48,792 bases of DNA from Ruminococcus sp. (GTDB taxonomy: Bacteria; Bacillota; Clostridia; Oscillospirales; Ruminococcaceae), in assembly GCA_014799805.1 (NCBI GenBank), contig JAAVHJ010000022.1, positions 1-48,792 on the forward strand. The letters are read 5' to 3'. Each line of letters starts with the position of its first letter. Position 1 is the stretch's first letter. The position numbers were made by a program, and so were the translations under genes. A model generated the notes under the pieces. The model saw only the letters and a program-made list of their open reading frames with translations. It was not told the origin of the DNA and ran no database searches. Below are positions 1 through 48,792 of this stretch, piece by piece.

Positions 1-178
1 GTCTGACTCAGTGCGCCATGTGAACATAAAATTGAACATTACTATATGCACTCAGCTTTCTGCTGAATGCTTTTTCATATTTCGTTTGCTTGGTAGCTAT
101 ATATACGGTGTTGCCTATATTATACCATAGTTTCTAACAGAAATCAATATTAATTGCTTATGTATATAATAAGAAAAA

Positions 179-233
179 CTTATTAATTTAATAAGAAATC
201 CATATTGATTTATTACAAAATGCATGTTATAAT
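179..233 (+). promoter_or_regulatory. Promoter and palindromic operator upstream of redox cluster
   Basis: A -35 box TTGATT at 205-210 and a perfect -10 box TATAAT at 228-233 are 17 bp apart and precede the flavodoxin gene. Just upstream, 179-195 reads CTTATTAATTTAATAAG, a perfect inverted repeat with 8-bp arms around one base. It contains the T-N11-A layout expected of LysR boxes. The LysR gene at 2554 lies in the same cluster, so this is a likely regulator site, by inference. Bases 1-178 show no gene I can support. Confidence 0.6.
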
Positions 234-266
234 ATGCTTATCAAATACAAACGGAGGTAAATTTCT

Positions 267-782
267 ATGGCAAAGATTTTAACTGTCTACTATTCCCGCA
301 AAGGTGAAAACTACTGGAACGGCAGTATAAAAAACATTTCAAAGGGCAATACAGAACGTATTGCGGAGTTTATTCAGGAAGCTGTCGGCGGAGACTTGTT
401 TGAGGTTGATACTGTATGTCCCTATGATAAGGATTACTACAAGTGCATTGATGAAGCTAAAAAAGAACTGCATGACAATGCACGTCCAAAAATTAAAGCA
501 TACCCTGAAAATTTTGAGAAGTATGAAATAATTTTCGTTGGCTATCCAAACTGGTGGGGAACTATGCCTATGTGTATGTTCACACTTCTTGAAAAGTATG
601 ACCTTACTGGAAAAATTATTATCCCGTTCTGCACAAATGAGGGTAGTGGTATGGGTTCAAGTGAACATGACCTTAAAAAAATTTGCAAGGGTGCTATTAT
701 AAAAAATGGTTTGTCTATACATGGTGCAGAGTCAGAAAACGCTAGAATGAAAGTTTCTGCATGGGCAAAGAAGTCTATCTGA
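267..782 (+). CDS. Flavodoxin family protein
   Basis: A 171-residue flavodoxin-like protein, presumably a cytoplasmic FMN-binding electron carrier or NAD(P)H-dependent reductase. The N-terminus (ILTVYYSRKGE, then GNTERIAEFI near residues 27-36) forms the first strand and phosphate-binding loop. The stretch YPNWWGTMPM near residues 93-102 is the typical WWGTxP flavin loop of the flavodoxin_4 type. The start is set by CGGAGGTAA eight bases upstream. It is the first gene of a run of + strand redox genes behind the promoter at 205-233. The next gene starts about 20 bases after its stop, so co-transcription is likely. The physiological partner is not visible. Confidence 0.85.
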   Translation: MAKILTVYYSRKGENYWNGSIKNISKGNTERIAEFIQEAVGGDLFEVDTVCPYDKDYYKCIDEAKKELHDNARPKIKAYPENFEKYEIIFVGYPNWWGTMPMCMFTLLEKYDLTGKIIIPFCTNEGSGMGSSEHDLKKICKGAIIKNGLSIHGAESENARMKVSAWAKKSI

Positions 783-802
783 AACGGAAGGAGAATAAAA
801 AC

Positions 803-1654
803 ATGAATACAATTTTACTTAACGACGGAAATAAAATTCCTGCTGTCGGATTTGGAGTGTTTATGATTCCGAATGATGGCTCAACATATAGAGCAGTTAC
901 TGAAGCACTGAAAGTAGGGTATAGACATATTGACACTGCCGCTGCATACTTCAACGAAGAGGAAGTCGGAAAAGCAATAAAAGACAGTGGCATTCCAAGA
1001 AAGGAAATATTTGTTACAAGCAAATTGTGGCTTCAAGACTATGGCTATGAACCAGCTAAGAAAGGTATAGAAACTTCTCTCACAAAACTTGATATAGAAT
1101 ATATTGATTTATATCTGCTTCATCAGCCATACGGTGACGTTGTCGGAGCGTGGGAGGCTTTGGAAGAGGCAAAATCTCAGGGAAAAATAAAATCAATAGG
1201 TGTAAGCAACATGACTCCGAAAATCTGGAATGAATTTATTCCGCAGTTCAGAACCTTACCAGCAGTTAATCAGGTGGAATGTAATCCGTTATTCCAGCAA
1301 AAAGCCTTGCGTGAAATACTTGACAAGAATAACGTGAAACTTGAAGCATGGTATCCTTTAGGACATGGCAACAAAATGCTTATTGAAAATCCAATTATTA
1401 CTGCCATTGCTGAAAAGTACGGTAAAAATGCTGGACAGATTATTCTGCGTTTTGAGGTGCAGGAAGGATTCATTGTTCTGCCAAAATCAACAAACCCTCA
1501 AAGAATTGCAGGAAATATTGACATTTTTGATTTTGAATTAACCATAGAAGAAATGGAAAGCATAAGAAAACTTGATACTGGAAAAGGCTCTCATAATCCC
1601 GAAGCGGAGGGCGTTGGGGAAACTCTTCTTGCAAATTTCAAAATTCATGACTGA
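803..1654 (+). CDS. Aldo/keto reductase
   Basis: A 283-residue NADPH-dependent aldo/keto reductase of the 2,5-diketo-D-gluconate reductase type. The catalytic tetrad is visible: Asp44 and Tyr49 in HIDTAAAY, Lys74 in VTSKLW and His107 in LLHQP. GVSNM and the C-terminal LPKSTNPQRI supply the cofactor-binding signatures. An in-frame start at 761 exists, but it would overlap the previous gene and has no ribosome binding site. GGAAGGAG at 785-792 places the real start at 803. Flanked by two flavodoxins, it probably reduces aldehydes or ketones in a shared redox or detoxification pathway (inference). The substrate cannot be read from sequence. Confidence 0.9.
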   Translation: MNTILLNDGNKIPAVGFGVFMIPNDGSTYRAVTEALKVGYRHIDTAAAYFNEEEVGKAIKDSGIPRKEIFVTSKLWLQDYGYEPAKKGIETSLTKLDIEYIDLYLLHQPYGDVVGAWEALEEAKSQGKIKSIGVSNMTPKIWNEFIPQFRTLPAVNQVECNPLFQQKALREILDKNNVKLEAWYPLGHGNKMLIENPIITAIAEKYGKNAGQIILRFEVQEGFIVLPKSTNPQRIAGNIDIFDFELTIEEMESIRKLDTGKGSHNPEAEGVGETLLANFKIHD

Positions 1655-1667
1655 TTTGGGGGGAACT

Positions 1668-2156
1668 ATGAAAACACTGATTTTATACTATTCACAGGCA
1701 AGAGGAAATACACGTCGAATTGCCAGAATGATACAAAAATATACTGGTGCTAATATTGCTGAAATAGAAACTGTTGTTTCCTATACAGGCAGTTATGATG
1801 ATATTGTCAATCAGGGACAGGAAGAAGTAAATTCTGGTTTTATGCCTGAAATTAAGCCTTTGTCCGTGAATCTTAGCGACTATGACAGAATTATTCTCGG
1901 AACTCCGACATGGTGGTATACAATGGCTCCAGCTATGAAAACTTTTCTTAATCAGTACGATTTGTCTGAAAAAAATATCATTCTTTTTCAGACACATGGC
2001 GGTTGGGAAGGTCATGTATTCAAGGATATGAAATCTATGATAAAAGGTAATGTTACAGAAGAGTTTGCAGTACAATTTGATTCCACGGGTGGAAGTCAGC
2101 TTATTACTCCCATTCCAGAAATTGAAGTATGGATTAGAAGTATAGCCAATGACTGA
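1668..2156 (+). CDS. Flavodoxin family protein
   Basis: A 162-residue flavodoxin starting MKTLILYYSQARGNTRRIA, with the FMN phosphate loop in residues 8-16 and the flavin loop GTPTWWYTMAPAM near residues 80-92. It is shorter than the flavodoxin at 267 and only distantly similar, so the pair does not look like a recent duplication. A longer in-frame reading from 1572 runs inside the reductase gene and is not used. The G-rich TTGGGGGGAAC just before 1668 serves as ribosome binding site. Its 3' end overlaps the following gene by 8 bases, which suggests translational coupling. Confidence 0.85.
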   Translation: MKTLILYYSQARGNTRRIARMIQKYTGANIAEIETVVSYTGSYDDIVNQGQEEVNSGFMPEIKPLSVNLSDYDRIILGTPTWWYTMAPAMKTFLNQYDLSEKNIILFQTHGGWEGHVFKDMKSMIKGNVTEEFAVQFDSTGGSQLITPIPEIEVWIRSIAND

Positions 2157-2535
2157 CGAAAACAAAATCATAGCATTGTACAAAGAAATGTATTATGCTA
2201 TGATTAACAAGAATGAGGCAGTACTGGAACGCATACATGACGATAATTTTATACTGATTCACATGACCGGTATGCGACAATCAAAAAAAATATATATTTC
2301 TTCAATCATGGACGGAACACTGAATTATTATTCCTCACAGCATGAAAACATACAGGTGAAGATTACAGGCGATTCAGCCAGATTAATTGGACAAAGCTGT
2401 GTAAATGCTTCTGTTTTCGGCGGAAATTGTCACACATGGCGTTTACAGCTTGCATTCCAGCTTGTCAAAAAAATAATGACTGGTATTTTACAATGGCAGT
2501 CGCTTCAACTTACTGATTTAAAGATTCTAAAATAA
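2149..2535 (+). CDS. SnoaL-like (NTF2 fold) protein with a C-terminal frameshift
   Basis: A small protein of the SnoaL/nuclear transport factor 2-like family, a fold of about 120 residues common beside redox enzymes. The first 106 codons match the family pattern, with LYKEMYYAMINKNEAVLERI and the central HTWRLQLAFQLVKK. After the A7 run at 2467-2473 the reading becomes unlike the family. Re-reading one A there gives NNDWYFTMAVASTY and a stop at 2514-2516, which is the expected family ending. One A has therefore been lost from an A8 run, or slippage at the run restores the frame. The gene overlaps the upstream flavodoxin by 8 bases. As read, the product carries a wrong 23-residue tail. Confidence 0.7.
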   Translation: MTDENKIIALYKEMYYAMINKNEAVLERIHDDNFILIHMTGMRQSKKIYISSIMDGTLNYYSSQHENIQVKITGDSARLIGQSCVNASVFGGNCHTWRLQLAFQLVKKIMTGILQWQSLQLTDLKILK

Positions 2536-2553
2536 AAAAATAGTTGGTGAATT

Positions 2554-3441
2554 ATGCTAAAACAAATCAAATATTTTCAGTCGGTCGTAAAGCATAGAAG
2601 CTTTACTGAAGCCGGCGAAGAGCATTATATATCACAGTCAGCGATTTCGCAACAGATTAAGTCACTCGAAAATGAGTTAGGTGTGGAGTTGCTGAAACGC
2701 TCAAAGAGAAGTTTTACATTAACACCTGCTGGTGAGTATTTTTATAACAAGAGCCTTGTTCTTGTTGCGGACTTGGAGGCAATCTGTCGTGAAACTCAGC
2801 ATATAGCGGGTTACAGAGGTGAACTGCTTAAAATTGGAGTTCTAAGATGTTACAGTGGTAACGAATTCCAGAGTACAGTTGCAGTATTTTCAGCACAGTT
2901 TCCAGACGTTTTCGTTGAAATAAGTCATGGAAATCATGATGAACTTTATGATAAACTCCGACATGATGAAATTGATATTGTGCTGAATGACCAACGCAGA
3001 GTATTTTCAGACAAATATTATAATATTATTCTCAGTGAACAGGAATACAGCATTGAAATTTCTGCGAAAAATCCTATTGCTGAGCTTGAATGTGTCAGCA
3101 TAGAGGACTTGAAAAATATTCCGTGTATACTTATCTCCAACAAAGAACAGCAGGAAACAGAACGAAAATTTTATCAGAATGACTTAGGATTTCCCAGCGA
3201 GATAATTTTTGTTGAATGTCTTGAAGATGCCAGAATGCTATTGATTCAAGGTAAAGGGTTCATGCCTGTTGAGGGTAGTAAAAAATATGTACAACTTGGA
3301 GCGGTCTCAAAGCAAATAATGCTGACAAGAAATGACAAGCCAATTATCCGAAAATATTGTGCTTTTATAAAGCAAAATAATCCTATAAAACATACAAAAG
3401 AATTTATTGAAATTCTGAAAAATGAATTTGCAAAGGAGTAA
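2554..3441 (+). CDS. LysR family transcriptional regulator
   Basis: A 295-residue LysR-type regulator. Residues 1-60 form the winged helix-turn-helix (FQSVVKHRSFTEAGEE, SQSAISQQIKSLENELGVELL). The rest is the periplasmic-binding-protein-like effector domain. LysR genes usually diverge from their targets, but this one lies within the same-strand cluster between the SnoaL-like gene and the dehydrogenase. It most likely senses a small redox-related ligand and controls the cluster through the palindrome at 179-195 (inference). The next gene starts only five bases after its stop, so regulator and dehydrogenase are co-expressed. Confidence 0.9.
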   Translation: MLKQIKYFQSVVKHRSFTEAGEEHYISQSAISQQIKSLENELGVELLKRSKRSFTLTPAGEYFYNKSLVLVADLEAICRETQHIAGYRGELLKIGVLRCYSGNEFQSTVAVFSAQFPDVFVEISHGNHDELYDKLRHDEIDIVLNDQRRVFSDKYYNIILSEQEYSIEISAKNPIAELECVSIEDLKNIPCILISNKEQQETERKFYQNDLGFPSEIIFVECLEDARMLLIQGKGFMPVEGSKKYVQLGAVSKQIMLTRNDKPIIRKYCAFIKQNNPIKHTKEFIEILKNEFAKE

Positions 3442-3446
3442 ATTAT

Positions 3447-4277
3447 ATGAAAGATGTAATGATTTTAACAGGTACAGGGCAAATTGGAATGGCAATTGCA
3501 AGAAGAATGGGTCATGGAATGAAGATTGTCATTGGTGACAGGAAGTCTGAAAATGCAAATGCTATCGCTAACATCATGAATCAGGCTGGTTTTGACTGTG
3601 AAGCTATGGAAATGGACTTGTCCTCACGTGATTCAATAAAATCAATCATTGCTGAAGCTCAGAAGTACGGCGAAATTAAAATGCTTGTAAATGCTGCAGG
3701 CGTTTCACCATCACAAGCACCTATTGAAGCAATTTTAAAAGTTGACCTTTATGGTACAGCAGTACTTCTTGAGGAAGCTGGCAAGGTAATTGCAAATGGC
3801 GGTGTTGGTGTGACAATTTCAAGTCAGTCTGGTTGGAGAATGCCACAGCTTACCGCAGAAGAAGATGCTTTACTTGCTACAACTCCTACTGAAGAATTAC
3901 TTAATCTTGAAATTCTCAAACCTGAAAATATTAAGGATACGCTTCATGCTTACCAGATAGCGAAACGCTGTAATGAAAAGCGTGTCATGGCTGAGTCTGT
4001 GAAATGGGGCGAACGTGGTGCAAGAATCAATGCTATTGCACCAGGAATTATTGTAACACCGCTTGCACTTGACGAATTCAACGGGTCCCGTGGTGATTTT
4101 TATAAAAATATGTTTGCAAAGTGTCCAGCAGGCAGACCTGGCACTGCCGATGAGGTTGCAAATGTTGCAGAGTTACTCATGTCCAACAAAGGAGCATTTA
4201 TTACAGGCTCAACATTCCTTATTGATGGTGGTGCAACATCTTCATATTTCTATGGAGCACTTAAACCAGAAAAATAA
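3447..4277 (+). CDS. Short-chain dehydrogenase/reductase
   Basis: A 276-residue SDR-family oxidoreductase. The cofactor loop reads TGTGQIG (residues 8-14), a variant of the usual TGxxxGIG. NAAG is at residues 82-85, serines stand near 125-128, and the active-site YxxxK is Tyr169-Lys173. The C-terminal AIAPGIIVTP and the final GSTFLIDGG match the family. AAAGGAG precedes the ATG. It is the last gene of the redox cluster and is followed by a terminator at 4283. The substrate is unknown; a xenobiotic or secondary alcohol is possible. Confidence 0.9.
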   Translation: MKDVMILTGTGQIGMAIARRMGHGMKIVIGDRKSENANAIANIMNQAGFDCEAMEMDLSSRDSIKSIIAEAQKYGEIKMLVNAAGVSPSQAPIEAILKVDLYGTAVLLEEAGKVIANGGVGVTISSQSGWRMPQLTAEEDALLATTPTEELLNLEILKPENIKDTLHAYQIAKRCNEKRVMAESVKWGERGARINAIAPGIIVTPLALDEFNGSRGDFYKNMFAKCPAGRPGTADEVANVAELLMSNKGAFITGSTFLIDGGATSSYFYGALKPEK

Positions 4278-4282
4278 AAAGT

Positions 4283-4319
4283 CTCAATTCTGAAATATAC
4301 ATTTAGATTTGAGTTTTTT
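4283..4319 (+). terminator. Intrinsic terminator of redox cluster
   Basis: CTCAA at 4283-4287 pairs with TTGAG at 4309-4313, and the stem continues inward with several A-T pairs and a few mismatches. A T6 tract at 4314-4319 follows. It lies just after the dehydrogenase stop codon. Confidence 0.6.
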
Positions 4320-4463
4320 CTAAGTTTGTTAATTAAATGGATTATGTTATCCCAAGATTTACCAAAAAATTATGAAATCTGTACTGTTTATGTCGAAGCT
4401 ATACTTGTTATTTTTTATCTGCATACTCCGAATACTTCACATATTTCTTTTATTGTATGTTTT

Positions 4464-4491
4464 GAGGGCAAGTGTTTTACAACTTGCTCTC
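4464..4491 (+). other. Stem-loop in the intergenic stretch
   Basis: GAGGGCAAGT (4464-4473) pairs with ACTTGCTCTC (4482-4491), ten pairs with one G-U, around an 8-base loop. The following TTAAATTTTTATT is moderately T-rich, so this may be a second terminator. I see no gene between 4278 and 4809: the open frame at 4326-4541 lacks a ribosome binding site and has no protein-like composition. Confidence 0.5.
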
Positions 4492-4590
4492 TTAAATTTT
4501 TATTGTCAATGATATTTCTATTTTATCATATTTCCAATTAAAGCTATTTATTTAATATCAGTATCTAAATAAACTGTTTTTCTTCTGTTT

Positions 4591-4749
4591 TGTTGCATAA
4601 TTCATTAAAATGTTGCGTAAATACATGCTATTGAATATAATGTTGCATGTTATGTTACAGCATTGCGTAAACAAAAAAATAATTAGGCTGTGTTGCAATT
4701 ATTTAGAGTTTGTTGCAATTCTGCAAAAGATATTGATTTTTACGCAACG
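4591..4749 (+). repeat. Helically phased TGTTGC box array (putative operators)
   Basis: Six direct copies of a box like TGTTGCRTAA begin at 4591, 4611, 4641, 4661 (CATTGCGTAA), 4691 and 4711. The spacing alternates exactly 20, 30, 20, 30, 20 bases. A seventh, inverted copy (TTACGCAACG) occupies 4740-4749, between the promoter boxes of the next gene. Steps of two and three helical turns place every box on the same DNA face, as expected for cooperative binding. The downstream gene starts with an HTH domain, so autoregulation is the simplest inference. Replication-type iterons are an alternative, but no replication gene is present. Confidence 0.7.
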
Positions 4750-4766
4750 ATATGGTAAGATATAAT
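4733..4766 (+). promoter_or_regulatory. Promoter of HTH-PIN-ankyrin locus
   Basis: TTGATT at 4733-4738 and TAAGAT at 4756-4761 are 17 bp apart, and TATAAT follows at 4761-4766. The inverted TTACGCAACG box lies in the spacer, so a protein bound there should block RNA polymerase. Confidence 0.6.
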
Positions 4767-4809
4767 CACGAAAGATAATCCTGTGAACACAGTCAAGGAG
4801 GAATTAGCG

Positions 4810-6132
4810 ATGACTAAAAGAGAAATGGAATTTTTGGGAGGGCGAATGACCCAACTTCGTGAAAAAAATGGAGTAAAAAGCCTCCAAGCTATGATGAAAC
4901 AGCTACAATCCAGTGATAAAGAAGAATATCAAGTCTATAATAAATCAACACTCTCAAGAGCCGAAAACGGTTCTGCTGGGGAAAAGACTATTGTTAAATG
5001 GGCAAAAGCCTATTGTTATGTATTCAACTATTCTGAAAAACAAACTGAACAATTCCTAAGAGGTGACAAAATCGCTGTTCCAGATACATCAGCACTTTTG
5101 AAAAACCCTCAGTTGGTGGATGAACTTGGTGAGGAATATAATATTGTTGTTATTCCCGACATTGTTATTCGAGAACTTGACAGCATTAAAAATTCAAATA
5201 CAGGTACTCTGGGTAAGCGAGCATGGGAGATTATTAAAGGAATTGGTTATGGTGAGCGAATTGTCAAGATGAAATACAGTGGCGATAAATCTATTAAAAA
5301 AGATGAACAGATTATTGCAGTAGCCAAAGATGCCGCTGAAAAATATGGCTGCGAAGTACAAATTATTACAGATGATGCTGACTACTCAGCATTTTTGAAG
5401 GGTGATGATACAGTAACTGCGTTACATTTAAGAGAGTATATGATAACAAAGCAAAAACTTATCAACATGAACGGGCTTGTAGAGCTTGATAAATACTATG
5501 CTGATGATTACTCCGACATTATTCCTCCTAATGAAGATGAGATCAATGCTTTTCTGCCTGATGGAAACACCCTGATAATATCAACAGTAAGAAATCGTAA
5601 ATACAGTTTTGAGCAAAGGAAGGCTAAAATACAATGGCTTATTGCCCATAGTGCTGATATTGACAAGAGAGATTGCAAACATAGATACTTTCCTCCTCTT
5701 ACTCACGCAATCCAGATGACTGACTATAATATGTTTATTTTCCTTCTGAATGAATGCCATGCTAATCCGAATGTAGGCAGTCGTAATCCCCATGATGCAG
5801 GAAAACTCAGACAGAAAGACATAAAACGTGAAAAGAATGAAGGTAATATGCCATTAATGGTTGCAGCTTGGGACGGAAAAGTAGAATTTGTGAAAGCTCT
5901 CTGTGCAGATGAAGGAACAAGTATAAATCAACAAGATGCTAATGGTTTCACTGCTTTGATAAAGGCTTGTTATTGGGGTTTCTTAAAATGTAGAGATATA
6001 CTGTTAGAAACAGGAGCAGATATAAAAATTGTAGATATAGATGGTTTAACTGCTGAGGATCATTATAATGGGTATCTTGAAACAGGAAGAAAAAAATCAA
6101 ATAAGCAGAACAAGAAAGGAAGGCGTTTCTGA
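4810..6132 (+). CDS. HTH-PIN-ankyrin fusion protein
   Basis: A 440-residue protein with three parts. Residues 8-60 resemble an XRE-type helix-turn-helix (MTQLREKNGVKSLQAM, then STLSRAENG). Residues 88-212 resemble a PIN nuclease domain (VPDTSALL, PDIVIRELDSI, IITDDADYSAFL). Its acidic residues Asp92, Glu122, Asp165 and Asp188-191 are in the expected order, so metal-dependent RNA cleavage is plausible. Residues 295-420 contain ankyrin-like repeats (MPLMVAAWDGKVEFVKAL, FTALIKACYWGFLKCRDILLETGAD). A GTG start at 4783 is possible, but AAGGAGG at 4795-4801 fits the ATG at 4810. Its stop overlaps the next start as TGATG. The function is unknown to me; it could act as self-regulated toxin-like nuclease and sensor. 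Confidence 0.75.
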   Translation: MTKREMEFLGGRMTQLREKNGVKSLQAMMKQLQSSDKEEYQVYNKSTLSRAENGSAGEKTIVKWAKAYCYVFNYSEKQTEQFLRGDKIAVPDTSALLKNPQLVDELGEEYNIVVIPDIVIRELDSIKNSNTGTLGKRAWEIIKGIGYGERIVKMKYSGDKSIKKDEQIIAVAKDAAEKYGCEVQIITDDADYSAFLKGDDTVTALHLREYMITKQKLINMNGLVELDKYYADDYSDIIPPNEDEINAFLPDGNTLIISTVRNRKYSFEQRKAKIQWLIAHSADIDKRDCKHRYFPPLTHAIQMTDYNMFIFLLNECHANPNVGSRNPHDAGKLRQKDIKREKNEGNMPLMVAAWDGKVEFVKALCADEGTSINQQDANGFTALIKACYWGFLKCRDILLETGADIKIVDIDGLTAEDHYNGYLETGRKKSNKQNKKGRRF

Positions 6133-6962
6133 TGATTGACTGTGCTTGCATAAGTATAAACAATCATTGTAACTTAAATTGCACCCATACTCCTGAAAAG
6201 ACTGAATATCTCACAGAAAACAATATGAATGTGTATAAGATACTTAATAATATTAAAAATCATATTGACAAGTATAATATATCAGGATTCAAACTTGGCT
6301 GTGTTGGTAATGGAGAACCACTTCTCGATTATGATTCTTTGCGTGCATATATAAATTATATCAGTGACTATCTTGCTGATGGCAGGATAGCTGCTTACAC
6401 CATAACAAACGGAACACTGGTAACAGAGGAAATTCTCTACTTTTTTAAGACTTACAAAGTCAATATAGGATTCTCGATAGATGGTATATCACAAATACAT
6501 AACAAATACAGGTGCAATACTCATATTGCAGTTTTAGATGCAATAGAAATGTTCCGTATGGTAAACGGTCACTATCCTTCAATGAACTGTACAGTAAGCA
6601 GAGATGTACTTGACAGAACTGAGGAAACAATCGCTTTCTTTGAACCGTTCGGCAACAAGATTACTTTCTCTCGAATGATAGGAAAGAATGGCATCACGCT
6701 ATATGAATTCCAAAACTTTCTTGATAAGGCAAAAGTAAAGTTAAATATCCGTACAGGAGGTTATGACTGCACAATGTATGGTGGTATGTGTGGGGCAGGT
6801 ATAAATAATATCTTCTACGCTAATGGTAAGATATATATCTGTGGAAACTGTGTTGATTTGCCCGCAATAGCAGATGCTGATACTCCGCTTGATATGATAA
6901 AGCCTGATATTCCTGAATTTAATCGGAATACTTGTTTTAGAGAAATACTGAAAAAATCATAA
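6132..6962 (+). CDS. Radical SAM-like protein lacking the third cluster cysteine
   Basis: A 276-residue protein with radical SAM layout: CNLNC at residues 13-17, the SAM-contacting GNGEP motif near residues 59-63, ITNGTL, and FSIDG. The usual CxxxCxxC would place a third cysteine at residue 20, but the sequence reads CNLNCTHT with threonine there. The C-terminal part keeps several cysteines (GGYDC, GGMCGAG, YICGNC, NTC), which resemble a shortened SPASM/Twitch region binding an extra iron-sulfur cluster. Translation is coupled to the PIN protein by a one-base overlap. The enzyme may be degenerate, or another residue may complete the cluster. The substrate is unknown. Confidence 0.7.
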   Translation: MIDCACISINNHCNLNCTHTPEKTEYLTENNMNVYKILNNIKNHIDKYNISGFKLGCVGNGEPLLDYDSLRAYINYISDYLADGRIAAYTITNGTLVTEEILYFFKTYKVNIGFSIDGISQIHNKYRCNTHIAVLDAIEMFRMVNGHYPSMNCTVSRDVLDRTEETIAFFEPFGNKITFSRMIGKNGITLYEFQNFLDKAKVKLNIRTGGYDCTMYGGMCGAGINNIFYANGKIYICGNCVDLPAIADADTPLDMIKPDIPEFNRNTCFREILKKS

Positions 6963-6981
6963 GCAGAATGGATTTTAATAT

Positions 6982-7131
6982 ATGATTGCCACTATTAATA
7001 GAATATCAATAAATATGAGCGAATGCAAAGCTGACTTTGCTAATTTTATGATAACTTTGAAAATTGCTGAAGAAGTGAAGCATGTGCATGGGATCATAAA
7101 TAAAGTTCCAAAGACAGCTTTTAACAGCTAA
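6982..7131 (+). CDS. Possible small protein (49 aa)
   Basis: An open frame between the radical SAM gene and the kinase fusion, starting MIATINRISINMSECK and ending KTAFNS. Its composition looks protein-like and it fills most of the 202-base gap. No clear ribosome binding site precedes it, and a second ATG lies at 7015. It could be a small component of the locus, a coupled leader, or chance. I recognise no family. Confidence 0.35.
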   Translation: MIATINRISINMSECKADFANFMITLKIAEEVKHVHGIINKVPKTAFNS

Positions 7132-7164
7132 AAAAATAGAAATAAGAAAATGAGGTAATGTCTA

Positions 7165-8763
7165 TTGAAATATGTACTTTACGGACTGCCCTGTGCAGGA
7201 AAGACCACACTGCTCAGTGAGCTATCTATTCCTGTTATTCATGGCAGTATGGAACTAAACAAGATGGCATCGGGAAGATTTTTGGAGCTTTCTAATGCTG
7301 AAAGGAACGAACTGCGTGTAAGGTACGCAAAGAACCTTTGGGGAAGAAATGACAAATTCATCTCTGATGGTCACTATTCATTCCTTGATGATGTTGTCTT
7401 TACTGAAGCCGATGGTAAGTTATATGATGTTTTTCTATATTTGTACTGCGAGCCGGAGATAATAAGTAAACGGTTCAAACTTTCGTGCAAGAACAGTCAA
7501 TTTGCAAATCTGTCCACTAAACATATACACAAGTGGCAAACCTTTGAGATAGAAAGCTTACGTGCCGAGTGTCATAAGAGATGTAAGGATTTCTATGTAA
7601 TAAGTGATATATCTTCTATAGAATTACAGGTACTTATTGACAGAATCGAGAATGGTTTCGGTTCTTATAGACTTGCAAAAAACATAACGGAGAAGATACA
7701 ACAAATTTATCCTATGCCTTGTGAACTACATATCTGTGATGGTGATAAGACCATCATAGAACAAGATTCTTTCAGTGTATGTACAGACGACTATGTCACG
7801 CACATTTTCGATGGCAATTTCTATACGGACTATCAATCATTGCAGTTCAGTAGAGAAGTATATGCACTGGACTATAATACTGATAAACTCAGTACAATAC
7901 AGCTCAATGACATGATTTACAGCAGGATAGCCCATAAAAATTATTTCGTGCTGTCATCAGGAATAGATCATCTTTGGAAAATGCTTGCTGAACAATTTGA
8001 ATTAAAAAATGTTATTGCAGATACACTAATCTCTGCCGATACAAAGTATTTTGTGGTCAAGCTGCTGCAGGAAAAAGGCTACACAGTAACAGCTTATGGC
8101 GACAGCAAGAACGATTTTTACATGTTGAAACATGCTGATACTGGATATCTGTACATAGGTGCATATCTTAGCCGTTCGCTGAGAGATACAGACACTTCAG
8201 GTATCAAACTGCTTTATGATAAATCGCCATATATATTGGCTGACGTGGATGAAAATACCGCTGATGATATTTCAATATGCAAATCAGATTCAGGTATCAA
8301 TGGTTCAAGGCTTGCAGATACGCACATACGACTTGGCAGAATGCTTGGCGAAACTATTCACAGGTTCGTACCTAATACAGATACCGCAGTTATCGTTCTT
8401 GATAGAGGTGGTAGGTTCTTTGGTGACGGGTTATATACAAGTTTTGGAGGTATATTCTACAGTTATGATTCCAAAAGGGACAAGCTACCCAAGATTCACC
8501 ACAACATAGCGGTTATTGTTGACAGTGTTATCAATACTGGCAAATCTATTCTAAATATGATAGACAAGCTGAAACAATTTGCACCCGAAATAGAGATATT
8601 TATTGCCACCAATGTCATTCAAGAGAAAGCTCTAGATCATTTGAAAGAGTATAAGATTTTTGCAGTGAGAACTTCTGCTAACTCTTTTGTCGGCAGTAGG
8701 CAGGCTAAACAGAACGGAAAGGGTCCAGATACGGCGGATAGATTGTTTAATTATATTGAATGA
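7165..8763 (+). CDS. P-loop kinase - HAD phosphatase - uracil phosphoribosyltransferase-like fusion
   Basis: A 532-residue cytoplasmic protein with three enzyme-like domains. Residues 1-165 form a P-loop kinase of the nucleotide-kinase type (Walker A GLPCAGKTT at 7-15). Residues 186-335 form a HAD phosphatase (DGDKT at 192-196, SSG at 264-266, GDSKND at 312-317). Residues 340-532 resemble uracil phosphoribosyltransferase: LDRGGRFFGDGL, PRPP loop VDSVINTGKS at 452-461, and a base-binding C-terminus GPDTADRLF. The start is TTG, supported by GAGGT at 7152-7156; no better ATG is in frame. Such a set could attach ribose-phosphate to a base-like compound, then trim or phosphorylate it. That is inference from domains alone. 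Confidence 0.8.
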   Translation: MKYVLYGLPCAGKTTLLSELSIPVIHGSMELNKMASGRFLELSNAERNELRVRYAKNLWGRNDKFISDGHYSFLDDVVFTEADGKLYDVFLYLYCEPEIISKRFKLSCKNSQFANLSTKHIHKWQTFEIESLRAECHKRCKDFYVISDISSIELQVLIDRIENGFGSYRLAKNITEKIQQIYPMPCELHICDGDKTIIEQDSFSVCTDDYVTHIFDGNFYTDYQSLQFSREVYALDYNTDKLSTIQLNDMIYSRIAHKNYFVLSSGIDHLWKMLAEQFELKNVIADTLISADTKYFVVKLLQEKGYTVTAYGDSKNDFYMLKHADTGYLYIGAYLSRSLRDTDTSGIKLLYDKSPYILADVDENTADDISICKSDSGINGSRLADTHIRLGRMLGETIHRFVPNTDTAVIVLDRGGRFFGDGLYTSFGGIFYSYDSKRDKLPKIHHNIAVIVDSVINTGKSILNMIDKLKQFAPEIEIFIATNVIQEKALDHLKEYKIFAVRTSANSFVGSRQAKQNGKGPDTADRLFNYIE

Positions 8764-8778
8764 AAGCAAAAATGTATT

Positions 8779-8937
8779 ATGGCTTGGGAGTCAAATGAAA
8801 AAGGTAATCCTGCTTGGTTAACTAATTGGATAAATAAACACAATGACATTAATAATTTAATTAATGATATTTATAATAGCATAAAGCAAATAAAAAAGCA
8901 ATTCAGAAACAATCTAAATCAGATAAAACAGCATTGA
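8779..8937 (+). CDS. Possible small protein (52 aa), perhaps frameshifted
   Basis: An open frame starting MAWESNEKGNPAWLTNWINK, 15 bases after the kinase fusion and rich in Asn, Ile and Lys. No good ribosome binding site is visible. The A6 run at 8892-8897 may hide a frameshift, because another frame continues from there with KAIQKQSKSDKTALMQQTKK to a stop near 8976. It may be a remnant or a real small gene; I recognise no family. Confidence 0.3.
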   Translation: MAWESNEKGNPAWLTNWINKHNDINNLINDIYNSIKQIKKQFRNNLNQIKQH

Positions 8938-9022
8938 TGCAACAGACTAAAAAATCAGAATTGCATTTTTTCTGAAAATATGCTATGATAATAATTAAAA
9001 TACTAATATGAGGTGAATTTTT

Positions 9023-9193
9023 ATGAACGAATGTGAAACATGTGCTTACTATAGCTATGATGAAGAATGTGAATGTTATGTCTGTGAAGTAAACATGGAT
9101 GAAGACGAATATGCAAAGTTATTGCAAGGACATTACAAACGCTGTCCATATTACTATGAGGGCGATGAATATAAAATCGCAAAAAAACAGTAA
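9023..9193 (+). CDS. DUF6472-like small cysteine-rich protein
   Basis: A 56-residue acidic protein starting MNECETCAYYSYDEECECYVC, with a later RCPYYYEGDEYKIAKKQ. The C-x2-C near the N-terminus, the acidic DEDEYAKLL middle and the CPYY-DEYKI ending match the family I know as DUF6472, common in Clostridia. The cysteines probably bind zinc or iron. GAGGTG at 9010-9015 is well placed before the ATG. Its function is unknown in the family. It stands alone between the accessory locus and the terminator at 9385. The 190 bases after it hold no gene I can support. Confidence 0.75.
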   Translation: MNECETCAYYSYDEECECYVCEVNMDEDEYAKLLQGHYKRCPYYYEGDEYKIAKKQ

Positions 9194-9384
9194 GCACTAT
9201 CTGCTGATTTCAGAATTTTTATATATTTTTGCAGTCGGGATATCCTGTATATCACCAGAAACTTCCATTTTTTTATTTTCTTATTTTCATGGGCTTTCCA
9301 CATATTGCATAAAAAATTTGCTTTATTTCAGTTTTTTTATAATCTATCAGAATTATAACTACTTTTTTGAATTCAAAAAGCCAC

Positions 9385-9418
9385 AAAAAATCCAGATTTC
9401 TTAAAATCTGGATTTTTT
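9385..9418. terminator. Bidirectional intrinsic terminator
   Basis: TCCAGATTT (9391-9399) pairs perfectly with AAATCTGGA (9404-9412) around a 4-base loop. A6 flanks one side and T6 the other, so it works in both directions. It serves the converging DUF6472 and ferredoxin-thioredoxin reductase genes. Confidence 0.9.
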
Positions 9419-9420
9419 GT

Positions 9421-9618
9421 TTAATTTTTATCTTTATAATATAACAAACAATGACAATATCCTTCAAAATCAGGATCTGCAATTTGGTCCCGAAACTCTT
9501 TACACATACATTTATTTTCAGGAATCCGTTCTAAACGGCATGGACAATAACCGCCTGTTTGTTTCAAACCTTCACGAATTTGATTTACAATTTCCTTATC
9601 TTGATTCAATCTAACCAT
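9421..9618 (-). CDS. Ferredoxin-thioredoxin reductase catalytic subunit-like
   Basis: A 65-residue protein with the three CxC pairs of the catalytic (beta) chain: CPC at 25-27, CMC at 37-39 and CHC at 55-57. These bind a [4Fe-4S] cluster and carry the redox-active disulfide. The spacing (9 and 15 residues) differs from the plant and cyanobacterial form, as often seen in anaerobes. An in-frame TTG at 9627 overlaps the upstream stop; the ATG at 9618 is the more ordinary start. It directly follows a thioredoxin gene, so it most likely reduces that thioredoxin with ferredoxin electrons. No variable subunit is nearby, as is usual outside phototrophs. Confidence 0.8.
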   Translation of the reverse strand: MVRLNQDKEIVNQIREGLKQTGGYCPCRLERIPENKCMCKEFRDQIADPDFEGYCHCLLYYKDKN

Positions 9619-9623
9619 AATAT

Positions 9624-9941
9624 TCAAGAAACCCCATGTTTTTTAAATAATTCTAATATTTGAGAAGCGTTTCGTAAACCGACAACTGTTTCTAAAATTT
9701 CGCCGTTCTGGAATAATAGCATAGTTGGAATATTCGCAATTCCAAATTTCATAGCTAAATCACGGCAATCATCTACATTGACTTTGCCAATCTGAAGTGA
9801 TGCATTTTCTTCATCTAATGCATGGAGAATTTCACCTTGTTTCATACAAGGTGGACACCATGTTGCCCAAAAATCTACCAATACAGGTGTATGATTTTTA
9901 ATAAATTCTTGAAAATTATCCTGATTCAAATTAATTATCAC
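9624..9941 (-). CDS. trxA: Thioredoxin with CPPC active site
   Basis: A 105-residue thioredoxin. The active site is WCPPC (Cys29 and Cys32) rather than the standard WCGPC. The cis-proline is in NIPTML, and VDFWATW matches the conserved first strand. The changed dipeptide between the cysteines would alter redox potential and partner choice. It lies immediately upstream of the ferredoxin-thioredoxin reductase gene and overlaps its possible TTG start, so the pair forms a self-contained ferredoxin-driven disulfide reduction system (inference). AGAGGGAT precedes the ATG. Confidence 0.9.
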   Translation of the reverse strand: MIINLNQDNFQEFIKNHTPVLVDFWATWCPPCMKQGEILHALDEENASLQIGKVNVDDCRDLAMKFGIANIPTMLLFQNGEILETVVGLRNASQILELFKKHGVS

Positions 9942-9990
9942 AAAAAATCCCTCTTTTCTTTTTTATTTATATTATATTATTTCTTCAAAC

Positions 9991-10019
9991 AAGAAGTCAG
10001 AATCATCTCTTGACTTCTT
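9991..10019. other. Stem-loop between lipoprotein and thioredoxin genes
   Basis: AAGAAGTCA (9991-9999) pairs with TGACTTCTT (10011-10019), nine perfect pairs around an 11-base loop. It follows the lipoprotein gene on the - strand. There is no strong T tract, so it is a weak terminator or an RNA-stabilising hairpin. Confidence 0.5.
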
Positions 10020-10046
10020 ATTATAGTTTCTGCGTAAAATAATATT

Positions 10047-10871
10047 TTATGCTGATTCTTCGTCTTCATCTTCATTTTCATTATCTGTAATAGCTGGTAT
10101 ACTAGTATTATTCGTACCTGTAATTGTAAAATTTACTTCTACTTTTGTCCAAGTTGCAAAATTTTCTTCTTCAAAAATCTGTGCAGAATATTCTTTACAA
10201 ACACTTAATGCATCGCCATCTTCATCATATAATGCACCATCTGGTGTACGTGCATCTTTTGGCGGATTATTCACCCACGTATTATAGATAGTCGCTCTTG
10301 TGTCTTTTCCATCTTCAGTAGATGTATAATTTTTATTAGTTAGTTCAATTTCATTGCCATCTACAAAAATACTATCTATAGTAATCACTGCATTTGGATA
10401 AAGACTTTCTCCATTTGGAATCATAACTGCCATAAAATCAATTCCTTCTGGTGTATATGTTCCATCTGGATTGCCTGTCATAGCATTACGAAAACCTCTT
10501 GTATTGGCATTAACACTGACAGTATAAGTACCATCGCCTTTAATATCTGCAATTTCTGCATCATAAGCTAACATATAACCACTTTGTTTTGTAGAACCCC
10601 AATATTGAACTTCCCACTGACTGCCTACAATTGCAAGATAAGCTTGCCCTTCTTCTGCTGTATAGGCAGGTTCGAATTCATCTTCTTCAGGTATATCTAT
10701 ATCACTAACACCAGCGATTTCGGGAGATGTTTCGGGGGCATCATGTACGATATTATCACTACTATCAGACAGTGTTTCTGTTTCATTTTCGTCAGGCTTA
10801 TTACAAGCCGTAACAACCATGCCCATCATCAAAACAGCAATGAAACTAGCCAAATATTTTTTTATGTTCAT
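10047..10871 (-). CDS. Putative lipoprotein of unknown function
   Basis: A 274-residue exported protein. Residues 1-22 form a lipoprotein signal peptide ending in the lipobox VTAC, with Cys23 as the lipidation site. An acidic, Glu/Asp/Ser-rich linker (about 24-70) is followed by a domain rich in beta strands (YLAIVGSQWEVQYWGS, GDGTYTVSVN, and WTKVEVNFTITG near the end), then a very acidic tail. The domain has the look of a beta-sandwich, possibly carbohydrate-binding, which would suit a fibre degrader, but I cannot name a family. The gene stands alone on the - strand with AAAGAGG before the ATG. Confidence 0.7.
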   Translation of the reverse strand: MNIKKYLASFIAVLMMGMVVTACNKPDENETETLSDSSDNIVHDAPETSPEIAGVSDIDIPEEDEFEPAYTAEEGQAYLAIVGSQWEVQYWGSTKQSGYMLAYDAEIADIKGDGTYTVSVNANTRGFRNAMTGNPDGTYTPEGIDFMAVMIPNGESLYPNAVITIDSIFVDGNEIELTNKNYTSTEDGKDTRATIYNTWVNNPPKDARTPDGALYDEDGDALSVCKEYSAQIFEEENFATWTKVEVNFTITGTNNTSIPAITDNENEDEDEESA

Positions 10872-10900
10872 GAAAAAACCTCTTTCTTAAAATTTAAATT

Positions 10901-11404
10901 CTAAAATTTATCTATCATAGTCAAAAATTCATCTGGAATATAAGACTTTGCTTTTAATGCAATCTGTTCAGGTATTCCAAATAACGGTTCTGCTATAGAA
11001 CCTACAATAGCTCCTAAAGTATCACTATTACCGCCAATAGAAATTGCATTTCTGATTGCATCCTCAAAATCTACAGCTTCTATCACACATTGTATGGCTT
11101 GTGGCATAGTTCCCTGACAAGTTTCATCAAATTGATAAAAATCTCTTATTTCATCTAGTATAAAATTTTCTTTTGGTGTTCTAATAAATTCCCAATAGTT
11201 TTTTAAATCTTGTTTTGACCATAATTTATGTTCTAAATTGCTTTGCCCATTCTATCGCAACAGGGTGATTATGTGAAACGGCTGTGACAATTTCGGCAAT
11301 TTGCAAACAGGTATTTAAATTGTCAGAACTATAAGCACAGGGACTAACTCTCATACAAGCACCATTCTTGAACCGACAATATCCCCAATGATAGCACCTA
11401 GCAT
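10901..11404 (-). pseudogene. Broken ADP-ribosylglycohydrolase
   Basis: Remains of a DraG-type ADP-ribosylglycohydrolase. A good start (GGAGGGAA, then ATG at 11404) gives MLGAIIGDIVGSR, the standard family opening. The sequence then jumps straight to NGACMRVSPCAYSSDN in another frame. Roughly 85 residues are therefore missing, including the metal-binding DD motif. A second frame change follows near 11235, giving EHKLWSKQDLKNYWEF to FDETCQGTMPQAI. The end (10901-11107) keeps SIGGNSDTLGAIVGSIAEP intact. The protein cannot be made in active form. The intact C-terminal frame should not be annotated as a gene on its own. Confidence 0.85.
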
Positions 11405-11537
11405 AATATTCCCTCCAATATTACTAAACTAGTATTTTAATCATACATGATTATCATAAAAAAAGCAATATATAAAATATCTAAATTTCATATATATTTT
11501 TAGGCTAAAATTATAACAATCAGACAAAATCCGACAT

Positions 11538-13469
11538 TCAGGACAATTCTTCCAGTTCGCATAGCTCCATAAAGCAAGCTTCCGACTGATTTTTTAATGT
11601 TTCTAATTCCGCACAAACTTCCTGCATTTTTTGATAATCTGTACAAATTTCAGGTAATGTTAATTTTTCTTCTGTTTCTGCAATTACTATTTCTAAATTT
11701 TCAATTTCCTGTTCTAATTCCCGCATACGATTCCTACGCATAGCATCTGCACTTCTTTGTGCTTTTGTTCTGTAAGAATTACTGGAATTAGCTTGTTTTT
11801 TCTTTTTTTCTTCTGCTAATTTTTGTTCTTGCTGTGCAATTTGAGAAGCAATTTTTGCTTTTGCCTTTTCTTCCAGATAATGTTCAAATCCGTATGGATG
11901 CAAAACAGCTCCCTCAGGTGTTAATTCTAATAATTGTGTGGCAAGTTTTTTTAAAAAATATCTGTCATGTGAAACAAATAATAAAGTTCCTGTATAATTA
12001 TCTAATGCTTCTTCCAACACTTCTTTCATAGGCAAATCTAAATGATTTGTTGGCTCATCTAGTAACATAACATTTGCATGTTCCAGCATGAGCAAAGCAA
12101 AACAAACTCTTGCACGTTCACCGCCACTTAATGCAGAAATCGGCTTAAAAACATCTTCGCCTGTAATTCTCACTTGTCCTAGAATATTTCTGATTTCGCC
12201 ATCTAGCATAGCAGGAAATCTATCATGTAATTCATCAATGACAGTATTTGATAAATTTAAATGCATACTTTCTTGGTCAAAATAACCTGTTTTAATATTT
12301 TTATTAAATTTTATGATTCCATCATGTGGCAAAATATTTAAAATTTCTTTTAAAAGCGTTGATTTTCCGATACCATTCACACCGATAATGCCTAATTTTT
12401 CGCCACGTCTGACAGTGAAATTAATATTTTCAAGCAATATTTTTCTAGCATTTCCTTCACCTACAGAAATAGTTGCATTTTTGACTTCCAGTACATCCAG
12501 AGGCGGTTCTATTTCATAATCAAATTTTAAACCTGCTTTTTTCTGTTTTGTAATAGGCTTTTCAATCCGTTCTATTTTATCAAGCTGTTTCTGACGGCTT
12601 TTCGCACTCTTAGAAGTAGAAGCCCTTGCCATGTTTCTTGCAACATAATCTTCCAGTTTTGCAATTTCTTTCTGTTGTAAAATATATTCTTTTTCCTGAC
12701 GTTCTACAGCAAGTTCTTTCTGAATCATATATGCAGAATAATTGCCTTTATATCTTGTTAGTTTCCCACGTTCAATTTCACAGATACTTGTACAGAGCTT
12801 ATCCAGAAAATATCTGTCATGTGAAACGATTAGCAAAGCACTTTTACTTGTCTGCAAATAATCTTCTAACCATTGAATTGTTTCAAAATCCAAATGATTG
12901 GTAGGCTCATCAAGAATTAATAAATTCGGTGCTTCTAATAATAATTTTGTAATTGCAAGTCTGGTTTTTTCACCGCCACTAAAACTAGAAACGGGTCTAT
13001 GAAAATCATTCTGTGAAAAACCCATGCCAAATAAAACAGTTTTTATTTTTACATCAATTTCATAGCCTTCATTGGCAAGAAACCAAGAAGATAATCTATC
13101 ATATTCTTCTGTTAATGCAGGATTATTATTTGCAAGTTGCTGTTCTAATTCATGCATTCTGTTCTGAACTTGCAATAATTCAGAAAAAACACTTTGCATT
13201 TCTTCCCAGACTGTCAAATTAGAATCCAATGATGCAGACTGTGCAAGATAGCCGATAGAAGTTTTATTTGCACAAATAATTTGTCCATCGCTTTCTAATT
13301 CGTGGTCTGGTAAAATTTCGCCTAGTAAAATTTTTAGCAAAGTCGATTTTCCGCAACCATTTGCACCAATTAAGCCGATTCTGTCATTATTTTCAATTTG
13401 TAAATCAATATCTGTCAATAACGGCACACCGTTATAAATTTTGTGAATCTTGATTGCTTTTAGCAACAT
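11538..13469 (-). CDS. ABC-F family ATPase (YdiF/Uup type)
   Basis: A 643-residue soluble protein with two ABC ATPase domains. Walker A motifs are GANGCGKST near residue 38 and GVNGIGKST in the second half. LSGGE-type signatures read SFSGGEKTR and ALSGGERAR, and LDEPTNHLD occurs twice. The linker between the domains is charged, and the C-terminal 90 residues form a coiled coil (RMRELEQEIENLEIVIAETEEKL). ABC-F proteins act on the ribosome E site and not as transporters. Start: a GTG at 13478 overlaps the GAGGTG ribosome binding site, so the ATG at 13469 is used. The adjacent upstream gene is exonuclease III. Confidence 0.9.
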   Translation of the reverse strand: MLLKAIKIHKIYNGVPLLTDIDLQIENNDRIGLIGANGCGKSTLLKILLGEILPDHELESDGQIICANKTSIGYLAQSASLDSNLTVWEEMQSVFSELLQVQNRMHELEQQLANNNPALTEEYDRLSSWFLANEGYEIDVKIKTVLFGMGFSQNDFHRPVSSFSGGEKTRLAITKLLLEAPNLLILDEPTNHLDFETIQWLEDYLQTSKSALLIVSHDRYFLDKLCTSICEIERGKLTRYKGNYSAYMIQKELAVERQEKEYILQQKEIAKLEDYVARNMARASTSKSAKSRQKQLDKIERIEKPITKQKKAGLKFDYEIEPPLDVLEVKNATISVGEGNARKILLENINFTVRRGEKLGIIGVNGIGKSTLLKEILNILPHDGIIKFNKNIKTGYFDQESMHLNLSNTVIDELHDRFPAMLDGEIRNILGQVRITGEDVFKPISALSGGERARVCFALLMLEHANVMLLDEPTNHLDLPMKEVLEEALDNYTGTLLFVSHDRYFLKKLATQLLELTPEGAVLHPYGFEHYLEEKAKAKIASQIAQQEQKLAEEKKKKQANSSNSYRTKAQRSADAMRRNRMRELEQEIENLEIVIAETEEKLTLPEICTDYQKMQEVCAELETLKNQSEACFMELCELEELS

Positions 13470-13503
13470 GTCTAACACCTCAAAATTATAATTAATTATA
13501 ATT

Positions 13504-14253
13504 TTATAAATTTATTTCTAATCCGACTGGACAATGGTCACTGCCCATAACTTCTGGATAAATTTCTGCTTTTGTAATATATTTCGCAATGCGGTTAGAA
13601 ACTAAAAAATAATCAATTCGCCAACCAACATTTCGTATTCTTGCTTGGTTCATGTAAGACCACCAAGTATAAGCATTTTGCTGTGTTGGGTGCAAATACC
13701 GAAACGAATCTGTAAAACCTGCTTGTAATAATTCGCTAAATTTTCCACGTTCTTCGTTAGTAAAGCCAGCATTGCCAATATTTGCCCTTGCATTTTTCAA
13801 GTCAATTTCCTGATGGGCAACGTTCATATCACCACAGATAATCAAAGGCTTTTTCTTATCTAATTCCAGTAATAAATTTCTGAAATCATCTTCCCATTGC
13901 ATTCTATAATCTAATCTTGTCAAAGCTCTTTGTGCATTAGGAACATAAATATTCACAAGCTGAAAATTTTCATATTCTGCAATAATTGTTCTGCCTTCTG
14001 TCATATGATTTTCAAAATTAAATCTTAAATTCAAAGGCTCTTGTTTAGAAAATAATGCCGTTCCAGAATAGCCTTTTTTCACAGCACTATTAAAATACTG
14101 ATACCAACCGTCAAACTTAGTAGTAACTTGTTCAGGTTGCATTTTTGTTTCCTGAATACAAAACATATCAGCGTCAAAGGCTCTGAAATAATTTTCAAAG
14201 CCCTTGCTGATATTCGCACGAAAGCCATTGACATTCCATGAAATCAATTTCAT
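13504..14253 (-). CDS. xth: Exodeoxyribonuclease III
   Basis: A 249-residue AP endonuclease/3'-5' exonuclease of the ExoIII family for base excision repair. The start MKLISWNVNGFRA carries the metal-site Asn7, and QETK gives the catalytic Glu35. GDMNVAH and the terminal GSDHCPV contain the catalytic Asp, Asn and His. Length and motifs match ExoA of Gram-positive bacteria. The start codon overlaps the stop of the small upstream gene as ATGA, showing translational coupling. The ABC-F gene follows 34 bases downstream. Confidence 0.95.
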   Translation of the reverse strand: MKLISWNVNGFRANISKGFENYFRAFDADMFCIQETKMQPEQVTTKFDGWYQYFNSAVKKGYSGTALFSKQEPLNLRFNFENHMTEGRTIIAEYENFQLVNIYVPNAQRALTRLDYRMQWEDDFRNLLLELDKKKPLIICGDMNVAHQEIDLKNARANIGNAGFTNEERGKFSELLQAGFTDSFRYLHPTQQNAYTWWSYMNQARIRNVGWRIDYFLVSNRIAKYITKAEIYPEVMGSDHCPVGLEINL

Positions 14254-14447
14254 ATACCAAAATTCTCCTCAAGTTCCACAACTACTGTATTACGTTTTGC
14301 AGAAATTAACAATAATATATTACCTTTCTTATCTAATACCTGAATACAGCCATTTTCTTTTCCAATATATACATTTTCAAAATGATACTCTAAAACTGGC
14401 ATATCATTATGACTCAAAACCAAGATTTTATAATTACCTGTTCCCAT
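14250..14447 (-). CDS. Small conserved-looking protein upstream of exonuclease III
   Basis: A 65-residue protein starting MGTGNYKILVLSHNDMPVLEY. It is predicted to be mainly beta strands (FENVYIGKENGCIQVLD, GNILLLISAKRNTVVVELEENF). I do not recognise a family. The ATG at 14447 lies ten bases after AAAGGAG; an in-frame TTG at 14456 is too close to that site. It sits between the aminopeptidase and exonuclease III and overlaps the latter by four bases, so it is a genuine operon member. Confidence 0.6.
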   Translation of the reverse strand: MGTGNYKILVLSHNDMPVLEYHFENVYIGKENGCIQVLDKKGNILLLISAKRNTVVVELEENFGI

Positions 14448-14463
14448 GTGCTTCAATCTCCTT

Positions 14464-15864
14464 TCAGGATTCTAAAAATACTTTAAATGCTCTGTATGCT
14501 GACCAAATATCAGTCTTTGCAACTAATTCATAAGGTGCATGCATAGATAATACAGGCACACCAATATCAATTGTATCAATATTTAAATTTGCGATATAAG
14601 CAGCAACAGTTCCGCCTCCGCCCATGTCGACTTTGCCTAATTCTCCAGTCTGCCAGATAACATGATTGTTATCAAGTAAATTTCTGATTTCGCCGACAAA
14701 TTCAGCAGACGCATCAGATGTACCAGATTTTCCTCTTGCACCAGTAAATTTTGTCACACAAACACCATGATTTAAATAAGCACAATTTCTGCGTTCCAAT
14801 ACTTCTGGAAAAGTTCCGTCAAATCCTGCATTGACATCTGCTGACAAGCATTTAGAAACAGTCATAACTTGTCTTCCATTCGCACCAAAGCATTCTGCTA
14901 AGTCATGAATAAAATATTTTAAATATGCTGATTTTAAGCCAGTATTGCCATCGCTTCCTGTTTCTTCTTTGTCAGTTAAAATCACAACACTTGTACAATT
15001 TGGAGCTGAAACATCTAAACTTGCTTTAAAAGCAGGATATGCACAAACTTTATCATCATGCCCATAAGCACCAATCATACTCCTGTCAAAGCCAATATCT
15101 CTTGCTGGAAATGCAGGAACAGCTTCTAATTCAGCAGAAATAAAATCATCTTCAATAATCCCATATTTTTCGTTTAACATTTTTAAAATCTGAAGTTTTA
15201 CTAATTCACTGCCTTCATCACAAGCAATTGGCATGGAACCAATCACAATATTTAATTCTTCGCCTTTAATCCCTTGTGCAAGTGTTCTTCTCATCTGGTC
15301 GTCAGCCAAATGTGGCAATAAATCTGTAATATAAAATACAGGGTCTTTCTCATCTTCGCCGATACAAATTTCAATTTTAGAACCGTCTTTTTTGATTATC
15401 ACACCATGCAATGACAATGGGATTGCTGTCCATTGATATTTTTTAATACCGCCGTAATAATGCGTTTTAAAATAGCCAATTTCATTATCTTCATAAATTG
15501 GGTGCTGTTTCAAGTCCAAACGTGGAGAATCAATATGTGCTGCACAAAGACGAACACCTTTGCGAATATCTTCTGTTCCAATCGTTGCCATAATCACAGA
15601 TTTTCCACGATTATTCACATAAATTTTATCACCAGCATGTAGTTTCATACCTGCCTGAAATAAAACATACCCATTTTTTTCTAATTCTGCAATCACAAAT
15701 TGATTAACTTCCCGTTCTGTTTTGGCTGAATTCATGAAAAATTTATAATCTTCACAGAATTTATCACATTCTGCTAGTTCTTGTTCAGACATACGCTGAA
15801 CAGCATGTTGATTTTTAGAAAATAACTTTTCTTTTAATTCTTTTACAATTTCTTTTTGACCCAT
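14464..15864 (-). CDS. apeB: M18 family aminopeptidase
   Basis: A 466-residue cytoplasmic zinc aminopeptidase of family M18. AAHIDSPRLDLK carries a metal histidine and aspartate. DKEETGSDG near the middle carries the catalytic and metal glutamates. SADVNAGFD and the final SMHAPYELVAKTD, with the last metal histidine, complete the site. The family removes N-terminal residues, often acidic ones, from peptides. The ATG at 15864 follows AAGAGGTT by about ten bases; a start seven codons upstream lies in the same site and is rejected. The gene follows coaE by 43 bases. Confidence 0.95.
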   Translation of the reverse strand: MGQKEIVKELKEKLFSKNQHAVQRMSEQELAECDKFCEDYKFFMNSAKTEREVNQFVIAELEKNGYVLFQAGMKLHAGDKIYVNNRGKSVIMATIGTEDIRKGVRLCAAHIDSPRLDLKQHPIYEDNEIGYFKTHYYGGIKKYQWTAIPLSLHGVIIKKDGSKIEICIGEDEKDPVFYITDLLPHLADDQMRRTLAQGIKGEELNIVIGSMPIACDEGSELVKLQILKMLNEKYGIIEDDFISAELEAVPAFPARDIGFDRSMIGAYGHDDKVCAYPAFKASLDVSAPNCTSVVILTDKEETGSDGNTGLKSAYLKYFIHDLAECFGANGRQVMTVSKCLSADVNAGFDGTFPEVLERRNCAYLNHGVCVTKFTGARGKSGTSDASAEFVGEIRNLLDNNHVIWQTGELGKVDMGGGGTVAAYIANLNIDTIDIGVPVLSMHAPYELVAKTDIWSAYRAFKVFLES

Positions 15865-15907
15865 AATAAAATAACCTCTTTTCAATAAAATTTATAAAAT
15901 TTAAAAT

Positions 15908-16543
15908 TCAAGTCACCTGATTTAAATATTTTTCCTGACAATACACTTTTAATTTATCAGCAACTTCTTTGGCATATGCAGAAAGCTGTTCCAAACTAGC
16001 ATTATTTTTTATTATATAATCAGAATGCTGAACAAAAAATGTTTCTTCTAACTGTGCATTCATGCGTTCCAGAGCCAAATCCCTTGTTAAATTATCCCGT
16101 TGCATAATTCTCTGACAACGTAATTCTGGATTTGCAATCACTGAAATAATCATATCACAAAAATCAGATGCTTTACTTTCAAATAAAGTGGGTGCATCTA
16201 ATAAAATTAAATGTTTCCCTGCATGTGCATTTTGATGAATTAATCTGAAAATTTCTTCTGTAATAAACGGATGACAAATACTATTTAAACTTTCTAATTT
16301 GCATTTATCTGTAAATACAATTTTCGCAAGTGCTTTTCTATTTAAAGAATTATCTGCATTTAAAATTTGATTTCCAAAATAATCCACTAATTCTATCAGG
16401 CAAGGCTTGCCAATTTCTACAACATCACGAGAAATTTTATCTGCATCAATTAAAGCAAATCCATTTTCTGAAAATATTTTTGAAACTGTGCTTTTTCCTG
16501 CACCTGTTTGTCCTGTTAGTCCAATCACAGCGACAGAAATCAT
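15908..16543 (-). CDS. coaE: Dephospho-CoA kinase
   Basis: A 211-residue kinase for the last step of coenzyme A synthesis, phosphorylating dephospho-CoA at the 3' hydroxyl. The P-loop is GQTGAGKST (residues 10-18), and DADKISRDVV, the HPFI helix and LLDAPTLFE match the family. Its ATG overlaps the stop of the upstream sua5 gene as ATGA, so translation is coupled. Confidence 0.95.
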   Translation of the reverse strand: MISVAVIGLTGQTGAGKSTVSKIFSENGFALIDADKISRDVVEIGKPCLIELVDYFGNQILNADNSLNRKALAKIVFTDKCKLESLNSICHPFITEEIFRLIHQNAHAGKHLILLDAPTLFESKASDFCDMIISVIANPELRCQRIMQRDNLTRDLALERMNAQLEETFFVQHSDYIIKNNASLEQLSAYAKEVADKLKVYCQEKYLNQVT

Positions 16544-17556
16544 ATTTTAATCACCTCAAATCCTGAGGCACGCATTAAGCGATTATAAACAGATAAATCA
16601 GCTCCAGTTTGCTTTGGCATTCTGACATAAACGAGCTTTGCACCAAGTTCATCTAATTCACGAAATCTTAAAAATAAATCATGTGCCTGTGTGATTCCGT
16701 CATCACCATAATGCATACAAGGAATACCTGTAATTTCTTTGTCAGAATCGAATAACAAGCAATAAATTCCCTCTTGTGCATGGTGTTTCACATAATCAGC
16801 AAAACTTGCAAAATCAGGTGAATCTACAGGCAAAATTTTTGCTTTTGGTGAATAATGCTTATATTTCATACCTGGAGAAGCAACTTTTGTATTGCAATCA
16901 ATTTGCTGAAAAATCGCTTTGTCAATATAAACATGTTCTGCAAAGGGCTTTAAATCTTCCAGAGAAATTATCCCAGGTCTTAAAATATGAATCGTTTCAG
17001 GATTATCAAAACAAATTACAGTAGATTCCACACCAACTTGACATTGTCCACCATCTAAAACTGCTGAAATTCGTCCGTTCATATCGTCCATAACATGTTT
17101 TGCAGTGGTTGGACTAGGCAAACCAGAACGATTTGCAGAGGGTGCAGCAATGGGACAACCTGCTAATTGAATAATTTTTTTCGCAACAGGGTGTGATGGC
17201 ATACGAACGCCAATTGTTTCTAATCCTCCAGAAGTCACATAGGGAATTTCTGGACGTTTCGGAAAAATCATAGTTAATGCGCCTGCCCAGAATTTTTTTG
17301 CTAAACTAATTGCAATATCAGGAATTTCAAAAGCAATTTGTTCTAACATGTTCATATCTGCAATATGAACAATTAAGGGATTATCTGCTGGACGACCTTT
17401 GGCTTGAAAAATCGCACGGACGGCTTTTTCATTAAAAGCGTCAGCTCCTAATCCATAAACAGTTTCTGTTGGAATTGCAACTAATTCGCCATTTTTGATT
17501 AAATTTCCTGCAATTTCTAAATCTTCAGGTGTGTTTTTTAATAATCTAGTTATCAT
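16540..17556 (-). CDS. sua5: Threonylcarbamoyl-AMP synthase
   Basis: A 338-residue two-domain enzyme. The YrdC domain (about 1-205) has the signatures [26 protein letters not shown] and [13 protein letters not shown]. The C-terminal Sua5 domain follows (KYKHYSPKA). It makes threonylcarbamoyl-AMP for the t6A37 modification of ANN-decoding tRNAs. It overlaps prfA upstream and coaE downstream by four bases each. In many Firmicutes prmC lies between prfA and this gene; here it is absent from that place. Confidence 0.95.
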
Positions 17557-18626
17557 GCTTCTTGCCTCACCAATTTTTCTGCTTGGTCTGCCGTTGCCAA
17601 TGCATCAAAAATTTCATCTAAATCGCCATTTAAAATATTTTCTAATCTATATAATGTTAAATTAATTCTATGGTCTGTCATACGTCCTTGTGGATAATTA
17701 TAAGTTCTGATTCTTTCTGAACGGTCACCAGTGCCGACTTGTAATTTACGTTCAGAAGCAATTTTATCGCTTTGTTCTTGTTGCATAGATTCAAACAATC
17801 TTGCTCTTAACACTTTCATTGCTTTGTCTTTATTTTTATGCTGACTGCGTTCGTCCTGACATTCTACAACCAGACCAGTTGGCAAATAGGTAATTCTAAC
17901 AGCAGATTCTGTTTTATTAATATGCTGACCACCTGCACCACTGGAACGAAACACGTCAATTTTTAAATCAGTTGGATTAATTTGCAATTCTAATTCATCA
18001 GCTTCAGGCAAAACAGCAACTGTTACTGTAGAAGTATGAATTCTTCCTTGTGATTCTGTTTCAGGTACACGTTGCACACGATGCACACCGCTTTCATATT
18101 TTAATCTGGAATAGGCACCATCGCCTTCAATAGAAAAACTAATTTCTTTATAACCGCCTAATTCTGTAGGATTTGCATTTAAAATTTCTAATTTCCAACG
18201 ATGAGATTCTGCATACATGCTATACATTCTGAAAAGCGAATTTGCAAACAAAGACGCTTCTTCTCCACCTGCACCGCCACGAATTTCAATAATGACATTT
18301 TTATCATCATTGACATCTTTGGGCAATAATAAAATTTTTAATTCCTGTTCTTGTTCTTCCAATAAAATTTTAGTTTCTTCTAATTGCTCTTGTGCCATTT
18401 CTTTCAATTCTGTGTCTTGACCAGAATCATTTAATAATTCTTGTGCTTCTTCAAAATCTTGTTTGCTAGTTTGATATGCTTGAAATGCTTCTATAATTGG
18501 CGTTAAATTTTTATATTCTTTCATTAAGCTAGCATATTTTTCATGATTGGCAATAATTTCTGGATTAGAAAGCATTTCACTCATATTTTGATATTTTTCT
18601 TGCATTGCTAATAATTTTTCAAACAT
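17553..18626 (-). CDS. prfA: Peptide chain release factor 1
   Basis: A 357-residue class I release factor that ends translation at UAA and UAG. The catalytic GGQ is in [16 protein letters not shown], and [18 protein letters not shown] is the diagnostic stretch just before it. The reading frame extends 19 codons further upstream, but the family start [13 protein letters not shown] corresponds to the ATG at 18626. That ATG overlaps the end of the DUF951 gene. It is the second gene of a tightly coupled set (DUF951, prfA, sua5, coaE). Confidence 0.95.
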
Positions 18627-18828
18627 GTGATTCACCAGCCTTTTCTTGTTCTTGTCGGATAACTTGTTTAATATATTTTTCAAATTTCAGTCTTGGTATC
18701 ATGAATTCTCTGCCACAGCCAATACAACGAAGCCGAAAATCCATTCCCGCACGAAGTACTAACATTTCTTTTGTACCGCAGGGGTGCTGTTTTTTCATAA
18801 CAAGTTTATCATTGACACGAATATCCAT
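18619..18828 (-). CDS. DUF951 family protein
   Basis: A 69-residue protein with HPCGTKE and [12 protein letters not shown], a four-cysteine zinc-ribbon-like arrangement typical of DUF951 in Firmicutes. The function is unknown. Its last codons overlap the prfA start by eight bases, and AAAAGGAG lies before its ATG, so it leads the translation-factor set. Confidence 0.9.
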
Positions 18829-18952
18829 AGTTTAAATTTCTTCTCCTTTTAAAATAATACAGATTATATTATACTGCATTTTCTGAAAAAAGGCAATATT
18901 TTATGTGTATAGTTTTTGTAATTTGTGCAATAATAATAAAACCAAAACAATA

Positions 18953-18966
18953 ATCCTGTGCAGGAT
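18953..18966. promoter_or_regulatory. 14-bp palindrome
   Basis: ATCCTG-TG-CAGGAT lies about 45 bases before the ATG of the next + strand gene. It is GC-rich against an AT-rich background and could be an operator or a small RNA hairpin. The rest of 18829-19008 shows only AT-rich promoter-like DNA. Confidence 0.4.
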
Positions 18967-19008
18967 AACTATTTTTATAAAATTTTAATCATCAGGAGAA
19001 GTGATACT

Positions 19009-19356
19009 ATGCAATTAAATAAAATAACAGGAGAGTTTGCCTCAGAAGAACTTGCAGAGCTTGCAGGGGGAAGAATCCGCAGAACAATTCGCAATATTCG
19101 TAGTTTATCTATTCGGAAATTAGGAAAAGCAATTCCCTCTATGCAAGGCAAACAAAAATATACTATGCTACCTGCAAATTTAAGAATGGAAAATTATATT
19201 ACTGATGTTATGATTTCTGATTTAAGCAATTCTATGTTTCCAGAATATTACTATAAAAAAAATGCAGAATTAACTGTTATCTGTGACAGTGATTGTGTTT
19301 CCAGTGTTTCTGCAATTATGCAATCTTTAGGAGCTATTAATATGAAACAGACATAA
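19009..19356 (+). CDS. Hypothetical protein (115 aa)
   Basis: A basic N-terminal half (GGRIRRTIRNIRSLSIRKLGKAI) is followed by a more mixed C-terminal half ending SLGAINMKQT. CDSDC stands near residues 92-96. No signal peptide or membrane segment is apparent. AGGAG at 18994-18998 supports the ATG at 19009; the frame runs further upstream but without a binding site. I do not recognise a family. The arginine-rich stretch before a structured leader and an S1 protein gene could mean RNA or DNA binding, but that is only a guess. Confidence 0.55.
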   Translation: MQLNKITGEFASEELAELAGGRIRRTIRNIRSLSIRKLGKAIPSMQGKQKYTMLPANLRMENYITDVMISDLSNSMFPEYYYKKNAELTVICDSDCVSSVSAIMQSLGAINMKQT

Positions 19357-19404
19357 TTATTCATTTTGTAATTAAATTTTGACAAAAAAGTAATGATTAT
19401 TCTC

Positions 19405-19433
19405 TTGACAAGTTGGAAAAAATATGATAGCAT
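19405..19433 (+). promoter_or_regulatory. Promoter of structured leader and S1-domain gene
   Basis: A consensus TTGACA at 19405-19410 and TAGCAT at 19428-19433 are 17 bp apart. TATGAT at 19423 is an alternative, but its spacing is short. Confidence 0.6.
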
Positions 19434-19450
19434 TAAGTAAACGGAAATCA

Positions 19451-19545
19451 GCCGGATGTGAAAAAGTTCTCTGTTGTAATCGGAATAAGTTCTATTATTA
19501 AGTTCTATTCCGTAAGAGTCCGGCATAGAATACAACAGGACTTTT
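19451..19545 (+). ncRNA. Structured 5' leader with predicted pseudoknot
   Basis: The leader of the S1-domain gene can form nested helices: AAAAGT (19462-19467) with ACTTTT (19540-19545), CTGTTGTA (19471-19478) with TACAACAG (19531-19538), and CGGAATA (19481-19487) with TATTCCG (19506-19512). In addition GCCGGA (19451-19456), outside these helices, matches TCCGGC (19519-19524) in the internal loop, which makes a GC-rich pseudoknot. All pairs are perfect. A direct repeat AAGTTCTATT occurs in the P2 loop region (19487 and 19500). I do not recognise it as a known riboswitch class. It ends just before the ribosome binding site at 19562. Confidence 0.65.
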
Positions 19546-19574
19546 CCTAAAAACAAAAATCGGAGGTCGAAAAC

Positions 19575-20516
19575 ATGTATCAAAAACGATTCAGTCCAGA
19601 AGGAGCCATTCTGGACACTATGGAAAACCAGACAGCCATTTCCAGTCCACAGATGCTGATGCAAGCACAACTGACAGGAAAAATTCTGGAAGCAAGAGTC
19701 ACAATGTGTGATAGTAATCACAACATGTGGGTGCAATTACCATGCATGAAAGGTATGATTCCACGGGAAGAAGGTGCAGTTGGAATTGCAGAGGGTGAGC
19801 TGAGAGATATTGCATTAATTGCACGTGTAGGCAAACCTGTTTGCTTTCGGGTACTTCGCATTGAAACAAGAGAAAATGGCGAAGAAATTGCAATTTTATC
19901 ACGCCGTGCTGTACAAGAACAATGTATGTCACAATTTTTAGCAAATTTAAATGCTGGTGATATTATTGATGCAAAAGTGACGCATTTAGAACCATTCGGG
20001 GCATTTGTAGATATTGGATGCGGTATTGCATCTATGGTGCCGATTGATGCTATTTCTGTATCACGTATTGCACACCCGTCTGACAGATTTGTTGTTGGAC
20101 AAAATATTCGTGTTATTATTAAAGGTATTCAAGGCAAGCGGATTCTGCTTTCTCATAAAGAATTATTAGGCACATGGGAAGAAAATGCAGAATTATTCCA
20201 TGTTGGTGAAACTACTTGCGGTATTGTTCGTTCTGTTGAAAAATACGGCGTATTTATTGAATTAATGCCTAATCTTGCGGGACTTGCAGAGCTTAGACAG
20301 CCTGTAGAAGTCGGTCAGCGTACAAGCGTTTATATTAAAGCATTGATTCCGGAAAAACTAAAAGTCAAGTTAATTCTGGTAGATGTTTGTGAAGGACTTG
20401 TGACACCTGAACCATTGCATTATTTTTATCAGGATGACCATATTGACCATTGGATTTATACGCCAAATGGTGCTGGCAAATACATAGATACTGTATTTGA
20501 TGGAAATTTAGTTTAA
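19575..20516 (+). CDS. S1 RNA-binding domain protein
   Basis: A 313-residue protein with two clear S1 domains and one weaker one. The clearest spans about 128-203 (GDIIDAKVTHLEPFGAFVDIGCG to RILLSHKE). The next spans about 211-275 (GIVRSVEKYGVFIELMPN). The weaker one is near 30-110. The order resembles a reduced ribosomal protein S1, as in Clostridia that lack the long Gram-negative form, so a role in mRNA binding on the ribosome is likely. GGAGGT at 19562-19567 precedes the ATG. The pseudoknotted leader suggests post-transcriptional control, possibly autoregulation as for other S1 genes (inference). A strong terminator follows. Confidence 0.8.
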   Translation: MYQKRFSPEGAILDTMENQTAISSPQMLMQAQLTGKILEARVTMCDSNHNMWVQLPCMKGMIPREEGAVGIAEGELRDIALIARVGKPVCFRVLRIETRENGEEIAILSRRAVQEQCMSQFLANLNAGDIIDAKVTHLEPFGAFVDIGCGIASMVPIDAISVSRIAHPSDRFVVGQNIRVIIKGIQGKRILLSHKELLGTWEENAELFHVGETTCGIVRSVEKYGVFIELMPNLAGLAELRQPVEVGQRTSVYIKALIPEKLKVKLILVDVCEGLVTPEPLHYFYQDDHIDHWIYTPNGAGKYIDTVFDGNLV

Positions 20517-20526
20517 AAAATCGATG

Positions 20527-20556
20527 ATCCGGTTCTGAAAAGAACCGGATTTTTTT
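20527..20556 (+). terminator. Intrinsic terminator of S1-domain gene
   Basis: ATCCGGTTCT (20527-20536) pairs perfectly with AGAACCGGAT (20541-20550) around a GAAA tetraloop and is followed by T7. Confidence 0.95.
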
Positions 20557-20875
20557 AAATCATAAATTTTATAAATTTTTCAATTTCAGGAATAGAGATT
20601 TCTTTTTCCCAACGTTGCACAGGTTGTTGATTTTTAAATAAAATGACAGTCGGCAAATTTTTTATTTGATAATATTCAGCAAGTTTTGCATCTGTGTCAA
20701 TGTTTACAGAATATGCAGAAATTTGTTGGTAATATATTTCAGAAAATGTATCTAATTTTGGTTCTAGTATTCTACATGGCATACACCATGATGCATAAAA
20801 ATCTACTAATACAGGATTTTTTTTACTTTCTTCCAAAATTTCTGGAAAATATTTTTCTGATGTATGAAATAACAT
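20555..20875 (-). CDS. Thioredoxin family protein with CMPC active site
   Basis: A 106-residue thioredoxin-fold protein. The active site is WCMPC (Cys31, Cys34) and the cis-proline is in NLPTVIL. It differs from the thioredoxin at 9624 (CPPC) and is probably a second disulfide reductase with another client range. A GTG at 20884 overlaps the AAAGGAG site, so the ATG at 20875 is used. It converges with the S1-domain gene and shares the terminator area. No partner gene is adjacent. Confidence 0.85.
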   Translation of the reverse strand: MLFHTSEKYFPEILEESKKNPVLVDFYASWCMPCRILEPKLDTFSEIYYQQISAYSVNIDTDAKLAEYYQIKNLPTVILFKNQQPVQRWEKEISIPEIEKFIKFMI

Positions 20876-21027
20876 GGCCAGCACTCCTTTCTGAGATTTA
20901 TTTTAACACAAATATTATAATTCTGTCAAGTCAAACTAAAAAATAATTTTGCAAGCTGAATTTATTTCACTAAATGATAACAAAAAATCTTGTCAAAAAA
21001 TTTTTTAAAAAAATTTTGGAAAAACGC

Positions 21028-21056
21028 TTTACAAATCAAAAAAAATATGTTATAAT
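21028..21056 (+). promoter_or_regulatory. Promoter of rpsO
   Basis: TTTACA at 21028-21033 and a perfect TATAAT at 21051-21056, spacer 17 bp. About 100 bases of leader follow, including a small CTCT-GTA-AGAG hairpin near 21092. This may take part in S15 autoregulation (inference). Confidence 0.75.
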
Positions 21057-21161
21057 AAAAAACATACCGTGTACTTGGATTAAGGGTTACGCTCTGTAAG
21101 AGATTTTTACCTGCCTTTTTCTATGTTGCGGAAAAATATTATTTTCAAAGAGGTGAAATTT

Positions 21162-21428
21162 ATGTTGCGTAAAGAAGAAAAAACTTCTGTTATCGAGGAA
21201 AATCGCAATCATGCAACGGATACAGGTTCTCCAGAAGTACAGATTGCTATTTTGACACGCCGTATTAATGACTTGACTGAGCATTTAAAAGTACACAAAA
21301 ATGACCATCATTCAAGAAGAGGCATGCTCAAGATGATTGGTCGCAGAAGAAATTTGCTGGCTTATCTCAAGAAGAAAGACATTGAAAGATACCGTGCAAT
21401 TATTGCAAAACTTGGTATTCGTAAGTAA
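21162..21428 (+). CDS. rpsO: 30S ribosomal protein S15
   Basis: An 88-residue protein, the exact family length. It contains the S15 signature ([46 protein letters not shown]). It binds the 16S rRNA central domain early in 30S assembly. GAGGTG precedes the ATG; an upstream in-frame ATG at 21123 lacks a site and would add residues foreign to the family. The rpsO-pnp gene order is the classic bacterial arrangement. Confidence 0.98.
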
Positions 21429-21434
21429 AAAGCA

Positions 21435-21484
21435 CATAGGGAGGGCAGAAGAGCAATCTTTCTGCCTTTCTATGCGTTTTTTTT
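21435..21484 (+). terminator. Intrinsic terminator between rpsO and pnp
   Basis: CATAG (21435-21439) and GAGGGCAGAA pair with TTCTGCCTTTCTATG, giving a long stem with one or two bulges. T8 follows at 21477-21484. It probably attenuates read-through from rpsO into pnp. Confidence 0.85.
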
Positions 21485-21522
21485 GAAATTTGAAGTTAGA
21501 AGTGAATCATAAATCACTGTCT

Positions 21523-21604
21523 TGACAGCGATTGCTTAGCGTTTGACCGTGTTCCTGTATTTAAAATCGCACAGGAACAGGGTTTTGGGCTAAAAACGCT
21601 GTCA
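21523..21604 (+). promoter_or_regulatory. Structured pnp leader with competing helices
   Basis: TGACAGCG (21523-21530) pairs perfectly with CGCTGTCA (21597-21604), enclosing the hairpin GTTCCTGT (21551-21558) with ACAGGAAC (21571-21578). A second helix, AGCGTTT (21538-21544) with AAACGCT (21594-21600), uses part of the same bases, so the two outer helices exclude each other. This fits leader-level control of pnp, which is autoregulated through its leader in other bacteria. Confidence 0.6.
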
Positions 21605-21642
21605 GGCACAAAAAATATGCTGAAAAAGCGAGGAAAATTTTT

Positions 21643-23772
21643 ATGTTTGAAAATTATAGAACTTTTGAAACAACATATGCTGGCAGACCTCTTGTTGTAG
21701 AAACAGGCAAGACTTGTGAATTGTCTAACGGTTCTTGTTGGGTACGTTACGGCGAAACAGTTGTTATGGCAAATGTAACTGCAAGTGCAAAGCCAAGAGA
21801 GGGTGTAGATTTTTTCCCATTGTCTGTTGATTATGAAGAAAGATTATATTCTGTTGGTAAAATCCCTGGTTCGTTTACAAAACGTGAGGGCAAGCCTTCT
21901 GAAAAGGCAATTTTAACATCTCGTATGGTTGATAGACCAATTAGACCGCTGTTTCCAAAAGATATGCGTAATGATGTATCTGTTGTTATGACAGTGCTTG
22001 CTGTTGACCCTGATTGTTCGCCAGAAATTGCTGGTATGATTGCAACATCTATTGCGATTTCTATTTCTGATATTCCATGGGATGGACCAATTGCAGGTAT
22101 TAGCGTTGGATTAATAGACGGCGAAATTGTGTTAAATCCAACCAAAGAGCAAAGAGAACATAACGATTTGAATTTAACAGTTGCTGGAAGTGCTGAAAAA
22201 ATTGTCATGATTGAAGCAGGGGCAAATGAAGTTGATGAAAAAACTATGCTTCATGCAATTTTAACTGGCCATGAAGAAATTAAAAAAATGGTTGCATTTA
22301 TTTCTGATATGCAAGCACAAATTGGCAAGCCTAAATTTGCGTTTGAATCCCAAGAAATTCCACATGAAATGTTTGATACAGTGGAAAATCTTGTTGGCGA
22401 AAAAGTAAAATTTGCCCTTGATACAAATGACAAAAATATTCGTGATGCACGTCTGAAGCCAATTATTGATGAAGTACATGAACAGTTGGACGAACAGTAC
22501 ACAGAACAATATGGCGAAACTGCTGTTGCAAAGCTTGACGAATGTTTATATAAACTCCAGAAAAAAATTGTTCGTAATTGGCTATATAATGGAAAACGTG
22601 TTGACGGTAGAGGCATTGACGAAATTCGTCCATTATCTGCTGAAGTAGGATTACTGCCAAGAGTACATGGTTCAGGCTTATTCACAAGAGGGCAGACACA
22701 AGTTATGACAATTGCAACATTAGGACCAGTCAGCGACGCACAAAAAATTGATGGTCTTGATGAAGAAACTTCTAAACGTTATATGCATCAGTATAATTTC
22801 CCGTCCTATTCTGTAGGCGAGACAAAACCTTCCAGAGGACCAGGAAGACGTGAAATCGGACACGGTGCTTTGGCAGAAAAAGCATTAGTTCCAGTTTTGC
22901 CAAGTGTGGAAGAATTTCCTTATGCAATGCGGTTAGTATCAGAAGTATTAAGCTCTAACGGCTCTACGTCACAAGGTTCTATCTGTGGCTCAACGTTAGC
23001 TCTTATGGACGCAGGCGTGCCAATTAAAGCACCTGTTGCAGGCATTTCTTGTGGATTAATTACACTTCCTGATAGTGATGATTTCATGACTATGGTTGAT
23101 ATTCAAGGCTTAGAAGATTTCTTCGGCGACATGGATTTCAAAGTTGGTGGCACACATAAAGGCATTACGGCGATTCAGGTTGATATTAAAGTTGATGGCT
23201 TGACACCAGCAATTATTGAACAGGCATTTGAAAAAACCAGAAAAGCAAGATTATATATTTTAGATGAAATCATGTTAAAAGCTATTCCTGAACCTCGTGC
23301 AGAAGTCGGAACTTATGCACCAAAAATGCTACAAACAAAAGTACCTGTTGATAAAATCCGTGATGTTATCGGACAGGGTGGCAAAGTGATTCAGAAAATT
23401 TGTGCAGAATGTGATGTCAAGATTGATATTAACGAAGAAGGCAATGTATTTGTCAGCGGTTTTGATATGGAAAATACCAGAAAAGCTGTTCAGATTGTAG
23501 AAACGATTGCAAATGACCCTGAAGTTGGTGCAATTTATAAAGGCAAAGTTGTTCGTATTATGAGCTTTGGAGCATTTGTTGAGATTGCCCCAGGAAAAGA
23601 CGGACTTGTGCATATTTCGCAATTAGATAAGCACCGTGTGGAAAATGTGGAAGATGTTGTGCAGATTGGTGATGAAATCGTTGTAAAAGTCCTTGAAATT
23701 GACAGACAAGGCAGAATTAATTTATCCAGAAAAGAAGCACTTGCCGATATTGCTAGAAAAAAACGTAATTAA
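21643..23772 (+). CDS. pnp: Polyribonucleotide nucleotidyltransferase
   Basis: A 709-residue PNPase, a phosphorolytic 3'-5' exoribonuclease of RNA turnover. It has two RNase PH domains (about 10-145 and 310-540) with a helical linker, a KH domain near 555-615 (VIGQGGKVIQKI), and a C-terminal S1 domain (GAIYKGKVVRIMSFGAFVEIAPGKDGLVHISQL). The length is normal. The active-site region GDMDFKVGGT is present. It lies downstream of rpsO behind a terminator and a structured leader. A bidirectional terminator follows. Confidence 0.98.
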   Translation: MFENYRTFETTYAGRPLVVETGKTCELSNGSCWVRYGETVVMANVTASAKPREGVDFFPLSVDYEERLYSVGKIPGSFTKREGKPSEKAILTSRMVDRPIRPLFPKDMRNDVSVVMTVLAVDPDCSPEIAGMIATSIAISISDIPWDGPIAGISVGLIDGEIVLNPTKEQREHNDLNLTVAGSAEKIVMIEAGANEVDEKTMLHAILTGHEEIKKMVAFISDMQAQIGKPKFAFESQEIPHEMFDTVENLVGEKVKFALDTNDKNIRDARLKPIIDEVHEQLDEQYTEQYGETAVAKLDECLYKLQKKIVRNWLYNGKRVDGRGIDEIRPLSAEVGLLPRVHGSGLFTRGQTQVMTIATLGPVSDAQKIDGLDEETSKRYMHQYNFPSYSVGETKPSRGPGRREIGHGALAEKALVPVLPSVEEFPYAMRLVSEVLSSNGSTSQGSICGSTLALMDAGVPIKAPVAGISCGLITLPDSDDFMTMVDIQGLEDFFGDMDFKVGGTHKGITAIQVDIKVDGLTPAIIEQAFEKTRKARLYILDEIMLKAIPEPRAEVGTYAPKMLQTKVPVDKIRDVIGQGGKVIQKICAECDVKIDINEEGNVFVSGFDMENTRKAVQIVETIANDPEVGAIYKGKVVRIMSFGAFVEIAPGKDGLVHISQLDKHRVENVEDVVQIGDEIVVKVLEIDRQGRINLSRKEALADIARKKRN

Positions 23773-23776
23773 ATCA

Positions 23777-23813
23777 TAAAAACTGCCAGATAGAATAAAT
23801 CTGGCAGTTTTTG
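23777..23813. terminator. Bidirectional terminator after pnp
   Basis: AAAAACTGCCAGAT pairs with ATCTGGCAGTTTTT around AGAATAA, with A and T runs on both sides. It separates the converging pnp and AraC-family genes. A near copy lies at 24779. Confidence 0.9.
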
Positions 23814-23816
23814 ATA

Positions 23817-24686
23817 TTAATTATTTTTAATAGGAATCCAAATTTGACTTTTATAATTGGGGTCAGTCATGTTTCCAGCAGGATAAGCTTCAATATCTAG
23901 CTCATAGGTAGGCTGATAATTTGAAGTTGGGAAAAATTCAGTGCATAGTTCATGCCAAAGTTGCTGAATTGCATCAGGCATAGCACCTGTGCATTCTAAT
24001 ATTACCCATGTCCTTGCAGGTATTGTATTGATACGATAACCATCGGGTGCAATCGTATCGGGAGCGCATGCAACTGCAATAGAATAATCAAATTGTTCAC
24101 AGTCAGTGTGACCACTGCCATAGCAGATACCAAAAATAAAACTATTGTCAATGGCATGTTTCAACAATGTGGCAATTGTACCGTCATGATGAGATTTTTC
24201 CCAGAATGCAGGAATTGTGTTTATATTCTTTTCACCAACTACCATATGTTGCTCGATTTTTTCGAGTACTGTAAATGATTTTTTTGAGGAAATTTTGTAA
24301 TCCATAGAATTTCCGCCTTTCAATATAATTTGCACTTTGAGACGAGAAAAAGACTTGAGTTGACTATTTTTCTTTCTTGCTTCTGACGGCGTGACACCAT
24401 GAAAATTAGTAAATGCTCTTGTAAAGCTTTCTGGAAATTCATAACCGTATTTTAATGCAAGGTCAATAATTTTAATATCCGTTGCCATTAACTCATTGCC
24501 GGCAAGTGTGAGTTTCCGATTACGGATATATTCTCCAACAGTCATGCCACATAGAATTACAAATATTTTCTGAAAATAATATGGTGAACAAATTGCTTGT
24601 TCTGCTATTTTTGTATAATCAAGTTTTTCAGTCAGATGATTTTCAATATAATCAATGGCTTTTTGTATACTAGATATCCAATTCAT
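23817..24686 (-). CDS. AraC family regulator with GyrI-like effector domain
   Basis: A 289-residue regulator. Residues 1-105 hold two helix-turn-helix motifs of the AraC type (IAEQAICSPYYFQKIFVILCGMTVGEYI and DLALKYGYEFPESFTRAFTNFHGVTPSEAR). Residues about 125-289 resemble the GyrI/BmrR effector-binding fold (MVVGEKN, TWVILECTGAMP, and the end YKSQIWIPIKNN). Such proteins sense hydrophobic or cationic compounds and often control efflux. An inverted repeat (ATAACATAAA and TTTATGTTTTGTTATG) lies upstream at about 24730-24777 and may be its operator. No transporter is adjacent. Confidence 0.9.
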   Translation of the reverse strand: MNWISSIQKAIDYIENHLTEKLDYTKIAEQAICSPYYFQKIFVILCGMTVGEYIRNRKLTLAGNELMATDIKIIDLALKYGYEFPESFTRAFTNFHGVTPSEARKKNSQLKSFSRLKVQIILKGGNSMDYKISSKKSFTVLEKIEQHMVVGEKNINTIPAFWEKSHHDGTIATLLKHAIDNSFIFGICYGSGHTDCEQFDYSIAVACAPDTIAPDGYRINTIPARTWVILECTGAMPDAIQQLWHELCTEFFPTSNYQPTYELDIEAYPAGNMTDPNYKSQIWIPIKNN

Positions 24687-24778
24687 GTGATTTGTTTTCC
24701 TCTCTCTTATCTCTTAGTGTAATTATAGCATAACATAAATTTTATTAAAAATCCTGATTTTTTATGTTTTGTTATGTT

Positions 24779-24815
24779 AAACTGCCAGATTAGAATATTT
24801 TAATCTGGCAGTTTT
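24779..24815. terminator. Bidirectional terminator, near copy of the 23777 hairpin
   Basis: AACTGCCAGATTA pairs with TAATCTGGCAGTT around a short AT loop, with T4 on the + side and an A run on the other. It shares CTGCCAGAT and AGAATA with the hairpin at 23777, so both bracket the AraC-family gene. Confidence 0.85.
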
Positions 24816-24828
24816 ATATTTTATTATT

Positions 24829-25281
24829 TTATTCAAAATATCCTAAAAATTCGCCTTTTTGGATAATATGATTTTTTGCTTTTTTCAAGACTTTTCTTTT
24901 TGTAGAACAAGCTTTTAAATCAAGTAAACAGTCTAATGCATAGATAGTAAATTTATATTTATGTGTTGTATGTTTGGGCGGTTTTGCACCTGCATAACGA
25001 TGAAAACCATAAGCTATTCCCTGTATTCCAAATTCTGTATATTTCTCTGCTGGAATTGCTTGGGGAATTTTATTCTTTGCAGGCATATCCCAAATAATCC
25101 AGTGTGTAAAATTTTTAATCGGGTGACTTATGTCTTCTAGTGTAATAATAAGCGTTTCCGCATGGTTAGATAAATTTTTGATAATAAATTCTGGTGAAAT
25201 ATTTTTTCCTCTGCCAGTGTGTTCTATCGGAAATTTATCACCATTTTTCATACCAGTGCATGTGAATTCAAGATTAAACAT
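24829..25281 (-). CDS. YbhB/YbcL family (Raf kinase inhibitor-like) protein
   Basis: A 150-residue phosphatidylethanolamine-binding-protein fold. HWIIWDMPA and YGFHRYAGAKPPKHTTHKYKFTIYALD are the characteristic ligand-pocket stretches. The bacterial role is unclear. The ATG at 25281 lies inside the last codons of purB; a longer in-frame start at 25311 would give ten extra residues foreign to the family. The eight-base overlap suggests coupled translation. Confidence 0.9.
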   Translation of the reverse strand: MFNLEFTCTGMKNGDKFPIEHTGRGKNISPEFIIKNLSNHAETLIITLEDISHPIKNFTHWIIWDMPAKNKIPQAIPAEKYTEFGIQGIAYGFHRYAGAKPPKHTTHKYKFTIYALDCLLDLKACSTKRKVLKKAKNHIIQKGEFLGYFE

Positions 25282-26713
25282 TAATTTCTGCTTGGTCGTC
25301 AGAAACGCCATTTACATCTAATACAGGTTGCACGCAATTTGCAATAAATTCTTCAACTTGTTGCGGACATCTGCCAATGAAATTTTCGGGTTTCATGATT
25401 TTTTCTAACTCTTGTTTAGAAATCATAAACATTGGGTCTGCTAGAATTAACTCACAAAGATTATTATCTAAACCCTCTTGTTTTACCCGATAGCCCGCTT
25501 GCATAGATAATTGACGAATACGCTCATGTAATTCCTGACGATTTCCGCCTTTTTTCACAGCGTCCATCATAATATTTTCTGTTGCCATGAACGGCAGTTC
25601 TGCCATCACACGCTTTGTAATAATTTTTTCATAGACAACAAGTCCATTTTCAGGGTCTGTTACATTTAGCATAATATTTAAAATTGCGTCTATGCCAAGA
25701 AAAGCTTCTGCTACAGCGATTCGTTTATTTGCAGAATCGTCCAGAGTTCTTTCAAACCATTGTGTGCCAGCTGTAAAAGCTGGATTTAATACATCACACA
25801 TGACATATCTTGCTAAAGATGTGATTCTTTCATCACGCATAGGATTGCGTTTATAAGCCATTGCAGATGAGCCGATTTGATTTTTTTCAAATGGTTCTTC
25901 CATTTCTTTGAAACTCTGCATTAAACGAATGTCATTAGAAAATTTACTTGCTGATTGTGCAATTCCTGCTAACACAGAACATACTTGATAATCAATTTTT
26001 CTGGAATAAGTCTGACCAGAAACAGGCACGACAGAATCAAATCCCATTTCTTCGGCAATTAAATTTTCTAATTGCTTAATTTTATCCGTATCACCGTTGA
26101 ACAATTCCATAAAAGACGCTTGTGTGCCAGTTGTGCCTTTTGAGCCTAATAATTTTAAAGATTTCATTCTAAAATCTAAATCTTCTAAATCCATGAGTAA
26201 TTCATTACACCAAAGTGTCGCTCTTTTGCCGATTGTTGTTAATTGTGCTGGCTGTAAATGCGTATACGCAAGACAAGGCAAAGCCTTATATTTATCAGCA
26301 AATATTGCAAGCTGTGAAATAACTTTTATCAGTTTTCTTTTGACCACTTGCAAAGCGTCACGCATGATAATAATATCTGTATTATCGCCAACATAACAAG
26401 AAGTCGCACCAAGATGAATAATTTTTTCAGCTTTGGGGCAAGCTTTGCCATAAGTATGTACATGTGCCATTACATCATGACGGACTTCTTTTTCTTCTTT
26501 TGCAGCCATTGCGTAATCAATATTATGAATATTTGCTTCCAATTCGTCTACTTGTTCTTGTGTGACGTTCAGACCTAATTCCATTTCTGCACGAGCAAGT
26601 GCAACCCATAATTTTCGCCATGTGGTAAATTTTTTATCAGCAGAAAATAAATACTGCATTTCTTTACTTGCATATCTTGTGCAAAATGGGCTTTCATAAC
26701 TTTGATTTGACAT
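25274..26713 (-). CDS. purB: Adenylosuccinate lyase
   Basis: A 479-residue enzyme of the fumarase/aspartase superfamily. It splits adenylosuccinate to AMP and SAICAR to AICAR in purine synthesis. The signature loop reads SSAMAYKRNPMRDER. LGATSCYVGDNTD and the histidine in AYTHLQPAQ are further conserved sites. GGAGGT precedes the ATG. It heads a possible two-gene unit with the YbhB-like protein. Confidence 0.97.
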   Translation of the reverse strand: MSNQSYESPFCTRYASKEMQYLFSADKKFTTWRKLWVALARAEMELGLNVTQEQVDELEANIHNIDYAMAAKEEKEVRHDVMAHVHTYGKACPKAEKIIHLGATSCYVGDNTDIIIMRDALQVVKRKLIKVISQLAIFADKYKALPCLAYTHLQPAQLTTIGKRATLWCNELLMDLEDLDFRMKSLKLLGSKGTTGTQASFMELFNGDTDKIKQLENLIAEEMGFDSVVPVSGQTYSRKIDYQVCSVLAGIAQSASKFSNDIRLMQSFKEMEEPFEKNQIGSSAMAYKRNPMRDERITSLARYVMCDVLNPAFTAGTQWFERTLDDSANKRIAVAEAFLGIDAILNIMLNVTDPENGLVVYEKIITKRVMAELPFMATENIMMDAVKKGGNRQELHERIRQLSMQAGYRVKQEGLDNNLCELILADPMFMISKQELEKIMKPENFIGRCPQQVEEFIANCVQPVLDVNGVSDDQAEINV

Positions 26714-26754
26714 AAATTAAAACCTCCAAATAATAATTTAAAATTAAAATAATT

Positions 26755-27246
26755 TTAAAATTTTTCATGTTTCCATAACAGAACTGGATTTATATAATCA
26801 TAGGGACGGATAACATCTGGATTCTGTTCGGCATAAGAAAAAATTTTTTCAGCCAATCCTTGTTTTAAAAAATCAATTAAAATATAAACTGGCTGTTGCA
26901 TCATGACATCACAGAGATTAGAAATTGTAATTGCGATTTTATGATTAATTTCTGTAATTTCAAAAGGCCATATCTGACAGTCAAAAGGCTTTTCTGTACC
27001 AAGCATACAGCCTGATTCAGGATTTAATAACGGACAGGAAAATAAATCTTGTTCTTCTGTTAAATCCATGCGAAATAAATAAGATTCCTTGCCTTTGGAA
27101 ATAAATTTTATATCAGGCAGGAGCTGTTCGCATTTTTGGCGAATTTCACGGCTTAAAATAGGCGTATCTAAAATATTATATCTGCTAAAAATACAGCATA
27201 ATTTGCATTCTGCACAAGTATTTCGACTTAATAATTTTGTCAGCAT
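26755..27246 (-). CDS. YkgJ family cysteine-cluster protein
   Basis: A 163-residue protein of the Fe-S/zinc-chelating YkgJ type. CAECKLCC is at residues 13-20, and CPLLNPESGCMLGTEKPFDCQIWPFE is in the middle. The eight-cysteine arrangement is characteristic and the family function is unproven. GGAGAG precedes the ATG. It lies upstream of purB on the same strand, with 41 bases between. Confidence 0.85.
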   Translation of the reverse strand: MLTKLLSRNTCAECKLCCIFSRYNILDTPILSREIRQKCEQLLPDIKFISKGKESYLFRMDLTEEQDLFSCPLLNPESGCMLGTEKPFDCQIWPFEITEINHKIAITISNLCDVMMQQPVYILIDFLKQGLAEKIFSYAEQNPDVIRPYDYINPVLLWKHEKF

Positions 27247-27440
27247 AATATATATTCTCTCCAGTTTTTCATAATGCTAGTTTTATTATACTATATTTTA
27301 TAGAAAATTGCAATAGTTTGAAGTGTATTTTTATATTTTGTGAAAATTATAAAAATTATGAAAAAATCGTGAATTTTTTCTTGTATTTTTGAAAACAGTA
27401 TGCTATAATAAAATTATAATATTTGTTTAGAGGGGTTGCT

Positions 27441-28805
27441 ATGCAGACAAAAATTTATTGCTGTGTGAAAATTACACTACATTTTATTGTCATGATGATG
27501 ATTTCAAGATATATTTTTTTAATACCGCCTTTGCAGAAAAAAAATAAATCTGTGAATCCGCAATTTTTATTTATTACTTGTAGTTATTTGTTGCTATTAG
27601 GGACATGCTTATTATTTGGTATTCTACCTGCAAATATCCTGTTAGGTATTTCTATTGGTATTTATTGTTTCTTGACCAGTACGGCAGGAAAACGGCGGTA
27701 TTTTAAAATTTTATTAATATTTCCCATTACTGGTATTTGTTTTGGTTTACTAATGCCTTTGGTCACTTTGCCAGTTGTTATATTGCATTTAAGTGAAAAT
27801 GCAGAAGAAATTTATTCTATCATATTCTATGCAGTTATTGGATTTGTTTTATTCATCTTCTGTGTGACAGGACGGGAATGGCGTAAAGATTTCAGAAATG
27901 AAATGTGTTATAGAAAATTAGAATCATGGGAAAAGGTTTTATTATATATTATTGGCTGTTTGATGTTTGGCTTTGTGGCAGGCATTTATGCATATGGTAA
28001 AATTAATGCAGAAAATTTCCGTGAAATTGCTATGCTAGAAAGTGTTGTGAGTAGCTTAAATGGTTTTACAGTTACACTTACAATTATTATTTTGATTCTG
28101 GTTGGCAATAAAAAGGCACATATGCACAAAGATTTACTGGAAATGCAACATAATATTATTATTACTATGGCTGATATTGTTGAAAATCGTGATGAAAATA
28201 CAGGCGGTCATATTAGAAGAACTGCAAAATATGTTGAAATTATTGCAGAAACGCTTCTGGAAAAGGGTTGGTATCAAAGTATTTTAAATCAGCAATATAT
28301 TAATAATATGGTCATTGCTGCACCGTTGCATGATATCGGCAAAATTCATGTTCCAGATTTGATTTTGAAAAAACAAGGAAAATTAACTGACAAAGAATAT
28401 GCAATCATGAAAAGTCATACTGTAGAAGGCAGAAAATTATTACTGAATGCTGAAAAAACATTAGGGCATTTTGATTATTTAGATATTGCTGTTGAAATGG
28501 CTTATGGACATCATGAATGGTGGAATGGAAAAGGCTATCCGCAGGGAATTACAAAACATAATATCCCGTTATCTGCCAGAATTATGGCAGTCGCTGACGT
28601 ATTTGATGCTATTGTTTCTCAAAGATGTTATAAAGGCTCTATGACGATTGATGAAGCTTATGAAATTATTAAAAACGAAAGCGGAAGTCACTTTGACCCG
28701 ATTGTTGTAGAAGGCTTTTTAAATGCAAGAGAAAAAATTAGTGAAGTGTTACGAGATTTTGAAGAACCATTAATTTTAGAAAAAGAATCTTCTCATGTTT
28801 TGTAA
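27441..28805 (+). CDS. Membrane HD-GYP c-di-GMP phosphodiesterase
   Basis: A 454-residue protein. Residues about 1-215 contain six to seven hydrophobic membrane segments, and the C-terminal half is an HD-GYP domain. The metal HD is in PLHDIGKIHVP, followed by HTVEGRKLL, HHEWWNGKGYP (the GYP signature), MAVADVFDAI and GSHFDP. It should degrade cyclic di-GMP to GMP or pGpG in response to a membrane signal. The ATG at 27441 follows AGAGGGG; a TTG at 27423 overlaps the site and is rejected. TTGAAA (27389) and TATAAT (27414-27419) form a likely promoter with a 19-bp spacer. No diguanylate cyclase is in the window. Confidence 0.92.
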   Translation: MQTKIYCCVKITLHFIVMMMISRYIFLIPPLQKKNKSVNPQFLFITCSYLLLLGTCLLFGILPANILLGISIGIYCFLTSTAGKRRYFKILLIFPITGICFGLLMPLVTLPVVILHLSENAEEIYSIIFYAVIGFVLFIFCVTGREWRKDFRNEMCYRKLESWEKVLLYIIGCLMFGFVAGIYAYGKINAENFREIAMLESVVSSLNGFTVTLTIIILILVGNKKAHMHKDLLEMQHNIIITMADIVENRDENTGGHIRRTAKYVEIIAETLLEKGWYQSILNQQYINNMVIAAPLHDIGKIHVPDLILKKQGKLTDKEYAIMKSHTVEGRKLLLNAEKTLGHFDYLDIAVEMAYGHHEWWNGKGYPQGITKHNIPLSARIMAVADVFDAIVSQRCYKGSMTIDEAYEIIKNESGSHFDPIVVEGFLNAREKISEVLRDFEEPLILEKESSHVL

Positions 28806-28872
28806 AACATGGGAAGATTTTTATAATTATAATATAATAAAAATAAATCATAAATAATTTTTTAAAAAACAC

Positions 28873-28901
28873 TTGACAAGCCCGGAAAAATATGCTATAA
28901 T
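28873..28901 (+). promoter_or_regulatory. Promoter of tRNA operon
   Basis: Perfect consensus TTGACA (28873-28878) and TATAAT (28896-28901), spacer 17 bp, about 40 bases before the first tRNA. Confidence 0.95.
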
Positions 28902-28939
28902 TAATACCGTTGAGAACGTTGTAAGAAATATACCAGTAA

Positions 28940-29013
28940 GCGGATGTAGTTTAGTGGTAGAGCATCAGCTTCCCAAGCTGAGTATGCGGGTTCGATTCCC
29001 GTCATCCGCTCCA
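28940..29013 (+). tRNA. tRNA-Gly (anticodon CCC)
   Basis: Acceptor GCGGATG pairs with CATCCGC, the anticodon loop is TTCCCAA, and the T arm is GGGTTCGATTCCC. The CCA end is encoded. It reads GGG codons. First tRNA of a three-gene array. Confidence 0.95.
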
Positions 29014-29039
29014 AGTGTTCTTTACAAGTATTTTAATAT

Positions 29040-29113
29040 GCGCCTTTAACTCAGTTGGATAGAGTAACTGCCTTCTAAGCAGTAAGCCACTGGTTCGAGT
29101 CCAGTAAGGCGCG
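29040..29113 (+). tRNA. tRNA-Arg (anticodon TCT)
   Basis: Acceptor GCGCCTT pairs with AAGGCGC, the anticodon stem ACTGC/GCAGT encloses CTTCTAA, and the T arm is CTGGTTCGAGTCCAG. CCA is not encoded directly after the discriminator G. It reads AGA codons, which are frequent in this AT-rich genome. Confidence 0.95.
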
Positions 29114-29120
29114 TCCATAT

Positions 29121-29195
29121 GGTGGGTATAGCGTAGCTGGTTAACGCGTCAGTTTGTGGCACTGAAGACCATCGGTTCGAATCCGATTATCCACC
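29121..29195 (+). tRNA. tRNA-His (anticodon GTG)
   Basis: The extra G at position -1 (29121) pairs with the discriminator C (29195), as expected for tRNA-His. Acceptor GTGGGTA pairs with TATCCAC, the anticodon loop is TTGTGGC, and the T arm is TCGGTTCGAATCCGA. CCA is not encoded. Confidence 0.95.
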
Positions 29196-29234
29196 CTTGG
29201 TTTTTTTCATAGGTGAAACTCTATATTATGCAAG

Positions 29235-29261
29235 AAAAGGCTGGTTTTTCAGTCTTTTTTT
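29235..29261 (+). terminator. Terminator of tRNA operon
   Basis: AAAAGGCTG (29235-29243) pairs with CAGTCTTTT (29250-29258), with one G-U, and runs into T7 at 29255-29261. Confidence 0.85.
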
Positions 29262-29305
29262 GTTACCTGAATATTTTAAAAAAGGAGAATGTTTATAAAA
29301 ATAAA

Positions 29306-29767
29306 ATGAAAAATAATTTTTATATAAAACAATTATTTCATGCTAGAAAATTAAACTCAGATAAAGATTATCATATATTTGAAAATGCAGTAAAAAATTT
29401 ATATGATAAAATAACAATTCAAGATATTTATAAAATATGTAACATTTTTTGTGATAATACCAATGACCATGAATTTATGTTCCAATTAGTTCATTTGATA
29501 GAGCAGATAAAAGGAAAATGTTATTTATATTGCATTGCTAGGTGTTCTCCAGATATGACAGAAGCAAACGAATTGGCTATGATTCTAAATAAAAGAATTA
29601 TTAATAGTTCAGAAAATTTTTATAGCTATATTCAAGTCATTCGTGAATTACAGGAGCCTTATAAAACAAATATTCTAAATTTATTAATAGACATAAAACA
29701 TGATGATACTGAAAAATTTGGAGATAAAATTGATTTCTTAATAGAAAAAGCAAATAAGATTTTTTAA
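29306..29767 (+). CDS. Imm30-like putative immunity protein
   Basis: A 153-residue, mostly helical, AT-rich gene. The stretch IYKICNIFCDNTNDHEFMFQLVHLIEQI (about residues 38-65) resembles the core of Imm30 immunity proteins of polymorphic toxin systems. ANELAMILNKRIINSSENFYSYIQ fits the family's second helical unit. This is recall of a family pattern, not a search result. The frame is open from 29213, but that part crosses the tRNA terminator. AAAGGAG at 29281 is 18 bases before the ATG at 29306, an imperfect fit. No toxin is next to it, so it is an orphan, as often found at integration hotspots. Confidence 0.5.
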   Translation: MKNNFYIKQLFHARKLNSDKDYHIFENAVKNLYDKITIQDIYKICNIFCDNTNDHEFMFQLVHLIEQIKGKCYLYCIARCSPDMTEANELAMILNKRIINSSENFYSYIQVIRELQEPYKTNILNLLIDIKHDDTEKFGDKIDFLIEKANKIF

Positions 29768-29889
29768 AATATTTTGTTATATTCGCTAAAAATTTATTTT
29801 ATATACTCTTAATGCACAAATACTCCCAGTTATTTATATAATAGAATCTTTATTCAGGTAAAATCCATTCGTTTTAAAAAATCAGCCGA

Positions 29890-29921
29890 AGCGTTCCAAA
29901 TTTAAGAAAGGAACGCTTTTT
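29890..29921 (+). terminator. Terminator upstream of recombinase unit
   Basis: AGCGTTCC (29890-29897) pairs with GGAACGCT (29910-29917) around AAATTTAAGAAA, followed by T5. It probably ends transcription of the Imm30-like gene. The rest of 29768-30066 holds only repeats and a recombinase promoter region. Confidence 0.9.
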
Positions 29922-29922
29922 C

Positions 29923-29944
29923 TATGTCTGAATTATGTCTGAAT
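29923..29944. repeat. Tandem 11-bp repeat, left outer flank
   Basis: TATGTCTGAAT occurs twice head to tail (29923-29933 and 29934-29944), one base before the left inverted repeat. Confidence 0.9.
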
Positions 29945-29945
29945 T

Positions 29946-29965
29946 TTTCGCAAAATTAAGCATTT
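29946..29965 (+). repeat. Left 20-bp inverted repeat flanking the recombinase
   Basis: TTTCGCAAAATTAAGCATTT; its exact reverse complement is at 31241-31260. The two enclose only the tyrosine recombinase gene and its promoter. Confidence 0.9.
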
Positions 29966-30066
29966 TATGATACTCTTATTATAACATAATATTTCGACAA
30001 AATCAAGCCCTAATTAAGATATTTTTGGGAAAAATAATTGAAAATAAAAAAATAGGAGGATTTATA

Positions 30067-31152
30067 ATGAATCGCAGTATTTATCTTCGCAAAGATGGTC
30101 GTTGGGAAGCACGTATTTTTTTTGGAACAGATGAAAACGGGAAACGAAAGTCACGTTCGTTCTATGGAAAAACCCGTGAAGAAGCAGAACATAAATTATT
30201 AATGTTACAACAAAATTTTTCTAATGCATATGTAATAACGGAAATGACGGTAAAAGAATTAGCCGTTGAATTTTTAAATACACTTTCTATTAGATTAAAA
30301 GAATCTACAGTTGCAAATTATCGTATGAAAATTGAAAAGCATATTATTCCAGCGTTTGGTGAAATACAATGCTGTTTATTAAATAATAAAATTATTTATC
30401 AATTTATTGAGCAAAAATTAAAATCAAAACTTTCTGTCAGATATGTTACAGATATTCTTGTGCTTATGAAATCTATGTTCCGCTATGCAAGCCGTGAATA
30501 TCATATGAAAAATATGCTGGAAGATATCACTATGCCAAAATGCCAGAAACCTGAAATTAAAATACTCTCTGAGAAACAACAGGAAATTTTAAAGCAATAT
30601 ATCATGAAGCATCAAAATGTTACAACATTGGGAATCGCTTTATCACTTTATACGGGTATTAGAATTGGGGAATTATGTGCTTTGCAATGGTCAGACGTTG
30701 ATTTAAAAAAACGAATTCTGACCGTCAGAAAAACAATACAACGCATTCAAAGCCCAAATAAAACCCAACGTACCAGATTAGTGATTACTGCACCAAAAAG
30801 TCATAGTTCCTGTCGGGAAATCCCTATTCCTGATTGTCTTTATGAAATGCTTTTAAAATTTAAATCTAATCAAAATATTTATATCTTGTCCAGAAAAACT
30901 AAACCTATTGAACCCAGAACAATGCAATATCGATTTGCAAAAATTTTAAAAAACGCAAATTTACCGTCAGTGCATTATCACACATTACGGCACGCCTTTG
31001 CAACAAACTGTGTTGCATTGGGCTTTGATATAAAAATATTATCTGAAATTCTTGGACATAGTTCTGTAGAATTAACGCTGAATCGCTATGTACATTCCTC
31101 TATGAAACGCAAACAATATTGTATGAATTTACTGTCATGGTCGGTTTTATAA
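30067..31152 (+). CDS. Tyrosine recombinase / site-specific integrase
   Basis: A 361-residue integrase of the Tn916/phage type. Residues 1-50 form an arm-binding domain (MNRSIYLRKDGRWEARIFFGTDENGKRKSRSFYGKT), followed by a core-binding domain at about 55-160. The catalytic domain has Arg in TGIRIGELCALQW, HTLRH, LGHSS and the nucleophile Tyr in LNRYVH, all intact. AGGAGG precedes the ATG; an upstream in-frame start lacks a site. No other phage, plasmid or ICE genes surround it, and no excisionase is visible. The gene lies between perfect inverted repeats, downstream of a tRNA array. Confidence 0.93.
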   Translation: MNRSIYLRKDGRWEARIFFGTDENGKRKSRSFYGKTREEAEHKLLMLQQNFSNAYVITEMTVKELAVEFLNTLSIRLKESTVANYRMKIEKHIIPAFGEIQCCLLNNKIIYQFIEQKLKSKLSVRYVTDILVLMKSMFRYASREYHMKNMLEDITMPKCQKPEIKILSEKQQEILKQYIMKHQNVTTLGIALSLYTGIRIGELCALQWSDVDLKKRILTVRKTIQRIQSPNKTQRTRLVITAPKSHSSCREIPIPDCLYEMLLKFKSNQNIYILSRKTKPIEPRTMQYRFAKILKNANLPSVHYHTLRHAFATNCVALGFDIKILSEILGHSSVELTLNRYVHSSMKRKQYCMNLLSWSVL

Positions 31153-31167
31153 CGTCTTTATAACGTC
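31146..31167. repeat. Tandem 11-bp repeat at recombinase stop
   Basis: TTTATAACGTC occurs twice head to tail (31146-31156, 31157-31167), overlapping the end of the recombinase gene. Confidence 0.9.
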
Positions 31168-31240
31168 AATTATAAATTCCTGTCCGTCATGATAGCTTAT
31201 TTCTGTTGCGTAATTCAGGCATTTTTTTATATTTTACGTG

Positions 31241-31260
31241 AAATGCTTAATTTTGCGAAA
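31241..31260 (-). repeat. Right 20-bp inverted repeat flanking the recombinase
   Basis: AAATGCTTAATTTTGCGAAA, the exact reverse complement of 29946-29965. Confidence 0.9.
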
Positions 31261-31270
31261 TCTCTTTGAG

Positions 31271-31291
31271 ATGCAAAATAAATGCAAAATA
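31271..31291. repeat. Tandem 11-bp repeat, right outer flank
   Basis: ATGCAAAATA occurs at 31271-31280 and 31282-31291, a period of 11 bases. It resembles the GCAAAATTAA part of the inverted repeat next to it. Confidence 0.75.
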
Positions 31292-31311
31292 GAAGAAAAG
31301 GAGTTAAAATT

Positions 31312-31791
31312 ATGACATGTACAATTATTTCATCAGGTGATGAATTAAAAACAGTATGCCAGAATGAATCTGAAGCACCATTTATCAACATGAAAGTCAA
31401 ATTACATGAGTATATCTGGAATTTATATACCAAAGGTTATGATAAATTTTATTTAAATTGTGATTATGGCATTCCGTTATGGGCGGCAGAATTTATTCTC
31501 TCACTGAAAGCAGGCAATCAAATTGCGCTGCATATTATGATACCCTATGAAGAACAAACCACTGATTGGACAGAGGAGCTTCGCAATCGTTATTTTGCGA
31601 TTCATGAAAAAGCTGACAGTGTGACGTTGGCAAATACAAGATATTATCCGTCTTGCTATCAAGATACAGATAAACAAATGATTGATAAAAGCGATATATT
31701 AGTTATTTTTGAAGAAAAAAACAGTGTTGCACCTGCTGAAACCTATGCAAAAGAAAATAACATACCAATTGCATATATGCCAGTTTTTTAA
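31312..31791 (+). CDS. SLOG family (DUF1273/YpsA-like) protein
   Basis: A 159-residue protein with features of the DUF1273/YpsA branch of the SLOG fold. These are YDKFYLNCDYGIPLWAAEFIL (a nucleotide-binding loop region), DWTEELRNRYFAIHEKAD, and CYQDTDKQMIDKSDILVIF near the end. SLOG proteins bind nucleotide-like ligands, and some act in stress or defence signalling. The ATG at 31312 follows AAAAGGAG; the frame upstream of it runs into the 11-bp repeats. It lies just outside the right inverted repeat of the recombinase unit, so the recombinase could affect its promoter region (inference). Confidence 0.75.
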   Translation: MTCTIISSGDELKTVCQNESEAPFINMKVKLHEYIWNLYTKGYDKFYLNCDYGIPLWAAEFILSLKAGNQIALHIMIPYEEQTTDWTEELRNRYFAIHEKADSVTLANTRYYPSCYQDTDKQMIDKSDILVIFEEKNSVAPAETYAKENNIPIAYMPVF

Positions 31792-31875
31792 AAGCCCCCA
31801 CGTCTAGTATTTGTTATATTGATTATATGAAAAAAATACTATTTTGTCAATAGTTTTCAAAAAAATATTATAATT

Positions 31876-32001
31876 TATCCAACGGCTAGGAAGACGGGAG
31901 GAAATTTTTTGGAATACGATTGAATATGACCTATATAAAATTTTAAAATAATTAATTTTTATCGTGTTAGGCAAAGTATCTAAAAATACTTTGCCTTTTT
32001 T
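31876..32001 (+). ncRNA. Candidate small RNA or leader transcript
   Basis: TTGTCA (31844) and TATAAT (31869-31874; spacer 19) suggest a promoter. About 120 bases later, AGGCAAAGTAT (31969-31979) pairs perfectly with ATACTTTGCCT (31986-31996) before T6, an excellent terminator. Between them lies the G-rich CGGCTAGGAAGACGGGAGG but only very short open frames (4-6 codons). An independent small RNA is the simplest reading. An attenuated leader of the pectate lyase is possible. No known family is recognised. Confidence 0.45.
31969..32001 (+). terminator. Strong intrinsic terminator
   Basis: An 11-bp perfect stem (31969-31979 with 31986-31996) and a T6 tract ending at 32001, upstream of the pectate lyase gene. 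Confidence 0.93.
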
Positions 32002-32115
32002 GTTATTTTTAGAGAAAAATTAAAAAATCATTGCTTTTTTTTAAAATTTATGTTATAATAAATACTAGTTTATAGTTTATTCATGAATTTTTTTTTTATT
32101 TTAGGAGGCGTTATT

Positions 32116-34887
32116 ATGCGGTTAACAAAAACGGTTTCTTTATTGGCAAGTCTTGCCTTAGGAAGCACAATGTGTGCAAATCTAACATCTGTATCATCTA
32201 TGATACAGGCACAAGCTGAAGACATTGCTTATCCTGTACAATATTTCCGTCTTGGCATGTTTGACACGAATCAAAATGTGAATGCTTCTGATACAAGTCT
32301 TGTTCCTAGTGGTCAGAATGGTCTCACCAGTGAAAAATGGTCTTTAAATTATATTAGCTCTGGTGTATTTGAAATTGTGAATGCTTCCAATGGTTATGTA
32401 TTAACTGCTGTCGGAAATAGTGTCACGCTTTCAGCAGATGCAGATTTAGAATCCCAACGCTGGAATATTGAAGGTGTAGAAAAAGATTTTGATGGCTATG
32501 ATTTATATTATAAAATTACAAGTAATCTTGATTCTTCTGTTGCTTTGACATATCAAGAAAATTCAGGATTTCAGCTTGCAAGTTATTCTGCTACAGATTA
32601 TCAGAAATATAAATTAAATCTTGACGGATTAGAGGGTTTCGCTGGAAACTGTATGACGGATTCAGGAGAAAAAGCTGGTACAATTGGTGGTTTATTAGGG
32701 GAAGTTGTTTATGTCTCTAATGCAGATGATTTAGTAAAGCAATTAGATTCTGTAGAGCCAAAAACAGTTGTTGTAACAGCAGATATTGACCTTCAAAAAT
32801 ATTCTCATACAAGAATCAGAGATAATAAAACATTAGTTGGTTGTTATGGCAATCATACAATTTATGACTCATATTTCAGAACAAATAACGAATATGGCAA
32901 AGATGAACCAAGTGATAATATTATTATTCGTAATTTAAAATTAATTGCAAAAAATGTTCCAAACAGAATTTTAATTAACGTTTGGTCATCAAGACAAATT
33001 TGGATAGATCATATTTATTTTGAATCACAGTTAAATTATGACAGAACAGGTGACGGACAAGACGAAGTCGGAAAATTTATCTGGATTAATACACCTTATG
33101 AGAGTTATTATGATGCAAAAGATAGAATGAGAAGTCCTGATTATATTACAATTTCATATTGTCACATGAAAAACAGATATTGGACAGTTGCCTATGGTAC
33201 ACAGAACGATGAAATTACAAGAGATAGAACAACTTTATTATATAACTGGTGGGATGAAAATGTCCGTAGATGTCCACAAATTGGCAACGGTTCAGGGCAT
33301 ATTTATAATAATTATTATTCTGCTTATGGTGTGGATAACAATGGCTCTGGAACAACTGGTATGATTGGTGGTGATGGTTCAGATATTGTTTCACAAAATA
33401 ATAGATTTCAAGGTTATAGTTTATCACAAGCTTTGACAATGGGTGGAGATGAAACTAAAAATCCTGCTCGTGATGATAATTCTTATTTATCTGAATCAGT
33501 TTCTGGTACACCATCTGCAATTAATTTTCAATCTAAAAATAGTTCTGCTTGGTATCCGAATCAGTCCAATTATGGCTATGAATTGCTGGATGCGTATAAT
33601 ACTAATGGCACAGATACAAGAGATTTTTGTATGAAATATTCTGGTGACATGGTTTCAGAATCTGATATGAAATATATTACTGATTTTGAATTTAGTAACT
33701 GGATTAATACAAAATATGAAAGTCCATTTCTGAAACAAGTAGAATTTACAGCACCTGTTGTTTCAGCTCCTGCAAGTTTCACAGAAAATGTAACTTATCG
33801 AATTAAAAACAGCAATTCTGGATTATATATGCAAGTAGATGGTGCAAAAGCTGAAAATGGTGCAAATGTTCAACAATGGGGAACTTCTGACGAAACAATT
33901 CATGATATTTGGAAATTTGTTGATGCAGGAGATGGCTATTATTATCTTGTTTCAGCCGTTGGTGACGGTGGAAGTTATGTGTTAGATGTTGCTGGCAAAA
34001 AAAATTCCAATGGTACAAATATTGATATTTATCAGTATAATGGCGGTGACAATCAGAAATTTATGCTTACACAAAATGCAGATGGTTCTTATAAGATTTT
34101 AACTAAAATTTCAGAGAATCAATCTTGTATTGAAATTGCAGATGCTGGTACTGGTTCAGGCGATAATGTGCAACAATGGGAAATCAATTATTCAGATTGT
34201 CAAAACTGGATTTTAGAACCAGTTGCTAATTCTGGTTGTAGCATGAATACTGGTATGATTTATGAATTTGAAAATAAAAATTCTGGTATGGTACTAGAGA
34301 TTGAATCTGGAATCATGGCTGAAAATACGAATATTCAACAATGGACAACAGGGCATTTTGATAGTCAAAAATGGATATTACAAAAATTTGCTGGCGGTGG
34401 AAATTATTATTATATTCGTTCTGTTGCAAATCAAGACTATGTACTGAAAGCTATGAGTGCAGAAAATGGCGGTAATTTAGCAATTGTGCCGTATTCTTCT
34501 AAAGATAGTATGATGTTATTTAAATTTTCTAAAAATCTTGATGGCAGTTATTGCATCATGACAAGAGCCTCTAAAGATAATTGCTTACTAGAAATTGAAA
34601 ATGCAAGTGTGAATTCAGGTGCAAATGTTCAGCAATGGGAACCAAATGGAAATGACTGTCAAAAATGGAATATTATCACTGAAAAAATGCCAGATAAAAC
34701 TGAAAATATAATTGGTGATATTGACCAAAATGGCAAAATAGAAGTATTAGATTTAGTATTGCTTCAAAAATATTTGCATAATCAACAAAATTTTAGTCAA
34801 CAGCAGTTTCTCAATGCAGATATCAACCAAGATAATATTGTAAATATTTATGATTTTGTATTGCTGAAAAAATTGATTCTTAAATAA
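32116..34887 (+). CDS. Secreted pectate lyase with lectin modules and dockerin
   Basis: A 923-residue exported enzyme. A signal peptide (about 1-36, ending AQAEDI) is followed by a ricin-type beta-trefoil-like segment to about residue 175. Then comes a PL1 pectate lyase domain (about 205-440; IIIRNLKLIAKN, IWIDHIYF, YNWWDENVRRCPQIGNG). Two more ricin-type/CBM13 modules (about 555-690 and 705-855) each carry repeated ANVQQW and QKW motifs. A type I dockerin forms the last 60 residues, with two calcium loops (GDIDQNGKIEVLDLVLLQKY and ADINQDNIVNIYDFVLLKK). The dockerin should anchor it to a scaffoldin, so it cleaves pectin as part of a cellulosome. AGGAGG precedes the ATG at 32116. Confidence 0.93.
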   Translation: MRLTKTVSLLASLALGSTMCANLTSVSSMIQAQAEDIAYPVQYFRLGMFDTNQNVNASDTSLVPSGQNGLTSEKWSLNYISSGVFEIVNASNGYVLTAVGNSVTLSADADLESQRWNIEGVEKDFDGYDLYYKITSNLDSSVALTYQENSGFQLASYSATDYQKYKLNLDGLEGFAGNCMTDSGEKAGTIGGLLGEVVYVSNADDLVKQLDSVEPKTVVVTADIDLQKYSHTRIRDNKTLVGCYGNHTIYDSYFRTNNEYGKDEPSDNIIIRNLKLIAKNVPNRILINVWSSRQIWIDHIYFESQLNYDRTGDGQDEVGKFIWINTPYESYYDAKDRMRSPDYITISYCHMKNRYWTVAYGTQNDEITRDRTTLLYNWWDENVRRCPQIGNGSGHIYNNYYSAYGVDNNGSGTTGMIGGDGSDIVSQNNRFQGYSLSQALTMGGDETKNPARDDNSYLSESVSGTPSAINFQSKNSSAWYPNQSNYGYELLDAYNTNGTDTRDFCMKYSGDMVSESDMKYITDFEFSNWINTKYESPFLKQVEFTAPVVSAPASFTENVTYRIKNSNSGLYMQVDGAKAENGANVQQWGTSDETIHDIWKFVDAGDGYYYLVSAVGDGGSYVLDVAGKKNSNGTNIDIYQYNGGDNQKFMLTQNADGSYKILTKISENQSCIEIADAGTGSGDNVQQWEINYSDCQNWILEPVANSGCSMNTGMIYEFENKNSGMVLEIESGIMAENTNIQQWTTGHFDSQKWILQKFAGGGNYYYIRSVANQDYVLKAMSAENGGNLAIVPYSSKDSMMLFKFSKNLDGSYCIMTRASKDNCLLEIENASVNSGANVQQWEPNGNDCQKWNIITEKMPDKTENIIGDIDQNGKIEVLDLVLLQKYLHNQQNFSQQQFLNADINQDNIVNIYDFVLLKKLILK

Positions 34888-34902
34888 TTAATTAATCATT
34901 AA

Positions 34903-34938
34903 AAACAGGAAAGGCATTATCAAATGCTTTTTCTGTTT
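34903..34938 (+). terminator. Hairpin after pectate lyase
   Basis: AAACAG..AAAGGCATT pairs with AATGCTTTTTCTGTTT with small bulges. The T tract is weak, so termination may be partial. Confidence 0.6.
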
Positions 34939-34993
34939 CTAATTTAACAATTGTTTCTAAAAATTGATTTGCGTGAAAATTTAAAGAAAACGC

Positions 34994-35022
34994 TTGACAA
35001 AATCTGAAACATGTGTTATAAT
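34994..35022 (+). promoter_or_regulatory. Promoter of T-box leader and leuA
   Basis: Consensus TTGACA (34994-34999) and TATAAT (35017-35022), spacer 17 bp. Confidence 0.93.
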
Positions 35023-35029
35023 AAAACAA

Positions 35030-35323
35030 ATCATATGATTTGAAATGCGATGACGGGAACAAAATTTTAGAATCAGATTGCAGAGAACTGTTGGCAGGTG
35101 TGAAACAGTATTTGAGCTAAAAATATAACTCCTCCCTGAGCAGATACGCTGAAATATTAGCTAGTTAGTAAGCGTATACGGATTTCTCACGTTATAGAGA
35201 TATGAATTTTGTGTAAAACCTTGATTCAGATGAGTGGGCATTTTAAATGCCAAAAAGAGTGGTACCACGGGATTGTAAATCTTCGTCTCTTTTGTGTTTT
35301 GATAGCACAAAAGGGATTTTTTT
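35030..35323 (+). promoter_or_regulatory. T-box riboswitch (leucine) of leuA
   Basis: A leader of about 290 bases with stem I (AGAGAACTGTTGGCAGGTGTGAAACAGT begins near 35081, given here as two adjacent parts: AGAGAACTGTTGG and CAGGTGTGAAACAGT). The specifier region is ATAACTCCTCCCTGAG; both possible triplets read CTC, a leucine codon. The T-box AGAGTGGTACCACGGG spans 35256-35271. Its TGGT bulge suits the ACCA end of a tRNA with discriminator A, as in tRNA-Leu. The terminator helix is CTCTTTTGTG with CACAAAAGGGA (35287-35316), then T7. Uncharged tRNA-Leu should stabilise the antiterminator and switch leuA on. Confidence 0.93.
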
Positions 35324-35364
35324 ATTTTTATTTTTAAATTTTAAGAAAGGCGGATAGTATATTT

Positions 35365-37044
35365 ATGAAAAATTTTGAAAAATATACAAAACAGTTTTTT
35401 GCAATTGAAAATTCTCCCATGCGTTGGGCAAAAAAAAATTATATTGAAAAAGCTCCTATTTGGTGTAGCGTTGATTTGCGTGATGGCAATCAGGCATTAA
35501 TTATTCCCATGAGCTTGGAAGAAAAACTGGAGTTTTTTAAACTGCTTGTTAAGATTGGTTTTAAAGAAATTGAAGTCGGCTTTCCAGCAGCGTCAGAAAC
35601 AGAATATGAATTTTGCCGTGCATTAATTGAACAAAATTTAATTCCTGATGATGTGACAATTCAGGTTCTCACACAGTCCAGAGAGCATATCATTGCCAAA
35701 ACTTTTGAGGCTCTCAAAGGCTGTAAAAATGCGATTGTGCATTTGTATAATTCAACTTCCTTGGCACAGCGTGAACAGGTATTTAGAAAAAGTAAACAAG
35801 AAATTATTAATATTGCTGTTTTTGGTGCAAAACTCTGTAAAGAGTACAGGGAAAAAACAGAGGGTAATTTCAGATTTGAGTATTCCCCAGAAAGTTTCAC
35901 GGGAACAGAGCCAGATTTTGCCGTTGAAATCTGCAATGCAGTAATTAATATCTGGCAACCGTCTGAACATGATAAAGTAATTATTAATTTGCCTGTTACA
36001 GTTTCGCATTCTATGCCTCATGTCTATGCAAATCAAGTCGAATACATGTGCGATAATTTAAATAACAGAGAAAATTTAATTATTTCCCTGCACCCTCATA
36101 ATGACAGAGGTTGTGCTGTTGCAGATACAGAAATGGGTTTGCTTGCTGGTGCTGACAGAGTAGAAGGTACACTGTTTGGTAACGGTGAACGTACAGGAAA
36201 TGTTGATATTATTACATTAGGCATGAATCTATTTTCACAAGGCGTTAATCCAGAATTAGATTTTTCTAATATGCCAGAATTGACAGAACTCTATGAGCGT
36301 GTAACCAGAATGCATGTTTATGAAAGACAGCCTTATAGTGGCAAACTTGTATTTGCGGCATTCAGCGGTTCTCATCAGGATGCAATTGCAAAAGGCATGA
36401 AATTCCGTGAAGAACAAAATCCCGACCATTGGACAGTGCCTTATTTGCCAATTGACCCAACAGATGTTGGCAGAGTTTATGAAGCTGATGTAATTAGAAT
36501 TAATAGCCAATCTGGTAAAGGTGGGATTGGTTATTTACTGGAAACGCAATTTGGATTGGATTTACCGAAAACGATGCGGGAAGAAGTTGGCTATTTAGTT
36601 AAGAATATTTCAGACCATGCGCATAAAGAATTAAAACCTGAAGAAGTACATGCTATTTTTATGAATCATTATGTAAATATTAAAACGCCTTTAGAATATC
36701 AAGAAATTCATTATATTCAGAAAAATAATACACAGTCTTCTATACAGGCAACAATTTCTCTGACTAAACATGGCGAAGCCTATACACTCAAAGCGGATGG
36801 TAGTGGCAGGTTAGACGCAGTCAGCAATGCACTTCGGGCATTCTTAGGCGTGAAATTTACGATTAAAAATTACACAGAACATGCTGTGACTGATTCTTCT
36901 GATTCTGATGCAATTGCTTATGTTGCAATCGCAATTGAAAATGAAAATAAAATCTATTGGGGCGTTGGTATCAAAAAAGATATTTCAGAAGCATCTGTTG
37001 CGGGATTATTTAGTGCATTAAATCAGTATTTAAATCGAGCATAA
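35365..37044 (+). CDS. leuA: 2-isopropylmalate synthase
   Basis: A 559-residue enzyme for the first committed step of leucine synthesis, condensing acetyl-CoA with 2-ketoisovalerate. The metal-site motif is in VDLRDGNQAL, SLHPHNDRGCAVAD has the HxH metal pair, and GNGERTGNVD is the family signature. The C-terminal 120 residues form the LeuA regulatory domain, the site of leucine feedback. The length fits the long form known from actinobacteria and fungi. The upstream T-box gives transcriptional control by tRNA-Leu. The rest of the leucine operon is not adjacent. Confidence 0.95.
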   Translation: MKNFEKYTKQFFAIENSPMRWAKKNYIEKAPIWCSVDLRDGNQALIIPMSLEEKLEFFKLLVKIGFKEIEVGFPAASETEYEFCRALIEQNLIPDDVTIQVLTQSREHIIAKTFEALKGCKNAIVHLYNSTSLAQREQVFRKSKQEIINIAVFGAKLCKEYREKTEGNFRFEYSPESFTGTEPDFAVEICNAVINIWQPSEHDKVIINLPVTVSHSMPHVYANQVEYMCDNLNNRENLIISLHPHNDRGCAVADTEMGLLAGADRVEGTLFGNGERTGNVDIITLGMNLFSQGVNPELDFSNMPELTELYERVTRMHVYERQPYSGKLVFAAFSGSHQDAIAKGMKFREEQNPDHWTVPYLPIDPTDVGRVYEADVIRINSQSGKGGIGYLLETQFGLDLPKTMREEVGYLVKNISDHAHKELKPEEVHAIFMNHYVNIKTPLEYQEIHYIQKNNTQSSIQATISLTKHGEAYTLKADGSGRLDAVSNALRAFLGVKFTIKNYTEHAVTDSSDSDAIAYVAIAIENENKIYWGVGIKKDISEASVAGLFSALNQYLNRA

Positions 37045-37060
37045 TTTTATTATTTTACAG

Positions 37061-37087
37061 GGCATAGAATTATCATAATTTTATGCC
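37061..37087 (+). terminator. Hairpin after leuA
   Basis: GGCATA-G-AATTAT pairs with ATAATT-T-TATGCC around a single C, followed by TTTGTG. A moderate terminator. Confidence 0.65.
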
Positions 37088-37151
37088 TTTGTGAAATTTA
37101 ATATAAAATTTTGTTGAAACTTGTCGTTTCTGCTGATTTTTTGTTATCTAA

Positions 37152-37180
37152 TTGACTGTAATTGAAAAATATGCTAGAAT
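37152..37180 (+). promoter_or_regulatory. Promoter of lysA
   Basis: TTGACT (37152-37157) and TAGAAT (37175-37180), spacer 17 bp. Confidence 0.8.
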
Positions 37181-37220
37181 AAAATTATATTAAAAATTTT
37201 TTCCGTGAGGAGTCGTAATT

Positions 37221-38504
37221 ATGAGTGAGAAAAATCCGAAAATTCCGTTTATTACCAAAGAACAGGCGGAAGAAATCTGTAAGACTTTTCCAACGCCGTT
37301 TCATATCTATGATGAAAAGGGCATTCGTGAGAATGCAAGACTTGTGCAAAAAGCGTTCAGTTGGAATAAAGGCTTTAAAGAATATTTTGCTGTGAAAGCA
37401 ACACCAAATCCATTTTTATTAAAAATTTTACAAGAAGAAGGCTGTGGTGTTGACTGCTCTAGTTATACAGAATTACAAATGAGTGAAGCTTGTGGTTTTT
37501 CAGGCAGTGATATTATGTTTTCTTCCAATGTGACACCAGCACAGGATTATGAACTTGCCTATAAACTAAATGCGTATATTAATTTAGATGATATTACACA
37601 TATTGAATATCTGGAAAAATTAACAGGCATTCCAGAAACTATCTGCTGTAGATTCAATGCAGGTGGTAAATTTACAATTTCAAATGAAATTATGGACAAT
37701 CCAGAAGATGCTAAATATGGCTTTACTCGTGAACAATTGTTTGAAGGTTTTAAAAAATTACAGGAAAAAGGTGCAAAACATTTCGGCATTCATGCATTTT
37801 TAGCATCTAGCACCATGACAAATGAATACTATCCAACACTTGCAAGACAATTATTTGAATTAGCAGTTGATTTGCATAAAGAAACAGGAGCTGATATTAA
37901 ATTTATTAATTTATCTGGTGGTGTTGGCGTTGCCTATCATCCAGACCAAACACCAAATGATATTTTAGCAATTGGTGAGGGTGTTCACAAGGCATTTGAT
38001 GAAATTCTTGTGCCGGCAGGTTTAGAAGATGTTGCTATTTTCACGGAAATGGGACGTTTTATGTTAGCACCGTATGGACATCTTGTCACAAGAGTTTTGC
38101 ATAAAAAGCATATTTATAAAGAATATGTCGGCGTAGACGCTTGTGCGGCGAATTTAATGCGTCCTGCTATTTATGGTGCCTATCATCATATTACAGTACT
38201 TGGCAAAGAAAATCAGGAGCATAATTACAAATGCGATGTGACTGGCGGTTTGTGTGAAAATAATGATAAATTTGCAATTGACAGAGTATTGCCACAAATT
38301 GAAATTGGTGATTTATTAGTCATTCATGATTCTGGCGCACATGGGTTTTCTATGGGCTATAATTATAATGGCAAATTGCGTTCAGCAGAATTATTACTTT
38401 GCGAAGACGGTTCTGTTAAATTAATTCGCCGTGCTGAAACATCAGCAGATTATTTTGCAACGTTTGATTTTTGTGATATGATGCAGGATTATTTGAAAAA
38501 ATAA
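37221..38504 (+). CDS. lysA: Diaminopimelate decarboxylase
   Basis: A 427-residue PLP enzyme of the ornithine/DAP decarboxylase fold. The cofactor lysine is in YFAVKATPNP, INLSGGVGV supplies the phosphate loop, and GGLCENNDKFA carries the active-site cysteine near the C-terminus. It converts meso-diaminopimelate to lysine. Other members of this fold, such as carboxynorspermidine decarboxylase, are possible, but the CEN(N)D context favours LysA. GTGAGGAG precedes the ATG. It has its own promoter and a GC-rich hairpin after it. Confidence 0.85.
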   Translation: MSEKNPKIPFITKEQAEEICKTFPTPFHIYDEKGIRENARLVQKAFSWNKGFKEYFAVKATPNPFLLKILQEEGCGVDCSSYTELQMSEACGFSGSDIMFSSNVTPAQDYELAYKLNAYINLDDITHIEYLEKLTGIPETICCRFNAGGKFTISNEIMDNPEDAKYGFTREQLFEGFKKLQEKGAKHFGIHAFLASSTMTNEYYPTLARQLFELAVDLHKETGADIKFINLSGGVGVAYHPDQTPNDILAIGEGVHKAFDEILVPAGLEDVAIFTEMGRFMLAPYGHLVTRVLHKKHIYKEYVGVDACAANLMRPAIYGAYHHITVLGKENQEHNYKCDVTGGLCENNDKFAIDRVLPQIEIGDLLVIHDSGAHGFSMGYNYNGKLRSAELLLCEDGSVKLIRRAETSADYFATFDFCDMMQDYLKK

Positions 38505-38510
38505 TATACA

Positions 38511-38530
38511 GGGAGGTTTTTTGACCTCCC
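38511..38530 (+). terminator. Hairpin after lysA
   Basis: GGGAGGT (38511-38517) pairs with ACCTCCC (38524-38530) around a TTTTTG loop, extended by CA/TG further out. The following TTTCTGTGT is only partly T-rich. Confidence 0.7.
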
Positions 38531-38625
38531 TTTCTGTGTGATTGCAAGAAGATAACTATAATTTTTTAAAAAAATTAGTTTATTTTAGAAAATGCGACAA
38601 ATTTCTATTTTTTTTGCAGTAAGCA

Positions 38626-38655
38626 TTGACAAATCATAAAATCTCATGTTATACT
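38626..38655 (+). promoter_or_regulatory. Promoter of pyrophosphatase gene
   Basis: TTGACA (38626-38631) and TATACT (38650-38655), spacer 18 bp. Confidence 0.8.
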
Positions 38656-38704
38656 TAATTCAGATTGGATTAAATTAAATTTAATTAAAAAAGAGGTGAT
38701 TTTT

Positions 38705-39235
38705 ATCAATATCTGGCATAATATCAGCCCAAAGCGGATTAGTGCAGAAGATTTTGTTGCTGTCATTGAAATTCCGAAAGGCAGTAAAATCAAGTATGAA
38801 CTGGACAAGGAAACAGGCTTAATGAAATTAGACAGAATTTTACATACTTCTACACATTATCCAGCAAATTATGGCTTAATTCCAAGAACTTATGCAGATG
38901 ATGCTGACCCATTAGATGTATTGGTTTTATGTTCAGAAACGCTGTATCCCATGACACTTGTAAGATGCTACCCCATTGGTGTTATTCGTATGATTGACAG
39001 TGGCAAACATGATGACAAAATTATTGCCATTCCGTTTGATGACCCAAATTATAATACTTATCATGCAATTGATGAATTGCCACCACATATTTTTGACGAA
39101 ATGACACATTTTTTCAGAGTCTATAAAGAACTTGAAAAAAAATCAACAGCTGTGAATGAAGTCGAGGGCGTAGAGATTGCAAAGCAGATTATTTCCGAAG
39201 ATATCGAAAGATATATTGAGAAATTTTGTAAATAA
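38705..39235 (+). CDS. ppa: Inorganic pyrophosphatase, apparent AUC start
   Basis: A soluble family I pyrophosphatase of about 176 residues. IPKGSKIKYELDKETG, LIPRTYADDADPLDVLVL (with the metal aspartates) and ISEDIERYIEKF fit the family. Homologues start MNIWHDISP. Here the matching codons are ATC AAT ATC TGG, so the start would be ATC at 38705, seven bases after GAGGTG. The only ordinary in-frame alternative is GTG at 38696, which is part of that ribosome binding site. No ATG is available. The next gene, PRPP synthetase, releases no pyrophosphate itself, but PRPP use does, so the pairing is sensible. Confidence 0.88.
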   Translation: MNIWHNISPKRISAEDFVAVIEIPKGSKIKYELDKETGLMKLDRILHTSTHYPANYGLIPRTYADDADPLDVLVLCSETLYPMTLVRCYPIGVIRMIDSGKHDDKIIAIPFDDPNYNTYHAIDELPPHIFDEMTHFFRVYKELEKKSTAVNEVEGVEIAKQIISEDIERYIEKFCK

Positions 39236-39256
39236 TTTTTTGAGGAGCTGTAAATT

Positions 39257-40399
39257 ATGATAAATACTAGTAATAAAATTTTATTTGACCATGAAAATAA
39301 CGTTGCCCCTTTGGGCATGATTGTCATGGCAAGTGCAACAGAATTAGGCAACAAGATTAATGATTATCTTGTAAAATGGGCAATCAAAGGTGGTTTTCAG
39401 ACAGATTCTTTTTTGATTGAAAATGAATGTCCTAGATTTTCTTCTGGTGATGGCAAAGGCTTGATTAAATCTACCATTCGGGGAAAAGATTTATTTATTA
39501 TCACAGATGTTGGCAATTATAACTGTACTTATGATTATTTTGGCAAAAAAAATGCAATGTCACCTGATGACCATTTTCAGGATTTAAAACGTATTATTCA
39601 AGCTGCCAGTGGTAAAGCGAATCGAATTAATATTATCATGCCAATTTTATATGGCGGTCGTCAGCATAGAAGAAATTACAGAGAATCTTTGGACTGTGCC
39701 TTTGCTTTGCAGGAATTAGAACGTATGGGCGTTTCTAATATTGTTACTTTTGATGCACATGACCCAAGAGTACAGAACGCAATTCCATTGATGGGTTTTG
39801 ATAATGTGATTCCATCTTATCAGGTATTAAAAACCATGTTTCAGAGCATCACAGATTTTCATATTACAAAAGATAAATTCATGGTTGTCAGTCCAGATGA
39901 AGGTGCATTAAATCGTAATATGTTCTATGCGTCTGAATTGGGTGTTGATTTGGGTATGTTCTATAAAAGACGTGATTATTCTAAAATCGTTAATGGCAGA
40001 AATCCTATTACTGCACATGAATATCTGGGTAATTCTGTTGAAGGCAAAGATGTATTTATTGCGGATGATATTATTTCTTCTGGTGAGTCTGTATTAGATA
40101 TTGCCTATGAACTGAAAAAACGCAATGCGAAAAGAATTTTTGCTTATGCGACTTATTCGATTTTTACAAATGGTCTTGCAAAATTTGACAAAGCTTATGA
40201 AGAAGGCTATATTAGTGGCGTATTCGGCACAAATTTAACTTATCGTTCACCAGAATTATTGCAGCGTGAATGGTTCCATGAAGTAGATGTTTCTAAATAT
40301 GTAGCTTATTTTATTGCTTCTATTAATCATGATGTTTCTATTAGCACAGTCATAGATCCACATGAAAAAGTAAGACAGTTACTTGAAAAATATAATTAA
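39257..40399 (+). CDS. prs: Ribose-phosphate pyrophosphokinase
   Basis: A 380-residue PRPP synthetase that transfers pyrophosphate from ATP to ribose-5-phosphate. YGGRQHRR provides the ATP-binding loop, TFDAHDPRVQNAI the metal site, VSPDEGALN the flexible region, and VFIADDIISSGESV the PRPP-binding loop. It is about 60 residues longer than the standard 315-residue form, with insertions near 80-115, as in a clostridial variant. TGAGGAG precedes the ATG, 21 bases after the pyrophosphatase stop, so the two genes are one operon. Confidence 0.93.
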   Translation: MINTSNKILFDHENNVAPLGMIVMASATELGNKINDYLVKWAIKGGFQTDSFLIENECPRFSSGDGKGLIKSTIRGKDLFIITDVGNYNCTYDYFGKKNAMSPDDHFQDLKRIIQAASGKANRINIIMPILYGGRQHRRNYRESLDCAFALQELERMGVSNIVTFDAHDPRVQNAIPLMGFDNVIPSYQVLKTMFQSITDFHITKDKFMVVSPDEGALNRNMFYASELGVDLGMFYKRRDYSKIVNGRNPITAHEYLGNSVEGKDVFIADDIISSGESVLDIAYELKKRNAKRIFAYATYSIFTNGLAKFDKAYEEGYISGVFGTNLTYRSPELLQREWFHEVDVSKYVAYFIASINHDVSISTVIDPHEKVRQLLEKYN

Positions 40400-40405
40400 A
40401 ATATT

Positions 40406-40435
40406 CAGCTCCCTTGTATGATAACAGGGGAGCTG
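40406..40435. terminator. Hairpin between converging prs and lipoprotein genes
   Basis: CAGCTCCC (40406-40413) pairs with GGGAGCTG (40428-40435), extended inward by TGT/ACA. T tracts are weak on either side. Confidence 0.65.
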
Positions 40436-40449
40436 TTATAATCATATGA

Positions 40450-41355
40450 TTAATCTTCTGTTACTGTGACTTCACTGTTTTCTACGTTAATCGTAATCGT
40501 ATATTTTTCATAGCAATGAAATCTGACTTCATTTTTATCTGTATCATTTATAATAGAATCCTGTTCAATATTAGCATCTGATAAATTATGCAAATGATTA
40601 AATACTTCTAAAGCACGGTTATTTGCATCTTTTTGTTTAAAATTATCTGTTTCTAAGAAATTTTTTAAATCCTGATAAATTTTAGCGTATTCTGCATTTT
40701 CTTCTACAGCAAGTGTTTCTGTAGTAGTTTCTTGTTCTGTTGATGTTGTTGTTGTTTCTGTTTCTAGAGCCGATTCTGTCACTTGTTCTGTTGTTATTTT
40801 TTCTGTTTCTGGAACGGATTCTGTTTCTTGTTCTGCTGTTATTTTTTCTGTTTCTGGAACGGATTCTGTTTCTTGTTCTGTTGTTTTAATTTCTTCTCCT
40901 GTGATTGCCTGTTCTAATGCATCCGCATCAAACAAATCAGATTTTTTATAATTAATTATCATAGGTTTATAGCCATCTGGACTTTCTTTATTATTTAAAT
41001 ATTTTTCATCATATTTACCCTCTTTTATTGTTAAGCTATCATCTAATTTTCTGATATAAAATATTTTATTTTCATTTTCTTGTATTACATATTTTTTGCC
41101 ATTTTTGTCTTGCACAGTGCCATTTTCATCTTCTATCAAAGAATATCTAATATTATTACTAGCATGATATATTAATTTTTTACCAGATGCCCAAACGCCG
41201 ACGGTATCACTGACTGTTTCACCAGTATCAAATTCTTGATTTTCTGTTTCTATAATGCTGTTTTCTGATTCTATATCAGTATCTTGATTATTACAAGCTG
41301 TAAATGCAAAAATACTTGTAAAAATTGCGATTATTAAGCATAATTTTTTTTTCAT
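40450..41355 (-). CDS. Putative lipoprotein with Glu/Thr-rich repeats
   Basis: A 301-residue exported protein. The signal peptide ends in the lipobox FTAC with Cys21. Residues about 22-155 contain short beta-type segments (WASGKKLIYHASNNIRYSL, GYKPMIINYKKSDLF). A low-complexity linker with a 15-residue unit (QETESVPETEKITxE) repeated about three times follows. The C-terminal 80 residues (about 220-301) are a helix-plus-strand domain. The linker probably spans the cell wall. I recognise no family. AGGAG lies before the ATG. It converges with prs. Confidence 0.7.
   Translation of the reverse strand: MKKKLCLIIAIFTSIFAFTACNNQDTDIESENSIIETENQEFDTGETVSDTVGVWASGKKLIYHASNNIRYSLIEDENGTVQDKNGKKYVIQENENKIFYIRKLDDSLTIKEGKYDEKYLNNKESPDGYKPMIINYKKSDLFDADALEQAITGEEIKTTEQETESVPETEKITAEQETESVPETEKITTEQVTESALETETTTTSTEQETTTETLAVEENAEYAKIYQDLKNFLETDNFKQKDANNRALEVFNHLHNLSDANIEQDSIINDTDKNEVRFHCYEKYTITINVENSEVTVTED
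40756..40890 (-). repeat. Three tandem 45-bp repeats inside lipoprotein gene
   Basis: On the + strand each unit begins TTCTGTTTCT, at 40756, 40801 and 40846, an exact 45-base period. Units two and three are nearly identical and unit one has diverged. The frame is kept (15 codons), so copy-number change would lengthen or shorten the linker. Confidence 0.9.
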
Positions 41356-41514
41356 AGAAATACTCCTTTTTTTATTTTATTTTATTTCAGTATAGCATAT
41401 ATTTTTTAATTTGTCAACTGTTTTTTATTACTGGTTCACGTAAATCAGTTTTCATATCTTAATAATATATGTACCAGCAATTTAAAAAAAGCAATTAATC
41501 TCTATGAAATTTGC

Positions 41515-41545
41515 AAAAAATCCCCTGTTTGCAGAAACAGGGGAT
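41515..41545 (-). terminator. Terminator of Mrp/NBP35 gene
   Basis: Read on the - strand, ATCCCCTGTTT (41545-41535) pairs perfectly with AAACAGGGGAT (41530-41520) around CTGC, followed by T6. Confidence 0.95.
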
Positions 41546-41561
41546 ATTATTTATTTTATTA

Positions 41562-42413
41562 TCATTCGCCTATTATTTTTGCAACTGCACAATCTAGTTC
41601 TGTTGACTCATGCAATTCAATCACGCCTAAATCACAACATTTTGCAAGTGCTGAATCAAAAGGAAGCTGTGCTAATAATGGAATATTATATGCTTTGGCA
41701 ATGTCAGCTGTATGACTTTCACCATAAATCATAATTTTTTTACCACAATCTGGACAGACAGCATAGCTCATGTTTTCAATAATACCCAATACAGGAATCT
41801 GCATCATATTTGCCATTTTTACAGCTTTCTGCACAATCATAGATACTAAATCCTGTGGTGAAGTAACAATGACAATACCATCTACGGGAATGCTCTGGAA
41901 TACAGTTAAAGGCACATCACCTGTTCCAGGGGGCATGTCTACAAACATATAATCTACGCTATCCCAAATAACATCTGTCCAGAACTGTTTTACAACACCT
42001 GCAATGACAGGTCCTCTCCAGATAACAGGGTCTGTATCATGTTCCAGCATTAAATTGACAGACATAATATCAATGCCCATTTTAGACCTTGCTGGAAGCA
42101 TGCCTAATTCATTGCCAAGAACTTTTTCTTTTATGCCAAATGCTTTAGGAATAGACGGTCCCGTAATATCTGCATCTAAAATAGCTGCATGTTTGCCTGC
42201 CCTTTGTACACCAACTGCCAGCATAGAAGATACAAGAGATTTTCCAACACCACCCTTGCCACTGACAACAGCAATGACTTTACCAATTTTGCTTAATTGA
42301 TTTGGCTGAGCTAATAAACTTTGTGGTGCTGTACGTTCGCCGCATGCACTTCCGCAAGTACTACAATCATGTGTACATGCATTTTCCTGTGTTTGTTTTT
42401 CTTGTTCACTCAT
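41562..42413 (-). CDS. Mrp/NBP35 family P-loop ATPase (Fe-S cluster carrier)
   Basis: A 283-residue cytoplasmic protein. The deviant Walker A GKGGVGKS is near residues 52-59, with DADITGPSIP and MPPGTGDVPLTVFQ after it. CPDC near residue 223 is the bridging cluster-binding motif. The N-terminal CTHDCSTCGSACGE is an extra cysteine-rich segment resembling the NBP35 type. Such proteins bind and pass on [4Fe-4S] clusters. The ATG at 42413 follows AAAGGAG; a TTG one codon earlier is not needed. It stands alone between a lipoprotein and cardiolipin synthase. Confidence 0.93.
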   Translation of the reverse strand: MSEQEKQTQENACTHDCSTCGSACGERTAPQSLLAQPNQLSKIGKVIAVVSGKGGVGKSLVSSMLAVGVQRAGKHAAILDADITGPSIPKAFGIKEKVLGNELGMLPARSKMGIDIMSVNLMLEHDTDPVIWRGPVIAGVVKQFWTDVIWDSVDYMFVDMPPGTGDVPLTVFQSIPVDGIVIVTSPQDLVSMIVQKAVKMANMMQIPVLGIIENMSYAVCPDCGKKIMIYGESHTADIAKAYNIPLLAQLPFDSALAKCCDLGVIELHESTELDCAVAKIIGE

Positions 42414-42472
42414 CAAAAAAAACTCCTTTCCAATTAAAAATTTTAAAATTTAAAATAAAATTATTATAATAA

Positions 42473-44005
42473 TTATAATAATGGTGCAAAAATTCTCAAA
42501 ACAGAACTTACAATCCGTTTTGGTAGTGGCCTTTTTTGACAGTCTTCTAAAGAAATTTCTATGCTTTTTTCCAGAGTTTTTTCAAAATCTCTGCGAATCT
42601 CTGTTACAGTTTGACTGCCATATAATACTGCCGCACATTCAAAATGCAGATATAAACTTCTGTAATCTAAATTAATCGTTCCGACAACGCCTATATTATC
42701 ATCAGAGCTAAAATTTTTCGCATGTAAAAAGCCAGATTCATATTCAAAAATTCTGACATGCTGTTCTAATAATGCTTTATAATAACTCCATGCAATACTG
42801 TAAACATACCATTTATCAGGAATATGAGGCATTAAAATTCTCACATCAACGCCTTTTTTTGCTGCTAGTCCTAATGCTGTAATCATTTCATTATCAAGAA
42901 TTAAATAAGGCGTCATAATATAAACATAATTTTTAGCATTATTAATAATATCTAAATAAACAGATTTGCCGACATATTCGCCATCAGTTGGGGAATCTCC
43001 ATAAGGCTGTATAAATCCGTCATAATTACTTGGATAGATTTCTTTGGGTCTATATTTTTCTAACTTGCCATTATCAATTTCTTCTAAATGCCATAATTGC
43101 AGAAACATAATAACAAAACTCCATGCACTTTCCCCTTTGCATAGCATTCCTCCATCTTTCCAGTGTCCAAATCTTACTTTTCGATTGACATATTCATCAG
43201 CAATATTAATACCACCAGTAAAAGCCGTATGTCCATCAATGACTAAAATTTTTCTATGGTCTCTGTTATTCTGTGAAGAAGTCAGAAACGGCTTAAAATT
43301 ATTAAATACTTTGCATTTTATTTTATATTTTTCTAAATTTGTAAAATATCGCATAGGCATAATAAATTCTGTTCCAAAACCATCATACATGATTCTGACA
43401 TCAATGCCCTGAGAAGCTTTTTGTTTTAAAATTTCTAATAATTCTTCCCACATAGAACCTTTGTCAATAATAAAAAATTCAAGAAAAATATAATATTTTG
43501 CTTTTTTAATTTCCTGTTTCATAGCTTCAAACATTTCTTCACCAATCGGGAAAAATTTTGATTCATGATTTCTATAAACTGGATAACCGCCATAATTTAA
43601 TAAATATTCTGATAAATTTGCATGTGAAATATTTAATTCCTGAAGCTGTTGCATGGTATGCTTATCTTGTGGAAGATATTTTTTAGTTTCTTCGACACGG
43701 CGAGCATAATTTTTTTTAAATTTTCTGTGACCGACATCGCCTTTTACTAATAAATAAGCCAATCCTGCAAGCAACGGAACAACAAGCATTGCAATGATCC
43801 AAGGAAGTTTATATTCTGGATTTTCAGACGTATTAGAAATATAAATGACTAGAATAATATTTAGTACTGCTAGTCCAAAATAAACAGATAAATAATTTTG
43901 ACTTAAAAACAAGATTGTCAATACTAAAAAAGCAATCTGAAATAATAGCATAAAAATAATTGTTGTATTTCTGTTAAATAAAATTCTGATTAATTTTCTT
44001 AGCAT
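42473..44005 (-). CDS. cls: Cardiolipin synthase
   Basis: A 510-residue membrane enzyme that joins two phosphatidylglycerol molecules. Two or three membrane helices occupy residues 1-85. Two phospholipase D motifs follow: HRKILVIDGHTAFTGG and HAKNFSSDDNIGVVGTINLD, each with the catalytic His-Lys and the downstream Asp or Asn. The start codon overlaps the uvrA stop as TAATG, so the genes are translationally coupled. GGAGGAT at the end of uvrA serves as ribosome binding site. Confidence 0.95.
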   Translation of the reverse strand: MLRKLIRILFNRNTTIIFMLLFQIAFLVLTILFLSQNYLSVYFGLAVLNIILVIYISNTSENPEYKLPWIIAMLVVPLLAGLAYLLVKGDVGHRKFKKNYARRVEETKKYLPQDKHTMQQLQELNISHANLSEYLLNYGGYPVYRNHESKFFPIGEEMFEAMKQEIKKAKYYIFLEFFIIDKGSMWEELLEILKQKASQGIDVRIMYDGFGTEFIMPMRYFTNLEKYKIKCKVFNNFKPFLTSSQNNRDHRKILVIDGHTAFTGGINIADEYVNRKVRFGHWKDGGMLCKGESAWSFVIMFLQLWHLEEIDNGKLEKYRPKEIYPSNYDGFIQPYGDSPTDGEYVGKSVYLDIINNAKNYVYIMTPYLILDNEMITALGLAAKKGVDVRILMPHIPDKWYVYSIAWSYYKALLEQHVRIFEYESGFLHAKNFSSDDNIGVVGTINLDYRSLYLHFECAAVLYGSQTVTEIRRDFEKTLEKSIEISLEDCQKRPLPKRIVSSVLRIFAPLL

Positions 44006-46839
44006 TATTTATCCTCCTTTTGGAGATAATTTTTTAAATACTTCCCTGTATAAGATTCAGGAATTTTTATAATTTCTTCTGGCGTACCCTGTGCAATAAT
44101 ATTACCTCCAGAATCTCCGCCCTCACGACCTAAATCAATAATTTCATCACAGATTTTAATGACATGCATATTATGTTCAATCACAACAACTGTATTCCCA
44201 GAATCTACTAATTTTTGCAAAATATCAATTAATTTATGCACATCTGCTGTATGCAAACCTGTTGTTGGTTCGTCCAGAATATACATAGTACGACCAGTTG
44301 CTTTTTTGGCTAATTCTGTTGATAATTTTACCCTTTGTGCCTCACCGCCAGAAAGTGTTGTTGCAGGCTGACCAATTTTAATATAGCCTAAACCGACTTC
44401 TTGCAGAGTTTTTAATTTTTTAACAATCTTTGGAATATGCTCAAAAAATAATACCCCTTCGTCAACTGTCATTTCTAATACATCATGAATAGATTTGCCT
44501 TTATAATGCACTTCCAGTGTCTCACGGTTATAACGCTTGCCTTTGCAAACTTCACAGGGAATATAAATATCAGGCAAGAAATGCATTTCAATTTTCAAAA
44601 TACCGTCCCCCTCACAAGCTTCACAACGACCACCTTTGACATTAAAAGAAAATCTTGCAGGGGTATAACCATGTGCTTTTGCATCATTTGTCTGTGCAAA
44701 TAAATTTCTGATATCTGTAAATACGCCTGTATAAGTCGCTGGATTAGAGCGGGGCGTTCTGCCAATTGGTGACTGGTCAATACAAATTACTTTATCTAAA
44801 TATTCTATTCCTTGTATTTCCTGACAATTACCGCCTTTTATTCTGGCTCTGTTTAATTTCATTGCAAGATGTTTATATAAAATTTCATTTACAAGAGAAG
44901 ATTTTCCAGAACCTGAAACCCCTGTTACACAAATTAATTTTCCTAAATTAAAATTTACAGTTAGATTTTTTAAATTATTTTCTTTTGCATTAATAATTTT
45001 AAGAACATGTCCATTTCCGACACGGCGTTTTTCAGGAACAGGAATGATTTTTTTGCCACTCAGATATTGCCCTGTAATAGAATTTTGACAAGATAATAAT
45101 TTTTCAGGCGTTCCAGCAAAGACTACTTCACCACCATTGACACCTGCACCAACGCCAATATCAATGACATAATCTGCTGCTAAAATCGTATCGTCATCAT
45201 GTTCGACAACTATCAACGTATTTCCTAAATCTCTCAAATGTTTCATAGTTGCAATCAGCATAGTATTATCTCTTTGATGTAAGCCGATACTAGGCTCATC
45301 TAAAATATATAATACACCCATCAAAGAAGACCCAATTTGTGTAGCAAGTCTGATTCTTTGGCTTTCGCCTCCTGAAAGTGTTCCTGATGACCTTGCCAAT
45401 GTTAAATATTCTAATCCAACACTTGTTAAAAAATGCAATCTATCGCAAATTTCTTTTATTATTTTTTCAGCAATAAATTTTTCATGTTCTGTTAATTTTA
45501 AATTCTCGAAAAAATCTAGTGCTTTTGTTATAGATAATTTTGTTAATTCATAAATATTTAAATTTCCGACTGTTACAGATAATACTTCAGGTTTTAATCT
45601 TGCACCATTGCAGGCTTTGCAAGTTACTTCATTCATAGAATTTTCTAAATCAGCTCTTGCATAAATACTGGTTGTTTCTTCATATCTGCGTTCTAAATTG
45701 GGAATCACGCCTTCAAATGGAGCTTCATAGCTTCCACCGCCTAAAGCTTTACTGCGTTTTAAGATTAAATTTTCTCCATTTGTTCCATATAAAAATGCAT
45801 GTCTGACATGTTCAGGTAATTTACAAAAAGGCGTTTCCAAAGAAATATGATATTTTTCAGCTAATGCCTGATAATACATCATAGCAATGGAACCATCTTC
45901 CAAATGATTCCAGCCAGAGGCATGAATCGCACCTTCTAAAATGCTCAGCTCCTGATTGGGAATAATTAAATCTGCATCAATTTTTTTAAATATGCCTAAT
46001 CCTGTGCAAGTTTTACATGCACCATAAGGATTATTAAACGAAAATAATCTGGGCGTTAATTCTTCCATGCTAATATTATGCTCAGGGCAAGCATAGTTTT
46101 GTGAAAAACTTAATAATTCGCCTCCTAAGACATCTACATGAATCATACCGCCTGTGAGATTAGCTGTTGTTTCCAAACTATCTGTTAATCTGGAAATCAT
46201 ATTATTTTTAACAATTAATCTATCCACTACAATTTCAATTGTATGTTTATTATTTTTTTCTAATTTAATATCTTCTGACAAATCATACTGAATGCCATCA
46301 ATTCTCACACGAACAAAGCCACTTTTTCTAGCTTTTTCAAGTTCTTTTATATGCTGACCTTTTTTGCCACGAATTACAGGAGCAAGGAGCTGAATTTTTG
46401 TTCCCTCTGGTAACGCTAAAATCTGGTCTACAATTTCATCAATAGACTGTTGAGAAATTTCACGACCACAAACGGGACAATGCGGAATGCCAATTCTTGC
46501 ATATAATAATCTTAAATAATCATAAATTTCTGTGACTGTTCCGACAGTAGAACGTGGATTTTTAGACGTTGTTTTCTGGTCAATCGAAATTGCTGGAGAT
46601 AAGCCCTCAATACTATCTACATCTGGTTTTTCCATTTGTCCTAGGAATTGCCTTGCATAAGAAGATAAACTTTCTACATAACGTCTTTGTCCGTCTGCAT
46701 AAATTGTATCAAATGCAAGTGACGATTTTCCCGAACCAGATAAACCTGTCATGACAACAAATTTATCTCTTGGAATTTCTACATCAATATTTTTCAAATT
46801 GTGCATTCTGGCACCTTTGATAATAATTTTATCTTTCAT
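44005..46839 (-). CDS. uvrA: UvrABC excinuclease subunit A
   Basis: A 944-residue DNA damage recognition ATPase. It has two ABC modules with Walker [10 protein letters not shown] (near 32) and GVSGSGKSS (near 640). The signature motifs are [12 protein letters not shown] and [12 protein letters not shown]. Zinc-binding cysteine clusters occur in CPVC-type and [17 protein letters not shown] stretches. The length is normal. It follows uvrB with about 30 bases between, a common arrangement, and precedes cls. GGTGTT is a weak ribosome binding site upstream. Confidence 0.97.
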
Positions 46840-46868
46840 GAATCTAACACCCCAATTTATAGTTATAT

Positions 46869-48792
46869 TTATATTTCTTTTAGCTTTGCAATTTCATCAC
46901 GCAGAAATACAGCATGTTCAAATTCCAGCATCTTAGCAGCTTCCTGCATTTGTTTTGTAAGAGATTTTATTAAATTCTCACGTTCTTGTTTAGACAATTT
47001 CTGATAATCTGTTTCATCTGCAACAGATGCCTTACTGGAAATTTCAATTACTTCATGAATATCTTTTATAATTGTTTTAGGAATAATATGATATTTTTGA
47101 TTATAATTTATCTGCAAATTTCTTCTGCGTTCTGTTTCCAGAATGGCCCGTTCCATAGATTTCGTAACAATATCAGCATACATAATAACTTTGCCATTGG
47201 CATTTCTTGCAGTACGTCCAATTGTCTGAATCAAAGACGTTTCACTTCTCAAGAATCCCTCTTTGTCAGCATCAAGAATTGCTGTTAAAGAAACTTCTGG
47301 AATATCCAGACCTTCTCGAAGCAAATTAATTCCTACAAGTACATCAAATTTTCCTAATCGCAAATCACGGATAATTTCCATACGTTTCATCGTGTCTATA
47401 TCATGATGTAAATATCTTACACGAATGCCCATTTGTTCTAAATAATCTGTTAAATTTTCAGCCATAGCCTTTGTCAATGTTGTAACAAGCACACGTTCTT
47501 TTTTATCTATTCTAATATGAATTTCAGATAATAAATCATCTATCTGTCCTTCAATTGGACGGACACTGATTTCAGGGTCTACTAATCCAGTTGGACGGAT
47601 AACTTGTTCTACAATTTGATTTGCATGTTGTTTTTCATAGTCTCCAGGCGTAGCACTTACAAAAATTGCTTGTTTTATATGCTGTTCAAATTCAGAAAAT
47701 ACCAATGGTCTGTTATCAAATGCACTTGGTAATCGAAAGCCATAGTCAACAAGCGTTTGTTTTCTGGCTCTGTCACCAGCACTCATGGCACGAACCTGTG
47801 GAATTGTCACATGACTTTCATCTATGATTAACAAAAAATCTTCTGGAAAATGGTCAAGAAGCGTAAGCGGTGTACTCCCAGCTTCACGCCCTGCCAAGAT
47901 TCTGGAATAATTTTCAATACCAGTACAAAAGCCAATTTCCTGTAACATTTCTATATCATAATTTGTTCTTTGTGCAATCCGCTGTGCTTCAAGCAGTTGA
48001 TGATGTTCTGTAAAATAGGCAACACGTTCTTGTAATTCTTTTTTAATTTCAAGAATCGCTTTTTGAGCTTGTTCAGGGGAAATCACATAATGTGATGCTG
48101 GAAAGATAGCAACATGTTGTAGAATTTTTTTTATTTTCCCCGTAAGAACTTCAATTTCACAGATTCTGTCAATTTCATCACCGAAAAATTCAACTCTGAT
48201 TGCAGTATCTGTCGCATTTGCAGGAAAAATTTCCATGACATCACCACGCACACGGAACTTATTTCTTGTAAAATTAATATCATTGCGTTCATACTGAATT
48301 TTTACAAGTTCCTGTGCCAAATCCGAAATTGCTTTTTCCATACCAACACGAATAGAAACTGTCATATTGCGATATTCTTCAGGGCTTCCCAATGTATAAA
48401 TACAAGATACACTTGAAACGATAATGACATCTTTGCGTTCTGCAAGAGCCGTTGTTGCGGAATGTCTTAACTTATCAATTTCTTCATTAATAGCAGAATC
48501 TTTTTCGATATAACTATCTGTACTGGGAATATATGCTTCTGGTTGATAATAATCATAATAACTAACAAAATATTCCACAGCATTTTCTGGAAAAAAAGCT
48601 TTTAATTCTGAACAAAGCTGTGCTGCTAAAATTTTATTATGTGCCAATACAAGTGTAGGTTTATTTAATTTTGCAATCACATTTGCGATTGTAAATGTTT
48701 TCCCTGAACCAGTCACGCCTAGCAGGGTCTGTATATTTTTCCCGTTTTTAAAACCCTCTGTCAGCTCCTGAATTGCTTTAGGCTGGTCTCCA
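46869..48792 (-). CDS. uvrB: UvrABC excinuclease subunit B (5' end outside window)
   Basis: About 640 residues of UvrB, partial at the start. Reading from the window edge gives [17 protein letters not shown], then the Walker [11 protein letters not shown], which is the normal N-terminal region; the true start lies beyond 48792. The beta-hairpin [12 protein letters not shown], the helicase motifs DESH and QTIGRTARN, and the C-terminal UVR domain ([28 protein letters not shown]) are present. UvrB receives damaged DNA from UvrA and recruits UvrC. The GTG at 48716 is inside the Walker A region and is not the start. Confidence 0.97.

What the first reader, a model, noticed from the sequence alone, without database searches (positions are those of the whole stretch)
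4591..8763. Unrecognised three-gene locus: HTH-PIN-ankyrin, radical SAM-like, kinase-HAD-phosphoribosyltransferase
Seen: a self-contained block with a phased operator array, a promoter, an HTH-PIN-ankyrin fusion coupled by TGATG to a radical SAM-like gene, and a three-domain nucleotide-type enzyme (P-loop kinase, HAD with DGDKT, UPRTase-like with PRPP loop and GPDTADRLF ending). Known: PIN domains cut RNA; HAD, phosphoribosyltransferase and kinase domains co-occur in predicted nucleoside-like metabolite pathways such as those near Ter stress systems. Inference: the locus may make a modified nucleotide that controls or is sensed by a PIN nuclease, as a stress, toxin-antitoxin-like or defence system. 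I cannot name a described system with this set.
Basis: partly seen in the sequence, partly recalled or inferred. Interest (0 to 1): 0.8.

Follow-up and report, generated by a model that had tools for sequence, protein, structure and literature searches.

The report
Mobile PIN-nuclease and nucleotide-enzyme operon
A patchily distributed gene set in gut Clostridia and some phages, with relatives in archaea, couples a DNA-binding protein with an RNA-cutting domain, which probably represses its own promoter, to a set of nucleotide-type enzymes; I found no description of it in print, and it may be a new kind of phage-defence or competition system.

Summary
Window 4591-8763 holds a phased operator array, a promoter, an HTH-PIN-ankyrin gene overlapping a radical SAM (rSAM) gene by TGATG, and a kinase-HAD-phosphoribosyltransferase gene. 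They form a real unit: of 25 loci on distinct contigs, 19 (Clostridia and viral contigs) carry PIN-Ank, rSAM, kinase-HAD and PRTase in one cluster, 3 are cut by contig ends and 3 are partial. Domain calls hold by profile and by an AlphaFold model. The array is the strongest new finding: its word follows the HTH class (GTTGCR in 9 of 9 class-I loci), and an inverted copy lies in the best promoter in 16 of 20 loci, 1.1 expected. HTH-PIN-Ank and operator change together between similar enzyme backbones. Two copies sit between phage lysin and integrase genes; one abuts Druantia. Most likely it is a mobile conflict or defence module: an autorepressed RNase set by a nucleotide that the enzymes make. 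Function is inferred, not shown. The window copy looks damaged: its rSAM lacks the third cluster cysteine and its NERD gene is a remnant.

The parts
4592..4748 (+). Operator array: GTTGCR sites at 4592, 4612, 4642, (4662 imperfect), 4692, 4712 and an inverted site 4743-4748
   Evidence: 2 of the 3 genome-wide GTTGCR-N14-GTTGCR pairs lie here
4733..4766 (+). Promoter: TTTACG-16-TATAAT (4739-4766) or, matching relatives, TTGATT-17-TAAGAT (4733-4761, by eye); the inverted operator lies inside or overlaps the end of the -35
4783..6132 (+). HTH-PIN-ankyrin protein (HTH about residues 18-93, PIN 99-200, ankyrins about 303-430); likely start ATG 4810
   Evidence: the PIN acidic residues D101, E131, D174, D198 are invariant in 16 of 16 aligned members
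6132..6962 (+). Radical SAM protein with C-terminal auxiliary cysteines; this copy lacks the third Cys of CxxxCxxC
7000..7155 (+). Remnant of a NERD nuclease gene that lies at this place in some relatives
   Evidence: best E 2.6e-5 to the NERD C-terminal part (blastp without composition correction, against a database of only the operon's accessory proteins); Pfam NERD in L026 and L036
7165..8763 (+). Kinase-HAD-phosphoribosyltransferase: adenylate-kinase fold 1-165, SerB-like HAD 183-352, uracil-PRTase fold 353-532
8779..8937 (+). Truncated copy of a small gene (start MAW, one membrane segment by eye in relatives) that follows the kinase gene in several relatives
   Evidence: the first 33 residues match (best E 1.9e-13, same small database), then divergence

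Best explanation
A mobile conflict (most likely anti-phage or superinfection) operon. HTH-PIN-Ank is both autorepressor and effector. It binds a phased array of direct-repeat operators, with an inverted site between -35 and -10, and keeps the operon low. The rSAM enzyme and the kinase-HAD-UPRTase make, phosphorylate and dephosphorylate a uracil-like (modified) nucleotide that reports cell state or infection and sets whether PIN-Ank stays on DNA or is free to cut RNA. NERD and small proteins are accessories. Shown: gene linkage, conserved PIN residues, operator/HTH co-variation, operator at the promoter, exchange of HTH-PIN-Ank types, some mobile and phage settings. Inferred: binding and repression, RNA cutting, the nucleotide and its role, and the anti-phage purpose.
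For: 19 of 25 loci carry the whole set. L054 was found through PIN-Ank alone and still has rSAM, kinase-HAD and PRTase adjacent. The operator word follows the HTH class: GTTGCR 4 or more in 9 of 9 class-I loci and 2 or fewer in 10 others; TGTGCA 4 or more in 7 of the 8 class-II loci; of three loci found after the words were set, L038 and L040 fit and L039 has no array. On the enzyme tree class I changes at least 3 times on starred branches, and the operator goes with it in 3 of 3 independent pairs. The inverted word lies in the best promoter in 16 of 20 loci, 1.1 expected. In L039 the HTH-bearing PIN has lost its first catalytic Asp and a second, HTH-less PIN-Ank keeps the motif, as if regulator and nuclease had been split. 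Settings: L036 and L039 lie between a lysin (Pfam) and serine recombinases (by eye); L054 lies between portal-like and terminase-like genes (by eye). L018 abuts Druantia DruE1 (1766.8 bits). All three enzyme domains have clear fold matches.
Against: No function was measured. Defence neighbours were tested only for L018 (2 proteins) and L026 (1 protein, generic helicase similarity, best 2e-14 to DrmD), with no background rate. Of the PADLOC models only PDC-M72A and an ankyrin model match PIN-Ank well, both over ankyrins alone. The window copy has lost the third rSAM cysteine while PIN-Ank stays intact, so rSAM product is not an absolute requirement for tolerating PIN-Ank (or the loss is an assembly error). 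HTH classes were named by eye with the arrays in view for the first 16 loci; the independent-pair test is small (3 pairs, p 0.25). No array was found in L039 or L054. No nucleotide-sensing domain was identified in PIN-Ank.
Confidence: 0.42

Rival explanations
1. Toxin-antitoxin-like addiction module: PIN-Ank is a toxin, autorepressed by its own HTH, and the enzymes supply an antidote metabolite or modify its RNA target. It persists because loss kills the cell, not because it stops phages.
For: Operator array at the promoter; mobile settings; patchiness: 3 of 38 genus genomes, 1 of 295 order genomes by rSAM profile, our own.
Against: The window keeps intact PIN-Ank beside an rSAM lacking a cluster Cys. 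No separate antitoxin gene was seen. Damaged loci exist (L019, L029).
Confidence: 0.2
2. Antiviral-nucleotide maker that works like viperin: the rSAM product, processed by kinase-HAD-PRTase, poisons phage polymerases, and HTH-PIN-Ank is mainly the regulator.
For: Weak rSAM similarity to pVip profiles (7e-10; 6.5e-12 for L040); adenylate-kinase fold in the same operon.
Against: The NCBIfam viperin model scores 37.3 bits against a cut-off of 180 and several peptide- and sulfatase-maturase models score higher, though also below their cut-offs; the best-scoring solved structures are anaerobic sulfatase-maturating enzymes (3e-17). The PIN acids are invariant in 16 of 16, which a mere regulator would not need.
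Confidence: 0.15
3. RNA damage and repair or RNA-modification cycle: PIN (and NERD) cut nucleic acid and the kinase-HAD pair heals ends in the manner of polynucleotide kinase-phosphatase.
For: Kinase-HAD order as in T4 Pnkp (recalled); nuclease-type genes in the operon.
Against: The HAD aligns best with SerB-type small-molecule phosphatases and the kinase with adenylate kinases; I noticed no ligase among the listed ORFs, by eye; the UPRTase domain does not fit end healing.
Confidence: 0.1
4. Prophage or lysogeny regulator with metabolic cargo: a CI-like repressor module, PIN irrelevant to defence.
For: Repressor-like HTH and operator array exchanged together, like phage immunity regions.
Against: I noticed no phage structural genes by eye in the 11 genome-contig loci listed; PIN acids are conserved.
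Confidence: 0.1

Closest known systems
PIN-domain anti-phage systems DS-3 and DS-5 (DefensePredictor, PMC13092281; passages read)
   Same: A PIN ribonuclease is essential for defence, without a classical antitoxin
   Different: The passages describe no ankyrins, rSAM, kinase-HAD-PRTase or operator array for these systems
Prokaryotic viperins (pVip; PADLOC PDLC02903, NCBIfam NF038283)
   Same: A radical SAM enzyme, some next to a nucleotide-type kinase; weak profile similarity
   Different: Far below the viperin cut-off (37.3 of 180 bits); partners here are a HAD, a UPRTase and PIN-Ank
VapBC-type PIN toxin-antitoxin systems (recalled)
   Same: PIN nuclease with an autoregulatory DNA-binding domain
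   Different: HTH is fused to the nuclease; ankyrins and nucleotide-type enzymes are added; direct-repeat array of about six sites
Ter-associated nucleoside-like metabolite pathway (recalled; only the phrase was seen in the listing)
   Same: HAD and PRTase enzymes thought to make a nucleoside-like molecule
   Different: The PRTase is UPRTase-like, not PRTase_2; I noticed no Ter gene among the listed ORFs but did not search for one
PADLOC candidate PDC-M72A
   Same: Ankyrin half of PIN-Ank matches (1.5e-22 for L039's second PIN-Ank; 3.5e-11 for the window)
   Different: The matched stretch does not cover PIN; no paper in the library holds the name

Membership tests
PIN domain nuclease (PF13638) | Profile above cut-off and four acidic active-site residues | tested here: met
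   51.3 bits against 21.9; 16 of 16 members match at E 0.01; acids invariant in 16 of 16 (which residues are catalytic is recalled). L039's HTH-bearing copy, not in that alignment, is an exception
Radical SAM superfamily (PF04055) | Profile above cut-off | tested here: met
   38 bits against 29.5
Radical SAM superfamily (PF04055) | CxxxCxxC cluster motif in the window copy | tested here: not met
   Third Cys absent in the window; present in 18 of 18 aligned relatives and in L054
Uracil phosphoribosyltransferase-like (PF14681) | Profile, PRPP loop and fold | tested here: met
HAD phosphatase | DxDxT motif and fold | tested here: met
Adenylate-kinase-like P-loop kinase | P-loop and fold | tested here: met
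Prokaryotic viperin | Curated viperin model cut-off | tested here: not met
   37.3 bits against 180
Ter-associated PRTase_2 (PF15609) | Profile cut-off | tested here: not met
   12.9 bits against 28.8
Type II toxin-antitoxin (VapBC) | Separate small antitoxin gene beside the PIN gene | tested here: inconclusive
   HTH is fused to PIN and I saw no separate antitoxin beside it in the window's ORFs; L020, L023 and L026 have an unexamined short ORF upstream
Type III-A retron PRTase | Reverse transcriptase and retron RNA beside the PRTase | tested here: inconclusive
   PRTase_III-A 16.7 bits over 49 residues; no Rfam match at gathering score in window 4200-9650; RT not searched for
Polynucleotide kinase-phosphatase (T4 Pnkp) | Pnkp-type kinase and HAD folds | tested here: inconclusive
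   cannot exclude it
Anti-phage defence system | Measured protection from phage | not testable with these tools
   Needs an experiment

The most novel reading that the evidence does not exclude
A new class of mobile immune or conflict system. A ribonuclease that is its own DNA-bound repressor is held on a phased operator array and released by a nucleotide messenger made by a dedicated rSAM, kinase, phosphatase and phosphoribosyltransferase pathway. Its repressor-nuclease-plus-operator alleles are swapped like phage immunity types, so that co-resident elements do not silence each other.
Probability: 0.3. Interest if true: 0.92.

Novelty: categorically new. Interest (0 to 1): 0.76.

Why it matters
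If true, it adds a nucleotide-controlled RNase system whose chemistry (rSAM plus uracil-type PRTase) differs from the messengers of CBASS or type III CRISPR, and a regulatory design in which the effector itself is held on DNA. The exchange of repressor-nuclease types with matching operators makes incompatibility or immunity typing directly testable in gut Clostridia and their phages.

Tried and rejected
Single-protein searches found nothing in plasmids or phages for P0003 and for the HTH-PIN part, nothing in viral contigs for P0003 and P0002, and nothing for P0003 by peptide pattern in genome contigs. The order search with P0003 gave 5 of 295 genomes besides our own at E 3.6e-5 to 9.8e-4, all short matches within the HAD part. 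Plasmid rSAM hits (65 records) looked generic: the four regions that I read lacked the partners. The two plasmid matches to a phage kinase-HAD covered the HAD part only, and phages gave none for a phage-contig rSAM. A1 found no relative in viral contigs. Rfam: no match.

Relaxed constraint on the window rSAM was tested and not seen: pN/pS 0.16 and 0.22 in two window pairs, 0.14 and 0.20 in two intact pairs; its departure rate from otherwise invariant columns, 0.090 with the gap counted, is among the three highest of ten but equals L030's and is below L025's. So the missing Cys is recent or an assembly error. One search used a wrong word for class I (9 of 20); one search is the corrected count. 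In some loci the annotated start lies at or upstream of the promoter, so extend the region by 70 bases, without that, found the inverted word in the top-ranked pair in 13 of 18 loci. The shuffle test was not striking for every locus: 161 of 200 shuffles reached the top count for L022, 121 for L036, 41 for L024, 32 for L033, 31 for L031, 19 for L025; those arrays rest on the shared word and spacing. On the enzyme tree the class labels are no more clustered than shuffled ones (106 of 500 shuffles as low for class I), as expected if they are exchanged, but most of its inner branches are unstarred.

The window's SDR gene upstream has long matches in four other genus genomes; beyond it, the fetched DNA of three of them did not align with the system. 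That is no clean empty site and I draw nothing from it. No model of the rSAM or PIN-Ank could be made.
Full report

Distribution. In the window's genus 3 of 38 genomes, our own included, carry the kinase-HAD-PRTase. In samples of the order (295 genomes; rSAM profile, E 1e-40) and the phylum (398 genomes; P0003, E 1e-6) only our own does. An alignment-based pattern scan of genome contigs gave 18 loci (it needs exact peptide matches, so this is a lower bound), and viral contigs gave more. Removing repeats (L016 and L017 are L030 and L023; L037 and L052 are L036; L055 is L040; L056 is L039), there are 25 loci with the window; L053 is a separate contig but its PIN-Ank is identical to L036's over 385 residues. 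Nineteen have PIN-Ank, rSAM, kinase-HAD and PRTase in one cluster: window, L018, L020, L022-L028, L030-L033, L036, L038, L039, L040, L054. L021, L035 and L053 are cut by contig ends. L019 (C-terminal rSAM remnant, no PIN-Ank match), L029 (fragments) and L034 (kinase-HAD only) are partial. The two archaeal loci, L034 and L035, are thus not complete sets. In L031, L033, L036, L038, L039, L040 and L054 the PRTase is a separate gene directly after kinase-HAD. L018 has another gene order (NERD, kinase-HAD-PRTase, PIN-Ank, rSAM). Most loci were found through the enzyme genes, so enzyme linkage is partly by selection; PIN-Ank linkage is not, and L054 was found through PIN-Ank alone. NERD-type genes match in L018, L020, L021 (starts at the contig end), L023, L026, L032, L036, L038, L039 and L040, and a fragment at the contig end of L028; in 9 aligned NERD proteins D132, E145 and K147 are invariant.

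Operators. Upstream of the operon, class-I loci (window-type HTH) carry GTTGCR words at alternating steps of about 20 and 30 bp; class-II loci carry TGTGCA at steps of 20 and 13 bp (33 where one is missing); L024 has TGCCA and L035 TTGTAA words. I named the classes by eye with both HTH and array in view for the first 16 loci; the PIN-Ank tree, built without the HTH columns, gives class II as one side of a 100/100 branch. In one search, GTTGCR counts are 4-9 in 9 of 9 class-I loci and 0-2 in 10 others; TGTGCA counts are 4-7 in L018, L020, L023, L026, L031, L033 and L040, 0-1 in class I and 0 in L024, L035 and L039. L038, L039 and L040 were found after the words were set: two fit, L039 has no array; L054 shows none of the tested words as an array either. 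The best -35/-10 pair of the region holds the inverted word in its spacer or at the end of its -35 in 16 of 20 loci against 1.1 expected; the misses are L030 (one base off by eye), L035, L039 and L054. This is the layout of a repressor that blocks RNA polymerase. That the HTH-PIN-Ank protein is the binder is inferred from the co-variation.

Exchange. L032 and L026 share 85% of rSAM and 67% of kinase-HAD residues but 34% of PIN-Ank and 10% of the HTH part; L032 and L025 share 68%, 59%, 86% and 73%. On the rSAM plus kinase-HAD tree (18 loci; L035 and L054 not included) class I needs 5 changes, at least 3 forced by starred branches (5 of 15 inner branches are starred). On the PIN-Ank tree (19 loci) class I needs 2 and class II 1. 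Operator follows class in 3 of 3 starred independent pairs (sign test p 0.25; too few for significance). In L039 the HTH-bearing PIN has His in place of the first catalytic Asp and is followed by a second PIN-Ank without HTH that keeps the motif. L039 also lacks the array.

Setting. L036 and L039 lie between a phage lysin (Pfam) and serine recombinases (by eye). L038 and L040 have serine-recombinase-like genes nearby (by eye). L054 lies between portal-like and terminase-like genes (by eye). Seven neighbour proteins from L017, L018, L022, L026 and L032 given to Pfam are recombinases, an integrase, a relaxase or a transposase; I chose them because they looked mobile, so this is not a rate. L018 abuts DruE1 (1766.8 bits) and a DruD-like gene (6.5e-9); one L026 neighbour has generic helicase matches. 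I did not count defence neighbours against a background.

The window copy. Its rSAM lacks four residues, including the third cluster Cys, that the 18 aligned relatives have; intact copies exist. The NERD gene is reduced to a remnant and the following small gene is truncated (E-values from a very small database). Selection on the rSAM gene still looks purifying. So the window is probably a recently damaged copy, or the assembly is wrong there.

Mechanism. I put most weight on a conflict module in which the autorepressed RNase is set by a nucleotide made by the enzymes (0.42). The UPRTase domain keeps the PRPP-loop Asp and a GPDT-RLFN ending in 12 of 12 rows (L023, not among them, differs at the first residue of the ending). 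The ending resembles the uracil-binding ending of UPRTases (recalled), which argues for a uracil-like base. Everything about the molecule, the RNA target and phage protection is inference.

Known work. Ten full-text searches listed no paper that looked like this gene set; I saw listings only, except passages of two papers. In DefensePredictor (PMC13092281) PIN nucleases DS-3 and DS-5 and a HAD-containing system are described in phage defence; the HEPN survey (PMC3710099) does not describe this set in the passages shown. PHROGs matches of the L036 proteins are generic (PhoH-like over the PIN part, repressors, radical SAM) and absent for kinase-HAD, PRTase and NERD.

Noticed in passing
L039:7480-9983: Two PIN-Ank genes in one phage-contig operon: one with HTH and a lost first catalytic Asp, one without HTH and with the motif intact.
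   Followed up: partly
L018:138-6405: Druantia DruD-like and DruE1 genes directly upstream of a copy of the system.
   Followed up: yes
L037:13693-13905; L039:13809-14054; L040:14173-14385: A conserved roughly 70-80-residue protein follows the NERD gene in phage versions; no PHROGs match for the L037 copy, no Pfam match for the L039 copy.
   Followed up: partly
L018:11982-12227; L021:3006-3242; L026:9960-10196; L040:14869-15087: A highly conserved roughly 72-residue protein (ending DWLHQYL) travels with the system; no Pfam match (L026 copy) or PHROGs match (L040 copy).
   Followed up: partly
L020, L023, L026, upstream of HTH-PIN-Ank: A short ORF starting MNDVMKGML lies between the operator array and the HTH-PIN-Ank gene.
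   Followed up: no
L034:7962-9194: An archaeal (Methanomethylophilaceae) kinase-HAD relative at 28% identity without a PIN-Ank or rSAM match in the fetched stretch.
   Followed up: partly
window 9383-9420: A 17-pair inverted repeat scored as terminator-like on both strands, between the locus and the next operon.
   Followed up: no
window 30025-31152: A tyrosine-recombinase-like integrase gene (by eye) elsewhere in the window.
   Followed up: no
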